This document shows positions 1 through 64,000 of a stretch of DNA of 64,000 nt, one piece after another; the stretch's first letter is position 1; every line of letters starts with the position of its first letter. This DNA comes from Ferruginibacter sp. (GTDB taxonomy: Bacteria > Bacteroidota > Bacteroidia > Chitinophagales > Chitinophagaceae): positions 62,001-126,000 of the forward strand of contig JAHBTN010000010.1 of NCBI GenBank assembly GCA_019638575.1, read 5' to 3'. The notes under the pieces were generated by a model that saw only the letters and a program-made list of their open reading frames with translations, was not told where the DNA came from and searched no databases. The position numbers and the translations under genes are program-made.

Positions 1-1504
1 GAAATAATTCCTGCCATTGCCTTACCATGCCAAGAAACTGGTTATTGAGAATTAAAATTTTTATATCAATATCAAATTGCATGATGGTGCCAAGTTCCTG
101 CAATGTCATCTGGAAACCACCATCGCCAATCACTGCCACCACTGTTCTTTTTGGTGCGCCAAACTTTGCACCAATGGCTGCAGGCAATGCAAAGCCCATA
201 GTGCCTAAGCCGCCGCTGGTTACATTACTTTTAGATTGGTTGTATTTTGCATAGCGGCATGCAACCATCTGGTGCTGGCCTACATCGGTTACAATCACGG
301 CTTCACCTTTTGTTAATTCATTTACCAACTCAATCACTTCACCCATTGATAAAATATCTGAAGTTGGGTTCAGTTCATTTTTTATAACTTTTTCCTGTTC
401 CTTTGCTGTGCAATCGGCAAATTTTTGTAACCATTCAGGATAAGTTTTATTTTCAACAAGCTTTGTAAGCATGGGCAATGTTTCTTTACAATTGCCCCAA
501 ACAGGTATAGTTGTTTTTACATTCTTATCAATCTCTGCAGGGTCTATATCAAGGTGTATCACTTTAGCCTGCTTTGCATATTTATCAAGGCGGCCTGTTA
601 CACGGTCATCAAATCGCATACCCACGGCTATCAATACATCACATTCGTTGGTTAGTAAATTGGGCCCATAGTTACCATGCATTCCCAACATGCCTACACC
701 CAAAGGATGGTCAGTGGGTATTGCACTCATTCCCATAATTGTCCATGCTGCAGGGATGCCGGCTTTTTCAATAAATGCTTTAAATTCTTTTTCGGCTTTG
801 CCCAATATCACACCCTGTCCAAAAATTACAAACGGCCTTTGTGCTTCATTGATAAGTTTGGCAGCCGTTTCCACATATTCTTTGCGAACAATGGGAGTGG
901 GGCGGTAGCTTCTTATATGGTTGCATTTTTTGTAACCTGCATATTCAAATTCCTGCAATTGTGCATTCTTGGTAATATCAATCAGCACCGGCCCCGGCCT
1001 TCCGCTTTTAGCAATATAAAATGCTTTGGCAAGTACCGATGGAATTTCAGATGCATCTGTTATTTGGTAATTCCATTTTGTTACCGGCGTGGTGATGTTG
1101 ATGATATCTGTTTCCTGGAAAGCATCGGTGCCGAGCAATTGTGCATACACTTGGCCGGTTATACATACCACCGGTGTAGAGTCAATCATTGCATCTGCTA
1201 ATCCTGTAACAAGGTTTGTAGCACCGGGGCCGCTTGTTGCAAACACCACACCTGTTTCGCCACTTGTTCTTGCAAAACCTTGTGCAGCGTGTATGGAGCC
1301 CTGTTCGTGCCTTGTTAATATATGTTGCAACTTGTGGTGGTAATCATACAATGCGTCATAAATGGGCATGATGGCGCCGCCGGGGTAACCAAATACAGTA
1401 GTTACACCTTCTGCAACAAGCGCTTCCAATACAGCAAGGCTGCCACTTTTGGTTGTTGTATGCTTTTTAGTTTGTCTTCTTTGTTGTAATGTTAATGTTT
1501 CCAT
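1..1504 (-). CDS. ilvB: Acetolactate synthase large subunit, 3' end outside window
   Basis: This is the catalytic subunit of acetohydroxyacid synthase, a ThDP- and FAD-dependent enzyme that starts valine/leucine and isoleucine synthesis by condensing pyruvate with pyruvate or 2-ketobutyrate. The reading frame runs from an ATG at 1504 to the window edge, about 501 codons, so roughly the last 70-80 residues are missing. The N-terminal ThDP-binding part shows VFGYPGGAIMPIYDAL and the catalytic Glu in LTRHEQGS, then TSGPGATNLVTGLADA. The C-terminal ThDP domain has GDGGFQM followed by a NNQFLGMVRQWQ segment. The start lies 12 bp after the ilvD stop, so it is the third structural gene of the ilvE-ilvD-ilvB operon. 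The regulatory subunit gene is not visible and may follow beyond base 1. Confidence 0.95.
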   Translation of the reverse strand, partial: METLTLQQRRQTKKHTTTKSGSLAVLEALVAEGVTTVFGYPGGAIMPIYDALYDYHHKLQHILTRHEQGSIHAAQGFARTSGETGVVFATSGPGATNLVTGLADAMIDSTPVVCITGQVYAQLLGTDAFQETDIINITTPVTKWNYQITDASEIPSVLAKAFYIAKSGRPGPVLIDITKNAQLQEFEYAGYKKCNHIRSYRPTPIVRKEYVETAAKLINEAQRPFVIFGQGVILGKAEKEFKAFIEKAGIPAAWTIMGMSAIPTDHPLGVGMLGMHGNYGPNLLTNECDVLIAVGMRFDDRVTGRLDKYAKQAKVIHLDIDPAEIDKNVKTTIPVWGNCKETLPMLTKLVENKTYPEWLQKFADCTAKEQEKVIKNELNPTSDILSMGEVIELVNELTKGEAVIVTDVGQHQMVACRYAKYNQSKSNVTSGGLGTMGFALPAAIGAKFGAPKRTVVAVIGDGGFQMTLQELGTIMQFDIDIKILILNNQFLGMVRQWQELF

Positions 1505-1516
1505 CTTTTGATAAAT

Positions 1517-3205
1517 TTATTTTTCATCCGTTACGCATCCCTGGTCGGCAGGTTTTACCTGCTGTGCATATTTAAATAAGGCACCTTTAGTTGCTTTCAG
1601 CGCCGGTTGCTTCCAGTTTTTTCTTCTTTCAGCAATTTCATTATCCGAAACTTTTAATGTTAGCTTATTGTTTACCGCATCTATTTCAATCCTGTCATCA
1701 TCTTTTACCAATGCAATCAATCCGCCTTCAAAAGCTTCAGGTGTAATGTGGCCAACAACAAATCCATGTGTACCGCCGCTAAACCGTCCATCGGTAATGA
1801 GCGCTACTGTTTTGCCAAGCCCTGCACCAATGATGGCAGATGTTGGTTTAAGCATTTCGGGCATGCCCGGTGCACCTTTGGGGCCTATGTAGCGTATCAC
1901 CACTACATCGCCTGCATGCACTTTACCCGAAGCAATGCCGGCTATCAAATCTTTTTCACCATCAAACACTCTTGCAGTTCCTTCAAATTTTTCACCTTCC
2001 TTACCTGTTATTTTTGCCACGCTGCCTTTTGGGGCCAGGTTACCATAAAGTATTTGTAAATGCCCTGTTGCTTTCAATGGTTTTTCTAAAGGCATAATTA
2101 TTTTCTGGTTTTCAAAATCAAGCGCCGGAGCTTCAGCAAGATTTTCTGCAATTGTTTTGCCGGTTACGGTAAGGCAATCGCCATGCAACAATCCTTTACT
2201 TAATAAATATTTCATTACGGCCGGTACGCCGCCATGTTCATGCAGATCCTGCATCAAATATTTTCCGCTTGGTTTAAAATCGGCCAGCAGCGGCACTTTG
2301 TTGCTGATGTTTTGAAAATCATCGGGAGTGATATCAACATGCACACTTTTTGCAATTGCAACAAGATGCAGCACGGCATTGGTGCTACCTCCCAAAACCA
2401 TTACAACGGTGATGGCATTTTCAAAAGCCTTACGGGTCATGATGTCGGAAGGCTTTATATCTTTCTCCAATAAAACTTTTATTGCTTTGCCCACTGCATC
2501 ACATTCTTTTTGTTTGTCCATACTTAATGCAGGGTTGGAAGAAGAGTTGGGTAAACTCATTCCCAATGCTTCAATAGCGCTTGCCATTGTGTTGGCTGTG
2601 TACATGCCGCCACAGGCGCCTGCACCGGGACAAGAATGTTGCACGATGCCTTTGAAATCGTTTTCACTTAAACTGCCGGCTATCTTTTGCCCAAGCGCTT
2701 CAAAGGCAGAAACAATATTTAAATCTTCGCCTTTGTAATGGCCCGGTGCAATAGTGCCACCGTACAACATAATGGCCGGACGGTTCAATCTTCCCATTGC
2801 CATAACAGAGCCCGGCATATTTTTATCGCAACCCGGTATTGCAATCAATGCATCATAATATTGTGCACCTGCATTTGTTTCAATACTATCGGCAATCAAG
2901 TCACGGCTTACCAGGCTGTACCGCATACCATCGGTTCCCATGCTAATGCCATCGCTTACACCGATAGTGTAAAAACGCAGGCCCAGTAAGCCTTCTGTAG
3001 CATTAACGCTTTTCTTTACGGATGTGGCCAAATCGTTCAGGTGCATATTGCAGGGGTTACCATCCCAGCCCATACTTACTATCCCAACCTGCGCTTTATT
3101 AAAATCTTCTTCCTTAAAACCAATAGCATAATACATGGCCTGCGCTGCAGGTTGTGTGGCATCCTGTGTAAGTGTTTTGCTGTATTTGTTTAATTCGCTA
3201 CCCAT
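1517..3205 (-). CDS. ilvD: Dihydroxy-acid dehydratase
   Basis: IlvD dehydrates 2,3-dihydroxy-isovalerate and 2,3-dihydroxy-3-methylvalerate to the 2-keto acids that IlvE transaminates. The protein is 562 residues, the usual length for this Fe-S enzyme. The three cluster cysteines sit in [11 protein letters not shown] (near residue 50), PGCDKNMPG (near 125) and [13 protein letters not shown] (near 198). The C-terminal half has the family segment [16 protein letters not shown]. It lies 50 bp after ilvE and 12 bp before ilvB on the same strand, so co-transcription is likely and expression should follow the attenuator upstream of ilvE. Confidence 0.97.
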
Positions 3206-3255
3206 ACTTTATTGTTGTGAAACTGTTGTTTCAATATTTTTTATCGGGATTCATT

Positions 3256-4191
3256 TTATTGTAAAACAATTTTTTCCTGCTGAAATTTTTCTTTTGATGG
3301 TTCAGCTATAAAACTGCTTGAAGAAGTTACCCTGCGTTTATATGCATCCTGTATTTGTTTACTGATGCTTTTATTCCAGTCTTTTTTAAACACAATCCCA
3401 TCAAGGCTTTCAAAGCCTATCACTTCGGCGGCTGTGCCGCAAAAAAATGCTGCATCGGCTTGTAATAATTCTTCTGTTGTAATTTGTTTTTCAGTAACAG
3501 GTATTCCTTTTTCTTTACAGATTTCTAAAACGGTTGCCCTTGTAATACCCGGCAGTATATTTCCCAATGATGGTGTAAACAGTTTGCCGTCTTTTTCATA
3601 AAATATATTGGCGCCCGGCGCTTCTGCTACAAAACCGTTTATGTCGGATAACAATGCCTCATCAAAACCTTTTGCTTTAGCTTCCTGGCTGGCAAGGATG
3701 GAGTTTACATAATGGCCGCTCACTTTGGCAGTAATTTTAAACCCTTTGGGGTTGGGCCTTTGAAAAGAGGAACTCATCACTTTTAAAAGTTTCTCGCCAA
3801 GAAAGGGTTGCATCTCCCAAACTTCAATAACAATAAACGATTCTTTGTTTTGTACAAAACTCATATTGGCAGGTGCGTAAATAAGCGGACGGATATATGC
3901 ATCCTGTAAATTATTCCTGTGCAGTAACTCGTAAGTGGCGCTTATCAATTCTTCTGTATCCCAATGGTATGGCAGGTTTACAGCTAAAGCAGATTGTTGC
4001 AACCTGTCATAATGTTCAACAGCTTTAAAAATTTTTGTTTCTCCTGATGTGGTCTTATACGAACGAATGCCTTCAAAAACTGCATAGCCATAGTGTAACG
4101 ATTGCCCGTAAAGATCTGTCTTAGCATCAACGGCTTTTAAAAATTCACCATTGTGATAGATGACTGTGTTGTTGTTGTAATAGTTTGCCAT
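3256..4191 (-). CDS. ilvE: Branched-chain amino acid aminotransferase
   Basis: This is a PLP fold-type IV transaminase (311 residues) that makes Ile, Val and Leu from their keto acids with glutamate as amino donor. The Schiff-base lysine is the K of TAKVSGHY (near residue 155). The FVAEAPGANIFY and LPGITRATVLEI segments that bind cofactor phosphate follow, and FFCGTAAEVIG comes near the end. N-terminal GYAVFEGIRSY is typical of the BCAT family. It is the first structural gene after the leader peptide and terminator at 4234-4388, so its transcription depends on readthrough of that terminator. D-amino acid transaminase and aminodeoxychorismate lyase share the fold, but the operon context decides for BCAT. 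Confidence 0.95.
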   Translation of the reverse strand: MANYYNNNTVIYHNGEFLKAVDAKTDLYGQSLHYGYAVFEGIRSYKTTSGETKIFKAVEHYDRLQQSALAVNLPYHWDTEELISATYELLHRNNLQDAYIRPLIYAPANMSFVQNKESFIVIEVWEMQPFLGEKLLKVMSSSFQRPNPKGFKITAKVSGHYVNSILASQEAKAKGFDEALLSDINGFVAEAPGANIFYEKDGKLFTPSLGNILPGITRATVLEICKEKGIPVTEKQITTEELLQADAAFFCGTAAEVIGFESLDGIVFKKDWNKSISKQIQDAYKRRVTSSSSFIAEPSKEKFQQEKIVLQ

Positions 4192-4233
4192 GATTTACCT
4201 GTTGTTTACCCTTTTTTTGTTATTGTATAAGCA

Positions 4234-4261
4234 TAAAAAAACCCGCCTTCGGGAGGCGGGT
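4234..4261 (-). terminator. Intrinsic terminator of the ilv attenuator
   Basis: On the minus strand, ACCCGCCT and AGGCGGGT form a perfect 8-bp GC-rich stem around a 5-base loop, followed directly by seven T residues. It lies between the leader ORF and ilvE, 43 bases before the ilvE start, so it would stop transcription before the structural genes. The bottom and loop of the hairpin include CCTCCCGAAG, exactly complementary to a segment inside the leader ORF. Confidence 0.9.
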
Positions 4262-4283
4262 CTGTATATTTTTTATATTTAGT

Positions 4284-4388
4284 TTATAATAGTACTCCAC
4301 CTCCCGAAGAAACAGGTATAATAATAATGGCCACAATAATGACTGCGGCTATTTGATTAATGTTATTATATATGTTTTGCTTCTTCAT
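4284..4388 (-). CDS. ilv leader peptide (34 residues), transcription attenuator
   Basis: A short ORF starts with ATG at 4388 and ends with TAA at 4284-4286. It encodes 34 residues beginning MKKQNIYNNINQ, followed by a run dense in branched-chain residues (AAVIIVAIIIIPV) and ending GGGVLL. At least half of the residues after position 12 are Ile, Val or Leu, the products of the downstream genes. The codons TCT TCG GGA GGT near the end contain CTTCGGGAGG (minus strand), a perfect 10-base complement to the terminator downstream, extendable by two G-U pairs. A ribosome stalled on Ile/Val codons would leave this segment free to pair with and disrupt the terminator. A ribosome reaching the stop codon would tend to cover it. 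The arrangement matches classic ribosome-mediated attenuation; the mechanism here is inferred. Confidence 0.85.
   Translation of the reverse strand: MKKQNIYNNINQIAAVIIVAIIIIPVSSGGGVLL
4299..4310 (-). promoter_or_regulatory. Antiterminator segment of the ilv leader
   Basis: The minus-strand bases 4310 to 4299 read TCTTCGGGAGGT inside the leader ORF. The central ten are the reverse complement of CCTCCCGAAG in the terminator (4247-4256), and the flanking bases can form G-U pairs, giving about 12 consecutive pairs. Formation would open the terminator stem. No competing long pairing for this segment was found by eye. Confidence 0.75.
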
Positions 4389-4403
4389 TAGATGAATCTG
4401 TTG

Positions 4404-4411
4404 CAAATATA
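4404..4411 (-). promoter_or_regulatory. Probable -7 promoter box for the ilv leader
   Basis: The minus strand reads TATATTTG, an exact match to the Bacteroidota -7 consensus TAnnTTTG, 15 bases upstream of the leader ATG at 4388. That would give a transcript starting only a few bases before the leader, which fits an attenuator needing prompt translation. No convincing TTG at the -33 position was seen. Readthrough from leuB could also feed the leader. Confidence 0.5.
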
Positions 4412-4477
4412 CATCCGCCACTTTAAAAAAGAACTGTACAAGCAAGTTTTTTTTTAAGGCCTTCGTTAATGGCCTGT

Positions 4478-5602
4478 TTATATGATGGTTGATTTTCTCA
4501 ACTCTATATTTTCTTTCTTTACCGAACCGGGCACAATACCGTTGATATAATCTGTAATCAACTCTCCAAGGGTAGAGGTGAAGTAGAAATTAACCGGGTC
4601 GATGTCTTTTGTAACAAAACCGTTTTGTAATGTCCACGCCACGGCTTTTCTTACAGTATCTGCTTCTTCTTTCATACCAAGGTATTCAAGCATCATAGCT
4701 GCAGAAAGTATGGAGCCAATGGGGTTGGCAATATCTTTTCCGGCAGCCTGCGGATATGAGCCATGTATCGGTTCAAACAAGGCAAGCCCGCCAGTGCCAA
4801 TGGATGCAGAAGGCAACAAGCCCAAAGAACCGCTTATCACACTTGCTTCATCGCTGATGATATCGCCAAACATGTTTTCTGTAAGAACTATATCAAACTG
4901 TTTTGGATTTAAGATAATCTGCATCGCTGCATTATCAACAAACATATATTCAACAGTTACATCGGGATATTGTGCTGCTACTTCTTGCACCACTTTTCTC
5001 CAAAGCCTTGATGTTTCCAAAACATTGGCTTTATCAACCAGCGTAACTTTTTTTCTCCTGTTTTCTTTCTGTGCAAAATGAAATGCCAGGTGTGCCATCC
5101 GTTCAATCTCTTCCCTGTTATACACACAATCATCCGAAGCCTGTGTGCCTTCGGCATTTAATTCCTTTTTACCAAAATAAATGCCGCCGGTTAGTTCACG
5201 AAAAATGATAAAATCAACCGCTTCGATGTTTTTGCTTTTTAACGGAGATAAATGCTGCAGCGATGGATATGTATTGATGGGGCGGATATTGGCATACAAC
5301 TGCAATGTTTTCCTAAGTTTCAGCAAACCCTGTTCAGGCCTCACTTTTGCGTTGGGGTTGTTATCATATTTTGGATGGCCGATTGCGCCAAATAAGATAG
5401 CATCGCTGTTGAGGCATGTGTCAATTGTTTCATCCGGCAACGGGTTGCCCGTTTTATCAATGGCCACGGCTCCCATCAGTACGTGCTTGTAAATAAACTG
5501 GTGGCCAAAGTTTTCGGCAATGGCATTTAATACATTGATGGATTGTTTGGTTACTTCGGGGCCTATGCCGTCGCCTTCAATAACTGCAATTTTCTTTATC
5601 AT
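4478..5602 (-). CDS. leuB: 3-isopropylmalate dehydrogenase
   Basis: LeuB oxidatively decarboxylates 3-isopropylmalate with NAD+ to the leucine keto acid. The 374-residue protein shows the beta-decarboxylating dehydrogenase signature: EGDGIGPEV at the N-terminus, the FRELTGGIYFG segment, then the metal-binding stretch NMFGDIISDEASVISGSLGLLPSAS and the cofactor-region motif EPIHGSYPQAAGKDIANPIGS. It is slightly longer than typical because of a polar C-terminal tail. It begins 6 bp after leuD, so it is the last gene of the leuACDB run. Confidence 0.97.
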   Translation of the reverse strand: MIKKIAVIEGDGIGPEVTKQSINVLNAIAENFGHQFIYKHVLMGAVAIDKTGNPLPDETIDTCLNSDAILFGAIGHPKYDNNPNAKVRPEQGLLKLRKTLQLYANIRPINTYPSLQHLSPLKSKNIEAVDFIIFRELTGGIYFGKKELNAEGTQASDDCVYNREEIERMAHLAFHFAQKENRRKKVTLVDKANVLETSRLWRKVVQEVAAQYPDVTVEYMFVDNAAMQIILNPKQFDIVLTENMFGDIISDEASVISGSLGLLPSASIGTGGLALFEPIHGSYPQAAGKDIANPIGSILSAAMMLEYLGMKEEADTVRKAVAWTLQNGFVTKDIDPVNFYFTSTLGELITDYINGIVPGSVKKENIELRKSTII

Positions 5603-5608
5603 AAAGGT

Positions 5609-6193
5609 TTATGTTGTCAGGGTTTCAAATTGTTGTATGTCTTCTTTAGTGCTCAGCAAAAAATCAATATCATCATAGCCGTTCAGCAGGCATGTTTTTT
5701 TATAACTGTTGATGTCAAAATGTTCCTGCTCGTTAGTTGCATTGATGGTGATGCTTTGTTTTTCAAGGTCAACGGTTAGCTCCGTATTGCTATCCTGTGC
5801 AAATATTTTATGCAGGAATGCATCGCTTACCTGCACAGGCAATACGCCGTTATTGAGTGCATTATTTTTAAAAATATCAGCAAAAAAACTTGATACCACC
5901 ACCCTGAAACCAGCATCAAGTATCGACCAGGCCGCATGTTCACGGGAAGAACCGCACCCAAAATTTTTTCCGGCCACCAATATTTCACCACTGTAAGCAG
6001 GTTGGTTTAAAGGAAAATCTTTTTTTGGTTTTGTTTCGTCATCATTTTCATATCGCCAGTCACGAAAAAGATTTTTTCCAAAACCTTCCTTTGTGGTGGC
6101 TTTTAAAAAACGGGCCGGGATGATTTGATCGGTATCAATATTTTCGATATTGACAGGAACAAAGTGGCTGTTAATTGTTGTTATTGCTTTCAT
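5609..6193 (-). CDS. leuD: 3-isopropylmalate dehydratase small subunit
   Basis: LeuD (194 residues) supplies the swivelling domain of isopropylmalate isomerase, which pairs with LeuC to interconvert 2- and 3-isopropylmalate. Recognisable features are [13 protein letters not shown] near the N-terminus and [21 protein letters not shown] in the middle, both substrate-contact loops of the family. Length is normal. It starts one base beyond the leuC stop and is followed 6 bp later by leuB. Confidence 0.96.
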
Positions 6194-6194
6194 A

Positions 6195-7604
6195 TTAATT
6201 CAATAATTCCCTTACATCTGTTACTACACCGGTGATGGCGGCTGCTGCAGCAGTAAGCGGACTGGCTAATAATGTTCTTGCGCCGGCACCTTGTCTTCCT
6301 TCAAAATTCCTGTTGCTGGTGCTGATGCAATATTTACCGGCGGGTATCTTGTCTTCATTCATACCAAGGCAGGCAGAGCAACCCGGTTGACGCAGCATGA
6401 AACCAGCTTCTTCAAAAATTTTATCAATGCCTTCTGCAATGGCTTGTGCTTCTACCTGCTTACTGCCGGGTACCACCCAAACTTCCACATCACTTGCTTT
6501 CTTTTTGCCTTTTACAAATGATGCCACCATACGCAGGTCTTCAATCCTTGAGTTGGTGCAACTGCCGATAAATACATAATCAATTTTTTGCCCTTTGATA
6601 TTACTGCCTTGTTGCAGACCCATATAGGTTAATGATTTTGACAAACCAGATTTATCATTTTCATTGATGGTATCTGCTGTGGGAATTTTTCCCGAAACAC
6701 CAATACCCATCCCAGGGTTAGTGCCATAGGTTATCATCGGTTCTATATCTTCTGCCTTAAAATGATATTCTTTGTCAAACACTGCATCTTTATCGCTGTA
6801 CAACGATTGCCAGTAAGCCAAAGATTTTTCCCAGGCCGCATCTTTTGGTGCAAACTCTTTTCCTTTTATGTAATTGAAAGTAGTTTCATCTGGCGCAATC
6901 AATCCACATCGGCCACCCATTTCAATACTCATGTTGCAAATAGTCATACGGGCTTCCATACTTAATGAACGGATGGCAGAGCCTGCAAACTCAACAGCAT
7001 AACCTGTGGCGCCACTTGCAGTAATTTTTGATAAGATGTACAACACAATATCTTTTGATACTACACCTTTGTTTAAAACTCCATCTACATTAATACGCAT
7101 TAATTTGGGTTTGCTCTGCAATAAACATTGCGTGGCTAACACCATTTCTACTTCGCTGGTACCAATACCAAAAGCGATAGAACCAAATGCACCATGAGTG
7201 GATGTATGGCTGTCGCCGCAAACAATCGTCATGCCCGGTTGAGTGATGCCAAGCTCGGGGCCAATTACATGCACAATGCCCTGGAACGGATGGCCAAGTC
7301 CATATAATTCCACTCCATGTTCGGCACAGTTTTTCTTTAAAGCTTCTACCTGCAGGCGGCTCAACTCTTCTTTAATGGGCAAATGTTGATTTAAAGTTGG
7401 TACATTATGATCGGCCGTAGCAATGGTTTGTGCAGGGCGAAAAACTTTAATGCCTCTTTTATTCAACCCGGTGAAAGCCTGCGGACTTGTTACTTCGTGA
7501 ATAAAATGGCGATCGATATATAAAACAGACGGGCCGCCATCAATTGTTTTGACGATATGCTTTTCCCAAATTTTTTCAAATAATGTTTTACTCATCTTAT
7601 GCAA
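6195..7604 (-). CDS. leuC: 3-isopropylmalate dehydratase large subunit
   Basis: LeuC is the aconitase-like subunit that carries the [4Fe-4S] cluster of isopropylmalate isomerase (469 residues). Cluster cysteines are visible in [14 protein letters not shown] and [14 protein letters not shown]. Other family motifs are [22 protein letters not shown] and the C-terminal [12 protein letters not shown]. Its start overlaps the leuA stop by 8 bp, pointing to translational coupling. The ATG at 7604 gives [13 protein letters not shown]; the second Met, three codons later, is an equally plausible start. Confidence 0.97.
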
Positions 7605-8766
7605 GCGCTACGTTTGATTGATATTTTTTTGCGATAGAAGAAAGGTCAGCATCTTCCACTTCTTTCTTACTGTCAGCCACTTTTAAAAATTCATTGTACA
7701 ATACATCCACATCGTTCCTGTTAAACTGGAATCCCAGGTTTTGAAAACGATAAGCCAATGCACTTCTTCCGCTTCTTGCAGTGAGAACTATTTTAGAACT
7801 GTCGGCGCCTACTTCTTCGGGAGTGATGATTTCATAAGTTTGTGCATTTTTCAAAAATCCATCCTGGTGAATACCCGATGAATGAGAAAAAGCATTGCTT
7901 CCCACAATGGCTTTGTTGGGTTGTACCGGCATCCGCATTGTATCAGAAACCTTGCGGCTTAAAGGATTCAGTTGTTCTGTTAAAATATTAGTGTACAGGC
8001 CTAAATGTTTGTGTTGTTTTATAATCATCACCACTTCTTCCAATGAAGTGTTGCCGGCCCTTTCTCCCAAACCGTTAATAGTACATTCAATTTGCCTTGC
8101 ACCGGCAATTACACCTGCAATGGAATTAGCAGTAGCCAATCCTAAATCATTATGGCAATGACAGGAGATAACGGCCTTGTCAATATTGGGAACATTATTA
8201 ACGAGATAAGCAATCTTTTCTCCATATTGATAAGGGAGACAATAACCGGTAGTGTCTGGAATATTTACTACAGAGGCGCCTGCTTTAATAACAGCTTCAA
8301 TAACTTTTGCCAGGTATTCATTATCAGTACGGCCGGCATCTTCTGCATAAAACTCCACATCATCTGTAAAATTTCTTGCCCACTTTACACATTGAATGGC
8401 TCTTTGTAAAATTTCTTCCCGGGTGGAGTTGAATTTAGATTTGATATGCAGGTCGGATGTGCCGATGCCTGTATGTATCCTTGGCCTTACCGCATATCTT
8501 AACGACTGTGCCGCCACTTCAATATCTTTTTGTACGGCACGGGTGAGGCCGCACACTGTTGCATTTTTTACCGCTTTTGAAATTTGCTCCACCGATTCAA
8601 AATCGCCGGGCGAAGAAATAGGAAAGCCTGCTTCAATGATATCAACACCGAGGGCTTCCAACTGAAGTGCTAACTCAAGCTTTTCTTTTGTATTTAATTT
8701 ACAACCCGGTACCTGTTCTCCATCCCTTAGGGTGGTGTCAAAAATGTCAACTTTTCCTGCTGCCAT
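7597..8766 (-). CDS. leuA: 2-isopropylmalate synthase, short form without regulatory domain
   Basis: LeuA condenses acetyl-CoA with 2-ketoisovalerate, the committed step to leucine. The 389-residue protein has the TIM-barrel catalytic motifs [13 protein letters not shown] (near residue 10), [18 protein letters not shown] and [18 protein letters not shown]. It also has the linker motif [13 protein letters not shown]. It stops shortly after the linker, so the roughly 120-residue C-terminal leucine-binding regulatory domain of full-length LeuA (about 500-520 residues) is absent. Homocitrate or citramalate synthase share the barrel, but the leuCDB context supports isopropylmalate synthase. It is the first gene of the leu run. 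Confidence 0.92.
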
Positions 8767-8843
8767 AATAAAATGAAAAATTAGTTAGATAAAAATTGGA
8801 CTGCTTATTTTTGTAAAGCGGATACATTTTAGGCTTTACGATA

Positions 8844-8873
8844 CAAAACTACCTTAGATATGAAGGGTGCAAA
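8844..8873 (-). promoter_or_regulatory. leuA promoter, Bacteroidota type
   Basis: The minus strand carries TTTG (8870-8873), an 18-base spacer and TAGTTTTG (8844-8851). These match the -33 TTTG and -7 TAnnTTTG boxes of the Bacteroidota primary sigma factor. The -7 box is 77 bases upstream of the leuA ATG. No leader ORF rich in Leu codons or terminator was found in between, unlike the ilv leader. Confidence 0.6.
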
Positions 8874-8964
8874 AATCAAACTACATACCTGTTTACACTT
8901 TGTAACAGCCTCAAAATGGGCTGAAAGCCTTTACTGTAAAGCATTTTAAAAAATTTGAACTACA

Positions 8965-10515
8965 ATGCCCAACCGATCCACAGATGCCCTTTTTCAATTA
9001 GTTAAATCGCTTGAAAAAAGCGAAAAACGAAATTTTAAACTTTATGCCCGCAGAAATACAGCTACTGAAAACCTTAAAACCGTTCAGCTTTTTGATGCAT
9101 TGGATAAGATGGCGGAGTACGATGAACGGTTGTTGCTTAAAAAAGCAACGGGTGTAAAGAAACAGCAACTGTCGAACATTAAAGCTGCATTGTACAAACA
9201 AATACTATCAAGCCTGCGGCTGATAAAAGAAGATGATAATATAGATATAAGATTGCATGAGCAAATGGATCATGCACGGATTTTGTTCAATAAAGGGCTT
9301 TACCTGCAAAGCCTTAAAATGCTTGACAGGCTGAAAGAAACTGCAAAAGAATTTCAGCAACTCACTTACCTGCAACAGGCATTGTTTTTTGAGAAAAAGA
9401 TAGAGAGTTTGTTTATTACAAGAAGTATGCAGGACAGAGCGGAGAAACTATCAAACGAATCTATTACTGTAAACAGCCAGCTAACGTTGGTTAATCAACT
9501 ATCCAATCTTTCGTTACAATTATATGGCTGGTATATAAAAAATGGCCATGCCCGAAATGAAAAGGATTTAAAAAACATCCGTATATTTTTTGAAAACAAT
9601 CTTCCGGCTAATGTAGCGGCAGCAAAAGGGTTTTATGAACGATTGTATCTTTTTCAGAGTTATGTTTGGTATGCATTTATACGCCAGGATTTTTTGCATT
9701 ATTATAAATACTCACAAAAATGGATTGATTTATTTGAACAACAACCCGGCATGATTAAAGTTGAAACAAGTGCATACATTAAAGGCATGCATAACCTTAT
9801 GAGTGCACATTTTAGTTTAATAAATACAGAAAAACTGGCACAAACTATAAAACAGTTTGAGCAATTTGCCAGGCAAAAATATTTACAACACAATGAAATT
9901 AATAGGATTCTTGCATACCAATATTTATATACAGCAAGGATAAACCTTTATTTTTTGCAGGGTAATTTTACAAAAGGTATTAAGCTTGTTCCTTTTTTAG
10001 AAAAAATGCTGAAGGAGTATGGGCTGTATCTTGATACCCACCGGGTGCTGGTTTTTTATTATAAAATTGCATGCTTGTATTTTGGTAGTGGCGATAATGA
10101 AAAAACCATTGATTATTTAAACCGTATCATTAACCAGCGGGGCGATTTAAGAACCGACCTGCAATGCTATGCCCGCCTGCTGAACCTAATTGCCCATTAT
10201 GAACTGGGTAATTTTGAATTGCTGGAATACCTCATCAAATCTGTTTACCGATACATGGCAAACATGCAAAGCCTTAGCAGGGTAGAAGAGGAGATGTTTG
10301 CTTTTTTAAGGCGCTCTTTCAAGGTAGGCGCCCATGCATTAAAACCCGAGTTTGAAAAACTGCTTACTAAATTAAAAAAATATGAGGGTAATCCTTTGGA
10401 GAGCCGAGCCTTTGTTTACCTGGATGTGATATCGTGGTTGCAAAGTAAAATTAGTGGCGTACATGTGCAGGACATCATCAAAGAAAAATTTTCTGCTGGT
10501 AAAAGATTAAGATGA
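8965..10515 (+). CDS. Conserved hypothetical helical protein, possible TPR-like
   Basis: I do not recognise a named family. The 516-residue protein starts at ATG 8965, has no signal peptide or membrane segment, and is rich in Lys, Leu, Gln and Tyr. Its pattern of amphipathic helices (for example LQSLKMLDRLKETAKEFQQLTYLQQALFF written as short pieces LKMLDRLKE and QLTYLQQAL) resembles alpha-solenoid or TPR proteins. The N-terminal 80 residues are highly basic and could contact nucleic acid. It is divergent from leuA with about 200 bp between the starts. It is probably cytoplasmic, with unknown function. Confidence 0.85.
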   Translation: MPNRSTDALFQLVKSLEKSEKRNFKLYARRNTATENLKTVQLFDALDKMAEYDERLLLKKATGVKKQQLSNIKAALYKQILSSLRLIKEDDNIDIRLHEQMDHARILFNKGLYLQSLKMLDRLKETAKEFQQLTYLQQALFFEKKIESLFITRSMQDRAEKLSNESITVNSQLTLVNQLSNLSLQLYGWYIKNGHARNEKDLKNIRIFFENNLPANVAAAKGFYERLYLFQSYVWYAFIRQDFLHYYKYSQKWIDLFEQQPGMIKVETSAYIKGMHNLMSAHFSLINTEKLAQTIKQFEQFARQKYLQHNEINRILAYQYLYTARINLYFLQGNFTKGIKLVPFLEKMLKEYGLYLDTHRVLVFYYKIACLYFGSGDNEKTIDYLNRIINQRGDLRTDLQCYARLLNLIAHYELGNFELLEYLIKSVYRYMANMQSLSRVEEEMFAFLRRSFKVGAHALKPEFEKLLTKLKKYEGNPLESRAFVYLDVISWLQSKISGVHVQDIIKEKFSAGKRLR

Positions 10516-10600
10516 TTTTGCATGATTATTGGTTTAAACTATAAATTGAGATTCCAATTTGTCGTTGATTTAAATCCAGGTAGCGATAAGTGTACTATCA

Positions 10601-10789
10601 CTAATCTGCTTTTTTATTTTTCTTTATATTTAAAAGTTGAACTACCAGCAAACTTATTCCAATCCCGCAAAGAATGCCATTGCCAAAATAATGTCCGTTG
10701 TTATCAATATCCAAACTGAAATTACGAATAGCAAATGCGATAAAAATCACGCTTAATCCTAATAATAAAATATTTTTTTTCATAAACAC
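10601..10789 (-). CDS. Small two-helix membrane protein
   Basis: A 62-residue ORF with two hydrophobic stretches, ILLLGLSVIFIAFAI near the N-terminus and GILCGIGISLLVVQLL, ending in a lysine-rich tail (NIKKNKKAD). It follows the TonB receptor gene by 20 bp on the same strand, suggesting co-transcription. The start may be the ATG at 10789 or the ATG two codons further in (MKKN). No family is recognised. The membrane topology pattern and basic flanks make it more convincing than a random ORF. Confidence 0.6.
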   Translation of the reverse strand: MFMKKNILLLGLSVIFIAFAIRNFSLDIDNNGHYFGNGILCGIGISLLVVQLLNIKKNKKAD

Positions 10790-10808
10790 TTATAGCTTTT
10801 TTGTTTCC

Positions 10809-13256
10809 TTAAAATTGAAATGTTACACCAATGGAAGGAAGCGGATGCCCGGTTTTATTGGTAAGAATAACCGGTATGCCATTGCTACCGTCCATCTTGA
10901 TTGGCTGTCCATCGGTAGTTTCAAATCCGGTATTGCCGGCATTTCGTTTGAATGTAAAATTCGGGTTGGTTTCGTTTTTTTGCATCAGTAAATTTTGAAT
11001 ATCCAGGTATAAACCTAGCGATGTCTTTTTAAAATTGAACTTTTTATCCACCCTAAAATCAAGCTGGTTGTAGTTGGACAGCCTGTTTTGATTTATCAGC
11101 GCCGCATCTGGAATACCCTGGCCTAACAACATGTAATTTTGCTGCGAAGCTGTCATATCAAAAGGAGTGTAGGGGTTCCCTCCAGCAAAACGATATTTCA
11201 TTCCTAACTCCCAATCTTTTTTCAGCTTATAGCCTATTGTTGCTGAAAATAAACTGCGATTATCCCATGAAGAAGGTTTTAAAATACCGTCAGTTCCTGA
11301 AAACTTGCTTACTACATAAGAATAACTTACAACATAGAAAATATTTTTAGTCATTTTTTGCTGTACAAAAGCCTCAATACCGTAGGCTTCTCCTTTGCCT
11401 TTAGTCAGGATGCGTTCGCTGCCCACCGAACCAAATTGTGTTCCCTGGTTGGCAAGAGAAATTCCTGTTGTCTCTGATACAGGATAGTTGCTGTATCTTT
11501 TATAAAATCCCTCCAGGGTAAACCGTGTTGAATTTTTTGGTAGAAATTCTACTCCCAACACATAATGGGTGGATTGGGTATATGCCATGTCTTTGTTGAT
11601 GAAATTGCCTGCAGCATCTTTATATCCCAAAGCTGTATAAACAGGCACTTTAAAATAAGTACCTGCAGAAGCATTAAGGTTCCATTTATCTGCCAAACGA
11701 TAAGATGCAGACAAGCGTGGAGAAAGCGTTTTCAACGGATTATTTCCTGTTGTCGTCATGCTGTTCATGTCTGTACGTATTCCACCGGAAAGCAGTAACC
11801 TGTCATCAATAAATCGTTTAGCTGCCTGGGCATAAGCTCCATATTTCCAGAAATTGACTTTACTTTCAAATTGGATTGTTTTTGCCGGAGAAATTACATT
11901 TCCATTTGAATCAGTTATTTCATTGGCAATCCTGTTAAAAACATTTCCGGTGTATCCTACGTATTGGGCATCTAATCCTGCTGATATTTTCCAGCCGTTC
12001 AGGAATTTATTGTAATCAAAACGAAACTTGTTTTCCGCCTCATAAGATTTAACCAGTAAAGTCCTGTTCTGCTCTATCTTATTTTCATCTTCAAATTTAT
12101 CAAGCCTTGTATTAAACATATTCCTGCTCAGGATAAAATTCATATAACCATTTTTAATCTTTCTGTTCAGTGTAAAGCCTATCGTATAAGTCCATTGATT
12201 TACAAATGGCGTTGAACGTAGCACATATATATTTTCGGGTGTTGATTTTTTTGTTGGTGCAAAGCTAAAGTTGTCAATAGCGCCGATACCTATTGCAGTT
12301 AATGTTGTTTTATCATTGAACTTGTGATTCACTTTATATTGGAAGTCATAGAAATCAGGACGAATGGGCAAGTCAACCGCCTTAAACAAAAGCCCCAGGT
12401 AAGATTTGCGTGCAGAACTTAAAAAAGTGGTTTTGGGGGAAAGAGGGCCTTCCAGCGTTAAAACCGTTTCAGTCATACTTGCCCTTATGTTTCCTGTAAG
12501 CCTGTCAGGATTACCGTTTCTTTGATTAATGACAAATGTAGAAGAAAGCGCATCATTATATTTTGGGTCAAATGCAGAAGTAGTCAGCTTAAGGCTTTCA
12601 ATAAACGATACGTTTAAAATTCCCTGGGCGCCACCTGAACTTCCCTGTGTTTGAAAATGATTCAGGACAGGAATTTCTACACCATCCAGGTAATAAACAT
12701 TCTCATTAGGTGCGCCCCCTCTAATGATGATGTCGTTGCGTTCGCCTACGCCATTGCTAAGCCCTACACCTGGTAATGTCTGTATTACTTTTGACACATC
12801 AAAATTGCCTCCAGGATTTGATTTGATTTCCTGTGTAGTTAATCGCTGTACTGAAAGAGGAGTAATCATGTCTGTTGCAACAGCAGATGATTTTCTGTTG
12901 GACTTAATAACAATTCCTTCAAGAGCTTTTGCTACCGGCTGCAACTCATACCGAACTACCTGGTCATTACCGGAAGTTATTTCAACATTATATTGTGTAT
13001 AGGTTTTGTACCCTACAAAGGAAGCGCTGATAGAATAGGTTCCCACGGGTATATTCAATTTGAATTTGCCTGTACTATCGGTAACTGTACCAAAAGAAGC
13101 ACCTTCAACCGCAATGGTTACTCCGGCAAGTTTCTCTTGTGTATTAATGTCCTCAACGGTTCCAATGATATTGCCGGTCATTTGTGCAAATGTGGTTGCT
13201 CCTGTTAATAGTAAACCTAAGCTCAATAGGAGCGATAACTTAATTTTCCTGTTCAT
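10809..13256 (-). CDS. TonB-dependent outer-membrane receptor with carboxypeptidase-regulatory-like domain
   Basis: An 815-residue outer-membrane transporter. A signal peptide (MNRKIKLSLLLSLGLLLTG, cleavage near ATTFAQ) is followed by a CarboxypepD_reg-like beta domain (residues about 28-112, with GTYSISASFVGYK). Next comes a plug domain (about 130-235, with IIIRGGAPNENVYYLDGVEIP), and then a beta-barrel ending in the aromatic residue typical of outer-membrane proteins (GVTFQF). No SusD partner is adjacent, so it is not a classic SusCD pair, and the substrate cannot be read from sequence. The LytS/LytTR gene pair is divergent from it with a 136-212 bp gap depending on the kinase start, and could control it. 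Confidence 0.9.
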   Translation of the reverse strand: MNRKIKLSLLLSLGLLLTGATTFAQMTGNIIGTVEDINTQEKLAGVTIAVEGASFGTVTDSTGKFKLNIPVGTYSISASFVGYKTYTQYNVEITSGNDQVVRYELQPVAKALEGIVIKSNRKSSAVATDMITPLSVQRLTTQEIKSNPGGNFDVSKVIQTLPGVGLSNGVGERNDIIIRGGAPNENVYYLDGVEIPVLNHFQTQGSSGGAQGILNVSFIESLKLTTSAFDPKYNDALSSTFVINQRNGNPDRLTGNIRASMTETVLTLEGPLSPKTTFLSSARKSYLGLLFKAVDLPIRPDFYDFQYKVNHKFNDKTTLTAIGIGAIDNFSFAPTKKSTPENIYVLRSTPFVNQWTYTIGFTLNRKIKNGYMNFILSRNMFNTRLDKFEDENKIEQNRTLLVKSYEAENKFRFDYNKFLNGWKISAGLDAQYVGYTGNVFNRIANEITDSNGNVISPAKTIQFESKVNFWKYGAYAQAAKRFIDDRLLLSGGIRTDMNSMTTTGNNPLKTLSPRLSASYRLADKWNLNASAGTYFKVPVYTALGYKDAAGNFINKDMAYTQSTHYVLGVEFLPKNSTRFTLEGFYKRYSNYPVSETTGISLANQGTQFGSVGSERILTKGKGEAYGIEAFVQQKMTKNIFYVVSYSYVVSKFSGTDGILKPSSWDNRSLFSATIGYKLKKDWELGMKYRFAGGNPYTPFDMTASQQNYMLLGQGIPDAALINQNRLSNYNQLDFRVDKKFNFKKTSLGLYLDIQNLLMQKNETNPNFTFKRNAGNTGFETTDGQPIKMDGSNGIPVILTNKTGHPLPSIGVTFQF

Positions 13257-13467
13257 GTCATTTCTATTTTAAAGTGCAAAACAAGATTATTACTCGCCAT
13301 TGTAAACATTTAATATATGAAACCCAGTCTTTTTTCCATGAAGCAGTTGTTTTAATAGATGAACATGATATATCTGTTAATAGGTTAAATCAATGCTTTC
13401 ATTCCTAAAACAAGTCAATTCGCCGATAAATTTTACGATGTTTGATATTTGTAAGAAATTAGCAGCC

Positions 13468-14541
13468 ATGAAAGTCAGGACAAAGGAATACAGGAAGTTT
13501 TTGATGATACTGGGTTTATCCCTGCTGGCAATTTTACTGTTTATCATGATTCCCTTTTCGTATGGAATTGCATTGCCAACAGGTTACTGGATACTTCAGT
13601 CTTTATTGTTTTTCCTTTTGATTACCCTCGTTTATATTAACACGAATTGGTTAGCTCCAAAATTTTTATTTCAAAAAAGGTTCCTCCTTTATTATTCCAT
13701 TTTGTTTGCAGCCTGCATTTTAATTATTGCAATACTGAGCCAGGCAGAAACATGGTTAAAAGTACCCGAAGCAATGCGAAGCGCTGCGGCTACAAGTGCC
13801 GGCACGCAAAACCAGGGATCGCAAGGGCATTCGGTATCATTTTATATTTTTTTAGTTGAAGTATTGGTATTGGGTGTTAATATTTCAGGTATCATCATAA
13901 ATAAATGGGAAGATGAAAATGAAAAGCGTATAACAGTGGAAAAAGAAAAGATTGAAATGGAGCTTTCTTTCCTGAAGTCGCAAATCAATCCGCATTTCTT
14001 TTTTAACAGCCTGAATACTATAAATGCACTAACATATACCGATGTTGAACAATCGAGGAACGCATTAAAAAAGCTGGGCAAGATAATGCGACATGTGTTG
14101 TATAATACTTCGAAGGAAACATCATCTTTGGCGGAAGAGATTGAATTTATAGAAAATTACCTGGAATTGATGAAGATGAGGACATCACAAAAAGTTACAA
14201 TAGACTTTTCAACTTCTTTAACTAACGTAAACAGGAAGATTGCATCCATGTTGTTTTTGCCATTCATAGAAAACTGTTTTAAACATGGAGTCAGCGGGAT
14301 GGCAGAAAGCCCGATAGTAATAAGGATTACTGAAGAGGGGGAAAATGTTGTATTTTATGCAAAAAATAAGATGTTTGAGAGACCGGTTAACAATGAAGCA
14401 GGGAATAATCAAAGTCATGGAATAGGAATACAAAATACCAAACGCAGACTGGAACTGTTATATGCAAATAAATATTCTTTAATCATAAATAAAACTGAAG
14501 GTTTTGAAGTATTACTTAAAATAAACCCGGATGAAAATTAG
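13468..14541 (+). CDS. LytS/YesM-type sensor histidine kinase
   Basis: Membrane histidine kinase of the His_kinase (PF06580) class that works with LytTR regulators. Four hydrophobic segments occupy roughly the first 140 residues, then a short coiled coil (ENEKRITVEKEKIEMELSFL) leads to the phosphoacceptor motif SQINPHFFFNSLNTI. The ATP-binding half has LPFIENCFKHG and GIGIQNTKRRLELLY. I prefer the ATG at 13468, just before the first membrane segment and about 16 bases after a GATATTTG box. An ATG at 13393 would add 25 residues in frame. The 3' end overlaps the response regulator by 11 bp. Confidence 0.88.
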   Translation: MKVRTKEYRKFLMILGLSLLAILLFIMIPFSYGIALPTGYWILQSLLFFLLITLVYINTNWLAPKFLFQKRFLLYYSILFAACILIIAILSQAETWLKVPEAMRSAAATSAGTQNQGSQGHSVSFYIFLVEVLVLGVNISGIIINKWEDENEKRITVEKEKIEMELSFLKSQINPHFFFNSLNTINALTYTDVEQSRNALKKLGKIMRHVLYNTSKETSSLAEEIEFIENYLELMKMRTSQKVTIDFSTSLTNVNRKIASMLFLPFIENCFKHGVSGMAESPIVIRITEEGENVVFYAKNKMFERPVNNEAGNNQSHGIGIQNTKRRLELLYANKYSLIINKTEGFEVLLKINPDEN

Positions 14542-15265
14542 ATGTGTCACTGTTGATGATGAACCATTGGCGTTGAATATGATTAACAATTTTGTTAACC
14601 AAACGCCATATTTAGAACTTTTAGCCGGCTTTGACAATGCCATTGATGCCCTGAATTATATACAAACTAATTCCGTTCAATTGCTTTTTTTAGATATTCA
14701 AATGGCTGATTTTACCGGAATGGAATTAGCCCGTGTGATTTCAGGTGGAGAAATTAAGAATAAACCTTTTATCATTTTCACAACAGCTTACAGTGAATTT
14801 GCCCTTGAAGGTTACCGGGTTGATGCAATAGATTATATCCTAAAGCCTTTTGACTATGAGGATTTCATCAAAGCAGTTACCAGGGTTAGAAGCCGTATAG
14901 AACCACAAATTGAGATTGTTAGCGCCACACAAACAGAAAGCTCTGAATATATTTTCATCAAGGTAGATGCACAGGTTGTACGTGTGGAAATAAGTGATAT
15001 CCTTTACATTGAAGGGTACAAGGATTATGTCAAAATACATTTAGTCAATAATTCCGGCCCTTTGCTTTCTTTGATGAGTTTAAAAAAGCTGGAGGAAAAA
15101 CTCACAAAAAGCGGGTTTCTGAGAATCCACCGTTCCTATCTTGTTTCTTTTGCCCGTGTGGATGCGCTTTTAAAAAACAGCGTTCGAATTGGAGATAAAA
15201 CAATTCCGGTAGGGGCTACCTATAAAGAAGAATATGACAGGTTTGTTGATCAATGGATAAAGTAG
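14531..15265 (+). CDS. LytTR-family response regulator
   Basis: Two-domain regulator of 244 residues. An N-terminal receiver domain has acidic residues DDE near residue 9, the phosphoacceptor Asp in LLFLDIQM (near 57), TTAYSEFAL and the conserved Lys in DYILKPFDY. The C-terminal LytTR DNA-binding domain (about 135-240) shows IEGYKDYVKIHL and the FLRIHRSYLVS motif. It overlaps the kinase gene by 11 bp and is certainly its partner. LytTR regulators bind paired direct repeats; the nearest candidate target is the divergent TonB receptor promoter, which is inference. Confidence 0.93.
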   Translation: MKIRCVTVDDEPLALNMINNFVNQTPYLELLAGFDNAIDALNYIQTNSVQLLFLDIQMADFTGMELARVISGGEIKNKPFIIFTTAYSEFALEGYRVDAIDYILKPFDYEDFIKAVTRVRSRIEPQIEIVSATQTESSEYIFIKVDAQVVRVEISDILYIEGYKDYVKIHLVNNSGPLLSLMSLKKLEEKLTKSGFLRIHRSYLVSFARVDALLKNSVRIGDKTIPVGATYKEEYDRFVDQWIK

Positions 15266-15323
15266 TATTTATTTTGCAGTTGAATTGCTTGCCCATTCAT
15301 TTTTTTAAATTGAACACATCACA

Positions 15324-15686
15324 TTAGCTCCTTAAAATTTTTTCCATCTTTCTTCCTTTTGCCAGTTCGTCAACCAGTTTATCAAGATACCGGGCCTTTT
15401 TTGTAAGCGGATATTCTATCTCTTCAATCCTGTAACCACAAATTACTCCTGTAATCAGTTTGGCATTGGGGTTTAGTTTTGCTTCCTTAAAAAATGTTTC
15501 AAAATTCACTTTCCTGTCAATCATCTCCTGTAGTTTCTTTTCATTAAAACCGGTTAGCCATTCAATAACCTGCTGCAGTTCTTTTATTGTTCTACCCTTG
15601 CTTTCCAATTTTGTAATATAGTGCGGATAAACAGATGCAAACGACATTTTTGCAATACGGTCATTATGTTCGGGAGTAACTTTCAT
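15324..15686 (-). CDS. DUF2200 family protein
   Basis: A small cytoplasmic protein of 120 residues recognisable as DUF2200 by KMSFASVYPHYITKLESKG, IEWLTGF, the LITGVICGYRIEEIE block and the C-terminal RYLDKLVDELAKGRKMEKIL. The function of this family is unknown. The start is placed at ATG 15686 because a TTG-initiated upstream extension would lie inside a perfect TATATTTG promoter box at 15702-15709. It stands alone between the response regulator and the dioxygenase-like lipoprotein. Confidence 0.88.
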   Translation of the reverse strand: MKVTPEHNDRIAKMSFASVYPHYITKLESKGRTIKELQQVIEWLTGFNEKKLQEMIDRKVNFETFFKEAKLNPNAKLITGVICGYRIEEIEYPLTKKARYLDKLVDELAKGRKMEKILRS

Positions 15687-15701
15687 GCGTGTGTTTTCAT
15701 C

Positions 15702-15709
15702 CAAATATA
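15702..15709 (-). promoter_or_regulatory. -7 promoter box for the DUF2200 gene
   Basis: Minus strand TATATTTG fits the Bacteroidota -7 consensus TAnnTTTG, 15 bases upstream of the ATG at 15686. It implies a very short 5' untranslated region and decides the start codon of the gene. Confidence 0.55.
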
Positions 15710-15743
15710 AAAATGAAATACTGTAAAAACAATAACTTACTGT

Positions 15744-16961
15744 TTATTCATGTGCAGGTTCCGGAATATTAAAATAAGCGCTGCGGGTACGGCTTAAGGC
15801 TGCGGTGATGATGGCAAAGTCGCTGGCTGTAGGTTGCAGGTTGATGTATTTATCGACAATGCTCCGGTGTTTGTATATGATAAATGTATTTTCTGCTGAG
15901 GGATTAATTTTGTTGAGGTACACTTCGGTTTTCTTATCCTGCCAGTAAGGTACAAAAGTTAGTGCCGTATTGCGGATGTTTAATTCATTGCCTAATTTTT
16001 CGAGGATAGATTGTTGTTGTTTACGGTCGGCCGGAGCTTCAGTGCCGTATACAAAATAGGCTTTAAGATATTTACCATGTATGTTGCTTTGCTCTTCTAA
16101 AAATTGCAACCATTTTTTAACCTTTTCCCAATCAGGATTATTACCGGCAAAATAAATGATACCCTGGTAACGGCCATACTTACACACGGGACAGGCGGTG
16201 GAGCCTTTATCGGGACCAAAAGCATGGTAGGGGCTAAACGAAGGCTGGTCTTCGCCAATGTTTAAGCCGGAAGAAACTGAATCATTTTGCTTTACAGGGT
16301 AATTAGGAATATTTAAACCCAACACAATATCGTGTTCTGCAATCTGCATACTATCGCCCAGCAATACACGAAGTGTACCACTGCCACAACGGGGGTTTAC
16401 TTCTGGATGTTTTTTTCGGAAAGGCAACAGCCTTGGGTCGTCATCAAAAACCAAATCATTTATCCAATATTCATTGGCAATGTTAGGTTCTTTAATGATT
16501 AGGTGAATGTGTTCGGGGTCTTCAACCTTTGGGTATGGTCCGGGGCGAATAGTATAAATTGCATAATGCCCGGCAGCATCTGTTTTTACCCAACCCCTGA
16601 TGTGCCCATGCCGGGTGCTGTTGAAAGGCGTACCATCGCCCGGTGAATAATAACCATTGTTATCGGTATGGTGATAATATACAATTACATTGGGCGCAGG
16701 GGTGCGGCCATCAATTTGATAAACCGTGCCAGTAACCAACAGTTTTTTGCCTGCTTCGTACCAGCCGGCGCTGGTATCTGTGTTATTCATTTCTTTGGGC
16801 ATGCCATAGTAAATTAATTCGCAGTAGCCTTCTTCACAATCGCCACCCACCCGGTTTACAGAACCTGCTGTTGCCTGGTTAGCTTCCTGTGCTTTTTTGC
16901 CCGATTGGCCGCTGCAACTTAACAACAAGGCAACCGTAATTATTAGTGTAATGAACTTCAT
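15744..16961 (-). CDS. Lipoprotein: intradiol dioxygenase-like domain fused to CPVC-containing domain
   Basis: A 405-residue lipoprotein with a signal peptide ending at a lipobox (LLLSC near residue 16). Residues about 65-205 match intradiol ring-cleavage dioxygenases. These include a Tyr-rich turn (YYHHTDNNGYYSPGDG), RGWVKTDAAGHYAI, TIRPGPYP with its ligand Tyr, and the HIH pair that would complete the 2-Tyr/2-His iron site. About residues 230-400 form a second domain with ACPVCKYGRYQGIIYFAG and a thioredoxin-like pattern, CPVC being a possible redox or metal site. The pairing of these domains at the cell surface or in the periplasm is unusual, and the substrate is unknown. It follows the LytTR gene by 69 bp on the same strand. 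Confidence 0.8.
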   Translation of the reverse strand: MKFITLIITVALLLSCSGQSGKKAQEANQATAGSVNRVGGDCEEGYCELIYYGMPKEMNNTDTSAGWYEAGKKLLVTGTVYQIDGRTPAPNVIVYYHHTDNNGYYSPGDGTPFNSTRHGHIRGWVKTDAAGHYAIYTIRPGPYPKVEDPEHIHLIIKEPNIANEYWINDLVFDDDPRLLPFRKKHPEVNPRCGSGTLRVLLGDSMQIAEHDIVLGLNIPNYPVKQNDSVSSGLNIGEDQPSFSPYHAFGPDKGSTACPVCKYGRYQGIIYFAGNNPDWEKVKKWLQFLEEQSNIHGKYLKAYFVYGTEAPADRKQQQSILEKLGNELNIRNTALTFVPYWQDKKTEVYLNKINPSAENTFIIYKHRSIVDKYINLQPTASDFAIITAALSRTRSAYFNIPEPAHE

Positions 16962-17030
16962 GATAAAATTTTTACAATAATAGTATCAGCAGCAGCCCAT
17001 TTGCAAATAAAATATGCTAACCTGATGTAA

Positions 17031-17864
17031 TTATGCTGTAACCTGATGGGTTGTTTCCATATTTTGCCTGAACCGGGCTGCGTAATTGCGGCTTAGCCTC
17101 AACCGGGTACCATTAATTAATGTAATATCATAATCGCCGTTTAGCCTCGAAGTGTAAAACGAAACTGCTTTAATATTTACAATATATGATTTATGAATAC
17201 GAATAAATATGGCGCCATCTAATTGTAATGAAATGGATTTTAGAGACTGATTATGAACATATTTTTTTTGGCCGGTATGGATATGTATATATGGAGAACT
17301 GGCCATGACATATAAAATATCGGTAGTTTGTATCACCTGTTTTTTCCTGCCATCACTAACTGGTATTGATGATTTTATTTTGTTTGCAGGTAATTCAAAA
17401 GTGAGTGTATTTGATATGTTTTGAGTTGGTTGTACTTGGTTTATTTTTTTTAATAAAATAAATGGCAGTGTATAAACAATCAGTAGAATAAAACTATACG
17501 ACTCTAATTCATATAAAAGTGTTTGCAGGTAAGCAAAACTATGGTTATAAAAAACAGTTGAAAGCAGCCATACAACTGCAGGGTAAACAAAAAGATGAAC
17601 GAACAGGGGAATTATAATCAATAAAAATGTAGCAAATTTTGATTTGTATTGCTTAGAAAAATATTGCTGAAAAATTACAAAGGGTATAAAAATCCACCAA
17701 AAAGAACTGAACAGGAACGACTCTGAAAAATAAAAACTGTATTGGTTAACAATAGCATTTAACAAGTCTATTGCCATTGTTGACAATATAAAAACCGCAA
17801 GTATGCCGCTTATGATTACTACCGGGGGATACTTTTTTAAAAAAGTAAAACTGTTATTAATCAT
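17031..17864 (-). CDS. Membrane-anchored LytTR transcriptional regulator
   Basis: A 277-residue protein with four or five hydrophobic segments in the first 145 residues (VVIISGILAVFIL, FWWIFIPFVIF, FATFLLIIIPLFVHLFV, YSFILLIVYTLPFILL). A C-terminal LytTR DNA-binding domain follows (about 175-270, with TTDILYVMASSPYIHIHT and IFIRIHKSYIVNI). It has no receiver domain, so the membrane part may sense a signal directly. It lies 43 bp downstream of the metallo-beta-lactamase gene and upstream of the dioxygenase-like lipoprotein on the same strand, so it may regulate this cluster. That role is inferred from position. Confidence 0.88.
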   Translation of the reverse strand: MINNSFTFLKKYPPVVIISGILAVFILSTMAIDLLNAIVNQYSFYFSESFLFSSFWWIFIPFVIFQQYFSKQYKSKFATFLLIIIPLFVHLFVYPAVVWLLSTVFYNHSFAYLQTLLYELESYSFILLIVYTLPFILLKKINQVQPTQNISNTLTFELPANKIKSSIPVSDGRKKQVIQTTDILYVMASSPYIHIHTGQKKYVHNQSLKSISLQLDGAIFIRIHKSYIVNIKAVSFYTSRLNGDYDITLINGTRLRLSRNYAARFRQNMETTHQVTA

Positions 17865-17907
17865 GATTTTTAATCTTTTGGTTGATAAAATTACATTTAT
17901 AAGTTCC

Positions 17908-18645
17908 TTACTCTTTGATTTTGTCTTTAAGTTCTTTGGCCAATTTAATAGAATGGTTTAAAGATTGCAAGTTATTCCAATCGCTGTGCGAAATAATGAT
18001 ATATTTTGGATGCCGGCATTTTTTCTTCACATTTTGCAGGGTAGAATAATAAGTATTTGTGTTAGCATCACCTAAATAACCAAGATCATCGGCATCAGCA
18101 CCTTTAATGAGGCATCCTCCATACAAAATTCTTTCATGCTTAAACCAAATTACGATATTGTCAATCGTATGTGCCTGCCCGGGGTAATAAGTTTCAAAAG
18201 TATATTGGCCAATTTTAAACGTAGTATCTTTTGTAATTAAATACTGTGCCCGTTTTTTATTATTCAGTTTACACAGCGAATCTGTAAGTGTTGTTGTATA
18301 AGTTTTAATACCTTTTTGTTGGTAGTATGCAAGACCTTCTGTTCTGTCGCTATGCCAATGAGTGGCAATACACATTTCAACTTTTTTACCATGTTTTAAT
18401 TTTATTGAATCAAGCAGTGGTTGAAACTGGGTAGTGTCCCATGGGGTATCAAAAAGTACAACGGCATCATTTGTTACCAGGTACATTCCATTGGCAGGCA
18501 AAGGATTCCCTTCATAATTACTGTAAGTGGTATAAATATAAAAGTTACCCGTTAAATGAGATATTGTAAGTTTATTATTTGCAGGTTGGCTAAAAACATT
18601 GCAGTAAAACAACAAACACAGGGTAGATGATAATATTGTACGCAT
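17908..18645 (-). CDS. Subclass B1-like metallo-beta-lactamase
   Basis: A 245-residue exported zinc hydrolase with a signal peptide (MRTILSSTLCLLFYCNVFSQ). All B1 metal ligands are present in order: HWHSDR (His116, His118, Asp120 in standard numbering), GQAHTIDN (His196), YGGCLIKG (Cys221) and IISHSDW (His263). LGYLGDAN follows Cys221, as in IND/BlaB/CcrA-type enzymes. Two positions differ from common B1 enzymes: the TEG after HWHSDR, where most have a G-G pair, and SHSDW in place of GHG. The likely activity is carbapenem or broad beta-lactam hydrolysis in the periplasm. It follows the TPR lipoprotein by 54 bp and precedes the LytTR gene by 43 bp. Confidence 0.88.
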   Translation of the reverse strand: MRTILSSTLCLLFYCNVFSQPANNKLTISHLTGNFYIYTTYSNYEGNPLPANGMYLVTNDAVVLFDTPWDTTQFQPLLDSIKLKHGKKVEMCIATHWHSDRTEGLAYYQQKGIKTYTTTLTDSLCKLNNKKRAQYLITKDTTFKIGQYTFETYYPGQAHTIDNIVIWFKHERILYGGCLIKGADADDLGYLGDANTNTYYSTLQNVKKKCRHPKYIIISHSDWNNLQSLNHSIKLAKELKDKIKE

Positions 18646-18699
18646 TCCTATTTTTAATAAATAATTCTTTAAAATGTATTACCCGTTTTTAAGTAAATT

Positions 18700-20415
18700 T
18701 TAATTTGCTATTACTGATGAAGAGGAAATTTTAATATCAGCATATTGCCAAGCTTCATCAAAGGCTGCTTTTACTTGTAATGCTTCCTTTTCTTTTTTCT
18801 GAAAAACCAATGACTGGTATAACCCCATCAATGCCCAGCCATTATTCTTCCATGTTTGTAAATCTTTTTTATAAACGTTTTCGGCTTCGGTGTATTTACC
18901 TGCCTTTAACAGTATGGCCCCTAAATAATGTCTTACAGAGAAAAACCAGTCTGGCGGCTCGTTATAATTTAATTTATCTTCAATTGCAATTGCTTCGTAT
19001 AATAAGGTGATAGAAGATGTAAATTGATTTTGCCTGTCGGCAATTTCAGCTTCCAGAACTTTACAGGCAATTTGTACAAGATCTGCTGTAGTATTTATGC
19101 TCCAAATGGTAATTTGGTTTAGCATGGTATCTGTTGACAATACTTTAATAGCAGATAACTCTTTTTTAGCATTAACGATATCATTTTTTCCCAAGTAAGC
19201 CATGCCTTTTGCATAATGCCAAATTGCTGTTGGATAGATTAGGTTTTTAGTTGGTTTGGGAATGGAAAGAATTGTATCCCACATACCAAATTTAACTGCA
19301 ATGTAATATGGAATGGAATAGTAATGTTGCAAGGTGCCCCATTCAGGTTCCTGCATTAAATCCTTTGCTGTATGCGCTTGCAATTTTAATGCAGCGTTCC
19401 AGGATAGATTTGAATTTCCTTCTAAAGCCGCAGTTGCTGTAAGAAAATGATAATTGTGAGGATAATATGCCAGGGGGTAAACACCTTGTGCATTGCAGGC
19501 AATAGTGTAAATACTATCAACAGCTATAGCTCTAAGGTTAGCAACAGTACCCTTATGATAGTGGCCGGTATTTATATAAATATGCGAAGGCATGTGTAAC
19601 AAATGCCCGGCACCGCTAACTAAAGTATCTAACAGGTATGCACTTTTTAAAGCTTTTTCGGGAGTGGCAGAAGCTTCCAAAGCATGTATATAAAAATGGT
19701 GAGCGCCGGGGTGCATGGGGTTTATTTTCATTAAATGTTCCAATACTGCAACCAGTTCATTGGTCCATTCTTTGGGTAATTTACTTTGCTTATCATATAA
19801 ATCCCAGGGGTGCAAATTCATCAGCGATTCGGCATATAGCGCTCCTACATCGGGATTGGATGGAAATTGTTCATAAACTTTTTTCATCGCCGCTGCATAC
19901 GCAATATCCAGCGAAGACCTGTCGGATGGCGCTGTTTTTATATACCTTGTTTGTATGGCATGTATCATTTCCTTTTCTAAGGATGTACAGTTTTTAGTTA
20001 ATGAAGCAGCCTTCATCATAGCGTCATATGCCCTGGTATAGTTATCAGGCTCCATGCCGGCATTATAGTTGGGGCCTAAAACATAAGCAAAACCCCACCA
20101 GGCCATTGCACAATTAGAATCGAGCCTGGCAGCTTCATAAAATGATCTTGCTGCTTCTGCATGGTTAAAACCATAGGCCAGCATCATACCCTGGTTAAAA
20201 TATTTCTGTGCTTCTTCACTTGTTGTAGATATTTTAAAGTTAATACCATCAAGACCATTGAAGAGAGGCGCTTTTTTGTTTGAATTATACCATTCTTTGT
20301 CGCTCGTGATAGATGGTTGGCAACCTATCACAGAAGTATTGTTATTCTTTTCTTCTTTATTATTGCATCCTGCAAGGAGTATTACAGCCAATACAATAAG
20401 GCATGTTTTATTCAT
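18700..20415 (-). CDS. TPR-repeat lipoprotein
   Basis: A 571-residue lipoprotein whose signal peptide ends at the lipobox LLAGC (near residue 17). TPR-like helix pairs are visible, including EEAQKYFNQGMMLAYGFNHAEAARSF followed by AARLDSNCAMAWWGFAYVLGPN, and a C-terminal repeat YTEAENVYKKDLQTWKNNGWALMGL. Two conserved His-rich stretches occur mid-protein (HPGAHHFYIHALEAS and LLHMPSHIYINTGHYHKG), a feature shared by a group of secreted TPR proteins of unknown function. It is the first gene of the run that includes the metallo-beta-lactamase. No enzymatic role can be assigned. Confidence 0.85.
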   Translation of the reverse strand: MNKTCLIVLAVILLAGCNNKEEKNNNTSVIGCQPSITSDKEWYNSNKKAPLFNGLDGINFKISTTSEEAQKYFNQGMMLAYGFNHAEAARSFYEAARLDSNCAMAWWGFAYVLGPNYNAGMEPDNYTRAYDAMMKAASLTKNCTSLEKEMIHAIQTRYIKTAPSDRSSLDIAYAAAMKKVYEQFPSNPDVGALYAESLMNLHPWDLYDKQSKLPKEWTNELVAVLEHLMKINPMHPGAHHFYIHALEASATPEKALKSAYLLDTLVSGAGHLLHMPSHIYINTGHYHKGTVANLRAIAVDSIYTIACNAQGVYPLAYYPHNYHFLTATAALEGNSNLSWNAALKLQAHTAKDLMQEPEWGTLQHYYSIPYYIAVKFGMWDTILSIPKPTKNLIYPTAIWHYAKGMAYLGKNDIVNAKKELSAIKVLSTDTMLNQITIWSINTTADLVQIACKVLEAEIADRQNQFTSSITLLYEAIAIEDKLNYNEPPDWFFSVRHYLGAILLKAGKYTEAENVYKKDLQTWKNNGWALMGLYQSLVFQKKEKEALQVKAAFDEAWQYADIKISSSSVIAN

Positions 20416-20564
20416 AATAGCTGAAGATTTAATTAAAGAAATGTACTTCCGGTAATATTATAACAAAATCATCAATAAACATCTATGTAAAACAATAAAC
20501 AAAGTTTACTCATTTTATTTTACAAATTTCCTGCCCGGTTATTGATGATGCTGTATCTTTTATT

Positions 20565-22850
20565 TTAAAGATTGTTTTTTACGATATTACTTCTTAGTTG
20601 TTTAATCTTCTTCATATTACCAACCAGCCAAACAATATCATTTTTTTCAAAAACAGTGGTAGAGTCGGGATTAAGTATTCGGTTGCCATTGCGTTCAATA
20701 CCAACAACAAGACCCCTGGCTTGTTCCCTGATACCTGACTCTCTTATAGTTTTTCCTTTTAACGAATGCAGGTCATCAATTACAAATTGGTGAATACCTA
20801 TATCTTCAATATTGATATCTTCTGCTTCAGCAACTTCCTGTTTATCAAACAAAGTTTTAAAAGTGGCAATTTGCTCATCAGTAGCAATTACTCCCACTTC
20901 ATCAAATGGCAGTAAAATACTGTTACGTTGAGGCAGGTAAATAATTTTATCGCCCCGGCGAATGTAAACGATATTGATGCCATATTTTTCTCGCCAGGCA
21001 AGCTGCTGCAATTCTGTGCCAATAAAAGTGGCATCTGGCGATACTTCTAACTGAATGATATGTGCATCATAAGGTGCAAGATAATTTTCAATTTCGGCTT
21101 TTTTACGGCTAACACTTGCTGAGGCAGATTGGTATGCAACACTTTCTCTTTCTGTAAGGTTAGTGATAAACCTTCCCTCTAAGCGTTGGTAAAAGTTATG
21201 AAGCCTTTTTCTAAACATACTGAATACGATAAGCGTTATTGGCACTATTACCAGCAAGGCAATATAAGTTTGAAAAAAGTAAAGGCCCCATAATGTAATT
21301 AAGGTAATACCTATGATAATTCTTGTTACTTCAATGGCCAGTAAAGGCCCCCGGTTATAAACTCTCTTTTTTAACCAAAACTCTTTATATACCGGGTTAT
21401 CGGGCTTACGTGTCATGATGGCAAAAATAAATGGGGCACCGGCGCCCAGGGCAATGATAGAACTTACTATATTGCTTATATTTTTATCATTAATGGTTGT
21501 GTTTAAATAAGGGATAATAAAATTTACCAATAACAAGCCTATTGATAAAAGGATAAATCCATTAATGATTATAATTTTTGAATAAGATATTAATAAGGAT
21601 CTCCACTTGGTTTCGGCTTGTATGTTTTGTGCGCCCGATGAAAACCTGTTTAAACTAATTACAAGTTTTTGCGGTAATATTTTTTCAATTAGTTTATAAA
21701 TAGGATCTGCATATTTTATTAAGTAGGGGGTTGTAAAAGTTGTAATAGCTGATGCGCCAACAGCAATAGGAAAAAGAAATTCGGATGTTACTTTTAATGA
21801 TACACCCAGTGCAGCAACTATGAAAGCAAATTCACCTATTTGGGCCATACTTAAACCTACCCTGACAGATTGCTTTAGTGGTTGCCCGGATATTACAGCA
21901 CCCAATGTAGTGCTAAAAATCTTTCCAAAAAATGTAAGCAGGGTTACTGCCAGTACAGCCCATTTGTATTCTATGATGGCCTGAGGGTCTATCATCATAC
22001 CAACCGAAACAAAAAACACGGCGCCAAATAAGTCTTTTATGGGTTTAACTAAATGTTCAACCTTTTCGGCTGATGTGGTTTCTGCTACTATACTACCCAT
22101 GATAAATGCGCCTAACTCTGCCGAAAAACCCACATGCACTGCAAGTACCACCATGCCAAGGCAAAGCCCAATTGATAAAAGCAAAAGATTTTCATCATCT
22201 AACCATTTTTTAGCTTTTTTAAGAAGGGTAGGTAGTAAGAAGATACCCATGATAAACCAAAGTGCCAGGAAAAAAACTAATTTTAAAACAGTATATACAA
22301 TTTCGCCTCCTTGTATTTGTTGGGTAACCGCCATGGTTGACAGTAATACCATTAACAGGATGACAACAATATCTTCTACTATCAATACACCAAAAACAAC
22401 ATTGGCAAATTGTTTTGATTTTACTCCTAATTCATCAAAAGCCCTTATGATAATAGTGGTAGATGAACTGGCCAACATACCTCCAAGAAACAAACTATCG
22501 ATGGTTGACCATCCTAACCATCTGCCTAACAGAAAACCCGCTATAGTGATAAAGATAATTTCTATAAATGCTGTGATTGAGGCATAACCGCCTACACGCA
22601 TTAATTTTTTAAAACTAAATTCGAGGCCTAAACCAAACAACAGGAAAATAACGCCTAATTCCGACATTACTTCGATATTGCTAAGATCAGCAACAGTAGG
22701 AAATAGTTTGAAGTAAGGTCCCACAAGGTATCCTGCAATGATATAGCCAAGCACCAATGGCTGCTTTATTCTTTTAAAAATAAGCAATACCACTGCGGCC
22801 GTCATAAGCACAAGTGCTAAATCTAATATCAAATCAGGAAGGTGCCCCAT
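20565..22850 (-). CDS. CPA2-family cation:proton antiporter with RCK_C domain
   Basis: Inner-membrane monovalent cation:proton antiporter (761 residues) resembling KefB/KefC. About 12 membrane segments fill the first 380 residues, including the QPLVLGYIIAGYLVGPYF start and GLSMAQIGEFAFIVAALG. Two to three further hydrophobic segments follow near 430-540, an extra membrane module not found in KefC. The C-terminal 200 residues contain a cytosolic RCK_C/TrkA-C-type regulatory part (LKGKTIRESGIREQARGLVVGIERNG, then NDIVWLVGNMKKI). No Rossmann TrkA-N domain is seen between them. The role is probably K+ or Na+/H+ homeostasis. It is monocistronic. Confidence 0.88.
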   Translation of the reverse strand: MGHLPDLILDLALVLMTAAVVLLIFKRIKQPLVLGYIIAGYLVGPYFKLFPTVADLSNIEVMSELGVIFLLFGLGLEFSFKKLMRVGGYASITAFIEIIFITIAGFLLGRWLGWSTIDSLFLGGMLASSSTTIIIRAFDELGVKSKQFANVVFGVLIVEDIVVILLMVLLSTMAVTQQIQGGEIVYTVLKLVFFLALWFIMGIFLLPTLLKKAKKWLDDENLLLLSIGLCLGMVVLAVHVGFSAELGAFIMGSIVAETTSAEKVEHLVKPIKDLFGAVFFVSVGMMIDPQAIIEYKWAVLAVTLLTFFGKIFSTTLGAVISGQPLKQSVRVGLSMAQIGEFAFIVAALGVSLKVTSEFLFPIAVGASAITTFTTPYLIKYADPIYKLIEKILPQKLVISLNRFSSGAQNIQAETKWRSLLISYSKIIIINGFILLSIGLLLVNFIIPYLNTTINDKNISNIVSSIIALGAGAPFIFAIMTRKPDNPVYKEFWLKKRVYNRGPLLAIEVTRIIIGITLITLWGLYFFQTYIALLVIVPITLIVFSMFRKRLHNFYQRLEGRFITNLTERESVAYQSASASVSRKKAEIENYLAPYDAHIIQLEVSPDATFIGTELQQLAWREKYGINIVYIRRGDKIIYLPQRNSILLPFDEVGVIATDEQIATFKTLFDKQEVAEAEDINIEDIGIHQFVIDDLHSLKGKTIRESGIREQARGLVVGIERNGNRILNPDSTTVFEKNDIVWLVGNMKKIKQLRSNIVKNNL

Positions 22851-23111
22851 ACTTTATAATTTTAGTAACTATCTTTTAGATTGCCACTAAGTTAAAGTAT
22901 AAATTTAAAAAGCAAAATAAAGAATCCTGACTAGTTTAAAACGGTAATAAAAGCTTTGAAAAATAAATAAAATGGCTGATTATAAATAGCCGTTTCGCTT
23001 TTATAAAATTCTTGTTTATAGAAGATTAAAATAAAAAGGTGGTTTAAAAATCAGGCTTGCATTTTAATTGTTCATTGATGCCAATCTTGTTGAAATTTAA
23101 AATTAAAGGCT

Positions 23112-23894
23112 TTATTTTTTAGTAAATCGCATTACTGCTACATCATCAGTCAGTAAAGTTAATGTGTTTTCTGATTGTGAATAATGGTTTACTTTACTAA
23201 GCATTTTCAAAAAGGTTTCTTCACCTCCGCCCGGGCAATAAATCATTGTTTTTGCAAATGGTTCTGCAAAAGATATTTTATTTCCATTAACAGTAAATTT
23301 ACCGCTGAATCCATTGCAACTTGTATTGCCTCCAACTTCATCATCATTATTTTTATTAAAAACCAACAAAGGTTTTTTATCAGGATATAATCCTTCAAAA
23401 GTGATTTTTGGACCCGAGATATAATTGAGTTCCCATTCTCCATCAAGCAAAACAATTTCTTTAACCCGGCCTTGTAATTTGGCTACAATGGTTTTACCGT
23501 TTTTTAATAATAACTGGTTATTATTAATGCTCCAGTTATCAACTTTGCCAAGTGTTTCAATAAATTCCTGTTCTCTTATTTGGGGATCACAAGCCATACG
23601 GGTAGTTGCAAGCGGAGAAAATTTTATAAAACCATTTTTTTTAGTCTCATAGTTTCCATTAATAATATTGCAACCTGCATTGCCTGTAAATTTTTGACTA
23701 TTGTTTGCCCTAAAATTAAGTGCAGCTTTTCCTGTATTAACAGTGGTTCCGTTTAATTCTGTTAGGTTCCACATATAGCCATAAAGATCTTCGATACTAT
23801 TATTATTACTGCTGTTTAAAGATTTTGAACTATTGCACCCGGGCAGGTAAATCATACTTAGGATGATTAAAGTTTGTAATAAGTATTGTTTCAT
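23112..23894 (-). CDS. Lipoprotein with two META (HslJ-like) domains
   Basis: A 260-residue lipoprotein with the lipobox LPGC near residue 20. It contains two META/HslJ domains: residues about 35-140 (LNGTTVNTGKAALNF, AGCNIINGNYETK, ATTRMACDP) and about 145-258 (GNTSCNGFSGKFTVNGNKI, AKTMIYCPGGGEETFLKML). Such proteins are cell-envelope proteins often linked to stress; the exact role is unknown. The gene stands alone with long AT-rich flanks. Confidence 0.85.
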   Translation of the reverse strand: MKQYLLQTLIILSMIYLPGCNSSKSLNSSNNNSIEDLYGYMWNLTELNGTTVNTGKAALNFRANNSQKFTGNAGCNIINGNYETKKNGFIKFSPLATTRMACDPQIREQEFIETLGKVDNWSINNNQLLLKNGKTIVAKLQGRVKEIVLLDGEWELNYISGPKITFEGLYPDKKPLLVFNKNNDDEVGGNTSCNGFSGKFTVNGNKISFAEPFAKTMIYCPGGGEETFLKMLSKVNHYSQSENTLTLLTDDVAVMRFTKK

Positions 23895-24076
23895 TTAATT
23901 TTTTTGTGTATGATGTAATTTTTATTTCAGTTGCATAATAATATGAATTTACAAAATGTTCTTAACATTTCTTTTGCTAATGTGGCTGCAAAATAAATGA
24001 TGATGATGGTTTAATATGCAATGCTGCAACAGTTGCACCATTACAACAATTTAATTTAATACAATAGCACAACAAC

Positions 24077-24487
24077 TTAACTTTTATTTGATTTTTTTGT
24101 AGTTACAATCATTTCAAGCCTGCCTTTTCTTTTAACCAGGTTTTTATAATCCCATTGAATTGATTTTGATTTTTTGAGCCAGCGTTTTATCTCTGTAGGG
24201 TTAATTTGCCCGGCCGAAGTATAAAATACAGAAGCATCTTTAAACTTACCTGTTCCTATAATTAATTTCTCTTCATCAAAATCGGCGCCGCTCCAAAACA
24301 TTAAACGAATGCCCGGCTTTTGTTTGCTGTATCCTGCAATAGGGTTTCCATCAATAAACCAAACAGGATGCGAATGCCATATTTTAGATTCTTTAAGAGA
24401 ACTGTCAATCAAACTGGCAAGAGTGGTACAAATTTCTTTGTCCGCCGGTGTTTGTTTGTTATTGTATTTAATAATATCAGAATGCAC
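24077..24487 (-). CDS. DUF1801 domain protein
   Basis: A 136-residue cytoplasmic protein with the DUF1801 (YdhG-like) pattern: IWHSHPVWFIDGNPIAGYSKQKPGIRLMFWSG in the first half and a C-terminal IKRWLKKSKSIQWDYKNLVKRKG helix pair. The family has been linked to iron handling in some bacteria, but no metal ligands can be asserted here. It lies 56 bp downstream of the alpha/beta hydrolase stop on the same strand and may be co-transcribed. Confidence 0.8.
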   Translation of the reverse strand: MHSDIIKYNNKQTPADKEICTTLASLIDSSLKESKIWHSHPVWFIDGNPIAGYSKQKPGIRLMFWSGADFDEEKLIIGTGKFKDASVFYTSAGQINPTEIKRWLKKSKSIQWDYKNLVKRKGRLEMIVTTKKSNKS

Positions 24488-24543
24488 AATAAAGAAATTT
24501 TCAGACGGGTAAAATTATTAAAATAAAAATTCAATCAATTCAT

Positions 24544-25314
24544 TTATTCTGATAAAAATTTTTCAATTACCGGCAATGCAGATTCTTCATTATCATAATT
24601 ATCACTAAGGGTAGTTATCTCTCCGATATAAGCGCCATGCCCACCGGGAAAAACTGCCAGTTTACAATGTGGAATCAATTTGGCCATGGTTGTAATATGT
24701 TCGTAGGTGCCCACATCTTGTTTGCCATTGATAAGTAAAACAGGCGCCCTGATAGATTTTATTTCTTCATCTGTATAATCTGTAAAATTAATCATCCTGT
24801 CTGCACATTTTTGATACATGACCATTAATTTGGTACTATCTGGATTTACTTCCAGGAAGGCATCTTTATATTGTTGTGGCATTTGCTCAAAGGTTCCCTT
24901 CTTCATAAATTCCCAAAACTGAGGAAAGGCACCGTTTCGCTTCAGCAATACCGAGCCGGCAATTATTTTATTACAACGATCGGGATACAAAATAGCTATT
25001 TTCAAAGCAGTCATTCCGCCATTACTAAAACCAAAAATATCTGCTTGTTGAATGTTTAAATTATCCAATAAGCCAATTACATCTTTTGCATCCTGGTTGA
25101 AAGATAAAGGAGTATTTCTATCGCCTGTTCTACCATGCGCCTGCAGTTCTGTACAAATAAGCTGATGTTTCTTTGCCAACGCAGGAATTACTCTTCCAAA
25201 AGTAGATTGAATGGTTGAACCTCCGCCATGAAGCAACAGCAACGGTTTACCTTGTCCGTAAATTTCGTAATACATTTGTATTCCATTAATATCGGAATAG
25301 CCACTAATAAACAT
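24544..25314 (-). CDS. Alpha/beta hydrolase
   Basis: A 256-residue alpha/beta hydrolase without a signal peptide. The oxyanion-hole segment is LLLHGGGS, the nucleophile elbow is GFSNGG (Ser near residue 105), and the probable acid and base are the Asp in NGKQDVG and the His in FPGGHGAY. The N-terminal NGIQMYYEIYGQGKPLLLLHGG closely matches another hydrolase at 57069-57947, so the two are paralogs. It begins 2 bp after the exported RidA gene ends, pointing to co-transcription. The substrate is unknown, perhaps an ester or peroxide. Confidence 0.88.
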   Translation of the reverse strand: MFISGYSDINGIQMYYEIYGQGKPLLLLHGGGSTIQSTFGRVIPALAKKHQLICTELQAHGRTGDRNTPLSFNQDAKDVIGLLDNLNIQQADIFGFSNGGMTALKIAILYPDRCNKIIAGSVLLKRNGAFPQFWEFMKKGTFEQMPQQYKDAFLEVNPDSTKLMVMYQKCADRMINFTDYTDEEIKSIRAPVLLINGKQDVGTYEHITTMAKLIPHCKLAVFPGGHGAYIGEITTLSDNYDNEESALPVIEKFLSE

Positions 25315-25316
25315 AT

Positions 25317-25814
25317 TTATTTAAAAGTATTTTTTGAAATTATAGCTGTAGCCTCAACTTCCAGCAATACTTCATCTCTGTACAGTTTACTAACCTGCAC
25401 CAGCGTGCTGGCAGGCGGATTTTTTACATCAATATATTTGTCTCTTACATTTCTAAATAACTGAATGTTTTTCATGTCTGTCAAGTAAATACCAATCTTT
25501 ATTACATCATTCATATTTCCTCCCAAATCGGTTAGGATAGACTTGATATTTTCAAATACCTGTTCGGTTTGTTTTTTAAAATTACCTTTTCCAACCAGGG
25601 CTCCATTTTTATCTAATGGTACCTGCCCCGATAAAATTATCATATTAGCCGGCCCCAGGTCAATAACTGCAGCATGCGAATATCCTTTTGGTGTGGCTAA
25701 TGATGGAAAATTTTGTAACCTCACTTTGGAGTTGTTTGTTTGAGCTGATGCTTGTAAAACCATAAGTGTAAAACCAAAAAATAAAAATTTCTTAAGCAGG
25801 ATTGATGTATGCAT
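25317..25814 (-). CDS. RidA/YjgF-family protein with signal peptide
   Basis: A 165-residue protein whose C-terminal 130 residues match the RidA (YER057c/UK114) enamine/imine deaminase family: IILSGQVPLDKNG, VFENIKSILTDLGGNMNDVIKIGIYLTD, and PPASTLVQVSKLYRDEVLLEVEATAI. The last stretch carries the region of the substrate-binding Arg in RidA proteins (here a Lys-Leu-Tyr-Arg context). An N-terminal hydrophobic segment with a cleavable look (FFGFTLMVLQASAQ) suggests export, unlike cytoplasmic RidA. It is followed 2 bp later by an alpha/beta hydrolase, probably one transcript. Confidence 0.87.
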   Translation of the reverse strand: MHTSILLKKFLFFGFTLMVLQASAQTNNSKVRLQNFPSLATPKGYSHAAVIDLGPANMIILSGQVPLDKNGALVGKGNFKKQTEQVFENIKSILTDLGGNMNDVIKIGIYLTDMKNIQLFRNVRDKYIDVKNPPASTLVQVSKLYRDEVLLEVEATAIISKNTFK

Positions 25815-26178
25815 AATTATTTAGTTTTTATAATTAAATATAGGTTAATAAAAGCGTTTATGCCTGCATTAATATTTGAAAATATTAAAAATGCTGTTCT
25901 TTTTTAAAATTGAGGTATGCATTTACAGAAATGTAATAGTGTACTTAACAGGGTAGGGAAGTAGTGGCAAGAAAAACTAATAGAAACAATATATAATCAA
26001 CCTTTTTGTAAGATTGTATCATATTGACTAAAGCATTTTTGTAAGTTGCTTTTTTAATAAATTAAAGATTATAATAAAAGTATAATCTTAATGTAAAGAT
26101 GTTTACTACCTATGCAAAAGATTTATTTCTGTTTTTTAAAAAATAAATTTGATTTCAATTGTTTAGCTGTACCATATT
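25815..26178 (+). other. AT-rich intergenic region
   Basis: About 360 bp with no convincing ORF. The only structure seen is an inverted repeat near 26066-26090 (AAGATTATA and TATAATCTT) downstream of the KamA-type gene. A clear T-run is missing, so it is at best a weak terminator. Confidence 0.5.
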
Positions 26179-27504
26179 TTACTGAAAAAGATTTATTTCT
26201 TCTTCAAAAAAGAATTTATCATCGCCAAAAGCAGGCTTTAAATCAGTTAACCATGCAGCATTTTCATCAAATTCTGCAAAGAATGGTTGAGCAGCCCAAT
26301 CGGGGTTACGCCCTTGCAGGAAACGGAGTGTTATTATTTTTTTACCACCGGTTTCACTTACTCCAAGTATTTGTATTTTGCCCGGCGTAGCACTCATGCT
26401 GGGGCCCCTTACTGTACGGCAAATACCACTTACCTGTTGATACGCTTTTCTGAATATTTCCCATGCTTCTACTAACGGTACTTTAAAATAATGTTGTGCA
26501 CCTGTATCCCTGGCTACAAACATATAATAGGGGATGCAATTAAGATTTACCTGTTTTCTCCACATGGCAGCCCATATTTTGGGGTCGGCATTTATATTTT
26601 TCATAACAGGCGATTGAGTTCTTATTTGTGCGCCAGTTTGTAATACTCTTTTAATGGCTTTTTTAACCGCTTTAGTTGATAATTCAACCGGGTGATTGAA
26701 ATGAGCCATAATGGCCAGGTTTTTGCCGCTTTTTACAATCTTTTCAAATGTACGCAGTGTATCATCTGCATCATCGTCAGTAATAAATTTATAAGGCCAG
26801 TAGCCCAGTACTTTAGTGCCAATGCGAATAGTTTGTAAGTTGGGTATATCTGCATCCAATATGGCATCAATATATGTTGAAAAAATTTTGTTTTTCATTA
26901 TCATTGGATCGCCACCTGTAAAAAGTAAATCTGTAACTTCTTTATGTTCTTGTAAATATTTTATAAGCAGTTCAGTTTCACGCATGGCAAATTTCCATTC
27001 ATCCATTCCAACAAATTGTGGCCACCTAAAACAAAAACTGCAATATGCATGACAAGTTTGTCCCTGGCTTGGAAAAAATAACACTGTTTCACGGTATTTA
27101 TGTTGCATGCCGGTTAGCTTATAATCTTCAATCATTGGTATATTATGCTCCAACTGGCCAGCAGGGTGAGGGTTTAATTGTAATCGGATTGCATGTGCGG
27201 CTTTTTTTATCTCGTCTTTTGAAGCGCCTGATTCTATAACCTTTTTCATCAAATTGTAATGTTCATCTGTTAACATCTCTTTTTTGGGAAAGGTTAAAGT
27301 ATAAATAGGGTCATCGGGCACATTTTCCCAATTAATTAATTCATTAACTACATAATTATTTGTTTTAAAAGGAAGCACATGGCTTACTATTTCAATATCT
27401 CTTATTTGCTCATCATTTAAATAGTTAAGTTGGGGTATCTGTTTGTAATTATGCTGTGCAAATGATTGATAAGTTATACTCTTTGCCATTATTGGATTGT
27501 TCAT
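26179..27504 (-). CDS. KamA-family radical SAM protein (lysine 2,3-aminomutase-like)
   Basis: A 441-residue radical SAM enzyme. The [4Fe-4S] motif is CHAYCSFCF (CxxxCxxC, near residue 150), preceded by FFPSQGQT. LLFTGGDPMIMK is the glycine-rich SAM contact. KamA-like features follow: TQSPVMKNINADP, LNCIPYYMFVARDTGAQHYFKVPL and GICRTVRGPSMSATPGKIQI. The family includes lysine and glutamate 2,3-aminomutases and the EF-P lysine aminomutase EpmB. This protein is about 100 residues longer than EpmB and no epmA gene is near, so the substrate is open. The start could be Met 1 or Met 6. It is monocistronic with AT-rich flanks. Confidence 0.88.
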   Translation of the reverse strand: MNNPIMAKSITYQSFAQHNYKQIPQLNYLNDEQIRDIEIVSHVLPFKTNNYVVNELINWENVPDDPIYTLTFPKKEMLTDEHYNLMKKVIESGASKDEIKKAAHAIRLQLNPHPAGQLEHNIPMIEDYKLTGMQHKYRETVLFFPSQGQTCHAYCSFCFRWPQFVGMDEWKFAMRETELLIKYLQEHKEVTDLLFTGGDPMIMKNKIFSTYIDAILDADIPNLQTIRIGTKVLGYWPYKFITDDDADDTLRTFEKIVKSGKNLAIMAHFNHPVELSTKAVKKAIKRVLQTGAQIRTQSPVMKNINADPKIWAAMWRKQVNLNCIPYYMFVARDTGAQHYFKVPLVEAWEIFRKAYQQVSGICRTVRGPSMSATPGKIQILGVSETGGKKIITLRFLQGRNPDWAAQPFFAEFDENAAWLTDLKPAFGDDKFFFEEEINLFQ

Positions 27505-27861
27505 AATAAAATTTTTAGATTAAAAAATATACTAGAGATCAAATACCTGAAAAAAGAGCAGACAAATGAAATAAGCTGTGATTGTTTCAAAAATAAGGGA
27601 ATATGAAAGGAATTAAAAGCAACTTTTGTTAAAATAGTTGAAACAATTTAACAGGCATGTTATATTGTAACAATAAAAATAAGAGTTATGTTGTTATCGC
27701 TTGTTTATCGTGTATCTTATTCTTGAAAGAAAAGTTGTATATTATTTTTTCTTTTTTTTAATTTCTTTTCTGAATTGCGATGTTTATAAAATAAATACTT
27801 TTAGAAATATTCTTTTTTGAATATTAGAAATCATGAATTTGCAATTACAGTAATCACATAT
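27505..27861 (+). other. AT-rich intergenic region
   Basis: About 355 bp between the KamA-type start and the end of the AlkD-like gene. Very AT-rich with long homopolymer runs. I see no ORF, RNA gene or strong hairpin. Confidence 0.5.
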
Positions 27862-28602
27862 CTATCTCATTTTTTTATTAAGATAATTTTTTCTTTTTTC
27901 TTCCGGAAAATGCTCAATCGCATACCGTAGCATAGTACGGGGCATTTTGTGATAGTGTTGCTTTAAAAATATTTCTTCTTCTATAACAGAGCAACGCTTA
28001 CCAATTTCACGAAGCATCCAACCAACTGCTTTATGAATTAAGTCTTCCTTAGCTGTTAATAATAACCGGGCAATTTCTATTGCTTCTCTTGAACTGCCTT
28101 TTTTAATATAATAAAAAGTAGAAAGCATAGCAATTCTTCGTTCCCATAAACTATTTGATTTTGCCAGTATTTTTAAAACTTTCATCTTTTCTTTTCTGGT
28201 TTCTAACCATTGGCCCACAATATGTTCGGCACTGGCATCTACTAAGTCCCAGTTATTAATCCATTTAGTATTCTCAAGATAAAGGGTATAAATTTTTTCT
28301 TTTTCTTCTTCTGTTCCTTTTTTGAATTGTTCTGCTAATATTAACAATGCACACATCCTGCACTCGTGTTCGGGTGATTGCAACAACTGTTTTATCTCTT
28401 TCAATGACAGGTGCAGGTATTGTTTTATTAATTTTCGCTGTTCGGGCATGGTAACACCAATAAAAACATCGCCTTCACCATATTGGCCCTTACCGGTTTT
28501 AAAAAACCAGGCGCTGTTTTTAGATTTTACAGGGTTCCCTAATTTTCTTAATGCGTTTTGTAAATAATTATGATTGGCTGATGGCATAATAGACAGCTGC
28601 AT
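27862..28602 (-). CDS. DNA alkylation repair protein (AlkD-like)
   Basis: A 246-residue HEAT-like-repeat protein of the DNA alkylation repair (PF08713) family. These are glycosylases that remove bulky or alkylated bases without base flipping. Visible signatures are GVTMPEQRKLIKQYLHLSLKEIKQLLQS, the central WINNWDLVDASAEHIVGQWL with the W-D-LVD motif, and LIHKAVGWMLREIGKR near the end. The first Met or Met 6 (MPSANHNY) could be the start. It lies 39 bp downstream of the GxxExxY gene on the same strand, so it may be transcribed with it. Confidence 0.87.
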   Translation of the reverse strand: MQLSIMPSANHNYLQNALRKLGNPVKSKNSAWFFKTGKGQYGEGDVFIGVTMPEQRKLIKQYLHLSLKEIKQLLQSPEHECRMCALLILAEQFKKGTEEEKEKIYTLYLENTKWINNWDLVDASAEHIVGQWLETRKEKMKVLKILAKSNSLWERRIAMLSTFYYIKKGSSREAIEIARLLLTAKEDLIHKAVGWMLREIGKRCSVIEEEIFLKQHYHKMPRTMLRYAIEHFPEEKRKNYLNKKMR

Positions 28603-28641
28603 TTTATTATGTAAGAGTTGTTGAGTATGATAATTTCTTGA

Positions 28642-29052
28642 TTATAAAGTGTCCGGTAATGACATGAAATATTCGTTTACAAATGGTTTCATTGATTTTG
28701 AAATATTGTCGGTAAAAAAATTAATCAACAACCCCTGTGGTTTCTTTAATAACTTCATATAAGTTAAAAGTTGAGCTTCATGTACCGGAAGTATGTGTTC
28801 GATGGCTTTTAATTCTACTACCACACAATCATTTATCAATAAATCGAGCCTTAATTCGGTATCCATAACTATTTGCTCATACACTACCGGTACCACAACC
28901 TGTTGTTGCACTGCAAAGCCATTTTGTTTTAGTTCGTATTTAAGACATTGTTCATATACACTTTCTAATAAGCCGGGGCCAAGTGCCTTATGTACTTTAA
29001 TGGCGCAACCAGTGATTTCATATGATAATTGTGTGACTTCTTTTTTTGTCAT
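28642..29052 (-). CDS. GxxExxY family protein
   Basis: A 136-residue protein with the defining motif G-LLE-SVY in KALGPGLLESVYEQCL (near residue 25). A PD-(D/E)xK-like core follows: the Asp in RLDLLINDCVVVELKAIE, with the E-x-K pair near residue 80. Members of this family are predicted nucleases of unknown biology, common in Bacteroidota. The C-terminal LKKPQGLLINFF is typical. Just upstream of its start (29088-29300) are three tandem hairpin repeats that could be its target or regulator. It is followed 39 bp later by an AlkD-like gene. Confidence 0.9.
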   Translation of the reverse strand: MTKKEVTQLSYEITGCAIKVHKALGPGLLESVYEQCLKYELKQNGFAVQQQVVVPVVYEQIVMDTELRLDLLINDCVVVELKAIEHILPVHEAQLLTYMKLLKKPQGLLINFFTDNISKSMKPFVNEYFMSLPDTL

Positions 29053-29087
29053 GTTATTTTTGATGATGAAGTTATTAAAATAATTTA

Positions 29088-29300
29088 ACCATTAAGGAGT
29101 TAAGGGTAGTTAAGTTTTTTCTTCATGTTCCTTAATGCTTAATGGTTTTATTTTTTGAACCATTAAGGAGTTAAGGGTAGTTAAGTTTTTTTCTTCATGT
29201 TTCTTAATGCCTTAATGGTATTATTTTTTGAACCATAAAGGAGTTAAGGGTAGTTAAGTTTATTTTCTTCATGTTCCTTAATGCTTAATGGTTTTTTTTA
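29088..29300. repeat. Three tandem ~72-bp hairpin repeats upstream of GxxExxY gene
   Basis: Three units start at 29088, 29159 and 29232, with spacings of 71 and 73 bases. Each begins ACCATTAAGGAGTTAAGGG, continues with TAGTTAAG, a T-run and TCTTCATGTT, and ends CTTAATG(C)CTTAATGGT. The last 17 bases are nearly the reverse complement of the first 17 (15 of 17 in unit 2), so each unit can fold as a hairpin. Units differ by a few substitutions and T-run length. The array begins 35 bases upstream of the GxxExxY start codon and holds no ORF. Confidence 0.9.
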
Positions 29301-29421
29301 AAAACAGGAATTTTAATTAAAACCAATTAAATAAACAATGCAACGGTTATTTCAATAGTTTAATAACTGTGCACATTAATTTATTAAATACAGTTTAATA
29401 TTTAAGGAGAAGTAGAGTTAT

Positions 29422-30216
29422 TTACAGATACCCGGCAAAAAAACGAATCGACCGCAAGATATGTTTTTCCCAATAAGACCATTCGTGGCCTCCTTTACAA
29501 TCTTCAAAAATGTGAGGAATACCAGCTGCAACAAGCTGTCGCCCAAGTTGTAAGTTTTCATTGTAAAGCAGGTCGCTCCTGCCACAATCGAACCTGAAAG
29601 GACGGATTTTATTTTTATTGAAAAGAATTGTTTTAAATACATCGTTATCCGTTTCATTTTTTTGCAAATAATGTTGCAACCCTTCTTCAGTAAAAAGTTT
29701 CATTTGCCGCAGGTTGGTTATGGATGAATGGCCTGAAAAAGCTGTAAACTGCTGATGGTATTTAGCGCCAATCTTCATCGCTCCAAATCCTCCCATGGAT
29801 AAGCCGGTGATAAAAAATTTTGATTTTTTAGTAACTCCTTTTACATTTTGCATAACAATTTCGGGCACATCTTCTGCAATCCATTTCTCAAAATCATAAC
29901 CGTCATGCGGTACATAGCCCGATCCATCGCCCCAAAGCCCGTCAGACGGAAAAACAAGTAAAAAGGGTGGGAGCATTTTTTTTTGTTGCTGTTTTTTTAC
30001 CTGCAGATGTACACCACTGCATAATGGCCAGCTCCATGCACTGCCATAAACTCCATGTAAAAAAATGATAACCGGTATATCCTGTTTACTGCCGACCGGT
30101 TTGCTAATTACAATATCTCCACGTCCTTTCAGGTTTTTTGATTTTACAGTAATAAAACTTAAACCTTCGGCATTGTACTTAGGGTTAGAAACTTCAGTTG
30201 TCCTGAATTTTTTCAT
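29422..30216 (-). CDS. Esterase D-like alpha/beta hydrolase
   Basis: A 264-residue cytoplasmic hydrolase of the esterase/feruloyl-esterase-like (PF00756) group. IIFLHGVYGSAWSW is the oxyanion region, FITGLSMGGFGAMKIG contains the nucleophile Ser (near residue 135), FDCGRSDLLYN the likely acid Asp and GGHEWSYW the catalytic His. S-formylglutathione hydrolases belong to the same superfamily and often accompany class III alcohol dehydrogenases, like the gene 64 bp upstream. It is the last gene of the GH13-GH31-PhyH-ADH run. Confidence 0.87.
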   Translation of the reverse strand: MKKFRTTEVSNPKYNAEGLSFITVKSKNLKGRGDIVISKPVGSKQDIPVIIFLHGVYGSAWSWPLCSGVHLQVKKQQQKKMLPPFLLVFPSDGLWGDGSGYVPHDGYDFEKWIAEDVPEIVMQNVKGVTKKSKFFITGLSMGGFGAMKIGAKYHQQFTAFSGHSSITNLRQMKLFTEEGLQHYLQKNETDNDVFKTILFNKNKIRPFRFDCGRSDLLYNENLQLGRQLVAAGIPHIFEDCKGGHEWSYWEKHILRSIRFFAGYL

Positions 30217-30280
30217 TTTAATAATAATTGTTTCATTTATGCTTAAAGGAGCTAACTATAAAAATATTTTCTGTTCAATT

Positions 30281-31393
30281 TTAAAAAATAATAACGCCTT
30301 TTGCATTTTTCCCCAGCAGCATGTCATCGAAAGCTTTACTCAAATCCTGAATGCTATACGTGGCGGTAACAAGTTCATCAAGCAATAAATTTTTCTCAAG
30401 ATAATGATTGATGATTTTTGGAAAATCAATTCGTGGGCGGCATTGCCCGTATAACGGGTTAAGATAAATTTTATCCCATTCAAACAACTGCATGTCAATT
30501 GTAATTTCCTGTTCAATGCCACTAACCTGCAAGGCCATCCCGGCATGACGGATAAGCCTTAGCGGCGCAGCACCCATATCTGGTATTGCCGTACATTCAA
30601 ATGCATAATCAGTTCCACGTCCATTAGTAAGTTCTTTTACTTTTTTGGTAACCTCTTTTAATTCTGTGTCTTGTTTATCCGAAAGCAAACAATGTGTTGC
30701 TCCCATATTTCGGGCCATCTCAAGTCTTGCTGTTTGAGTATCTATTGCAATAATTGGATTAGCACCTGCAATTCGGGCAGCTTGTATAACATTCAATCCC
30801 ACACCGCCGGTACCAATTACTGCAACCGATTCTGATGCTTTCACTTTTGCAGCATTCATCACAGAACCAAACCCCGTCATTACTCCACAGCCGATAATGG
30901 ATGCTGCGGGAAATGGTATTGATGACGGAATTGGAATAACAGCCTGGCTTTTTACAAGTGTATATGCCGAAAGTGTACCCAGGTTAAAAGAGCGTGGTAT
31001 TGGATTATTTTTATAAAGTGTACCTGCTGCATGTGCATGCCCTTCGCTAAAAGGATTATTACCTGAAAGTACAAATGAATTTTTTTCGCAAAGATGTTCA
31101 TTGCCTCTTTTACATTGAAAACAGTTGTAGCAGGGGATTGCCCAGTTTAATGCAACTGCATCACCTTCTTTTACATGTTTTACACCGTTACCTACTTTAG
31201 CAACAATGCCGGCTCCTTCATGTCCCGGTATCAATGTTTTTCCCCAATTAAGCGAATCGTAATCGGTATGGCAAATACCCGATGCTTTAATGGCAACCAA
31301 TACTTCATCGGTCTGAGGGTTGCCTACAGTTATTTCATCAATAAAAAATTTTCCATCGCCGTTTGTAATGGCTGCCAAAGATCCTGTGTTCAT
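30281..31393 (-). CDS. Zinc-dependent alcohol dehydrogenase, class III-like
   Basis: A 370-residue medium-chain dehydrogenase. The catalytic zinc ligands are in SGICHTDYDS (Cys) and IPGHEGAGIV (His), with GCGVMTGFGSVMNAA supplying the second Cys. The structural zinc Cys cluster is CYNCFQCKRGNEHLC (near residue 95-110). The NAD-binding loop is AVIGTGGVGLNVIQAARIAGA followed by an Asp (IAIDTQ), favouring NAD over NADP. The sequence pattern is nearest to class III enzymes that oxidise hydroxymethyl adducts, though other alcohols are possible. It starts 5 bp after the PhyH gene, so tight coupling is likely. Confidence 0.88.
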   Translation of the reverse strand: MNTGSLAAITNGDGKFFIDEITVGNPQTDEVLVAIKASGICHTDYDSLNWGKTLIPGHEGAGIVAKVGNGVKHVKEGDAVALNWAIPCYNCFQCKRGNEHLCEKNSFVLSGNNPFSEGHAHAAGTLYKNNPIPRSFNLGTLSAYTLVKSQAVIPIPSSIPFPAASIIGCGVMTGFGSVMNAAKVKASESVAVIGTGGVGLNVIQAARIAGANPIIAIDTQTARLEMARNMGATHCLLSDKQDTELKEVTKKVKELTNGRGTDYAFECTAIPDMGAAPLRLIRHAGMALQVSGIEQEITIDMQLFEWDKIYLNPLYGQCRPRIDFPKIINHYLEKNLLLDELVTATYSIQDLSKAFDDMLLGKNAKGVIIF

Positions 31394-31398
31394 CTTTA

Positions 31399-32220
31399 TT
31401 ACAAAACTTTTGGATTCATTTCCGAATCAATTATATTTCCTATCGGTTGATCCATCAACCAGGTTTTGCGGTCGTTAACCTGCCATTTGTTGATTGGTTC
31501 GGTTACTTTGCCTCCATCCGCAACATATATAATTGTCATCACCTCACGGCGTTTGTTTGATTTGTTGCCCGGCGCATTGTGAATGGTATATCCATAATGC
31601 CAGGTGGCATCGCCGGCTTGCATATCTTGTGCACGGCTTACTTTGTAACCTTTCTCCTCAACATAATCGGTAAATAATTTTTCAGATTCATCAGAAATTT
31701 CATAATCAAAAACAAGCCCATCATCCTGCGATTTGGAAGCAAAAGTGAGCATGCCCATATCTACATTTATATCCACCAATGGCATCCACATGGTGATGGT
31801 GTTTTTGGTATCTATTGGCCAGTAATACTGATCCTGGTGCCATGGAGTAGGGCCACCACCCGGTTCTTTAAAAAGTGCCTGGTCGTGGTAAATGCGAACA
31901 TTATCCACTCCTAATAAATCGGCTGCAACTTTTGCCATTCTTTTTGCCAGCACAAATTTTCTAACTTCTGCATCGTGGCGCCACAAATTCATTATTTGTA
32001 AAAAAGCTTTTCCGTATGTGTCACGGTCTTCTAATTTTCTTTTTTCGGTGTTATACTTATCAGCCGCTGCAACAATCACTTCCCTGTAAAGGGCAGCTTC
32101 ATCGGTTGATAACAGGTGCCGGGTTAAAACATGGCCGTTTGTTCTGAATTCATTTATTGTTTCTTCCGAAAGGCGGATGGTATTATCCAGGTTAGGAAGT
32201 GTTAGATTTTCTGTTGACAT
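31399..32220 (-). CDS. Phytanoyl-CoA dioxygenase (PhyH) family protein
   Basis: A 273-residue non-heme Fe(II)/2-oxoglutarate oxygenase. The facial triad is visible: HxD in PWHQDQYYW (near residue 125) and the distal His in YTIHNAPGN, followed by the 2-oxoglutarate-binding Arg in NKRREVMTI. PhyH-family enzymes hydroxylate diverse small molecules, so phytanoyl-CoA is not implied. It sits between the GH31 gene (33 bp) and the alcohol dehydrogenase (5 bp), suggesting that a hydroxylated or demethylated product is passed to the dehydrogenase. That link is inference. Confidence 0.9.
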   Translation of the reverse strand: MSTENLTLPNLDNTIRLSEETINEFRTNGHVLTRHLLSTDEAALYREVIVAAADKYNTEKRKLEDRDTYGKAFLQIMNLWRHDAEVRKFVLAKRMAKVAADLLGVDNVRIYHDQALFKEPGGGPTPWHQDQYYWPIDTKNTITMWMPLVDINVDMGMLTFASKSQDDGLVFDYEISDESEKLFTDYVEEKGYKVSRAQDMQAGDATWHYGYTIHNAPGNKSNKRREVMTIIYVADGGKVTEPINKWQVNDRKTWLMDQPIGNIIDSEMNPKVL

Positions 32221-32253
32221 GGTATTAAAAATTTATTGATGAAAAAATATTAA

Positions 32254-34560
32254 TTAAAAAGCTGAATAATTTTTTATGATGAATGATGATTTTTCTTTTG
32301 TGGAAACAACAACCTGCTGATTGTTTGATTTTATATGTATAGGATTTTTCATTCCGGGCGAAAATAAATGGCCCTGGGCAGTTTCGTTATTATTACAGAA
32401 GGCATACCATTGCAACTTATCCCAATCTAATTCATTGGTAGATTTAATTTTTCCTGTACATGGTAGCAATGCACCATACCTAACCATGATGATACCGGGC
32501 AATTCGCCGGCATTGATTGTTATCCATTGTTTCCCTTCGTATATTTTTTTTGATTGCAGATCAATCCATTTCCCTTCGGGCAAATAAAGTAACCTACCTG
32601 CATTATCTTGTTCCATTATTGGTGCAATTAATAAATCGTCACCAAGCAGGTATTCATCTTCTATATTCCAGGTTGTGGGGTCGTTGGGATAATTAAGGAA
32701 TAAAGTTTTCATCAATGGTAAGCCTTCCCTGCAGCTGATACATGCCTGCGAATAAATATATGGGAGCAAACGATAACGCAGTTCACTTATTTTTCTAAAT
32801 TGATGTTGAAACTGTTTGCTGAATTTCCATGGCTCACGTGGCGGAAACCCATGCACACGGCTGTGCGAACTTAACAATCCAAAAAACGACCATCGTGCAT
32901 ACAATTCTTCAACCGGGCTGCCCGAGAAGCCCCCAATATCATGACTCCAGAATGAGAAACCGCTTAAGCCAAGTGATAAGCCGCCCCTTAATGAACCCAC
33001 CATTCCTGCATCCGAAATTTCTGCATCGCCACCCCAGTGTACAGGATATTTTTGGCTGCCGGCCCATGCACTTCTTGCCCATATTATTGATTCGCCTGTT
33101 TCTTTTTTAGTTAGTTCACTTATCAATTTGTTGTATCGTAACGGGTAAAGGTTATGTTCGTAAAAACCTGTAGTGCCGGATGCAAACAATCCGTTTAATG
33201 GAGTGGCTTCGCCAAAATCGGCTTTAATAACTGATGCACCCATTTTTAACAAGGCGCTTAATTTATCAGTATACCATTTTATTGTATCTGTATTGGTTAA
33301 ATCAAGAATGGCATCTTCGGTTGGTACATGGCCTGCTGCATTTTTTATGTACAGTTTCTTTTCAATAATTTCTTTGTACAATGGATTGTGCGGTGTAAAG
33401 TATGGAATTTGCCAAAGCGAAACCCTGAAACCGTTTTGTAATAAAGATTTCATCATGTTTTGAGGATGTGGGAATTTCTTTTTGTTAAACCTAAAATCGC
33501 AGTTGATGCCTTTTTCAAACCAACCGGCATCAATATGTATCACATCGCAGGGAAAATCTTTTTTCCTCATTTTCATTGCTACATCGCATACTTGTTTTTC
33601 TGATGTAAATGAAAAGGTACCCATCCATAACCCAAATGACCATAATGGCGGCATTGGGCTTCTGCCGGTGAGTGCTGTATATTCAGAAAGGATTTCTTTT
33701 GGTGATCCAAAGAAAAAAAACATGTCAAGTTCTTCATCACCGTTATACAATGTGGTTGTGCCATGATGTGTATGTCCAAAGTCGAATGTAAGCGGTGTTG
33801 ATGAATGTACAAACATACCATAACCACGGCTGCTCATAAAAAAAGGAACAGGTTTATACATTTGCGATGATGCCGTACTTTGTGTATCAGATGTCATCAA
33901 ACAAATTTTTTGTCCTCGTTTATCAAGCCTTGTAAATGATTCGCCGCAGCCGAAAATTTTTTCGCCGGGCAACAGGCTGAATGATGCTGCCACACTTCTT
34001 GAATAATCGGCCGAACGCCTGATAAAACAAAAAGGCATTGCTTTTGAATGCATACCCTTTAATGACTGTGCGGTTTGTGTAGCAGTTAGTATTTGATTAT
34101 CCCTATTGAAAAATTGCAACGAAAAATGTTTTGTATTAAAAACAACAGAACCAAATGGCAATTGATATTTTATAGCGCCGGGCATCAGCGTTTTTTTTAT
34201 ATTTTTTGCTACCGGCAGTTGTTTACTTATCATCAACGATTCCTTTTCGGGGTAAGCGGTTGCTGATGTTTTCATCCTTAACCTGATGGTGCGGCCGGTT
34301 ATAAAGCTGATATCAAAATCGCATTGCGGATGAGTGTCGTAATCCTGGAAGGGCGCCGATTTTAAAGTTTGTGGCGCTAAGTGTTTATCTATCTTATTAA
34401 AAAACCAATCAAGCTGGTATTTGTTGTATTGCCATTCCAGTTTACCCTTTCCTGAATTTTTATCAAAATGCTTAATGGCACCGGGAACAAAAAATTCATT
34501 TTCCAATTGTTGAAAATCGGCAGCAATATCCAATGTATTATTTAAAAATTGTGTTTTCAA
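32254..34560 (-). CDS. GH31 family alpha-glycosidase
   Basis: A 768-residue glycoside hydrolase of family 31 (alpha-glucosidase/alpha-xylosidase). The nucleophile Asp is in SVIKADFGE (near residue 445) and the acid/base Asp in HWGGDAEIS (near 515). Other signatures are PPLWSFGLWMGTFSF, DVIHIDAGWF, ARSAWAGSQKYP and GFSFWSHDIGGFSG. The KADFGE form is closer to YicI-type alpha-xylosidases than to the WIDMNE form of alpha-glucosidases, but specificity cannot be decided. There is no signal peptide, so it is probably cytoplasmic. It follows the GH13 gene by 4 bp. Confidence 0.92.
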   Translation of the reverse strand: MKTQFLNNTLDIAADFQQLENEFFVPGAIKHFDKNSGKGKLEWQYNKYQLDWFFNKIDKHLAPQTLKSAPFQDYDTHPQCDFDISFITGRTIRLRMKTSATAYPEKESLMISKQLPVAKNIKKTLMPGAIKYQLPFGSVVFNTKHFSLQFFNRDNQILTATQTAQSLKGMHSKAMPFCFIRRSADYSRSVAASFSLLPGEKIFGCGESFTRLDKRGQKICLMTSDTQSTASSQMYKPVPFFMSSRGYGMFVHSSTPLTFDFGHTHHGTTTLYNGDEELDMFFFFGSPKEILSEYTALTGRSPMPPLWSFGLWMGTFSFTSEKQVCDVAMKMRKKDFPCDVIHIDAGWFEKGINCDFRFNKKKFPHPQNMMKSLLQNGFRVSLWQIPYFTPHNPLYKEIIEKKLYIKNAAGHVPTEDAILDLTNTDTIKWYTDKLSALLKMGASVIKADFGEATPLNGLFASGTTGFYEHNLYPLRYNKLISELTKKETGESIIWARSAWAGSQKYPVHWGGDAEISDAGMVGSLRGGLSLGLSGFSFWSHDIGGFSGSPVEELYARWSFFGLLSSHSRVHGFPPREPWKFSKQFQHQFRKISELRYRLLPYIYSQACISCREGLPLMKTLFLNYPNDPTTWNIEDEYLLGDDLLIAPIMEQDNAGRLLYLPEGKWIDLQSKKIYEGKQWITINAGELPGIIMVRYGALLPCTGKIKSTNELDWDKLQWYAFCNNNETAQGHLFSPGMKNPIHIKSNNQQVVVSTKEKSSFIIKNYSAF

Positions 34561-34564
34561 GAAC

Positions 34565-36163
34565 TTATTTATTGGATTTTAAAAGATGATATACTGTTGT
34601 TTCATAAGCCGGCAGGCTGATGCTGATATTATTTTCTGTTTTTTGAGCATTTCCATTGCCAAAAGCAAGATTCAGTTTATTTTGAAATGGAAAAGCTTGC
34701 ATATCCATATTAGCTGTTGCAGGCTGTGATGACAAGTTAACTATTATCAGCGATGCTTTATCATTCAAAATACGCAGGCAACTGAATACGCTATCGTTGT
34801 TATTTTTAACTGTAAGATAGGTACCCTTATTAATTGCTTCATCCATTTTTCTATAACTAACCAGTTGCTTATAGTAATGCCAAAGTGAATTAGAATTTGC
34901 TTTTTCTTCCTGTAAAGAAATACCATCATTAGGTTTTACATTGCTGCTATCCCACCATGGGCCTGAGTTTTTGTACCAAAATGCCATACCTTTACCGGTA
35001 TCTGTTTGATACCATTCAAAAGCTTCCCTTTCAGGAATTTCATTAGCATCTGTCATTCCGTATTTCATAAAACCACCGGCGCCTGTCATACCTATTTCCT
35101 GTCCGTAATAAATTGATGGTATGCCACCCAGCAACAAGTTGAGTGCAGCACCTACCCGTAGCTGTCCGGGGTTTTGTTTTACAACGGTAGCAAACCTTGG
35201 CATATCGTGGTTTTCGATAAATACAATTTGGTTTTTCCCCTGTGGCGTAAATCCAAAAGTAGAATCGCACATGGTTTCCAGTTTTTTCTTGTTAAGGTTT
35301 CTTATTTCAAATGCAATACGAAACGCAAACACCCTGTCTACACCGGTTTTTGTGAGATAGTCGATGCCTAAGGAACCCCAGTTTGCCTGTTCGGCTATAA
35401 ATACAATTTTTGAATTAACAGCTTTTACTTTTTCTATCAACGGGTTCCAGAAATTTTGAAAAAGGTTTTTCCACCTGCCTTTGTTGTCCAGGTCATCCAT
35501 CATGTGGTCGAGGCGAAAGCCATCTACACCATCGCTAAAATCTCCATCACCGTTAGGATCAACCCAATGATTAAAAAGTTTGATGTTATAATCCCTCACT
35601 TTTTCATTGTTCATATTTACAGTGGTTATTTTTCTATAATTGCCATCAAAACCTTTAAGCCCATCTAAGTTGTAAACAATGGTGGATGGTTTTTTGTGTG
35701 CACTATCATCGTACGTGATATAATCGCTGTATGGCGATGCTAAATTTCCCAAAGCATCTTTATACCACTGATGGTCTTCTGTTACATACTGCGTTTCCAT
35801 ATCCATGTAAATCTTCATTCCACGCCGATGGATTTCTTTTACCAGGTCAAGATAATCCTGCATACTGCCTAATTCAGAATCTATCTTTTCAAAATTGCCC
35901 GAAAAATAATTGTGGTAATAAACCGATTCATATAACGGCAACATAAGTATTGATGTTACGCCAAGGTCCTGCAGGTAATCCAGTTTTTCCCTTAGGCCGT
36001 TTAAGTCGCCATTCATATCGCCGTTGCTGTCGTAAAAACTTCGTTGCACCACATGGTACATCACTTCACTGTTAAAAGGATTATTGGAGATATTTTTTTG
36101 CCCATCTGCATTACAAGAAGCAAAAGTTATAAGCAGGCATACCATTAATAATTTACAATTCAT
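34565..36163 (-). CDS. GH13 alpha-amylase family lipoprotein
   Basis: A 532-residue surface or periplasmic lipoprotein (lipobox FASC near residue 17) with a GH13 catalytic barrel. Conserved regions are LREKLDYLQDLGVTSILMLP, the nucleophile Asp in GFRLDHMMDD, the acid/base Glu in VFIAEQANWG and the transition-state Asp in FIENHDMPRFA. A C-terminal beta domain runs from about residue 440. It probably cleaves alpha-1,4-glucans or trims oligosaccharides outside the cell for the cytoplasmic GH31 enzyme. It is the first gene of the five-gene operon; the divergent AraC-type gene begins about 110 bp away. Confidence 0.92.
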   Translation of the reverse strand: MNCKLLMVCLLITFASCNADGQKNISNNPFNSEVMYHVVQRSFYDSNGDMNGDLNGLREKLDYLQDLGVTSILMLPLYESVYYHNYFSGNFEKIDSELGSMQDYLDLVKEIHRRGMKIYMDMETQYVTEDHQWYKDALGNLASPYSDYITYDDSAHKKPSTIVYNLDGLKGFDGNYRKITTVNMNNEKVRDYNIKLFNHWVDPNGDGDFSDGVDGFRLDHMMDDLDNKGRWKNLFQNFWNPLIEKVKAVNSKIVFIAEQANWGSLGIDYLTKTGVDRVFAFRIAFEIRNLNKKKLETMCDSTFGFTPQGKNQIVFIENHDMPRFATVVKQNPGQLRVGAALNLLLGGIPSIYYGQEIGMTGAGGFMKYGMTDANEIPEREAFEWYQTDTGKGMAFWYKNSGPWWDSSNVKPNDGISLQEEKANSNSLWHYYKQLVSYRKMDEAINKGTYLTVKNNNDSVFSCLRILNDKASLIIVNLSSQPATANMDMQAFPFQNKLNLAFGNGNAQKTENNISISLPAYETTVYHLLKSNK

Positions 36164-36247
36164 GTGCTGTAAATTTTGTCTTTTACAAATTTGTTATAAG
36201 CTATTGAAAGTTTCATCTACCCGGTTAGCAATTTTATGTACTATATT

Positions 36248-36255
36248 TACCTTTG
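36248..36255 (+). promoter_or_regulatory. -7 promoter box for the AraC-type regulator
   Basis: TACCTTTG matches the Bacteroidota TAnnTTTG consensus and ends 17 bases before the TTG start codon at 36273. It supports that start and a very short leader. No convincing -33 box was found. Confidence 0.5.
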
Positions 36256-36272
36256 TAAAAATAAATTGAAAT

Positions 36273-37145
36273 TTGAAGCCATTCCTGGAACATATTGATA
36301 CGGGTGAAAAATCTTCTTTAAAAGTAAAATCTTATACCCAGCAACTGATTGATGTGCCTTTGCATTATCATCCTGAGCATGAAATTGTGTATGTACAAAA
36401 AGGACAGGGTACATTGTTACTGGCAGATTTTGAAGAAAGCTTTGGGCAAGGCGACCTTTTTTTTATTAAAGGAAGCATACCTCATCTTTTTGAAGATGAT
36501 TACCTGCGTAGCGGTAATAAGTTGTTATCGAAAGTAGTGGTAATACAATACAACCAATTGTTGTTCGAAAACCTGTATCACTTGCCGGAGTTTTATGGTT
36601 TGAAGCGGTTGGAGACGGCATCGGGATATGGAATAAAATTGAAAGCCACGGCAGCAATACGTAAGTTGATTGTTGAAATGGAAACACATGCAGGCTTGCA
36701 AAAGTTTAATAAATTACTGGCATTGCTTCATGAAATAATACAACATAAAGATTGTGTTTTATTGGGTTCACCTGGCTCGGGAGCAGGGCAAACGCATATT
36801 GCATACCTGCGGCTGCAAAAGATGCATGGTTTTTTGGCAAGAAATTTTTCGCAGGATTGCACTATTGATAAAATGGCAGCACTCATGCATATGAGCAAAA
36901 CAAGTTTTTGCCGTTTTTTAAAAAGAGAAACAGGCCGTACATTTAGCGAGCACCTGAATTTTTACCGAATTCATCATGCAAGCAACCTACTTGGCCACTC
37001 TTCTGAGTCGGTAATGCAAATATGTTATAATTGTGGTTTCAATAATGCCGCTTATTTTTTCAGGCAGTTTAAAAAAGCAAAAAAACTATCACCATTAGAA
37101 TACAGGCGCTCGTTTCAAACAGAAACTACCACTGCAAAGAAATAA
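36273..37145 (+). CDS. AraC-family transcriptional regulator with cupin sensor, TTG start
   Basis: A 290-residue regulator. The N-terminal cupin (residues about 20-95, with PLHYHPEHEIVYVQKGQGTLLLADF and GDLFFIKGSIPHLFED) would bind a small sugar-like ligand. The C-terminal AraC helix-turn-helix pair (about 190-285) contains DKMAALMHMSKTSFCRFLKRETG and NCGFNNAAYFFRQFKKAKKLSPLEYR. There is no in-frame ATG near the expected start; TTG at 36273 gives the natural start (M)KPFLEHI. It is divergent from the GH13-GH31 operon and is probably its regulator. Confidence 0.9.
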   Translation: MKPFLEHIDTGEKSSLKVKSYTQQLIDVPLHYHPEHEIVYVQKGQGTLLLADFEESFGQGDLFFIKGSIPHLFEDDYLRSGNKLLSKVVVIQYNQLLFENLYHLPEFYGLKRLETASGYGIKLKATAAIRKLIVEMETHAGLQKFNKLLALLHEIIQHKDCVLLGSPGSGAGQTHIAYLRLQKMHGFLARNFSQDCTIDKMAALMHMSKTSFCRFLKRETGRTFSEHLNFYRIHHASNLLGHSSESVMQICYNCGFNNAAYFFRQFKKAKKLSPLEYRRSFQTETTTAKK

Positions 37146-37256
37146 TTGATTTGATGTACTTAACAGTGGTTTATTTTAAAAATATTTTAGTGTATATTTT
37201 CAACTGGTGAACGCAACTGTTTTTATAAATGATTATAAAATATCAGCCAACCCAAT

Positions 37257-38531
37257 TCATTTAAGACTGCCGTATAATATTTGTTCAAATTTTGATTCCA
37301 GGTCGTTGTGCGAATTAGGTGTTAGCTGCGTCATAAACAATACAATCATTTTTTCTTTGGGATCGGCCCAGTAAGTAGTGCCAAAAAATCCGCCCCAGTC
37401 AAAACTGCCTTCATTACGTGGTTCATCAGCGCTTCCTTTGTCGCTTATAATTTCAAAACCCAGTCCAAAATAATTCTTACCGTTAAAAGCAAAATCCAAC
37501 TGGTTATGCAGCATCATCTGCACTGCCCGTTTTGATAAAATTTGTTTCCCGTTGTACGAACCTCCATTCATAATCATCTGTAAAAAAATGGCGTAGTCCA
37601 TCGCTGTTGATGATAATCCTGCGCCACCAGAAAAATAATGTTTTTTTACAAGCGGATAATTTGGGTCAACCCCAAAATTATTTTTTGTCCAGGGAACAAC
37701 ATGTTGCAGAGAGTCTTCGGTATAAACAGTAGTTAACCTATCAGCTTTTGATGCAGGCAGGTTAAACCAGGTATCCTGCATATTTAATGGTTCAAAAATA
37801 TTTTTTCGTAAAAAATCTTCCAGGTTGGTTTTACTCACCACTTCAATAATGGCGCCCAAAACATCAATACTTAAACTATACCGCCATTCTTTACCGGGCT
37901 GAAAAGCAAGTGGCAGTTTACCAAGTTTATTCATCTCATCTACAAGATTGGGTTCAAAAACACCCAAGCCTACAGGAATTTTTTCTTTTGCATAAATAGC
38001 CCTCATCTTTTCGCTACCAATCAAAGAATAATCAATACCTGATGTATGTGTCAGCAAATCTTTTATTGTAACGGCTCTTTTTACCGGCAGCGTAGTGTAT
38101 GTTGTATCGGCTGCATTGTAATGATCCAATACAGTTTGGTTAGCAAAACCCGGCAGGTATTTTGATACCGGGTCAAAAAGAGATATCTTTCCCTGGTCGT
38201 ATAAAATCATCACTGCAGCGCTCACAATTGCCTTGGTTTGAGAAGCAATCCTGAAAATACTGTTTGGCTCCATTCTTTTTTTAGAAGCAATATTGCTGTA
38301 TCCATATCCTTTATGCAAAATGATATTACCATCTTTTACAACAAGGGCCACAACACCCGGCACCCATCCACGGTTTACATAACCATTAATTAAGGTATCA
38401 ATATTTGCTAAGCGATGATAATCTATTGATGCACTCGGTACAGTAGCTTTTTTTATATTTTTTTGTGCATAGGTAGGTAAAAAACTTACCGTACTGATAA
38501 CAATAAAAATAATCCGGCTTACATATTTCAT
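37257..38531 (-). CDS. Exported serine hydrolase (beta-lactamase/PBP4-like fold)
   Basis: A 424-residue protein with a signal peptide (IIFIVISTVSFLPTYAQ) and the class C beta-lactamase-like fold. The SxxK motif is SQTK in FRIASQTKAIVSAA (near residue 95). The Tyr of the second motif lies in WRYSLSIDVLG, and the third-motif region is FDWGGFFGTTYW. The family covers esterases, peptidases and beta-lactamases; this member resembles esterase-like serine hydrolases rather than AmpC, so resistance should not be assumed. It is monocistronic. Confidence 0.87.
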   Translation of the reverse strand: MKYVSRIIFIVISTVSFLPTYAQKNIKKATVPSASIDYHRLANIDTLINGYVNRGWVPGVVALVVKDGNIILHKGYGYSNIASKKRMEPNSIFRIASQTKAIVSAAVMILYDQGKISLFDPVSKYLPGFANQTVLDHYNAADTTYTTLPVKRAVTIKDLLTHTSGIDYSLIGSEKMRAIYAKEKIPVGLGVFEPNLVDEMNKLGKLPLAFQPGKEWRYSLSIDVLGAIIEVVSKTNLEDFLRKNIFEPLNMQDTWFNLPASKADRLTTVYTEDSLQHVVPWTKNNFGVDPNYPLVKKHYFSGGAGLSSTAMDYAIFLQMIMNGGSYNGKQILSKRAVQMMLHNQLDFAFNGKNYFGLGFEIISDKGSADEPRNEGSFDWGGFFGTTYWADPKEKMIVLFMTQLTPNSHNDLESKFEQILYGSLK

Positions 38532-38694
38532 ATTGAAAATTTATGGATGAAGTTAATTAAATTAAGCAATAGGTTAAGCAAAAACAGTTGCACTGGTATG
38601 GCATTGCTACAATTTTAGAAAATGAATGGTATGCTAACCTTTTGAATTTTGCAAAATTAAATTGCAGCTATTTTGATTCTTCGTTAATATTAGT

Positions 38695-39045
38695 TCATTT
38701 ATTCCTGGCTTTACCGGGTTTAGCTTTCTTGTTATATGTTAAACATAATTGCATCCAATATTCAAAATTTTTTTTTGATTTATAGCCGGTTTCGTTTACA
38801 TAACAATAGCCTTTAAATTGCCGTTCTTTCATAATCATTGGCTGAAAGCCTTTGCGTTTTTCAACCTCTTCCTGCAAGGCAGGGTTAAAGCGGCACATAA
38901 GGTTTTGGTTGCTTACGTTTATACACATTTTACCGTTAACCAAAAAGGCTAAGCCACCAAACATTTTCTTTTCTTCAATAACCAGGGAAGTTGCTTGCGA
39001 TAGGTATTCCCTGATTCTGCTTGCTAAATTTATATTATATGCCAT
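38695..39045 (-). CDS. TfoX N-terminal domain protein
   Basis: A 116-residue protein with the TfoX N-terminal domain signature: KKMFGGLAFLVNGKMCINVSNQNLMCRF and a C-terminal GYCYVNETGYKSKKNFEYWMQLCLTYNKK. In this group the domain usually stands alone, without the C-terminal half found in the competence regulator TfoX. Function is unproven. The lysine-rich tail (KKAKPGKARNK) could contact nucleic acids. It is monocistronic. Confidence 0.85.
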   Translation of the reverse strand: MAYNINLASRIREYLSQATSLVIEEKKMFGGLAFLVNGKMCINVSNQNLMCRFNPALQEEVEKRKGFQPMIMKERQFKGYCYVNETGYKSKKNFEYWMQLCLTYNKKAKPGKARNK

Positions 39046-39188
39046 GTTTTTTTTATGACCTGTAGATTATAGTATTGAAATTATATTTCATTTAGCTTAA
39101 ACTTAAATTTTCATTTTAATAAGTCAGTACAATCTGTTTAAATGTAATAAAATATCAGTGTAAATATTTTTAAAACCAATTACATGGT

Positions 39189-39317
39189 TTAGCCAAGTTC
39201 GGTATGAGGTATGTTTTCATAGTGCCATTTAACTATTTTTGCTGCTACCATAATAAGTGCATTCCTGTTTGATGCATTTTTTAAAATTTGATGGGTTAAC
39301 AAATCCTCAAGTTTGTA
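39189..39317 (-). pseudogene. Possible C-terminal gene remnant
   Basis: Between a TAG at 39318 and a TAA at 39189 the minus strand has an open frame of 42 codons with protein-like composition (for example NRNALIMVAAKIVKWHYENIPHT and a TELG end). It has no start codon upstream and no recognised family. It may be the tail of a decayed gene. The rest of the 39046-39430 gap shows no other structure. Confidence 0.3.
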
Positions 39318-39430
39318 CTATATAAAAATAATTCCCTTGTGATTATACTTTACTGGTATATATACATCCATCAATAATGCAGTATCCTTTACCATGACAT
39401 ATTTAAAATTCCCATTGTTTAAAAAACATA

Positions 39431-40384
39431 TCACTCAACTGGCTTACCTGTTTTATCAATGGTAAAGTATTTACCATCTTTTTTTACTTCGGCTTTACCC
39501 TTAGTGAAAGAGCCTGCACGTTCAAATATAAAAGGTATAACTTCTTTACCACCTGCATCTATATATCCCCATGCTTTATCAATTTGTACGGCAGCCAATC
39601 CTTCTGAAAATACATTGGCATTATCATATTTAAATTCGGTAACTTCTTTCCCCGTACTGTCTATTGCTCCCCATTTGCCACTCAACTTTATCTTTGCCCA
39701 GTTCATACCATTTGTAAACTTGTCAAAAACTGCTTCGTAATTAAATGGTATGATGACTGTTCCTTTTTTATCAAGAAAACCCCATTTATTATTAAAGCCA
39801 ACAGGTGCCAATCCATTTATAAATTTTTTGGCTACCTGGTATTTTATAGGAATTACAATGTTTCCTTTCCTGTCAATAAATCCAAATTTACCCTGGTGTT
39901 TTGCCACTGCAAGGCCTTCGGTAAATTCAATTTCCTTTTCGTATTGTGTTTGTATCACTACCTTACCGGTATTGTTAATACAACCGTATTTACCAGCTAA
40001 TTTAATTGTAGCTATTCCGTCATAAAAATTGTCTGCCCATTCATATTTAAAAGGTATTACTTCCTTACCCGTTTTATCAATATATCCCCACTTATTACCA
40101 GTCATTACACGAGCCATACCGTTTGAAAAATTTCGGGCATCATCATATTTAAGTGTTGTTAATTCTTTGCCTTTTGTATCAATATATCCCCATTTTTGGT
40201 TTAATTGAACTACCGAAAAGCCTTCAGAAAACTCATACAACATCTCATATTTTGGTTCAACAATTACCTGGCCATTAGCATCTTTTAAACCATACTTTCC
40301 GTTTTCTGCATCCTGAAAAATAACTTGTGCCTGTGTTGTTACTGTAAAACTACAAGCTATCAGCATTATTTTAATAAACTTCAT
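39431..40384 (-). CDS. Exported WG-repeat protein
   Basis: A 317-residue protein with a signal peptide (MLIACSFTVTTQAQ). It is built from about nine WG repeats of roughly 32 residues, each with the pattern KWGYIDxxGKEVIPFKYE followed by a FSxGLAxV half. The repeats fill the whole mature protein, so it is probably a periplasmic or surface binding scaffold. WG-repeat proteins (KWG_beta family) have no defined enzymatic function. It is monocistronic. Confidence 0.88.
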   Translation of the reverse strand: MKFIKIMLIACSFTVTTQAQVIFQDAENGKYGLKDANGQVIVEPKYEMLYEFSEGFSVVQLNQKWGYIDTKGKELTTLKYDDARNFSNGMARVMTGNKWGYIDKTGKEVIPFKYEWADNFYDGIATIKLAGKYGCINNTGKVVIQTQYEKEIEFTEGLAVAKHQGKFGFIDRKGNIVIPIKYQVAKKFINGLAPVGFNNKWGFLDKKGTVIIPFNYEAVFDKFTNGMNWAKIKLSGKWGAIDSTGKEVTEFKYDNANVFSEGLAAVQIDKAWGYIDAGGKEVIPFIFERAGSFTKGKAEVKKDGKYFTIDKTGKPVE

Positions 40385-40787
40385 AATTGTTATTTTGGGT
40401 TTATTAATAATTAAAGTTTTTATTGAAATTACTTTTTATAAACAGGTTTACTATTAATAATTATGGTATGTGTTAAAGCCCCAAAAACGCTCTCCAATTA
40501 AATTGTTGGTTAAAATAACAAACTGAAATAAAAACTAAAATACAATATTTTGTTGCAGATTGAAAGTTTTCGTTTAAGAAGTAATAGTTAATTTCAGTTA
40601 TCGGTTTAAATACTAAATAAAACAGTTTAGAATCAGATTGATTCTTTATTAAAGTATATCTCTCCGGTACTAAATTATATAAATAAAAATTTGTAAAGGA
40701 TAAAAGGAAGAGTAAGAATTTGACACAGATTATGAAAATAGCAGCGTACAGTTACCAATACTATATTTGTACTTTTAGTAGGATTTT
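40385..40787 (+). other. AT-rich intergenic region
   Basis: About 400 bp between the WG-repeat gene start and the terminator of the cupin gene. I found no ORF, RNA gene or repeat family copy. Confidence 0.5.
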
Positions 40788-40834
40788 AAAAAAAACTTAA
40801 TTGGGCAGAGAAATTAAGATTACTCTGCCCAATT
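40788..40834 (-). terminator. Intrinsic terminator after the cupin gene
   Basis: AATTGGGCAGAG (40799-40810) and CTCTGCCCAATT (40823-40834) form a perfect 12-bp stem with a 12-base AT-rich loop. Read on the minus strand it lies 17 bases after the cupin stop and is followed by AAGTTTTTTTT, the T-run of a Rho-independent terminator. Confidence 0.85.
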
Positions 40835-40850
40835 AACAGGTAAAGAGATG

Positions 40851-41231
40851 TTATAGATGTTTAGCATAGTCAATCATTCCCTGGAAGTCGATTACAACAG
40901 CGGGTTCGTTGCCAACAGTCCATGCATCGTGCCCGGGAGGTAATAATGATACATCACCCGGCTTGCAATCAAATTCTGTTCCGTCGTCCATTACCACATG
41001 TAAAATGCCTGATACATGGTATTGAAAATGCGGTGCTTCGCAGCTATGGGTATTAGCAATAGGTTTAACAGATGTTTGCCATCGCCAGCCTGGTTCAAAA
41101 ATGCCCCGGCCAATAGTGGCACCGCCAATTTTGACAAGTTCAAGCCTTCCTTTTGGAAATTCTCTTACTTCATCAGCTTTGCTGAAGTTTTTCCATTCAG
41201 CCATTTTTGAGATGTTTGTTGTTGTACTCAT
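40851..41231 (-). CDS. Cupin domain protein
   Basis: A 126-residue single-domain cupin. The N-terminal part has GGATIGRGIFEPGWRW and the metal-site His in HSCEAPHFQYHVSGILHVVMDDGTEF; the second motif is PGDVSLLPPGHDAWTVG. Small cupins of this kind bind metals or small acids and may act as isomerases or sensors. It lies 79 bp downstream of an AraC-family gene on the same strand and ends at a strong terminator. Together the two could form a small regulated unit. Confidence 0.87.
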   Translation of the reverse strand: MSTTTNISKMAEWKNFSKADEVREFPKGRLELVKIGGATIGRGIFEPGWRWQTSVKPIANTHSCEAPHFQYHVSGILHVVMDDGTEFDCKPGDVSLLPPGHDAWTVGNEPAVVIDFQGMIDYAKHL

Positions 41232-41310
41232 TGTTTATAGATTTTATACTGCAAATAAAATCAAAGTAGGAGGGGCTGCATTGTAAATTTTTCGGTAATG
41301 TATGTATAAA

Positions 41311-42210
41311 TCAGAGTTTCTTACGAAGCTCCTGGGGCGATACACCCGTTCTCTTTTTAATAAAATTTGTAAAATGAGGTTGATCATCAAATTTAAGCAG
41401 GTAGGCAATTTCTGATACTGATTTATCGGTAACCTTTAACTGTACTTTTGCTTCCAGTAATAGAATATCGTGTATAATTTGCAAAGGCGATCGCTCAAAA
41501 ATTTCACTTGCAACTTCTGAAAGATGTTTAGGCGAAATATGTAACATCTCTGCATAATCATTAACAGTTCTTTTTTCAATAAAATGTTTTTCAACTAACA
41601 GTTTAAAACTATTGGCAAGTTGTTCACGCCTGTTAATATTCTTCTTTAATACTTTTACATGTGTTCTGTAAATTTCTCTTACTCTCAGTAATAATATAAG
41701 AATAAGATTACATAGCAGGAATTCTTTTTCGGGAGAAGTGCGGTCATATTCTTCAATAATATTTTTAAATGCACCCTGTATAATCCTGCTTTCGTCATTT
41801 GTTAGGTTTAGGATATGCGGTGCATCAAAATGAAAATACGGAAACTCTTCAGTAATTGGTTTTGTTAGCTGGGGTTTTAAAAATTCGGTTTTAAAATGAA
41901 TGCAATATCCTTTACAGTCTTTTATATGATCACTGGCATAAAGTGTATTTTCCGGAACAATTACCAGGTCGTTTGGGTTTAGTTGCAAATGGTCTGCACC
42001 AAGTTTTACATCATGCTCGCCTTGTAATAAAAGATATATCAGGTTAAATTGCCTTCTTAGCGCCGGTATTGTCTCACAGTTTTTGTGTTTATCTTCAAGA
42101 GTACCGGGCATAACAAGCATATCAAGGGCATAAGGCTTTGTATCAAGATTAATAAGCCTTTCAAACATTTCCAGTGTTTCAATGTTCAGAATTTCCATTT
42201 TCTTTTTCAC
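41311..42210 (-). CDS. AraC-family transcriptional regulator
   Basis: A 299-residue regulator with an N-terminal cupin-like ligand domain (NLIYLLLQGEHDVKLGADHLQLNPNDLVIVPENTLY) and a C-terminal helix-turn-helix pair (NDYAEMLHISPKHLSEVASEIF and EIAYLLKFDDQPHFTNFIKKRTGVSPQELRKKL). The start is GTG at 42210 or ATG at 42198 (MEILNIETL). A 16-bp palindrome at 42242-42257, about 32 bp upstream, may be an operator. A small cupin gene follows 79 bp downstream. Confidence 0.88.
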   Translation of the reverse strand: MKKKMEILNIETLEMFERLINLDTKPYALDMLVMPGTLEDKHKNCETIPALRRQFNLIYLLLQGEHDVKLGADHLQLNPNDLVIVPENTLYASDHIKDCKGYCIHFKTEFLKPQLTKPITEEFPYFHFDAPHILNLTNDESRIIQGAFKNIIEEYDRTSPEKEFLLCNLILILLLRVREIYRTHVKVLKKNINRREQLANSFKLLVEKHFIEKRTVNDYAEMLHISPKHLSEVASEIFERSPLQIIHDILLLEAKVQLKVTDKSVSEIAYLLKFDDQPHFTNFIKKRTGVSPQELRKKL

Positions 42211-42241
42211 AGCTTCAATATAATTGCTGATTAAACTTTGT

Positions 42242-42257
42242 TTTAAACAAGTTTAAA
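42242..42257. promoter_or_regulatory. Palindrome upstream of AraC-family gene, possible operator
   Basis: TTTAAAC and GTTTAAA form a perfect inverted repeat around a 2-base centre, 32 bases upstream of the regulator's GTG. In this AT-rich DNA it could arise by chance, and AraC proteins more often bind direct repeats, so the call is tentative. Confidence 0.3.
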
Positions 42258-42637
42258 TGGATTTTAAAATGCAGTAAAATACAAATGCAGGTAACAGTTA
42301 GGAAAAGCAATATTTCAATAGGTAAGGGTTGTTTTGTAAAACAAAAAACCTTGTTTCAAATCATCCTGTTTTATATAACTTCAGTCTTCTCTTTAAAACC
42401 ATCAAATAAATGTCAAATTAAAAGCAAATTATTTAAATTATCAATAGGAATGTTTCAACAAAATTCATCCATCCATCAAAAAACTTTATGAGTAAACACA
42501 GTAGGGGTTACTCAATATAACCATACCCGGGATACATTTATTTGACAATGCCGTAGATTACTTTCACCAACAAATCTTAGCCTCAAAAAAATAACAAATT
42601 CATCCTCCCGGTATAATAAATGTTTATAGCTAATTTT
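42258..42637 (+). other. AT-rich intergenic region
   Basis: About 380 bp between the AraC-family gene and the end of the next minus-strand gene. No convincing ORF, RNA gene or terminator was seen. Confidence 0.45.
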
Positions 42638-43240
42638 TTATTGTGCGATAGAAATTGCAGGAATATTATATGTACCAACAGCATTACGCAGGTCGTTTGC
42701 TTTTGCTTTTAATTTGACCAGGAAATTGTCTACATCATTTCCATAAGCTCTGTCGCTTACACCAAACAATAAAACAGCTTTACGACCTTTTGCTACTGTT
42801 ACAATTTTGTAGCGATATACATTTCTTTCAATTATACTTACTGATTTTCCATCCGGTGTATTTTCACTAACCAGGAAATCAAGCATTATTTCGTTTGTTT
42901 TTTTAAATACCTGGTACTGGGCTAATGGATTAGTAGCTTTTATGTTATTGAGTTCGGCAATTTTTGCAGCAACAATATCCTGCAATGTTTTGTCAGTAAC
43001 AAGAACTTCAAAAAGAATAAGGCGTTTGAATTTTTCAAGTTGTTCGCCTTTGGAAAGGTATTCCTGTTTATAATAGTTATCCATTGGGTGAGATGTCCAT
43101 GCCAGGTTATAAGAGCCTTTATCAAAAGAAATAGGGCCGGCAACACCCAGGTAATCTTTTACGGTTGATTTTTGTGCAAAGGTTGCCATCGTAAGAAAAA
43201 TGCCAATTAAAAAAGATGCAAATCTGAATTTATGAGCCAT
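42638..43240 (-). CDS. Hypothetical exported protein
   Basis: A 200-residue protein with a signal peptide (FLIGIFLTMATFAQK). The mature part begins STVKDYLGVAGPISFDKGSYNLAWTSHPMDNYYKQEYL and continues with a mixed alpha/beta pattern (RNVYRYKIVTVAKGRKAVLLFGVSDRAYG). No family is recognised. It is probably periplasmic. It stands alone with long gaps on both sides. Confidence 0.78.
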   Translation of the reverse strand: MAHKFRFASFLIGIFLTMATFAQKSTVKDYLGVAGPISFDKGSYNLAWTSHPMDNYYKQEYLSKGEQLEKFKRLILFEVLVTDKTLQDIVAAKIAELNNIKATNPLAQYQVFKKTNEIMLDFLVSENTPDGKSVSIIERNVYRYKIVTVAKGRKAVLLFGVSDRAYGNDVDNFLVKLKAKANDLRNAVGTYNIPAISIAQ

Positions 43241-43921
43241 ATGTAGATTTGTTTTTAGATTATATATTGTGCTTACGCATTCAATTTAATTTATTTTTTT
43301 GCAAAGTATAGTTATTTTAAAATTATCTCACTAGGCCTTAATATAAATTTTTGTGTTTCATGTTACTTAATCCATTTAAGGCTAACCTGGTTATTTAACT
43401 TATAGCCAGAATATTTAAAAATAATCTTTCTAATTCAAAATTATTTTCTATTGGCTCAATTATTCTTAAATACCTAATATAGTAATAAAAACCAGGCAAG
43501 CTATATTCAACTGTCGGTTTTGAAAGAGTAAAAGTTTATTGAATCCATTCAAAAATGTGCTTAACCATGATAAGATAAAATGCAGTGTTAATATTTATTA
43601 ATTTTTTTCTCATTCTATCACAAAACCATACTGTTGTGGTTCGCCTTCTCAATTTTTGTATTTACATTTTGGTATGGTAATAGTTTTTTTAGTATCAGGA
43701 GTATAAGATCTACCCCCGGTTGTAGCGGTTTAGGTATTTATATACATTGCATATTGTTTTAAGTTTCAGCCCCAACAATTTTCATATGTAGCAGATGTAA
43801 TTGTATTGCCTGCAATCGAAATCCACATTTACTTTGTTGTTATTGTTTCATGATGTGCTTTTACAACACCGGTTCTTACATTTTAAAAGAGTATATTGAT
43901 AAAAACAAATGTTTAAAGTGT
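43241..43921 (+). other. Long AT-rich gap without recognisable gene
   Basis: About 680 bp. All six frames are interrupted often and I see no protein-like remnant, tRNA or strong terminator. The length suggests either a decayed gene or regulatory DNA for the flanking minus-strand genes. Confidence 0.45.
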
Positions 43922-45067
43922 TTATTCAATCGCTTTTGTTTTTAATGTTAGTTTTAATGTTATAAATCCTAAAATTCCAGCAATTAATGAAGAGATAAGA
44001 ATTACCAATTTTGCATTGTTTATTATTGTTTCATTATCAAATGCAAGTAAGGTTACAAAAATTGACATGGTAAATCCAATTCCGCCTAATAAACCAACTC
44101 CAAAAATTGTTTTCCAATTTAGGTCGCCTGGAAGTTTGCATAACCCAAATTTTACAGATAAAAACGACAATAAAAAAATGCCCAATGGTTTACCGGCTAT
44201 AAGCCCAAGGGCAATTCCCAGACTGTAATTTTCGGTTAATATTTGCGAAAAGTTGCCATTTAAAATAATAGCCGTATTTGCTAATGCAAAAATTGGTAAA
44301 ATAATAAAGGCAACAGGCTTATGTAAAAAATGTTGCAGGATAAATGAAGATGATTTTTCGTTGCCGTTACCAAATGGAATGGCAAAAGCCACTAATACAC
44401 CGGTAATAGTGGCGTGAACACCGGAATGCAACATAAAATACCACATCACTATACCCCCAATAAGATACGGAACCAGGTTTCTTATTTTTAGCCTGTTAAA
44501 AACCAAAAGCAATACAAAAATACCGAGTGCAATAAACAGGTTTGTCCACAATAGTGTTTTTGTATAAAAAATAGCAATGATAATTATTGCACCCAAATCG
44601 TCAATAACTGCTAATGCGGTTAAAAATACTTTAAGTGATGCAGGAACCCGGTTTCCTAATAATGATAAAATACCCAGGGCAAAAGCTATGTCTGTAGCCA
44701 TAGGAATGCCAGCGCCGGATTGAGTTGCAGTTCCAAAGTTAAAAACTAAAAACAATGCTGCCGGAATAATCATTCCGCCAATTGCTCCAAAAATTGGCAA
44801 TAATGCGTCTTTTATGTTTGACAGTTCGCCCTTGTATATTTCTCTTTCTAACTCAAGGCCAATAAGCAAGAAGAAGATTGCCATTAGCCCGTCATTAATC
44901 CAATGTTCAAAACTATGCCCTGCCAGTTGGGTTTGAAAAAAGTTGTGATAATTTGTTCCAAAATTTGAGTTGGCCAGTAAAAGCGACAGTATTGTACATG
45001 CAATTAAAACCAACCCGCCAGCCTTTTCACTGTCAATAAAATCTTTAAATAATTTAGTTATTTTCAT
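43922..45067 (-). CDS. nhaA: Na+/H+ antiporter NhaA
   Basis: Inner-membrane electrogenic Na+/H+ antiporter (381 residues, normal length) for sodium and alkaline pH tolerance. Eleven to twelve membrane segments are visible. The functional acidic residues are present: PMATDIAFALGILSLLG (equivalent of Asp133) and ALAVIDDLGAIIIIA (equivalents of Asp163/Asp164, the ion site). The N-terminal FIDSEKAGGLVLIACTILSLLLANS and DGLMAIFFLLIGLELEREI are typical. It is monocistronic. Confidence 0.96.
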   Translation of the reverse strand: MKITKLFKDFIDSEKAGGLVLIACTILSLLLANSNFGTNYHNFFQTQLAGHSFEHWINDGLMAIFFLLIGLELEREIYKGELSNIKDALLPIFGAIGGMIIPAALFLVFNFGTATQSGAGIPMATDIAFALGILSLLGNRVPASLKVFLTALAVIDDLGAIIIIAIFYTKTLLWTNLFIALGIFVLLLVFNRLKIRNLVPYLIGGIVMWYFMLHSGVHATITGVLVAFAIPFGNGNEKSSSFILQHFLHKPVAFIILPIFALANTAIILNGNFSQILTENYSLGIALGLIAGKPLGIFLLSFLSVKFGLCKLPGDLNWKTIFGVGLLGGIGFTMSIFVTLLAFDNETIINNAKLVILISSLIAGILGFITLKLTLKTKAIE

Positions 45068-45130
45068 TCGTTAGATAAATAGATTTATTTTTTGTTTTAG
45101 TTACAAATAGGGTAGGAGTTTATTTTAGAA

Positions 45131-45160
45131 TTGAAATTAAGTACTAAAGATGAATAATAA
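45131..45160 (+). repeat. Dispersed intergenic motif, copy 1
   Basis: TTGAAATTAAGTACTAAAGA followed by TGAATAATAA belongs to a family with core TTGAAnTTAAGnACTAAA found in several gaps of this window (50081, 56930, 58087, 61458, 62519 and 63518 on the plus strand, and about 52697 on the minus strand). It lies between nhaA and the S9 peptidase remnant. Confidence 0.5.
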
Positions 45161-45216
45161 AAGTAGTTTGACTGTTTAAAATAATAAGTGTTATTTTTTA
45201 CTTCGGTTTTTTTACT

Positions 45217-45336
45217 GAAAAACAGAACAACAAGTAAAGCTGTTTGCTGTGGTATATGATATAATGCACTTGGTTCATAATAAGATGCAAAACTCTTTTT
45301 CATTTCCTTATTACCAATTGATTTTTCTTCCTGGTA
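45217..45336 (-). pseudogene. Remnant of an S9 prolyl oligopeptidase gene
   Basis: The minus strand here encodes an EEKSIG segment, then FASYYEPSALYHIPQQTALL, which aligns with EEKSIGPKD and FASNYELSALYHIPEQKAL near residues 620-655 of the intact S9 peptidase encoded at 50531-52693. The DNA is also clearly related over about 100 bp (for example CCAATTGATTTTTCTTCC is shared). Nothing of the N-terminal two-thirds or of the catalytic His follows. It is a decayed duplicate fragment 5 kb from its paralog. The apparent 68-codon ORF over it is not an intact gene. Confidence 0.8.
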
Positions 45337-45440
45337 TGGTTCACTGTTTTACTGTTTCTCTTTTCAAAATATCACATCATTAGGGTATAGGTTAGTGTGA
45401 CTCTATTCGTCAATTTTGTTATTGAATAAAAAACACAGTT

Positions 45441-47342
45441 ATGAAAAAGTTAGCACTACTTTCCTTCTCTTTTGTTTTATTAAGCGGCGCCTTTGCACAA
45501 AACATAGGCATTGGCACCACCTCACCTAATGCTTCGGCACAATTAGACATTGTTAGCAGCAGCAAAGGTATGCTCATACCCAGAATGTCAATGACTAGCC
45601 GTAACGGTATCGCTTCGCCTGCTACAGGCTTGTTGATTTATCAAACTGATAACACGCCGGGTTTTTATTACTATAATGGTACAGCCTGGACGCCTATTAT
45701 TCCTACCGGTTCGGCGGGTTGGTCTTTAACAGGCAATAGTGGTACAGATGGCTCTAATAATTTTGTAGGTACTACTGACATCCGGTCATTGTATTTTAGG
45801 GTAAATAATATACAAGCCGGCTTACTTGATGCAACTAACCAAAGTAGTACTTATTGGGGTATAGGAGCCGGTATCACTCAAAATGGATATTATAATACAG
45901 CAATGGGCAAAAATGCTTTTCATTCTAATAATACGGGGTATAATAATGTTGCTATTGGATATAATTCACTTTATAGCAATACTGCAGGCTTTCGTAATAC
46001 TGCCATTGGAGACAGTGCACTTTATAGCAATACTATCGGAACTGAAAATACTGCCATCGGATACAATGCGCAAAAAAACAATATTAATGGATATCACAAT
46101 GTAGCTAATGGACCTTATGCACTATATACTAGCATGGGGGGGAGTGATAATACTGCTATCGGATTTAAGGCGCTATACAGCAGTCAAACAAGTGTTAATA
46201 ATACTGCAGTTGGAAGTGAGGCTCTTTTCAAAAATAACGGAGGATCTGAAAATACCGCCATTGGTGTAAATGCCCTAAGATATAATACTACCGGAAGTGC
46301 TAATACCGCCACTGGTAAAGATGCCCTAAGCAGTAATACTACCGGAATCTCTAATACCGCCAATGGATACCAGGCGTTATATACCAATACTACCGGAAAT
46401 TATAATACAGCTTACGGTATTTTTTCGCTAAAGGGTAACATTACCGGAAGTAACAATACTGCTACTGGATATGCTGCATTGGCCAATAATGCAGGACAAT
46501 CTAATACCGCTACTGGTTTTCAAGCATTACGTGATAATACCGGAGATTATAATGTTGCTGTTGGAGGTGATGCGCTTATAGTTAATAATACCGGAACTTC
46601 TAATACCGCTATTGGAACTAGTGCACTAGGAAGTAATGGCACCGGCAATAATAATATTGCTGTTGGTTATAATGCCCTGCCAACTAATACTACAGGGAGT
46701 AATAATATCGCTATTGGATATAATTCGCTTAGTCAAAATCAAACCGGAAATAATAATACCGTTATTGGATATGGAGCGAGTACTAACGTTGAAAACCAAA
46801 CCAATTCAACAGCCATTGGGGCCTTTGCACTTGTAAATGCCAGCAATAAGGTACGTATCGGCAATACCAGTGTTACTGTTATCGAAGGACAGGTAGCATG
46901 GTCTTTCCCTTCCGATGCAAGATTTAAATACAATATAAAAGCAGATGTGCCGGGGTTAAACTTTATTAAACAACTTAAACCCGTTACCTATTATTTTGAT
47001 GCAGACAAATTAGCCAATTATACAAAGACAGGTGTTTTAACGAACAGTGATGCACACACTGCATCTTATAACGGCACAGCACAATTGCATACCGGCTTTC
47101 TAGCGCAGGATGTAGAAAAAGCAGCCAATTCATTGGATTATGATTTTGATGGTATTCATAAGCCGGCAAACGATCACGATCACTACAGCCTTTCATACAG
47201 TCAATTTATCATGCCGTTGGTAAAAGCAGTACAACAGCAACAAGAAATGATAGAGGAACAAAAACAAACAAATTTAAATCAACAACAAATAATTGAGGAG
47301 ATGCAAAAAGAAATTCAGTTGCTCGAGGAAAAAATAAAATGA
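45441..47342 (+). CDS. Exported Hep_Hag-repeat protein with C-terminal peptidase S74 chaperone domain
   Basis: A 633-residue surface protein. A signal peptide (MKKLALLSFSFVLLSGAFAQ) is followed by a collar-like N-terminal region (IGIGTTSPNASAQLDIVSSS, FYYYNGTAWTPI). About residues 155-460 form roughly 14 tandem repeats of 20-22 residues of the type TAIGxNALxxNTTGxxN, the Hep_Hag/trimeric-adhesin head repeat, which folds as a left-handed beta-roll. The C-terminus (from SDARFKYNIKADVPGL) is an S74-type intramolecular chaperone, and the last 45 residues form a Gln/Glu-rich coiled coil. S74 domains trimerise and self-cleave between the chaperone and the fibre. It overlaps the next gene's longest frame by 4 bp. 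Confidence 0.9.
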   Translation: MKKLALLSFSFVLLSGAFAQNIGIGTTSPNASAQLDIVSSSKGMLIPRMSMTSRNGIASPATGLLIYQTDNTPGFYYYNGTAWTPIIPTGSAGWSLTGNSGTDGSNNFVGTTDIRSLYFRVNNIQAGLLDATNQSSTYWGIGAGITQNGYYNTAMGKNAFHSNNTGYNNVAIGYNSLYSNTAGFRNTAIGDSALYSNTIGTENTAIGYNAQKNNINGYHNVANGPYALYTSMGGSDNTAIGFKALYSSQTSVNNTAVGSEALFKNNGGSENTAIGVNALRYNTTGSANTATGKDALSSNTTGISNTANGYQALYTNTTGNYNTAYGIFSLKGNITGSNNTATGYAALANNAGQSNTATGFQALRDNTGDYNVAVGGDALIVNNTGTSNTAIGTSALGSNGTGNNNIAVGYNALPTNTTGSNNIAIGYNSLSQNQTGNNNTVIGYGASTNVENQTNSTAIGAFALVNASNKVRIGNTSVTVIEGQVAWSFPSDARFKYNIKADVPGLNFIKQLKPVTYYFDADKLANYTKTGVLTNSDAHTASYNGTAQLHTGFLAQDVEKAANSLDYDFDGIHKPANDHDHYSLSYSQFIMPLVKAVQQQQEMIEEQKQTNLNQQQIIEEMQKEIQLLEEKIK

Positions 47343-47377
47343 TTCATCAATTTTCTCTTCACCATAAATCAAAAGTA

Positions 47378-48745
47378 ATGAAAAGAGTATTCCTTATCAT
47401 TAGCATACTGTGCGTGGCAGGTTTAGCTCAAGCTCAATTGTACGTTTCTGCCAACGCCACTCTTTTTCTTAATGACAATGCAATAGTAAGCCTGCCCAAT
47501 ACGGATCTTGTAAATTACGGTACTATTTCTGCACCTACTAACGGAAAATTTGTATTCAAAGGCAATAGTAACAATCAAATATCGGGAACATCAGCCCCCA
47601 ACTTTGCAGAAATGGAAATTGCCAAAACAGGCACAGGATTACTTACGCTTGATAATGATATAAATGTTTCCAATAAAATTGTTTTTACATCCAACCTGAT
47701 AGAACTGAACAATCACATTATAGATTTAGGGTCAACAGGATATTTGGAAGATGAGAGCGAAGAAAGCCGCATTACCGGTATCAATGGAGGAGAAGTAGTG
47801 TGTACAGCCGTACTCAATGCACCCGTTGGAGCAAATCCGGGCTATCTCGGTGCTGTTATCACTTCATCTCAAAACTTAGGAAACACAATCATACAGCGAG
47901 GCCATAAGTCGCAGGTAAACAGCAACAACGCCGGCAGCAGCATTCACAGGTATTTTGATATTTTCCCGGCTAGCAATACGGGGCTGAATGCCACCTTACG
48001 TATCTACTATTTTGATGCAGAAAAAAACGGGTTGGATGAAAATGACTTTGATGTGTTTAAAAGTGAAGATAACTTACACTGGTTGAATGTAGGGCACGAT
48101 GTGAGAAATACGGGTACAAATTATGTAAGTAAAAACGGGATCAATAGTTTTTCAAGATGGACACTGAGTACACCAACTTCGGCATTGCCGGTAACCGGTT
48201 TGCATCTTAGCGGGCAATGGAAGAATAATGCGGCTAACCTGGAATGGTTGACACAAACTGAAAACAATAACAGTCATTTTAATATTGAGAGAAAATACAA
48301 CAGCGATTTACAGTTTTATACAATTGGCAGAAAAAACTCCAGCCACATAGATGGCAATTCTCAAACGCCTACTATTTATCGTTGGGAGGATGCCAATGTA
48401 AATAGTAATAGTGGTTCGTTATTCTACAGGATAGAACAGGAAGATAGAGATGGAAATAAATCTTATTCCAATATCATATCTGTGAAACCGGAAGGTGTTG
48501 CATTGTTTATTCAAAATTTATTCCCCACATTAGGAGTGAAAAGCCAGGTATATCTGCAGGCAGGGCGAATGGATCTTTCAAAAATGCATGTACAGATATT
48601 TGATATGAATGGTAGGCTGATATACAACAAAGAATTGAATTATCAGTCGCAATGGCTTTTATTGCCTAATATGGCCGCAGGTGCATACAAAGTTTTTGTG
48701 AGCTCTGGCGATAATCACTGGAACGGAAGTTTTGTAAAGAATTAA
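47378..48745 (+). CDS. Exported protein with type IX secretion C-terminal domain
   Basis: A secreted protein of about 455 residues starting at ATG 47378, which opens a clean signal peptide (MKRVFLIISILCVAGLAQAQ); an upstream in-frame ATG at 47339 would add 13 polar residues. The body has a beta-rich, Asn-rich region. The last 80 residues resemble the T9SS type A sorting domain (LYVQIFDMNGRLIYNKEL style, ending GAYKVFVSSGDNHWNGSFVKN). It follows the Hep_Hag protein by 35 bp and ends at a strong terminator, so the pair forms one unit and may form a surface structure. Confidence 0.87.
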   Translation: MKRVFLIISILCVAGLAQAQLYVSANATLFLNDNAIVSLPNTDLVNYGTISAPTNGKFVFKGNSNNQISGTSAPNFAEMEIAKTGTGLLTLDNDINVSNKIVFTSNLIELNNHIIDLGSTGYLEDESEESRITGINGGEVVCTAVLNAPVGANPGYLGAVITSSQNLGNTIIQRGHKSQVNSNNAGSSIHRYFDIFPASNTGLNATLRIYYFDAEKNGLDENDFDVFKSEDNLHWLNVGHDVRNTGTNYVSKNGINSFSRWTLSTPTSALPVTGLHLSGQWKNNAANLEWLTQTENNNSHFNIERKYNSDLQFYTIGRKNSSHIDGNSQTPTIYRWEDANVNSNSGSLFYRIEQEDRDGNKSYSNIISVKPEGVALFIQNLFPTLGVKSQVYLQAGRMDLSKMHVQIFDMNGRLIYNKELNYQSQWLLLPNMAAGAYKVFVSSGDNHWNGSFVKN

Positions 48746-48810
48746 GGTAATGTACTGAAAGTGATTGTTAAAATCTGCTCAAAGCTAATACTGTATTGAT
48801 TTTGAAGAGG

Positions 48811-48842
48811 GCTATGTGAAAGTTGTTTCACATAGCTTTTTT
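48811..48842 (+). terminator. Intrinsic terminator after the T9SS-type gene
   Basis: GCTATGTGAAA and TTTCACATAGC form a perfect 11-bp stem with the loop GTTG, followed by six T residues. It lies 65 bases after the stop codon at 48745 and closes the two-gene surface-protein unit. Confidence 0.9.
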
Positions 48843-48955
48843 GTTTATGAAAAAATTTAAAAAAAAGCGCTGTTGGAGTTGTGCATCGTTAGATGTAATA
48901 GCCTGTCTCAGCACAAGTAGTAGAACAAACTGAATCAAGGCAAATAGGTAAGCTT

Positions 48956-49258
48956 TTATTCAGTTGCAACATCATGTCCTTCTATATCCTCATCACTAAT
49001 AGAATTCAGGTTCATGGTTATATCAATAGTTTTATCAAGTAGTTTAAATAACCCTGTAAATCTTTGCACATTTGAATCATTGCTCGTTTCTAGATGTGCT
49101 AATTCAAATTGAAAAACATCACCTATTGAAAAAACTTCATTAATTTCTTTTAAATCACCAGCCATCTCTATGTTAATGATTTTAGAAAAGAAATTTTCTC
49201 TTACTTCGGTAAGATATTTTAAGCATTCAATTATTGTATCCCGATATGTAGAATCCAT
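48956..49258 (-). CDS. Small hypothetical protein in a UDG-like gene pair
   Basis: A 100-residue acidic cytoplasmic protein beginning MDSTYRDTIIECLKYLTEVRENFF and containing GDVFQFELAHLETSNDSN. No family is recognised. It follows the 220-residue UDG-like gene by 6 bp on the same strand and is presumably co-transcribed. Its acidic composition could suit a partner or immunity-type protein, but that is only a guess. Confidence 0.7.
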   Translation of the reverse strand: MDSTYRDTIIECLKYLTEVRENFFSKIINIEMAGDLKEINEVFSIGDVFQFELAHLETSNDSNVQRFTGLFKLLDKTIDITMNLNSISDEDIEGHDVATE

Positions 49259-49264
49259 AGTAAA

Positions 49265-49927
49265 TTATTTACAAAGTGGGTTTAAAATTTCATTTAAATG
49301 ATTGTAGATTTCATTTTCGTTATGGTATTTTGGAAATTTAATAAAGTGAAATTTAGTTTCCTGTGATAAATACCTCATACCTATTGTGTCTCTTGCTTTT
49401 GTTCCAACACAGATTACAACCTGCGGATTAAGGAGTAATATTTCTTCAAATGCTAACTCCCTGTTTTTTTTACTTTGTTCTTTGCCAAACCTAATAGCAT
49501 CGGTTATGTAGGAGTTTGAAACTACTTTTGGGGAAAGATTTAGTCTGTTTTTAATGTTGTTAAAATTTGCATGTGTCCACCAAAGTTCTTTTCCACAAAA
49601 AGCATTTATTATATTTTGATCATTTATTAACCATAAATGCGAAAGTACAGTGATACTTAGTTTTTCTTCCTTTGCTAAACTACCTTCGAAATAAAAAATA
49701 AACTCGGCCTTTTGCTTTTTGATTACTTTTTCTCCTATAAACGGTAAATCTATTTTAATACTTTCTTTTGTGTTGTTTGAATGAGTGGTATTGTTAGTAA
49801 AGCATGCTATATATTCGTTGTAAAAGTTTGAGAGGTAAGAAAATTCATTGAATTGCTTTAACCTAACAAGAATATTTCCTTCTTTCTTTTCGAAATCATT
49901 TTTTTGAAAACAATCCATATCGAGCAT
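49265..49927 (-). CDS. Uracil-DNA glycosylase-superfamily-like protein
   Basis: A 220-residue protein. The C-terminal 90 residues have the pattern of the uracil-DNA glycosylase superfamily: SNSYITDAIRFGKEQ (residues about 135-150), then EEILLLNPQVVICVGTKARDTIG (about 165-187) and a final FHFIKFPKYHNEN, where the family has its catalytic HPS/His segment. The key N-terminal motif (GxDPG or GEAPG) is not evident, so a glycosylase function is uncertain. The gene is AT-rich and paired with the 100-residue gene downstream. Confidence 0.6.
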   Translation of the reverse strand: MLDMDCFQKNDFEKKEGNILVRLKQFNEFSYLSNFYNEYIACFTNNTTHSNNTKESIKIDLPFIGEKVIKKQKAEFIFYFEGSLAKEEKLSITVLSHLWLINDQNIINAFCGKELWWTHANFNNIKNRLNLSPKVVSNSYITDAIRFGKEQSKKNRELAFEEILLLNPQVVICVGTKARDTIGMRYLSQETKFHFIKFPKYHNENEIYNHLNEILNPLCK

Positions 49928-50080
49928 GTAAATTTGCCAGGTTAGTAGTGATATCCATTTTGAATTTTTAAAATCATAAATAAATTAGTATATGTTTAAG
50001 TCGGTAATTTATTTATTGCTCAGCGGTTAATAGTGTCTTAGATTCACAAGCCCCGAACAGCTTTATCGATTTATACGCAT

Positions 50081-50110
50081 TTGAAGTTAAGAACTAAAAC
50101 TGAATTTTAT
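50081..50110 (+). repeat. Dispersed intergenic motif, copy 2
   Basis: TTGAAGTTAAGAACTAAAAC then TGAATTTTAT matches the TTGAAnTTAAGnACTAAA family core. It lies in the 600-bp gap upstream of the UDG-like gene, close to the hydrolase remnant. Confidence 0.45.
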
Positions 50111-50211
50111 TCACTAAACTTTTGTTGCATTCAACTTCTCATTTGAATGAAACAATAGCAGCTTATTTCAACTATTCCAAAAGTACCTCTGTAATAAACT
50201 TAATTTATTTT

Positions 50212-50385
50212 TCATTTTTTTAAACAAGTGAAGTTGGGCTTTGTATTGAGGTTTAAGAAAAAATCTCTAGCGATATGTCTCGTACAATCATCGGCAGACA
50301 TGGCAGCATGTGATGTACCCGGCACCAATAGTAAAGTTGAATTAGTAAGTGATTGAGCGGTGATACGGTTAAATTTAGGAGAAGC
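50212..50385 (-). pseudogene. Remnant of an alpha/beta hydrolase with TAP-like C-terminal domain
   Basis: Between a TAG at 50386-50388 and a TGA at 50212 the minus strand reads 57 codons of clearly protein-like sequence. It includes TLLLVPGTSHAAMSADDCTR (about residues 17-36 of the fragment) and a tail with RDFFLNLNTKP and a final FTCLKK. This matches the ends of TAP/ClpP-type hydrolases, where a G-x-SHA His segment is followed by a Cys, a basic helix and a last Cys. No start codon or upstream domain is intact, and the frame is cut by the TAG. It is a decayed C-terminal fragment. The rest of the 49928-50530 gap has only repeat motif copy 2. Confidence 0.65.
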
Positions 50386-50530
50386 CTACAAAAACTTTGA
50401 TAGTTTACCCTGTTAATTGAAGGCTACCAACTTTATTTTATTTAATAATGGCAGCATTGAAATACACTCTTCAAAATATCCTGTTTCAATATGCTGAATA
50501 CCCAATACCAATTTTTAGTACCTACTGGTT

Positions 50531-52693
50531 TTATTTTTTCAATTGAAAATCCGGATGCCCGGTTTGCCATAAAGCAAATTTCAAAATATAAACCGGTTCA
50601 TTGGGATCCATCGTTGTGTGCCCGCCTTCCCAATTCACTAAAAACAAAGCCGGTCTGCTTCCTTTTTGCGAAGCCTGGTACTTCGCAACATACCTTGCTG
50701 CCGGCTGTATATCTAAAATATAATCTGTAGCGCCATGTATTACCAGCATAGCCGACAAAGCTTTTTGCTCTGGAATATGATACAATGCACTTAGTTCATA
50801 ATTAGATGCAAAACCCTTTTCTGTATCCTTCGGACCAATTGATTTTTCTTCCCTGGCACCAGCTGCACCTGTATATAAAACCATATCAGGAAGCCCGGCA
50901 ATAAAAATACCTCCGGCAAATAAATCGGGGCGCTGATTGATTGCATTGCCAACCAGGAAACTTCCGGCACTGGCACCCATCAGCATTATTTTGGAGCCGG
51001 ACGAAAAATTATTTTTAGAAAGCCATGCGGCAATATCCACAATATCGTTGACGGAATTTATTTTTTGAGGAAACTGCCCGTCTTTGTACCAATCTTCACC
51101 CAATTCGCCTCCGCCACGAACATGTGCATAAGCATACACACCTCCGGATTTGATCCAGGGATACATGTAAGGGTCAAAAGATACATCGTGCGATGCGCCG
51201 CTATTGCCATAGGCTTCAATCAGCCAGGCATTGTTATTCTTCAGGTCGGTGTTTTTTGAATAGACTACTGACAACGGGATCAATTTGCCATCACGGGACG
51301 GAACATAAAGTACTTCTGTATTCAACTCATCCGATTTGTTGAGTACTTTATTGGCAAAGGGAAAATGCTGCACCAGGTTTGTTTTAAAATCATAGTACCC
51401 GAACAATTCACTTTGAACAGCGGATGACTGGCAAAACAACAAATCGTTTTCATTCATTAATGCCAGTTGTTTAAAAGTGGATTTTGATTTTACCGGCAAA
51501 AAAGTTTTTTCTCTTGTTTTTAAATCCACTTTCAATATTTGCATGTCGCCAATCTTTCGCATCAGTACATACAACACATTTTTTCCGGCAATGATTGCTT
51601 TATTGTACTGGTCGTCTGTTCCTGCAATTACATTTTCCTGCTCCGGTAAAAAATCTTCCGGCGTAGCGCCGGTTGACATATCAATTTTCACAATCCGGTA
51701 TCGTGGATTACCGGTGGTAGCTGCATACAAAAATTTATCATTTGCATCAAATGCATCACCCAGGTTGATATAATCTTTCAATTTTTTCCATGGGGTTTGC
51801 GTGCCATTTAGTTGGGTGTAATGAACGGCAAAAGCATAATTATCGCCCTTGCCTGAGCGAATGCGGGCCACTAAATAAGGCGAATGTTTGAAACTGTAGA
51901 TATAAGGTGTTTCCTGAGGCGTAAGCGTAATGGCTTTACTGGCACCATAGCCAAAGATGGTTTTATCCTGCGATTGTAATTCACCGATAATATGCTGTTT
52001 AATTTTTCCCTGGTAATATTTTTCTGCAGTGATAGTTGTCGGTGGAGCCTGCGTATAAAATAGCATGGCATCATCAGGCGACCAGTTCATGGATACACCT
52101 CTTGAATCATTGAACATCACAGGGGCAATACTATCTTTCAGGAATTCTTTTTTATCCAGATCATAAATCCGTATCTGCGGATTTTTTTCACCGTTTTGTG
52201 TAAGCATCAATGCCAGCAAAGGTTTGTTGTATGCAAAAGCTTTTTTTCGGATGGAATAAGATTGCCCGTTAATTTTTACACGGCTTAACAGTTGTTCTTC
52301 TTCTGCATCGGCCGTTTTTCTCCTGCAAAGCGTTGTTCCTTTTTGGGGAATATCTCTATTATAATATAAATATCCTCCAGCCGGTTTTAGTGCCCATATT
52401 TCAGGTTCCAATTCATCAAATACTTCACCAAGCTGATTCTGCAACCATTCTGTTCCCGGTACACTATCCAGCACCTGCCGTGTAAGCTCACCTTGTTTTT
52501 TGCTATACGCAAGCATCTCTGCTTCATTTTGCTTACGGCTCATCCAGTAGTATTCATCACTGATTTTCTGGTTAAAAATAACGGTGTCGAATGGCTCTTT
52601 TCTTGCATCAGGATATTTAATCTGGCCCTGCGTTGCCAGGTTGCATATTACTGTGAATGACAATAAGCAAAGACTAAAAGAATATTTTCGCAT
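50531..52693 (-). CDS. Exported prolyl oligopeptidase family (S9A) serine peptidase
   Basis: A 720-residue peptidase with a signal peptide (FSLCLLSFTVICNLATQG). Residues about 30-430 form the beta-propeller cap, and the C-terminal alpha/beta hydrolase domain holds the catalytic triad. The nucleophile is in GASAGSFLVG, the Asp in HGATDYILDIQPAARY, and the His in EGGHTTMDP. GGGELGEDWYKDGQ and NSVNDIVDIAAWL resemble oligopeptidase B-type enzymes, so cleavage after basic residues is possible. It follows the PIG-L gene by 18 bp. A fragment of a duplicate lies at 45217-45336. Confidence 0.92.
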   Translation of the reverse strand: MRKYSFSLCLLSFTVICNLATQGQIKYPDARKEPFDTVIFNQKISDEYYWMSRKQNEAEMLAYSKKQGELTRQVLDSVPGTEWLQNQLGEVFDELEPEIWALKPAGGYLYYNRDIPQKGTTLCRRKTADAEEEQLLSRVKINGQSYSIRKKAFAYNKPLLALMLTQNGEKNPQIRIYDLDKKEFLKDSIAPVMFNDSRGVSMNWSPDDAMLFYTQAPPTTITAEKYYQGKIKQHIIGELQSQDKTIFGYGASKAITLTPQETPYIYSFKHSPYLVARIRSGKGDNYAFAVHYTQLNGTQTPWKKLKDYINLGDAFDANDKFLYAATTGNPRYRIVKIDMSTGATPEDFLPEQENVIAGTDDQYNKAIIAGKNVLYVLMRKIGDMQILKVDLKTREKTFLPVKSKSTFKQLALMNENDLLFCQSSAVQSELFGYYDFKTNLVQHFPFANKVLNKSDELNTEVLYVPSRDGKLIPLSVVYSKNTDLKNNNAWLIEAYGNSGASHDVSFDPYMYPWIKSGGVYAYAHVRGGGELGEDWYKDGQFPQKINSVNDIVDIAAWLSKNNFSSGSKIMLMGASAGSFLVGNAINQRPDLFAGGIFIAGLPDMVLYTGAAGAREEKSIGPKDTEKGFASNYELSALYHIPEQKALSAMLVIHGATDYILDIQPAARYVAKYQASQKGSRPALFLVNWEGGHTTMDPNEPVYILKFALWQTGHPDFQLKK

Positions 52694-52711
52694 AACTCAA
52701 GATTTTAGTTC

Positions 52712-53491
52712 TTAAAATTCAGTTTTCTTTCCAGTGGCTATTACCAGTTGACGAAAATGAAAGGTATTAGAAGAGTCTTTTTGTTCAACGTCTATCCATT
52801 CTTGCATTTCTTTTTCTGTTAACTGGCTTTTATTACACAAAATGGCTTGCATTGCGATGTTTTCCTCCTCTTGTGTATAACTGATTGCAACATTTAAATA
52901 CTTTTTGTTTACTGTATTCAGACCTCCAATCATTTTAAATTTCTCATCATCTTTTTTTGTCCACCCTATATAATAAAGGGGAAACTTTTCAACCCAACCT
53001 TCTTTTAAAATAATTTCTGTTGTCATATTGCTAATCATTCGGTGATCAGAATGCCCTGTATCTCCGTCAGGGCCAAATGTTATTATAAGGCTTGGGTTTA
53101 TGTCCTTTATTTTTTGTGTCAATTGCTCTTTCAATTGCATTGATTGATCCATGTAAGCACCTACGCCATTCCGGGTATCAAAGCCGTCGGGAAAGCCAAG
53201 AAATATGGGAGGCTCAATGCCCATCTTTTTACAACGGCATTGGCTTTCGTTTTGCCTGATTGAAACTAAAGAATCTCCTGTAGGATACCCGGGCTTAATT
53301 CCCAACCGTCCGTCTGTAGCTATGATTAAATAAACTTTACCAAGCTTGCCATATTTTACAAGTAAGGGGCCCATTGCATCTTCATCGTCCGGGTGAGCTA
53401 AAACCACAAGAATTGTTTTTTCTTTAGCCACCTTATTGCATGAGCTAAATAGTATTGCTGAAACAAGTAGTGCTATTAATATTTTTCTCAT
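52712..53491 (-). CDS. PIG-L family deacetylase lipoprotein
   Basis: A 259-residue zinc-dependent N-acetyl sugar or amide deacetylase. The metal/active-site motif is VLAHPDDEDAMG (His-Pro-Asp-Asp near residue 33), and the second His cluster is DTGHSDHRM. An N-terminal lipobox (AILFSSC near residue 19) implies a periplasmic or surface lipoprotein. PIG-L enzymes act on GlcNAc-type substrates or thiol-precursor sugars; the substrate here is unknown. It lies 18 bp upstream of the S9 peptidase, so the two are probably transcribed together. Confidence 0.9.
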   Translation of the reverse strand: MRKILIALLVSAILFSSCNKVAKEKTILVVLAHPDDEDAMGPLLVKYGKLGKVYLIIATDGRLGIKPGYPTGDSLVSIRQNESQCRCKKMGIEPPIFLGFPDGFDTRNGVGAYMDQSMQLKEQLTQKIKDINPSLIITFGPDGDTGHSDHRMISNMTTEIILKEGWVEKFPLYYIGWTKKDDEKFKMIGGLNTVNKKYLNVAISYTQEEENIAMQAILCNKSQLTEKEMQEWIDVEQKDSSNTFHFRQLVIATGKKTEF

Positions 53492-53551
53492 AATGAAAAA
53501 TTGAGTTCGTTTTAATGTATTTCTTCTTAAACTATCTCTATACCAGGGATA

Positions 53552-54049
53552 TTACCTGTCAAATAATTTTTTCAATTCCTTATCCGTAAATACAATACTG
53601 TTGTTTTTAGTGGCTAAAACAATTGCTTTGGTTGTAACCTTCGGGAAACGCTGCACCAATACCATTTCACTGCCCAGCCGGAAAGTTTTTTCGTATTGTT
53701 TGTTTTTCCAGTTTTCTTTTTCAAAAAAAGAAATCAGTAAGTCATATAATTTATCTAATGTATTATCCTTACCACTAAACCTGATTGTGAAATACTGGTA
53801 AATGGTTCTGTCATTGTTGTTCTTTAGTTTTACTTCATCCTGCAGGTAAAGCAGGTAGCTGGTATCATTTCCATTGGCGGAATATTTTAGACTGGCTTTT
53901 GTATTGGATAGCCATTTTAATTCGCCAACAGTTACCCAGTTGGTTTTGGAAGTTTCTACTTCCTGCAATTGCGCCATTGAAGATAGTTGACAAAAAACTA
54001 CTAACACAAAAAGGGTAATACGCTTATAACCTGTTTTTAATTTTGTCAT
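53552..54049 (-). CDS. Hypothetical exported protein
   Basis: About 165 residues starting at ATG 54049 (MTKLKTGYKRITLFVLVVFCQLSSMAQ), which opens a signal peptide. A longer frame from 54100 would overlap the upstream gene and add 17 non-signal residues, so the internal start is preferred. The mature part has a beta-strand pattern (GNDTSYLLYLQDEVKLKNNNDRTIYQYFTIRF) and a lysine-rich C-terminus. No family is recognised. It lies 16 bp downstream of a DUF3592-type gene and may be co-transcribed with it. Confidence 0.75.
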   Translation of the reverse strand: MTKLKTGYKRITLFVLVVFCQLSSMAQLQEVETSKTNWVTVGELKWLSNTKASLKYSANGNDTSYLLYLQDEVKLKNNNDRTIYQYFTIRFSGKDNTLDKLYDLLISFFEKENWKNKQYEKTFRLGSEMVLVQRFPKVTTKAIVLATKNNSIVFTDKELKKLFDR

Positions 54050-54065
54050 AATTAATTTTTTTTCA

Positions 54066-54506
54066 TTAGCCAGCCATTTTATCAATTTTAAAACAGGCAA
54101 AGATCACAAAGGCTATTAATGCCAGCGTAATAAGCAATATCCATTTTACAGATGTAGTTTCCGGCACATAATATTTTGTTGGTTTCTGAGGCAGGTAATA
54201 AATGTTAAGTTGATCTCCCAACTTGTATTTTCCCGGTTTAGAGCTGAATCCGCCGGAACGGTATTGATTGGCGCCTTGTGGCAGATACCAAAAAACAACC
54301 CATTCAAATGTTCCGCCTCTGAAAACTGTTCTTCGCTGCACTTGTTTTACTTCCGCTATTGTTTGTATACCTTCTTTTACAATTTTGCGAAACCCTTTTC
54401 TTTGAATAAGAATAAAGACAAGTGGCAAACAACTAAATCCAATCAGTAATACATATATGTATATCACGGTTGTATTTTTTGAAAAGCACTGGTTTGTGAG
54501 ATACAA
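54066..54506 (-). CDS. DUF3592-like membrane protein
   Basis: A 146-residue protein with a hydrophobic helix at each end (VIYIYVLLIGFSCLPLVFIL and WILLITLALIAFVIFACF). A central beta domain (IQTIAEVKQVQRRTVFRGGTFEWVVFWYLP, GKYKLGDQLNIYYLPQKPTKY) fits the DUF3592 pattern. Such proteins probably insert in the inner membrane with the beta domain facing the periplasm. Function is unknown. Confidence 0.8.
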   Translation of the reverse strand: MYLTNQCFSKNTTVIYIYVLLIGFSCLPLVFILIQRKGFRKIVKEGIQTIAEVKQVQRRTVFRGGTFEWVVFWYLPQGANQYRSGGFSSKPGKYKLGDQLNIYYLPQKPTKYYVPETTSVKWILLITLALIAFVIFACFKIDKMAG

Positions 54507-54651
54507 AGCATAGCAGCAGTTTCTCCTGGCATATTAAAAATAATAAAAGTTTCATTAAATAGAAGTTGTTTTCCGGTTGGCCTACAACTATACATTAGTG
54601 CTACAGCAAGTTTCTTTTATCTTAATTTGTGTATGCAAGGATTTTAGATGA

Positions 54652-55377
54652 CTAACTAAAAATGGTATAGAGGGCATTTGCAAATACTCTCCAACCTTTG
54701 CTGTCGAACAATAAAATTTCCATGATATTTTCTGCAATAATGAATAACCCACCATATAAAAGAGCAGGATGAATGTATTTGTTTTTTAACCAATCCCAAA
54801 TAAATGCAGCAAGAATAAGGCTATCTGCAAGCACAACCGCAAACCAAATATCTGGCCTTTCTACAGAAGGAAAATAATGGCGCCAGCGAAACCATGCCGG
54901 CCAAATCAAAATAATGGTTGCCAGCAGCATAAACCGTTTATGTACCTGAGGCCTTTTCCTGTTCAATATTCCCAGTGTTACCAGTATCAAAAACATAGTT
55001 GCTGAAATGAAGGAACCTACAATAGATGAAATAGCTGTTTGCCCTAATCCATCTTTTAATTCTCTTTCTACTTGAAATAGTGAAGCAGGGATGATTGAAA
55101 TTGCTGCCCCCACTGCCATGAAAGCTGCCCAACTTCCAATGAATATATGTGTTTTATATTTTTTGTTTTGTATAAGCAGCGCTTGGGTTAAAAAAATGAT
55201 TACCCAGCCAAAGACAAGGAAGACATGCGCATAAATAGCCAAGGGCCATGTTTTAGTTCCGGAAATAAGGGGAATGATAAATGTTTTTAAAAATCCAACC
55301 AGGATAGCAATCATACCTATCATTCCTATGGCCGTAAAAAAAGTAAGCCTGTTTTTATTTATTTGTTGGATTTGCAT
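54652..55377 (-). CDS. Hypothetical multi-pass membrane protein
   Basis: A 241-residue protein with about seven membrane segments (FFTAIGMIGMIAILVGFL, YAHVFLVFGWVIIFLTQALLI, FIGSWAAFMAVGAAISII, SATMFLILVTLGIL, FMLLATIILIWPAWF, FAVVLADSLILAAFIW, LLYGGLFIIAENIMEILLF). H and W residues are clustered (WFRWRHYFP). I do not recognise the family. A DUF2306-like or heme-related role is possible but unsupported. Confidence 0.72.
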   Translation of the reverse strand: MQIQQINKNRLTFFTAIGMIGMIAILVGFLKTFIIPLISGTKTWPLAIYAHVFLVFGWVIIFLTQALLIQNKKYKTHIFIGSWAAFMAVGAAISIIPASLFQVERELKDGLGQTAISSIVGSFISATMFLILVTLGILNRKRPQVHKRFMLLATIILIWPAWFRWRHYFPSVERPDIWFAVVLADSLILAAFIWDWLKNKYIHPALLYGGLFIIAENIMEILLFDSKGWRVFANALYTIFS

Positions 55378-55555
55378 AAATGTTTTATTACAACGAAGCT
55401 GTATAACTCCACAATTTTTTATTACCTAACCACAAAAAATGCCAAGCAAGAAATGCTGAAACCTAATATTAAATAAAAGTCATCACAGTATACAAATTTT
55501 CTTTCTTCAACAGTTTTTCAACTATCAGTATTTATTTAGCCACAAATGTTGTTGA

Positions 55556-55975
55556 TTAATGGAAAACGTAAACAGCAAGACCTATAATTATCAACCCTAC
55601 AATAAAGGTCATTTTACCAATTGTCTCCATTTTTTTTAACTCAGCTTCTGTATTACCTTCTTTTGCTTTTTTAGCTGTAATGCTTAAAAGTATAATTAAT
55701 ACAACAAGCAGTAATACTAAAATTAATTTGAGAATTAATAATGGAGTTGATGCCAAAATTGGCCAGTAAGGTGTAATTAAATACAGGCCCGAAATAATTA
55801 AAAGAGTAATACCAATATATCCCATTCTGCTTAATACAAGAGCATGCATTCGAAATCTTGTCGCTTCGTCATTAGACATTTTTGAGGCAGCCATTCCCAG
55901 GAATGCATGTGCAAAACTTGTCCCCAGGCCCATAACCAGGCCTATAAAATGGAGTATTAGCATAATGTCTCTCAT
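55556..55975 (-). CDS. Small four-helix membrane protein
   Basis: A 139-residue protein with four predicted helices: MLILHFIGLVMGLGTSFAHAFLGMAAS, MGYIGITLLIISGLYLITPY, PLLILKLILVLLLVVLIILLSI and MTFIVGLIIIGLAVYVFH. The conserved His in ILHFIGLVMGLG suggests a CopD/DUF2269-like fold. It is 23 bp downstream of the next small membrane gene on the same strand, so it is probably co-transcribed. Confidence 0.75.
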   Translation of the reverse strand: MRDIMLILHFIGLVMGLGTSFAHAFLGMAASKMSNDEATRFRMHALVLSRMGYIGITLLIISGLYLITPYWPILASTPLLILKLILVLLLVVLIILLSITAKKAKEGNTEAELKKMETIGKMTFIVGLIIIGLAVYVFH

Positions 55976-55998
55976 AATTTTATTTTTTTAGTTGAGTT

Positions 55999-56331
55999 TT
56001 ATTTTGAAGTGTAAGTTTTGTGCAATGTTAAAAACAAAAAATAAATTCCTGCAAACAAAATAAATGCTACACCTGTTAAAACCTGGTTGATAGGAGAGAA
56101 GATCCTGGAAAAATCTCTCGTGTTTACAGCTTTAAAATATTCACTTGCTGCTTCTATTAACCCGGGAATGTCATTACCCCATGATTTGGCGTCAATCATG
56201 GAATAATATATATTGGTAAATAACAGTCCGCTTGCCAGCGCAGGGATGCAAATAAAATAATTTGTTTCATATTCTTTTTTGGTTACAAATATGTAACTGT
56301 TGAAAATAGACAAATTGTATTTAAAAGACAT
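55999..56331 (-). CDS. Small membrane protein, possibly DUF1772-like
   Basis: A 110-residue ORF with two hydrophobic stretches (YFICIPALASGLLFTNIYY and VLTGVAFILFAGIYFLFL). Between them is a loop, SMIDAKSWGNDIPGLIEAASEYFKAVNTRDFSRIFSPIN, which resembles the N-terminal half of DUF1772 (anthrone oxygenase-like) proteins. The first 20 residues look unlike a membrane protein start, so the true start may be further in. It is paired with the four-helix gene. Confidence 0.6.
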   Translation of the reverse strand: MSFKYNLSIFNSYIFVTKKEYETNYFICIPALASGLLFTNIYYSMIDAKSWGNDIPGLIEAASEYFKAVNTRDFSRIFSPINQVLTGVAFILFAGIYFLFLTLHKTYTSK

Positions 56332-56473
56332 TGTAAAAAAATTGCCCTTTACTATAACTTTTCATTTATCCGGTATTCTTTATAGGTAAGCTGGCTTAAA
56401 TCTTTAAATATTAACAAGCCACTAAAACTTAGTCACTTGTTATTTTGGGGAGTAAGAGGAGCAATGCATTGAA

Positions 56474-56857
56474 TTAGTTTTTAACAGGTAACCCTGCGTC
56501 TTTCCAAGCTTTAATGCCCCCGTCTAAATGTGCTACATTTTGGTATCCCATTTGTTTTAATGTGGCAACAGCTAAAGCTGAACGTCCTCCGGAGGCACAA
56601 TGTAAAATTATTCTTTTGTTTTTGTCGAATTCCGGTTTATGATATGGAAGTGATGGGTCAGCATAGAATTCTATCATGCCTCTGGGTGCATGTACAGAAT
56701 TTTCAATCCTTCCATTTTGAATTAATTCCTCGCTTTCGCGAATATCAATGAGGACAACATTTTCGGAAGTCAACTCCGATTCAACCTGTTGCGGAGTCAG
56801 ATTTTCAATCTGGAGTTTTGCCTCCTTTACTAAGTCTGTTGCAGATTTTGATGTCAT
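56474..56857 (-). CDS. Rhodanese-like domain protein
   Basis: A 127-residue single rhodanese domain. The active-site loop is HCASGGRSAL with the catalytic Cys (near residue 90), and the N-terminal VVLIDIRESEELIQNGRIENSVHAPRGMIEF and C-terminal HLDGGIKAWKDAGLP match the family. It can carry persulfide sulfur on the Cys. It is cytoplasmic and monocistronic. Confidence 0.92.
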   Translation of the reverse strand: MTSKSATDLVKEAKLQIENLTPQQVESELTSENVVLIDIRESEELIQNGRIENSVHAPRGMIEFYADPSLPYHKPEFDKNKRIILHCASGGRSALAVATLKQMGYQNVAHLDGGIKAWKDAGLPVKN

Positions 56858-56929
56858 GGTTTTAAATTTTAGGTTAATGATTGTATATCACCAAATTGAC
56901 TTCATGCTTATAAGTATAAAAATTTATAG

Positions 56930-56959
56930 TTGAAGTTAAGTACTAAATCTGAATAATGA
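56930..56959 (+). repeat. Dispersed intergenic motif, copy 4
   Basis: TTGAAGTTAAGTACTAAATC then TGAATAATGA is a clear copy of the dispersed motif in the gap upstream of the rhodanese gene. A TTGGCTGTAGTTAA block follows at 57047-57060, as in the larger palindromes at 61-63 kb but with longer spacing. Confidence 0.5.
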
Positions 56960-57068
56960 ATATCTGGCTCATACAGATTTTAATACATTCCAGAACTAAT
57001 GATATGATTTGTAATAAGATTAACTACCAATTTGTAATTACATTAGTTGGCTGTAGTTAAAATTAAAT

Positions 57069-57947
57069 TTACTTATAACGATCAAATATTTTTTCCAAAT
57101 ATTCTATTGATGTGGGCATTATAAAAGGTTCGGTAAAAAACCTGTAAAGAGTTTCATTAAATACAACATGATTTTGCCTTATTGCAAAGTGAGTAGAACC
57201 CGGCAATACACATAAGTTTGAATTTGGAATGGCCTCGAATATTTCTATTATATGCGATAAACGGATTAAATCTCTGTCAGCAGATATTAATAAAACAGGG
57301 CTTTTAATATTTTTCAATTCATCTGCACTGATATGTGGATGATACGCCATTAATCTTTGTAATTTAAATTCACGTTCGGCGCCGGGTTCACCTGCAATAT
57401 ATTTTTTTTGAAGGGTTTCAAAAAATTTATGATTTAATGCTGCTGCATTTGTATAAAAAACAGAATCGTCAGAGCGAATATTAGGCGACATCGCCGCCAA
57501 CATTTTTACTTTTTCAGGATGGCGGGCTGCTAACATTAAGCCAATAATAGCACCATCACTTTGGCCAAATACAAGTGCTGAATCAATTTTCAGATAATTT
57601 AGTAAAGCATTGAAATCTTCTGTCATTAATGAATAAGTCAAGCTATCGCTGTTGTCATTGGTTTTTCCCTGTCCACGGCTATCTACAACTATTACTTTAT
57701 AATGTTTAGAGAAAAAGGGGATTTGGCTGGAACTGCTTTTGATAGAGCCTCCGTTACCATGTATCAATAGCAATGCCTGTCCTTTTCCATAAATCTCATA
57801 ATACATTTTAATGCCGTTCACATTAACATAATGGCCCGATTCTGGGTTATTGCCATACGGAATTTGATTGTCTTGTGCAAAACTGCTAAAGTTTGACAAT
57901 ATTGTCAATATTATAATCCTGGTAAAAATTTTCGATTTCATCTTCAT
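57069..57947 (-). CDS. Exported alpha/beta hydrolase, paralog of the 24.5-kb hydrolase
   Basis: A 292-residue alpha/beta hydrolase with a signal peptide (IIILTILSNFSSFAQ). The core NGIKMYYEIYGKGQALLLIHGNGGS strongly resembles that of the protein encoded at 24544-25314. The nucleophile is in FGQSDGAIIG (near residue 133), the Asp in ISADRDLIRL and the His in GSTHFAIRQN. Here Asp follows the nucleophile Ser, where most family members have Met or Gln. The substrate is unknown. Confidence 0.87.
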   Translation of the reverse strand: MKMKSKIFTRIIILTILSNFSSFAQDNQIPYGNNPESGHYVNVNGIKMYYEIYGKGQALLLIHGNGGSIKSSSSQIPFFSKHYKVIVVDSRGQGKTNDNSDSLTYSLMTEDFNALLNYLKIDSALVFGQSDGAIIGLMLAARHPEKVKMLAAMSPNIRSDDSVFYTNAAALNHKFFETLQKKYIAGEPGAEREFKLQRLMAYHPHISADELKNIKSPVLLISADRDLIRLSHIIEIFEAIPNSNLCVLPGSTHFAIRQNHVVFNETLYRFFTEPFIMPTSIEYLEKIFDRYK

Positions 57948-58086
57948 TTATTTATTCAAAAAATATTTGTTTTTTAGACTGTGTATTTTGTAGTAATTAA
58001 ATTTAATTCAGACAAAAGAAAAAGTTTTATTCTGTTTAATACTTTATAATCCGTCAGCTGAGGCAACTGATTTACCATATTATAAG

Positions 58087-58150
58087 TTGAAATTAATAAC
58101 TAAATCTTAATAATGAACGATAAACCTAAAATGTTGCTGATAGTAGTTAA
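58087..58150 (+). repeat. Dispersed repeat element, copy 5
   Basis: TTGAAATTAATAACTAAATC with the downstream box GCTGATAGTAGTTAA at 58136-58150 mirrors the two conserved boxes of the repeat at 63435-63635, where the boxes are 51 bases apart (49 here). It sits in the gap between the hydrolase and the XRE regulator. Confidence 0.55.
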
Positions 58151-58193
58151 TAAAAATAATTACTTGTGCAACACAGTTGTTACAAATGATTTG

Positions 58194-58421
58194 TTAGCGG
58201 TTGGGTGTTTTTTTCTTATCGCTTTCATATTCTAAAATGTCTCCCGGCTGGCAGTCAAGTGCTTTACAAATTGCTTCTAATGTGCTAAAACGGATTGCTT
58301 TTGCCTTCCCGGTCTTTAAGATAGAAAGGTTAGATAATGTCAAATCAACTCTCTCCGAAAGTTCATTCAGAGAAATTTTACGTTTTGCCATCATCACGTC
58401 TAAATTTACAATGATTGGCAT
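58194..58421 (-). CDS. XRE-family regulator (YozG-like)
   Basis: A 75-residue helix-turn-helix protein: KRKISLNELSERVDLTLSNLSILKTGKAKAIRFSTLEAICKALDCQPGDILEY. The pattern is that of small Cro/CI-type regulators (YozG group). It starts 2 bp after the DUF2975 gene, the usual partner of this regulator in many bacteria, and the pair is presumably co-transcribed. The regulator probably controls the pair. Confidence 0.9.
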   Translation of the reverse strand: MPIIVNLDVMMAKRKISLNELSERVDLTLSNLSILKTGKAKAIRFSTLEAICKALDCQPGDILEYESDKKKTPNR

Positions 58422-58423
58422 AG

Positions 58424-58960
58424 TTATACAGTTAAATCGTTTTCGTTTTGAATTTCTACTCCTTTTTTAAAAATAGTTGCAATAATATAAATTACAGCGC
58501 CCATTAAAATAAATGCCTGGCTATCGGCCCAAAACTGGTTTAGGTTGTCGGGCACAAAGCCATGATGCATTATATTTTTTGTCAATTGCCTGGCAATAAA
58601 ACTTAACAGTCCAATTGAAAGGGTGAAATAACTTATTTGCGAAATTTGATTTGCAACATAAGTATTAAATGGTTTTGATAAATCCATTTTGTGCATTAAC
58701 CTGATTACAATGTAAAACAGGAAGGCTTTTAAAATTGAAATGATTAGAATAAAACTATAAATACCGAAAAAAGCTGCTTTACTTTCTTTATACATTACTG
58801 TTAGGTCTAACTTTTGATACAGGTTTTGTACAAATTCGGGCTTATACAAACTGAAAAAGAAATTTACCAGTAAGCCTCCTGCTTCAATACATAAGCCTAC
58901 AAAAATGAGCCAGGCCACAATATATATGGCCCAAAATACGAAGTTGTTTGTTTTTTTCAT
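58424..58960 (-). CDS. DUF2975 membrane protein
   Basis: A 178-residue inner-membrane protein with four helices (FWAIYIVAWLIFVGLCI, GIYSFILIISILKAFLFYI, ISYFTLSIGLLSFIA, FILMGAVIYIIATIF) and the short loop GLCIEAGGLLVNFFFSLY. These match DUF2975 proteins, which occur directly upstream of a small XRE regulator, as here. Function is unknown. Confidence 0.85.
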   Translation of the reverse strand: MKKTNNFVFWAIYIVAWLIFVGLCIEAGGLLVNFFFSLYKPEFVQNLYQKLDLTVMYKESKAAFFGIYSFILIISILKAFLFYIVIRLMHKMDLSKPFNTYVANQISQISYFTLSIGLLSFIARQLTKNIMHHGFVPDNLNQFWADSQAFILMGAVIYIIATIFKKGVEIQNENDLTV

Positions 58961-59098
58961 GATTGCTGAAATTAAAATTAATGAAGCAAAAATAATAAAT
59001 ATTTATTGATAAACAATAAATATATCATTTTATTCAAAAAATAATATCGAATCCCATAAGCATTATAAGCTAAGCTGTTGATTAACTGAAATTTGTTA

Positions 59099-59292
59099 TT
59101 AAAAGGACAAGCAAAATTTGATTGGCGATTTTTTGGGGTGGAATTTGTGGGAAGTGTTGTGTTTTATTCCAATGCCTGTTAAAGCTAATCCCTTGTTATA
59201 CATTTGTGTTTCACCTGTAACTGGGTTAAATTCAATAACGACTACAATAAACTTGTTGGGGTGTGTTTGCCTTTTTATTTTACAGGTAACTT
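59099..59292 (-). pseudogene. Possible C-terminal gene remnant
   Basis: Upstream of the cupin-stop side, the minus strand has a start-less open frame of about 60 codons ending at TAA 59099. It has protein-like composition (KFIVVVIEFNPVTGETQMYN and then KGLALTGIGIKHN). No family is recognised. It lies directly after the cupin gene and may be a decayed gene end. The rest of 58961-59292 is featureless. Confidence 0.3.
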
Positions 59293-59844
59293 CTATTTTA
59301 ATGGCACAGGAGCGCCATCAAATTTTTTATACTTGCCAAGTAGTCGTCCTATAAAATATGTTGTTGGCATAATTACTTTTTTTACAAATGAAGGAAGTTG
59401 TGGCATACCATATTCATGCTTATATTTTGTCATTAAATAGGCAGCATCAAACATTTCCGGTCGCCCGGTTCCCGATTTTTTTTGTGCGGCATATAAGACG
59501 GTCAAAAAGAAAATAAGACTGTTTACAGGTTTCACCCAACTGCTTACAACAAGTTCGTCCTCACCTGCATTCCAAAAGCGATGTGGAACATTTCTCTGAA
59601 ATGTGGCTGTCTGCCCTACAGAATAATAAACCGGTTCCTGTCCTAAAATCTGGCAACCCATTTTACCTTTAACTACGGTGAGTGCTTCATCTTGTTTATA
59701 ATGAACATGCATAGCCGGCCCTGCTTTGGGTTTGCAGAATCCTTCAATAATCACTTTATCACCATCCGGTTCCTTAATAATTTCTTTAAAAATCATTTTT
59801 TCACCCTGGCCGCTTTCTATTGTGTGTGGTAGTGTAAAATTCAT
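59293..59844 (-). CDS. Cupin domain protein
   Basis: A 183-residue protein with a cupin fold in the first 105 residues: VIIEGFCKPKAGPAMHVHYKQDEALTVVKG carries the first motif and AMHVHYKQDE the metal ligands; VPHRFWNAGEDELVVSSW is the second motif. The C-terminal 70 residues are extended and basic, with hydrophobic helices (SLIFFLTVLYAAQ, LPSFVKKVIMPTTYFIG). This resembles small cupins sensing polyketide-like or phenolic compounds, but the function is unknown. Confidence 0.85.
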   Translation of the reverse strand: MNFTLPHTIESGQGEKMIFKEIIKEPDGDKVIIEGFCKPKAGPAMHVHYKQDEALTVVKGKMGCQILGQEPVYYSVGQTATFQRNVPHRFWNAGEDELVVSSWVKPVNSLIFFLTVLYAAQKKSGTGRPEMFDAAYLMTKYKHEYGMPQLPSFVKKVIMPTTYFIGRLLGKYKKFDGAPVPLK

Positions 59845-60013
59845 TTTTTTTATTTACCTTAAAACAAGTTTTGGTTGTTCTGTTGCCAGTTTAAAATTGC
59901 CCTATTGCCATAGCATTGCACATATCGTTCAGGTTTTTTCGCAAGTAATGTATTTGTTGATTTGTAGCCATCCTGTTTAAGTACAATACTTTGGCCTATA
60001 ATCGCATCAAATA

Positions 60014-60490
60014 TTAATTCAACTTTTTTTCAGGCCTTGTTAATCCCATTATCAGCACAAAGGCAGAAACGAAAATAAAAGTCAATCTTATTAAACTTAG
60101 TGTAATCCATAAACTGCCCCTTTTCTGCATAGCAGCATCAACTGTTGCTGAATAGGGCATTCCGATAATACTCTTTAATTCCGGTACATAATAAATGAAA
60201 GTTGCTATCAGCGCAATAATGTAAATAACCAATGTAAACAAGATGTATTTTTTTCTTTCTGTCTTCCAGTTCAGCGCCAATGTTACTAATAATAATACAA
60301 GGGTAACAGGGTGTACAAACTTCCAGAATGGTTCGGCTTGCAGGGCATAATTGCCCTGGTACATCATGAGTGATTTGGGAGGTTCGGAAAAAGCTACCGG
60401 TCATTCCGAAAAATGCTCATAAACACCGGCGCCAATAATCAGGCAATAAGAAATGCACGCTAAGGCATAAAAAATGATTTTACTATTCAT
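60014..60490 (-). pseudogene. Membrane protein gene interrupted by an in-frame TGA at codon 30
   Basis: An ATG at 60490 starts a protein MNSKIIFYALACISYCLIIGAGVYEHFSE, but a TGA follows at 60401-60403. The same frame then continues without shift (PVAFSEPPKSLMMYQG, then LQAEPFWKFVHPVTLVLLLV) to a stop at 60014, with four membrane helices. The context (E-H-F-S-E-[TGA]-P-V) fits a Trp codon (TGG) mutated to TGA. Downstream ATGs at 60367/60364 could start a 117-residue shorter product lacking the first helix. All other genes here use TGA as a stop, so this is a nonsense change or sequencing error, not recoding. Confidence 0.75.
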
Positions 60491-60545
60491 AATGCTGGTT
60501 CATTTTTGAATAAAAATGCCAATAAGCAAGTTTGTAAAATTGTAT

Positions 60546-61355
60546 TTAACGGACATGCTCAAAATAATGCCCGGCTATAACGCTTTTCCTGATTTTATAC
60601 TCGGTAGGAGTGAGGGTAGTGAATGATTTGAAGACTTTAATAAAATGCGACTGGTCTGAAAACCCACAAGTGTAGGCAATTTGCGTAAGTGATAAGCCCG
60701 AATAGTGGATAAGGTTAATGGCTTTGAGGTATTTTAAATAAAGCAAAGTATGTTCGGTATTCATTCCCGTAAGTTCATAAAACATTCTTGAAAGGTGCCG
60801 GGACGAATAGCAAAGCCATTCACACAGGTTGGGAACAGATAGTGCGATATCGCTTTTTAAAGTAAACATCTCGTTCAGCGCTTGTTCACGAGGGGTTAAA
60901 CAACACATACGTTTTATTAACCAGTCAGATAAATGAGTAACCTTATCACTAAAAGTTTTTTTCTCTGCAAGCTGATGCCACAACAAATTGAACGATGGAT
61001 CCACTTCTGTTAAGTCAATACACTGCCTGGCCAATTCGCCTGCTGGTACCTGCAGGATATGCTTAGTAGCTGCTGTATGCAAAACAACTCCAAAAAGAAA
61101 CTGGCTTTGGGGCAGGGTTAATTCAATATTATTATAATGATAGCCTTGTATAAAGCATTTGGGCATGGTAAAACTTTTATTGTAAAGTTTGCCGATGAAT
61201 GTTGTTTCGGGAAAGAAGTTGAAAACAATTTCAACAACCCCTTTCGGCACAATGTTTTCCTGGTTACAATTGAAATTGTTTCTGTTTACCTGCCAAAAAT
61301 ATTGCACTGCATCAGTCAATGGCTTTTCTCCCGGTATGTTAAAATGAATTCCCAT
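60546..61355 (-). CDS. AraC-family transcriptional regulator
   Basis: A 269-residue regulator. The N-terminal domain (VQYFWQVNRNNFNCNQENIVPKG, VEIVFNF) belongs to the DUF6597-like sensor class. The C-terminal AraC domain contains LCEWLCYSSRHLSRMFYELTGM and IAYTCGFSDQSHFIKVFKSFTTLTPTEYK. It is followed on the upstream side by palindrome A. The targets are unknown; adjacency to the membrane gene 55 bp downstream suggests a link. Confidence 0.9.
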   Translation of the reverse strand: MGIHFNIPGEKPLTDAVQYFWQVNRNNFNCNQENIVPKGVVEIVFNFFPETTFIGKLYNKSFTMPKCFIQGYHYNNIELTLPQSQFLFGVVLHTAATKHILQVPAGELARQCIDLTEVDPSFNLLWHQLAEKKTFSDKVTHLSDWLIKRMCCLTPREQALNEMFTLKSDIALSVPNLCEWLCYSSRHLSRMFYELTGMNTEHTLLYLKYLKAINLIHYSGLSLTQIAYTCGFSDQSHFIKVFKSFTTLTPTEYKIRKSVIAGHYFEHVR

Positions 61356-61370
61356 TTTTTAATTGACAAG

Positions 61371-61580
61371 AAGCAGTTTCTGATAATGCCCGGGGCTTTT
61401 GCAGGTTAGGAATTTAAATTCCATCTGTTTGAACTGCTGGCTTGTTTTATTTTATTGTTGAATGTAAGAATTAAAGATGAGAATCTTTTGCCCGACTGAA
61501 CTAAATCTGGGATTTGCAATTGCTGATGTTATAAAGACAAACCCGTCATCTTGTATAAAACCCAATATTGTAAACTGCTT
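61371..61580. repeat. Palindromic element A (cassette border)
   Basis: About 210 bp starting AAGCAGTTTC and ending AAACTGCTT, so its outer 9 bases form a perfect terminal inverted repeat. Inside are TTGAATGTAAGAATTAAAGA (61458) and TGCTGATGTT (61521). From about 61458 it is around 80 percent identical to element B (shared: CCCGACTGAACTAAATCTGG). It abuts the stop codon of the secreted hydrolase. Confidence 0.8.
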
Positions 61581-62403
61581 ACTGATTTAAAAACGCCATA
61601 AGTGTGTTCATTAGTGTAACTCTTTTATTGGTAAACGAATGGTCCGTTTTCCAAACCAAGTACTCGAAAAATGCAGGATTAGACTTTTTAATGGCTTCTG
61701 CTAATGGGCTATTGAATTTGTGTTCATCAATCATAAAAATCTGTTTCCCTTTAAATGATTCAAAATTGTCGTTGATAAGATTGTAAAAACCTTTATTCTG
61801 GTCAACAGAATTATACAGGCCTTCAAGAGTGGTATTTAACATGAAAAGATTACGGCCTGATTTAGGCGAAATGGAATTATAATATGTACCAATATTCCAT
61901 GTGGATAACGCAAACCCTTTCTTAACTGTTGGTAATTGTTCAAGTGCTTTGATACATACCCAGGCACCCATACTATGTCCAAACAATACAATCTTTGAAG
62001 TATCAATTTTTAAAGAGTCTTGATACTTTTTACAAAATTCTACTACATTAATTACATCTTCAACACAGTTCTTGAAGCTAAATGTTCCCTGGCTGCCCCA
62101 TGATCCACGATAGTCAAAGTAAAGAACATTCCAGCCCTTACTTCTAACAAACTGCGCAATATCAAGATTGCGTTCATTTCCCGGCAGCCCATGCAAAAGC
62201 AATATTGTAGGATGCTTTTGAGATCCATTAGCCCTGTACATGAACCCGGCTAAAAATGAGGTTTCTGAAGGAATGATTAATTCTGACATGCCGGCAGGTG
62301 CAGTATTGTCGAGTGTTACATCTCTTAAAACAAGACTGTCTGATTGGGCGAATATTTTTGCCTGAAAGATTATCAACAAGAAAAACAAAACCTGTCTTTG
62401 CAT
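61579..62403 (-). CDS. Exported alpha/beta hydrolase
   Basis: A 274-residue secreted hydrolase with a signal peptide (MQRQVLFFLLIIFQAKIFAQ). The oxyanion region is LLLHGLPGNERNLD, the nucleophile is in LFGHSMGAWVC (near residue 143), and the His lies in VWKTDHSFTNK. YFDYRGSWGSQGTF is typical of serine aminopeptidase S33-like or dienelactone hydrolase-type enzymes. It is flanked by palindromes A (at its stop) and B (upstream), as a cassette gene would be. Confidence 0.87.
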   Translation of the reverse strand: MQRQVLFFLLIIFQAKIFAQSDSLVLRDVTLDNTAPAGMSELIIPSETSFLAGFMYRANGSQKHPTILLLHGLPGNERNLDIAQFVRSKGWNVLYFDYRGSWGSQGTFSFKNCVEDVINVVEFCKKYQDSLKIDTSKIVLFGHSMGAWVCIKALEQLPTVKKGFALSTWNIGTYYNSISPKSGRNLFMLNTTLEGLYNSVDQNKGFYNLINDNFESFKGKQIFMIDEHKFNSPLAEAIKKSNPAFFEYLVWKTDHSFTNKRVTLMNTLMAFLNQ

Positions 62404-62446
62404 AGTTATCTTTTTTATTGAAGATGTATCTTATGAGTTGCGAATA

Positions 62447-62634
62447 ACAAACAGGATTTTATGCAGGTTGGGAATGTATATTCTGTCTGCCCAACCGCTG
62501 CTCTGTTTTATTCTAATATTGAATTTAAGAATTAAAGTTGAGAATCTTTTACCCGACTGAACTAAATCTGGGATTTGTAATTGGCTGATGTTACAATGTC
62601 AAGCCCATCTTGCATAAAACCCAATGTTGTGTGT
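62447..62634. repeat. Palindromic element B (cassette border)
   Basis: About 188 bp with inverted ends: ACAAACAGGATTTTATGCA (62448-62466) against TGCATAAAACCCAATGTTGT (62611-62630). The middle holds TTGAATTTAAGAATTAAAGT (62519) and GGCTGATGTT (62583). It is a near duplicate of A in its second half and lies between the GIY-YIG gene stop and the hydrolase start. Confidence 0.82.
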
Positions 62635-62649
62635 TTGTTTTTCTTCGTG

Positions 62650-63411
62650 TCAATATAATCGAACTGCGATTGGCGAAATAATGTCAACCTTCATTGTGTC
62701 GTTAGGTTCAAAATTATTTTTTATCCAGTTCCGAAGATCCTTGCCGCCCATGATTCTTGGTGTTCCATTTTTATTTGCTGTCCGATTGATATACCCTTGA
62801 ATTGTAGTGTCGCCACTTGAGCCAAGTTGTATGTCAATAGTAGCATTGTCAGCCCCAAACATTTCTGAATATTCTCTTCCAACATTGAAAAAGCCTTGGT
62901 TGTAATAAGCCTGTCCAAGTAAAATATTAATAGTTGTCAAAACAGGAATAAGTGCAGCAGTTGGTTTTGGCTCTTTTGAAAGCTCTGGCTTTTCACTTTC
63001 TGTGTCAACTGGAATTAGGTTTCGTCCGGATAAATTCCAGTCAGGATATATCTCGTAAATTAACGTGTCTTCAAGCCCCGCAGCAAGATTAATTCTAAAG
63101 TCACCATACCTTAAAAGTCCGTTGTCGGTTAAAATAAAAATGTCAACTGGCTGGTCGTTGTCAAGCAAATTTTTAATAGCTGCATTTACTCTTATGTTAG
63201 TTGTCTGTAAAGGGCCTGGATTCTGATAGCCATACATTCTTTGTGACAACTGCATTTTGGTTTTGCCGATATATTTTATGTCACCGTTAGAAATGAAACT
63301 ATACAGAACATTTGTTGTCGTATGGTGTGAGGTCAAGTTGTATTTAATCGCATCGTTATTAAGTGTCCAGTGTCCGACCGAAATAAAACCAATGTTTAAT
63401 AATCTGTTCAT
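62650..63411 (-). CDS. GIY-YIG-like nuclease domain protein in a cassette-like slot
   Basis: A 253-residue protein of which residues about 34-135 resemble the GIY-YIG nuclease fold. VLYSFISNGDIKYIGKT is the first strand pair, with L-Y-S in place of G-I-Y and an intact Y-I-G; LSQRMYGYQ carries the conserved Arg. ALEDTLIYEIYPDWN-type spacing, here GLEDTLIYEIYPDWNLSG, holds the probable metal Glu. The C-terminal 100 residues (ALIPVLTTINILLGQAYYN, EYSEMFGADNATIDIQLGSSG) have no recognised fold. It is flanked by palindromes B and C. A role in mobile DNA or defence is possible but unproven. Confidence 0.72.
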   Translation of the reverse strand: MNRLLNIGFISVGHWTLNNDAIKYNLTSHHTTTNVLYSFISNGDIKYIGKTKMQLSQRMYGYQNPGPLQTTNIRVNAAIKNLLDNDQPVDIFILTDNGLLRYGDFRINLAAGLEDTLIYEIYPDWNLSGRNLIPVDTESEKPELSKEPKPTAALIPVLTTINILLGQAYYNQGFFNVGREYSEMFGADNATIDIQLGSSGDTTIQGYINRTANKNGTPRIMGGKDLRNWIKNNFEPNDTMKVDIISPIAVRLY

Positions 63412-63434
63412 AAGTGAAGAGTCGATTTAAAATG

Positions 63435-63635
63435 ACACACAACGTTCGAGGCTTACCGCAGGGTTGGCATTGTTGCTGTGTCTGCCCGGTAACTGAAGCT
63501 GATTAAAATTACTGATATTGAAGTTAACAAATAAAAGACCAAAAGAATTCTGTCAAACCCGATATTAGCTGATAGTAGTACAACAGCCAATTGTTATTGC
63601 GTCTGCCAGCCCTTGCAGTAAATAATTATTTAAGC
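63435..63635. repeat. Palindromic element C (cassette border)
   Basis: About 200 bp beginning CACACAACGTTCGAGGCTTA. Inverted pairs TTACCGCAGGGTTGGC (63453-63468) and GCCAGCCCTTGCAGTAA (63606-63622) face each other near the ends. Inside are TTGAAGTTAACAAATAAAAG (63518) and GCTGATAGTAGT (63568-63579). It separates the GIY-YIG gene start from the stop of the unknown partial gene. Confidence 0.75.
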
Positions 63636-63638
63636 TAC

Positions 63639-64000
63639 TTACTCAAATACAAACCATCCTTCAGTGCCTATTAATTTTAATTTAGCCATTGAGCCAAAAA
63701 CAATCTCTTTTTCTGCAATCGAACGACTTAGCCTGAACTTTACTTTAGTATATTTTGATTTTACTTTTTCTTCACTGGTAGTAATATAAATAGTAGGGTT
63801 TGCTGAATGGGTAAAACTGTTTTTATTTTCTTTATAACCTACTGCTAATAAAGCAGATTTTATCTCCTTAAATTCTTGTTGATTAATTGTCATGTATAGT
63901 TCAGTGATAGAATTAAAGAGCCTTGTTTTTAATGGCTCTCCACCCCAACTCTCCATAAATTGTTTCATAGCCAACCCGGCACTCACAATGGAGTCGGTGA
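63639..64000 (-). CDS. Unknown protein, 5' end outside window
   Basis: An open frame from the window edge to TAA at 63639 gives about 120 residues, and no stop interrupts it before base 64000, so the gene probably continues upstream. The visible part (MKQFMESWGGEPLKTRLFNS, ITELYMTINQQEFKEIKSALL, IYITTSEEKVKSKYTKVKFRLSRS) is basic and mixed alpha/beta; no family is recognised. A GTG at 63986 could also start it. It is the next gene in the palindrome-separated series. Confidence 0.65.
   Translation of the reverse strand, partial: TDSIVSAGLAMKQFMESWGGEPLKTRLFNSITELYMTINQQEFKEIKSALLAVGYKENKNSFTHSANPTIYITTSEEKVKSKYTKVKFRLSRSIAEKEIVFGSMAKLKLIGTEGWFVFE

Follow-up and report, generated by a model that had tools for sequence, protein, structure and literature searches.

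How does a Ferruginibacter sp. adjust the expression of its isoleucine and valine genes? Amino-acid control is poorly known in Bacteroidota, although they are major members of soil and gut communities. In enterobacteria, the ilvGMEDA, ilvBN, leu, thr, his and trp operons carry leader-peptide attenuators. The question arises at a short region between leuB and ilvE in the window (the whole 64,000-nucleotide stretch of DNA that was analysed, to which all plain coordinates refer), where an initial annotation had placed a candidate attenuator. As judged from sequence comparison and folding, this region is very probably a ribosome-mediated Ile/Val transcription attenuator for ilvE-ilvD-ilvB-ilvN-ilvC-ilvA. 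The features considered, from leuB onward, are:

4478..5602 (-), leuB, the last of the upstream leu genes (TIGR00169 above cut-off)
4404..4411 (-), promoter -7-like box of the Bacteroidota type (TAnnTTTG), TATATTTG
4390..4396 (-), segment 1, leader 5′UTR just ahead of the ATG, predicted to pair with segment 2 (family swap test; weak in the window)
4284..4388 (-), leader ORF, 34 codons plus stop, with ATG at 4388-4386, stop at 4286-4284 and peptide MKKQNIYNNINQIAAVIIVAIIIIPVSSGGGVLL
4317..4343 (-), regulatory Val/Ile run, codons 16-24 (V I I V A I I I I), read from the sequence
4297..4309 (-), segment 2, antiterminator 5′ arm CTTCGGGAGGTGG, within the late leader codons (sequence, folding, relatives)
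4235..4263 (-), intrinsic terminator with U-tract, AGACCCGCCTCCCGAAGGCGGGTTT at 4263-4239
4247..4259 (-), segment 3, antiterminator 3′ arm CCGCCTCCCGAAG, which doubles as terminator 5′ arm and loop (folding, relatives)
3256..4191 (-), ilvE, which opens the controlled unit (above cut-off for NCBIfam NF005146 and TIGR01122)
1517..3205 (-), ilvD (NCBIfam NF002068 and TIGR00110 above cut-off)

The initial annotation had named ilvE-ilvD-ilvB as the controlled genes. All three are present, and the set 3′ of the leader extends to ilvE-ilvD-ilvB-ilvN-ilvC-ilvA. The ilvB, ilvC and ilvA products scored above NCBIfam cut-offs. The ilvN product, a 196-aa protein, was named from its sequence and position only and is absent from the list at the strict 1e-40 threshold. 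The genes of this set make Ile and Val, and they are probably transcribed as a single unit. Between leuB and the promoter box, we also observed an inverted repeat, AGGCC...GGCCT, followed by an A-run (4457-4475); it is no terminator on the minus strand.

IlvE was present in 111 of the 294 genomes of the family, own genome included (E ≤ 1e-60). The comparison set comprised 101 ilvE-anchored regions, i.e., the window and 100 of the other 110 relatives. The nearest named genome was that of Ferruginibacter sp. ACE_BAC2, with an IlvE 95% identical to that of the window (the search may omit the window's own record). In the alignment upstream of ilvE that the initial annotation had suggested, an Ile/Val-rich leader and a terminator were found by script in 94 of the 101 regions, with covariation in the terminator. 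Both were also recognised by eye in L106, where the script picked the wrong hairpin. In L079, the terminator and GGAGGTGG were intact and the Ile/Val run was thinned; this leader is perhaps decaying or retuned. Five regions (L083, L089, L092, L103 and L107) had neither leader nor terminator, and their leuB and ilvE matches were 14-87 nt apart. In these, the leu and ilv genes may be controlled jointly by another route. In the genome of L107 (G004), a strong match to the element occurs ~ 0.5 Mb away, upstream of a solitary gene whose 98-aa product has no NCBIfam match at 1e-8. Inspection by eye of seven regions, including three of the five leaderless ones, revealed no leader before leuA. Likewise, no Leu-codon leader with a terminator was seen by eye upstream of the window's own leuA, as had been stated before.

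The promoter box of the initial annotation was read directly at 4411-4404, and its position would place the transcription start at ~ 4397. An exact TAnnTTTG occurred within 90 nt 5′ of the leader in 33 of the 94 regions (shuffled frequency 0.064) and one of three near forms in 57, the latter counted without a shuffle control; four regions had no box. A sigma-70-type scan of the window region found no promoter. We considered whether transcripts reading through from leu into ilv are attenuated as much as those that start at the unit's own promoter, which would be compatible with attenuation. No terminator appeared between leuB and the leader in a scan of 4100-4700, and 93 of the 101 regions have a leuB match 5′ of ilvE. 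However, TAnnTTTG or a near box precedes the leader in 90 of the 94 regions, and in 78 of these 90 it stands 14-21 nt ahead of the leader start. We judge an equal share for read-through less likely than not.

The leader ORF had been described as 34 codons with a dense Ile/Val run. It was read as such at 4388-4284, within a longer TTG-start ORF of the ORF list, and is kept in relatives. Over the 94 leaders, the residue shares were 23.1% Ile, 16.0% Val and 6.9% Leu. The window leader contains only two Leu codons. Since both come after the antiterminator segment, the leader is of the Ile/Val type and not, as first proposed, of the Ile/Val/Leu type, and Leu is unlikely to be a sensed signal. A hairpin across the Ile/Val codons (4349-4330) had 78.1% of its cells paired, compared with 74.3% in shuffles; slid by one codon, it had 70.7% paired and more double-change cells (47 vs 39). 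Codon repeats may account for the pairing of this candidate pause hairpin.

The terminator has the seven T residues noted earlier (4241-4235), and its stem, given as 8 bp, comprises 10 pairs in the terminator scan. The perfect 10-base complement between the late leader codons and the terminator stem is exact (CTTCGGGAGG:CCTCCCGAAG); once a G-U is allowed, it grows to 13 pairs (4309-4297 with 4259-4247). None of 200 shuffles of the leader segment matched the score of this duplex, and the complement between segments 2 and 3 exceeds chance. Folding of the minus-strand leader RNA, also suggested in the initial annotation, gave a z-score of -5.05, equalled by none of 200 shuffles. A leader with cognate codons, an intrinsic terminator and an antiterminator sharing a strand with it, i.e., the parts of a ribosome-mediated transcription attenuator, are all present.

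In the relatives, the consensus stem of the terminator showed compensatory changes in six of eight pairs, with 56 double-change cells vs 10.4 in shuffles. In the core helix of the antiterminator, 90.9% of cells were paired (92 distinct rows), compared with 89.3% in shuffles (0/500 as high) and 52-75% when the helix was slid. Its double-change cells numbered 8 vs 1.7 in shuffles (0/500). Double changes occurred in only two antiterminator pairs, and 186 of 500 shuffles did as well, since a single sequence is common to most rows. The duplex between segments 2 and 3 had at least 6 bp in 91 of the 94 regions and 4-5 bp in L073, L086 and L087; in 80 of the 94, fewer than 5% of 200 shuffles scored as well. 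Exchanging terminators between regions lowered the mean duplex score from 19.74 to 18.61 (sd 0.17; 0/2000 swaps equal). Both arms were changed in L094/95/97, L099/102/104/108 and L085/91/101, where scores of 18-24 fell to 12-15 with foreign terminators; no such drop was seen in L070/84, L054, L063 and L073.

In 92 of the 94 regions, segment 2 did not extend past the leader stop codon. In L017, a stop codon lies within segment 2 and the terminator carries a matching change (TGAGGTGG:CCGCCTCA). In L054 and L063, segment 2 is read in a different frame and the pairing is kept. Because the pairing outlasts frame shifts, an internal stop codon and compensatory changes, these comparisons argue that selection acts on the RNA pairing. 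They also bear on the idea that the short ORF encodes a small membrane protein and that the hairpin is a plain terminator of the leu genes. The peptide is indeed hydrophobic, and the hairpin does lie between leuB and ilvE. Nevertheless, the peptide of L017, L054 and L063 is truncated or frame-shifted while the RNA segment stays, and the counterparts before thrA and hisG have Thr and His runs with no membrane helix. Moreover, the leader also occurs in L099, L102, L104, L106 and L108, with no leuB match upstream within the stretch read, and a plain terminator needs no complement 8-13 nt past the Ile/Val codons. We consider this explanation very unlikely.

In the attenuation mechanism that we propose, the polymerase would start at ~ 4397 and make the leader, which a ribosome would translate at once. 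If charged Ile- or Val-tRNA were short, the ribosome would stall in codons 16-24 with its leading edge just ahead of segment 2. Segment 2 would then pair with segment 3 as soon as the latter is made, before the terminator 3′ arm exists, and the polymerase would run on into ilvE. With Ile and Val plentiful, the ribosome would reach the stop codon and cover segment 2, so that the terminator would form. In an untranslated leader, segment 1 could occupy segment 2 near the start codon, and termination would follow as well, an effect predicted to be weak in the window. The conserved leader, terminator and antiterminator pairing, the ribosome-sized spacing and the cognate runs elsewhere thus lend support to the earlier suggestion that stalling on Ile/Val codons frees the leader segment to block the terminator.

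The spacing from the last Ile/Val codon to segment 2 was 8-13 nt in 87 of the 94 regions, most often 12 nt (40 regions) or 11 nt (26). The leading edge of a ribosome lies ~ 12 nt from the first base of the A-site codon. Given this edge, a ribosome on any codon of the run is predicted to leave segment 2 free, and one at the stop codon to cover it; this is how segment 2 behaved in a geometric test with an assumed footprint. With the ribosome placed at the last Ile/Val codon and the nascent RNA ending before the terminator 3′ arm, at least 5 bases of the terminator 5′ half were paired upstream in 94 of the 94 regions. With the ribosome at the stop codon, the terminator formed in 94 of the 94, a result built into the footprint assumption.

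When a ribosome was set on the last Ile/Val codon and the full RNA was folded at equilibrium, the terminator was preferred in 82 of the 94 regions; with the stall 3-4 codons earlier, the antiterminator won in only 38-39. The full RNA with no ribosome preferred the terminator in 87 of the 94. Because equilibrium folds favour the terminator in most relatives, the mechanism assumes a kinetic choice or trapping. The window RNA preferred the antiterminator both with a stalled ribosome and with none; therefore, it may allow read-through by default when no ribosome is present. A riboswitch, T-box or protein-bound leader sensing Ile/Val without translation, to which the conserved terminator/antiterminator pair before a biosynthetic operon might point, is very unlikely, as no Rfam family reached its gathering score in the window or 16 related loci, the consensus fold of the last ~ 135 bases (the leader's first part lies outside the alignment) holds the terminator alone, and the codon runs fit the operon.

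Returning to the attenuator, the hold of segment 1 on segment 2 is supported by comparison across the family and appears weak in the window. With no ribosome, and before the terminator is made, segment 2 had a mean upstream pairing probability of 0.79, and its chief partner was the 15 nt ahead of the ATG in 72 of the 94 regions. This 5′UTR is pyrimidine-rich (C 0.36 and U 0.36 at -8 to -1), whereas ilvE starts of the same genomes have A at 0.47. Bacteroidota ribosomes rarely use Shine-Dalgarno pairing. In a swap test of 89 regions, which excluded five leaders with no ATG, the pairing of segments 1 and 2 reached -9.67 kcal/mol with the own UTR and -8.59 kcal/mol with swapped ones (sd 0.20; 0/2000 swaps equal); ilvE 5′UTRs gave -4.86 kcal/mol against segment 2. 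The signal against shuffled UTRs was moderate (p ≤ 0.05 in 22 of the 89, mean z -0.99), and the window pairing amounted to only -6.7 kcal/mol. We also tried the leader codons as the holder of segment 2 and rejected them: synonymous permutation, applied to 32 of the 94 leaders, moved the mean only from 0.830 to 0.795.

A covariance model from the 94 regions was run on 395 genomes of the class regardless of genes. It matched at E ≤ 0.01 in 115 genomes, with many of the matches weak and terminator-only; those below 40 bits, inspected for up to 30 loci, were left uncounted. Among the 19 out-of-family matches of at least 40 bits, 16 lay upstream of ilv (10), thrA (5) or hisG (1) genes, and L130, L138 and L142 did not:

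ilvE-, ilvD- or ilvN-like genes: L126, L127, L128, L129, L131, L132, L133, L135, L143, L146
thrA: L134, L136, L137, L139, L140
hisG: L141

The genes of L126, L128, L133, L134, L135, L139 and L141 were named by NCBIfam, with ilvN of L128 and L133 below the curated cut-off; the others were named by tblastn with window genes or by N-terminal likeness to L134 (L136, L137 and L140). The leaders carried runs cognate to the operon, i.e., Ile/Val for ilv, Thr for thrA and His for hisG. We collected 20 leaders of other operons or families, including L144, L145, L149 and the window genome's own pheA leader (L200). Nineteen were scored, and 16 had a gap of 8-15 nt. The script gave off-rule gaps for L128 (0 nt; 9 nt by eye if the run ends at LLII), L145 (6 nt) and L200 (20 nt; by eye 8 nt from the last Phe). 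It found no terminator in L144, which was not scored. Pairing was weak in L133 (4 bp) and L126 (5 bp).

By inspection, the thrA-like genes of L134, L136, L137, L139, L140 and L144 are preceded by Thr/Ile leaders bearing a TTG motif, and those of L139 and L144 use a different frame for the GGAGGA segment. L141 and L149 have His-run leaders (HHHH) and a terminator before hisG. L145, from a genome of the window's family, has a Phe-rich leader with a 10-bp GGAGGCGGGA:TCCCGCCTCC complement before pheA.

Among loci of named organisms, the element was found in 36 of 42 at E ≤ 2.4e-4, including 17 of 17 from Chryseobacterium; only Chryseobacterium and Marinoscillum are independent here, as several Chitinophagaceae contigs also fed the model. 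In Chryseobacterium, 14 of the 17 loci carry two consecutive Ile/Val leader-terminator units ahead of ilvE:

L175, L176, L178 and L181-L191: tandem units at ~ 2700-2970 of each locus

Of these units, 27 of 28 combined a 9-12 nt gap with a duplex of 6 bp or more; the exception, with 16 nt and 4 bp, is the first of the two in L184. Across the order, 99 of 396 genomes yielded a match at E ≤ 1e-4. L214, L215, L227, L230, L232 and L235 carry the element in the interval from leuB to ilvD, and none of these loci matches the window's IlvE.

The window's own genome probably holds a second attenuator, L200 (G000:C34, upstream of 125330), where a Phe/Tyr-rich leader MTNKSANTWFYFSYYFSNRPGAFVIN and a terminator precede pheA, a prephenate dehydratase gene (below the curated cut-off). 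In L201 (G000:C28, upstream of 5980), we observed a Thr-rich leader MKRDYHIIYSNSTVVNRIINLINCTTTITTR, ending CTTTITTR, before thrA. By eye, its Thr codons overlap a terminator-like hairpin, which a stalled ribosome might block directly. At L151 (G000:C7:92667-92776), the model matched MEKKDIVIIIIVLVVIVFG and a hairpin (E 2.9e-4) upstream of a gene with no evident amino-acid role; this match may be due to chance.

We put at about even the chances that Bacteroidia possess a broad and barely documented set of leader-peptide attenuators, for ilv, thr, his and phe, with a layout of their own. In it, the regulatory codons would lie between segment 1, over the leader's start region, and segment 2, inside the leader, with a ribosome ruler of ~ 12 nt. 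The pairing of segments 1 and 2 would allow the terminator to form and close the leader start site, and the two Ile/Val switches in series of Chryseobacterium would sharpen the response. A conserved attenuator implies that translation trails transcription closely enough for the ribosome to steer the polymerase, and it makes transcription-translation coupling in Bacteroidota directly testable. It also offers a rule for finding leaders: a cognate run, ~ 12 nt, and a complement of the terminator 5′ arm.

The initial annotation had called attenuation in Bacteroidota little studied. It is indeed hardly documented, but not wholly undescribed, as the Bacteroid-trp motif and work on F. psychrophilum attest (PMC9723704). 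The latter points strongly to leader-peptide attenuation of amino-acid operons; its passages on the subject give no ilv leader, pairing or covariation (PMC9723704). The Bacteroid-trp motif, RF01692, is listed as a probable cis-regulatory RNA of Bacteroidetes (PMC2864571). It concerns, by its name, trp genes, an operon other than the ilv operon of the window, and a search for it in the genome of the window found nothing at E ≤ 1. Presumably, the motif holds a Trp leader peptide. For B. thetaiotaomicron, short ORFs recalling leader peptides are mentioned (PMC7366714). In 2010, authors presenting a Firmicutes case stated that they had known no such system outside Proteobacteria and Actinobacteria, ermC aside (PMC2965389). 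No title among the matches listed in the open literature, a scope outside which most subscription papers fall, concerned an ilv leader in Bacteroidota. Bacteroidetes may be touched on in the comparative surveys of Vitreschak and colleagues (2004) and Lopatovskaya and colleagues (2010).

The actinobacterial attenuators (PMC1262725; PMC11857589 on ilvBNC) show leader-peptide attenuation outside Proteobacteria too, but, as described there, they differ from the window in phylum, sequences and gene order. Salmonella mgtCBR resembles the Chryseobacterium loci in having two serial leader ORFs; its ORFs are described as sensing two different signals (PMC3641672), whereas the Chryseobacterium leaders both carry Ile/Val codons. 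The closest parallel in operon type is enterobacterial: those attenuators, like the window, combine a short cognate-codon leader with mutually exclusive antiterminator and terminator. In contrast to them, segment 2 of the window lies inside the leader ORF, and segment 1 is the leader 5′UTR and start region and not the regulatory codons. The signal set also differs, as it comprises Ile and Val but not Leu. None of the Rfam leader families reached its cut-off: Phe_leader, Trp_leader, Leu_leader and Thr_leader scored 19.8-28.6 bits vs cut-offs of 41-55, and unrelated small RNAs scored alike. The class of mechanism is already known; what is new, within the literature searched, is how widely it occurs in Bacteroidia and how it is laid out.
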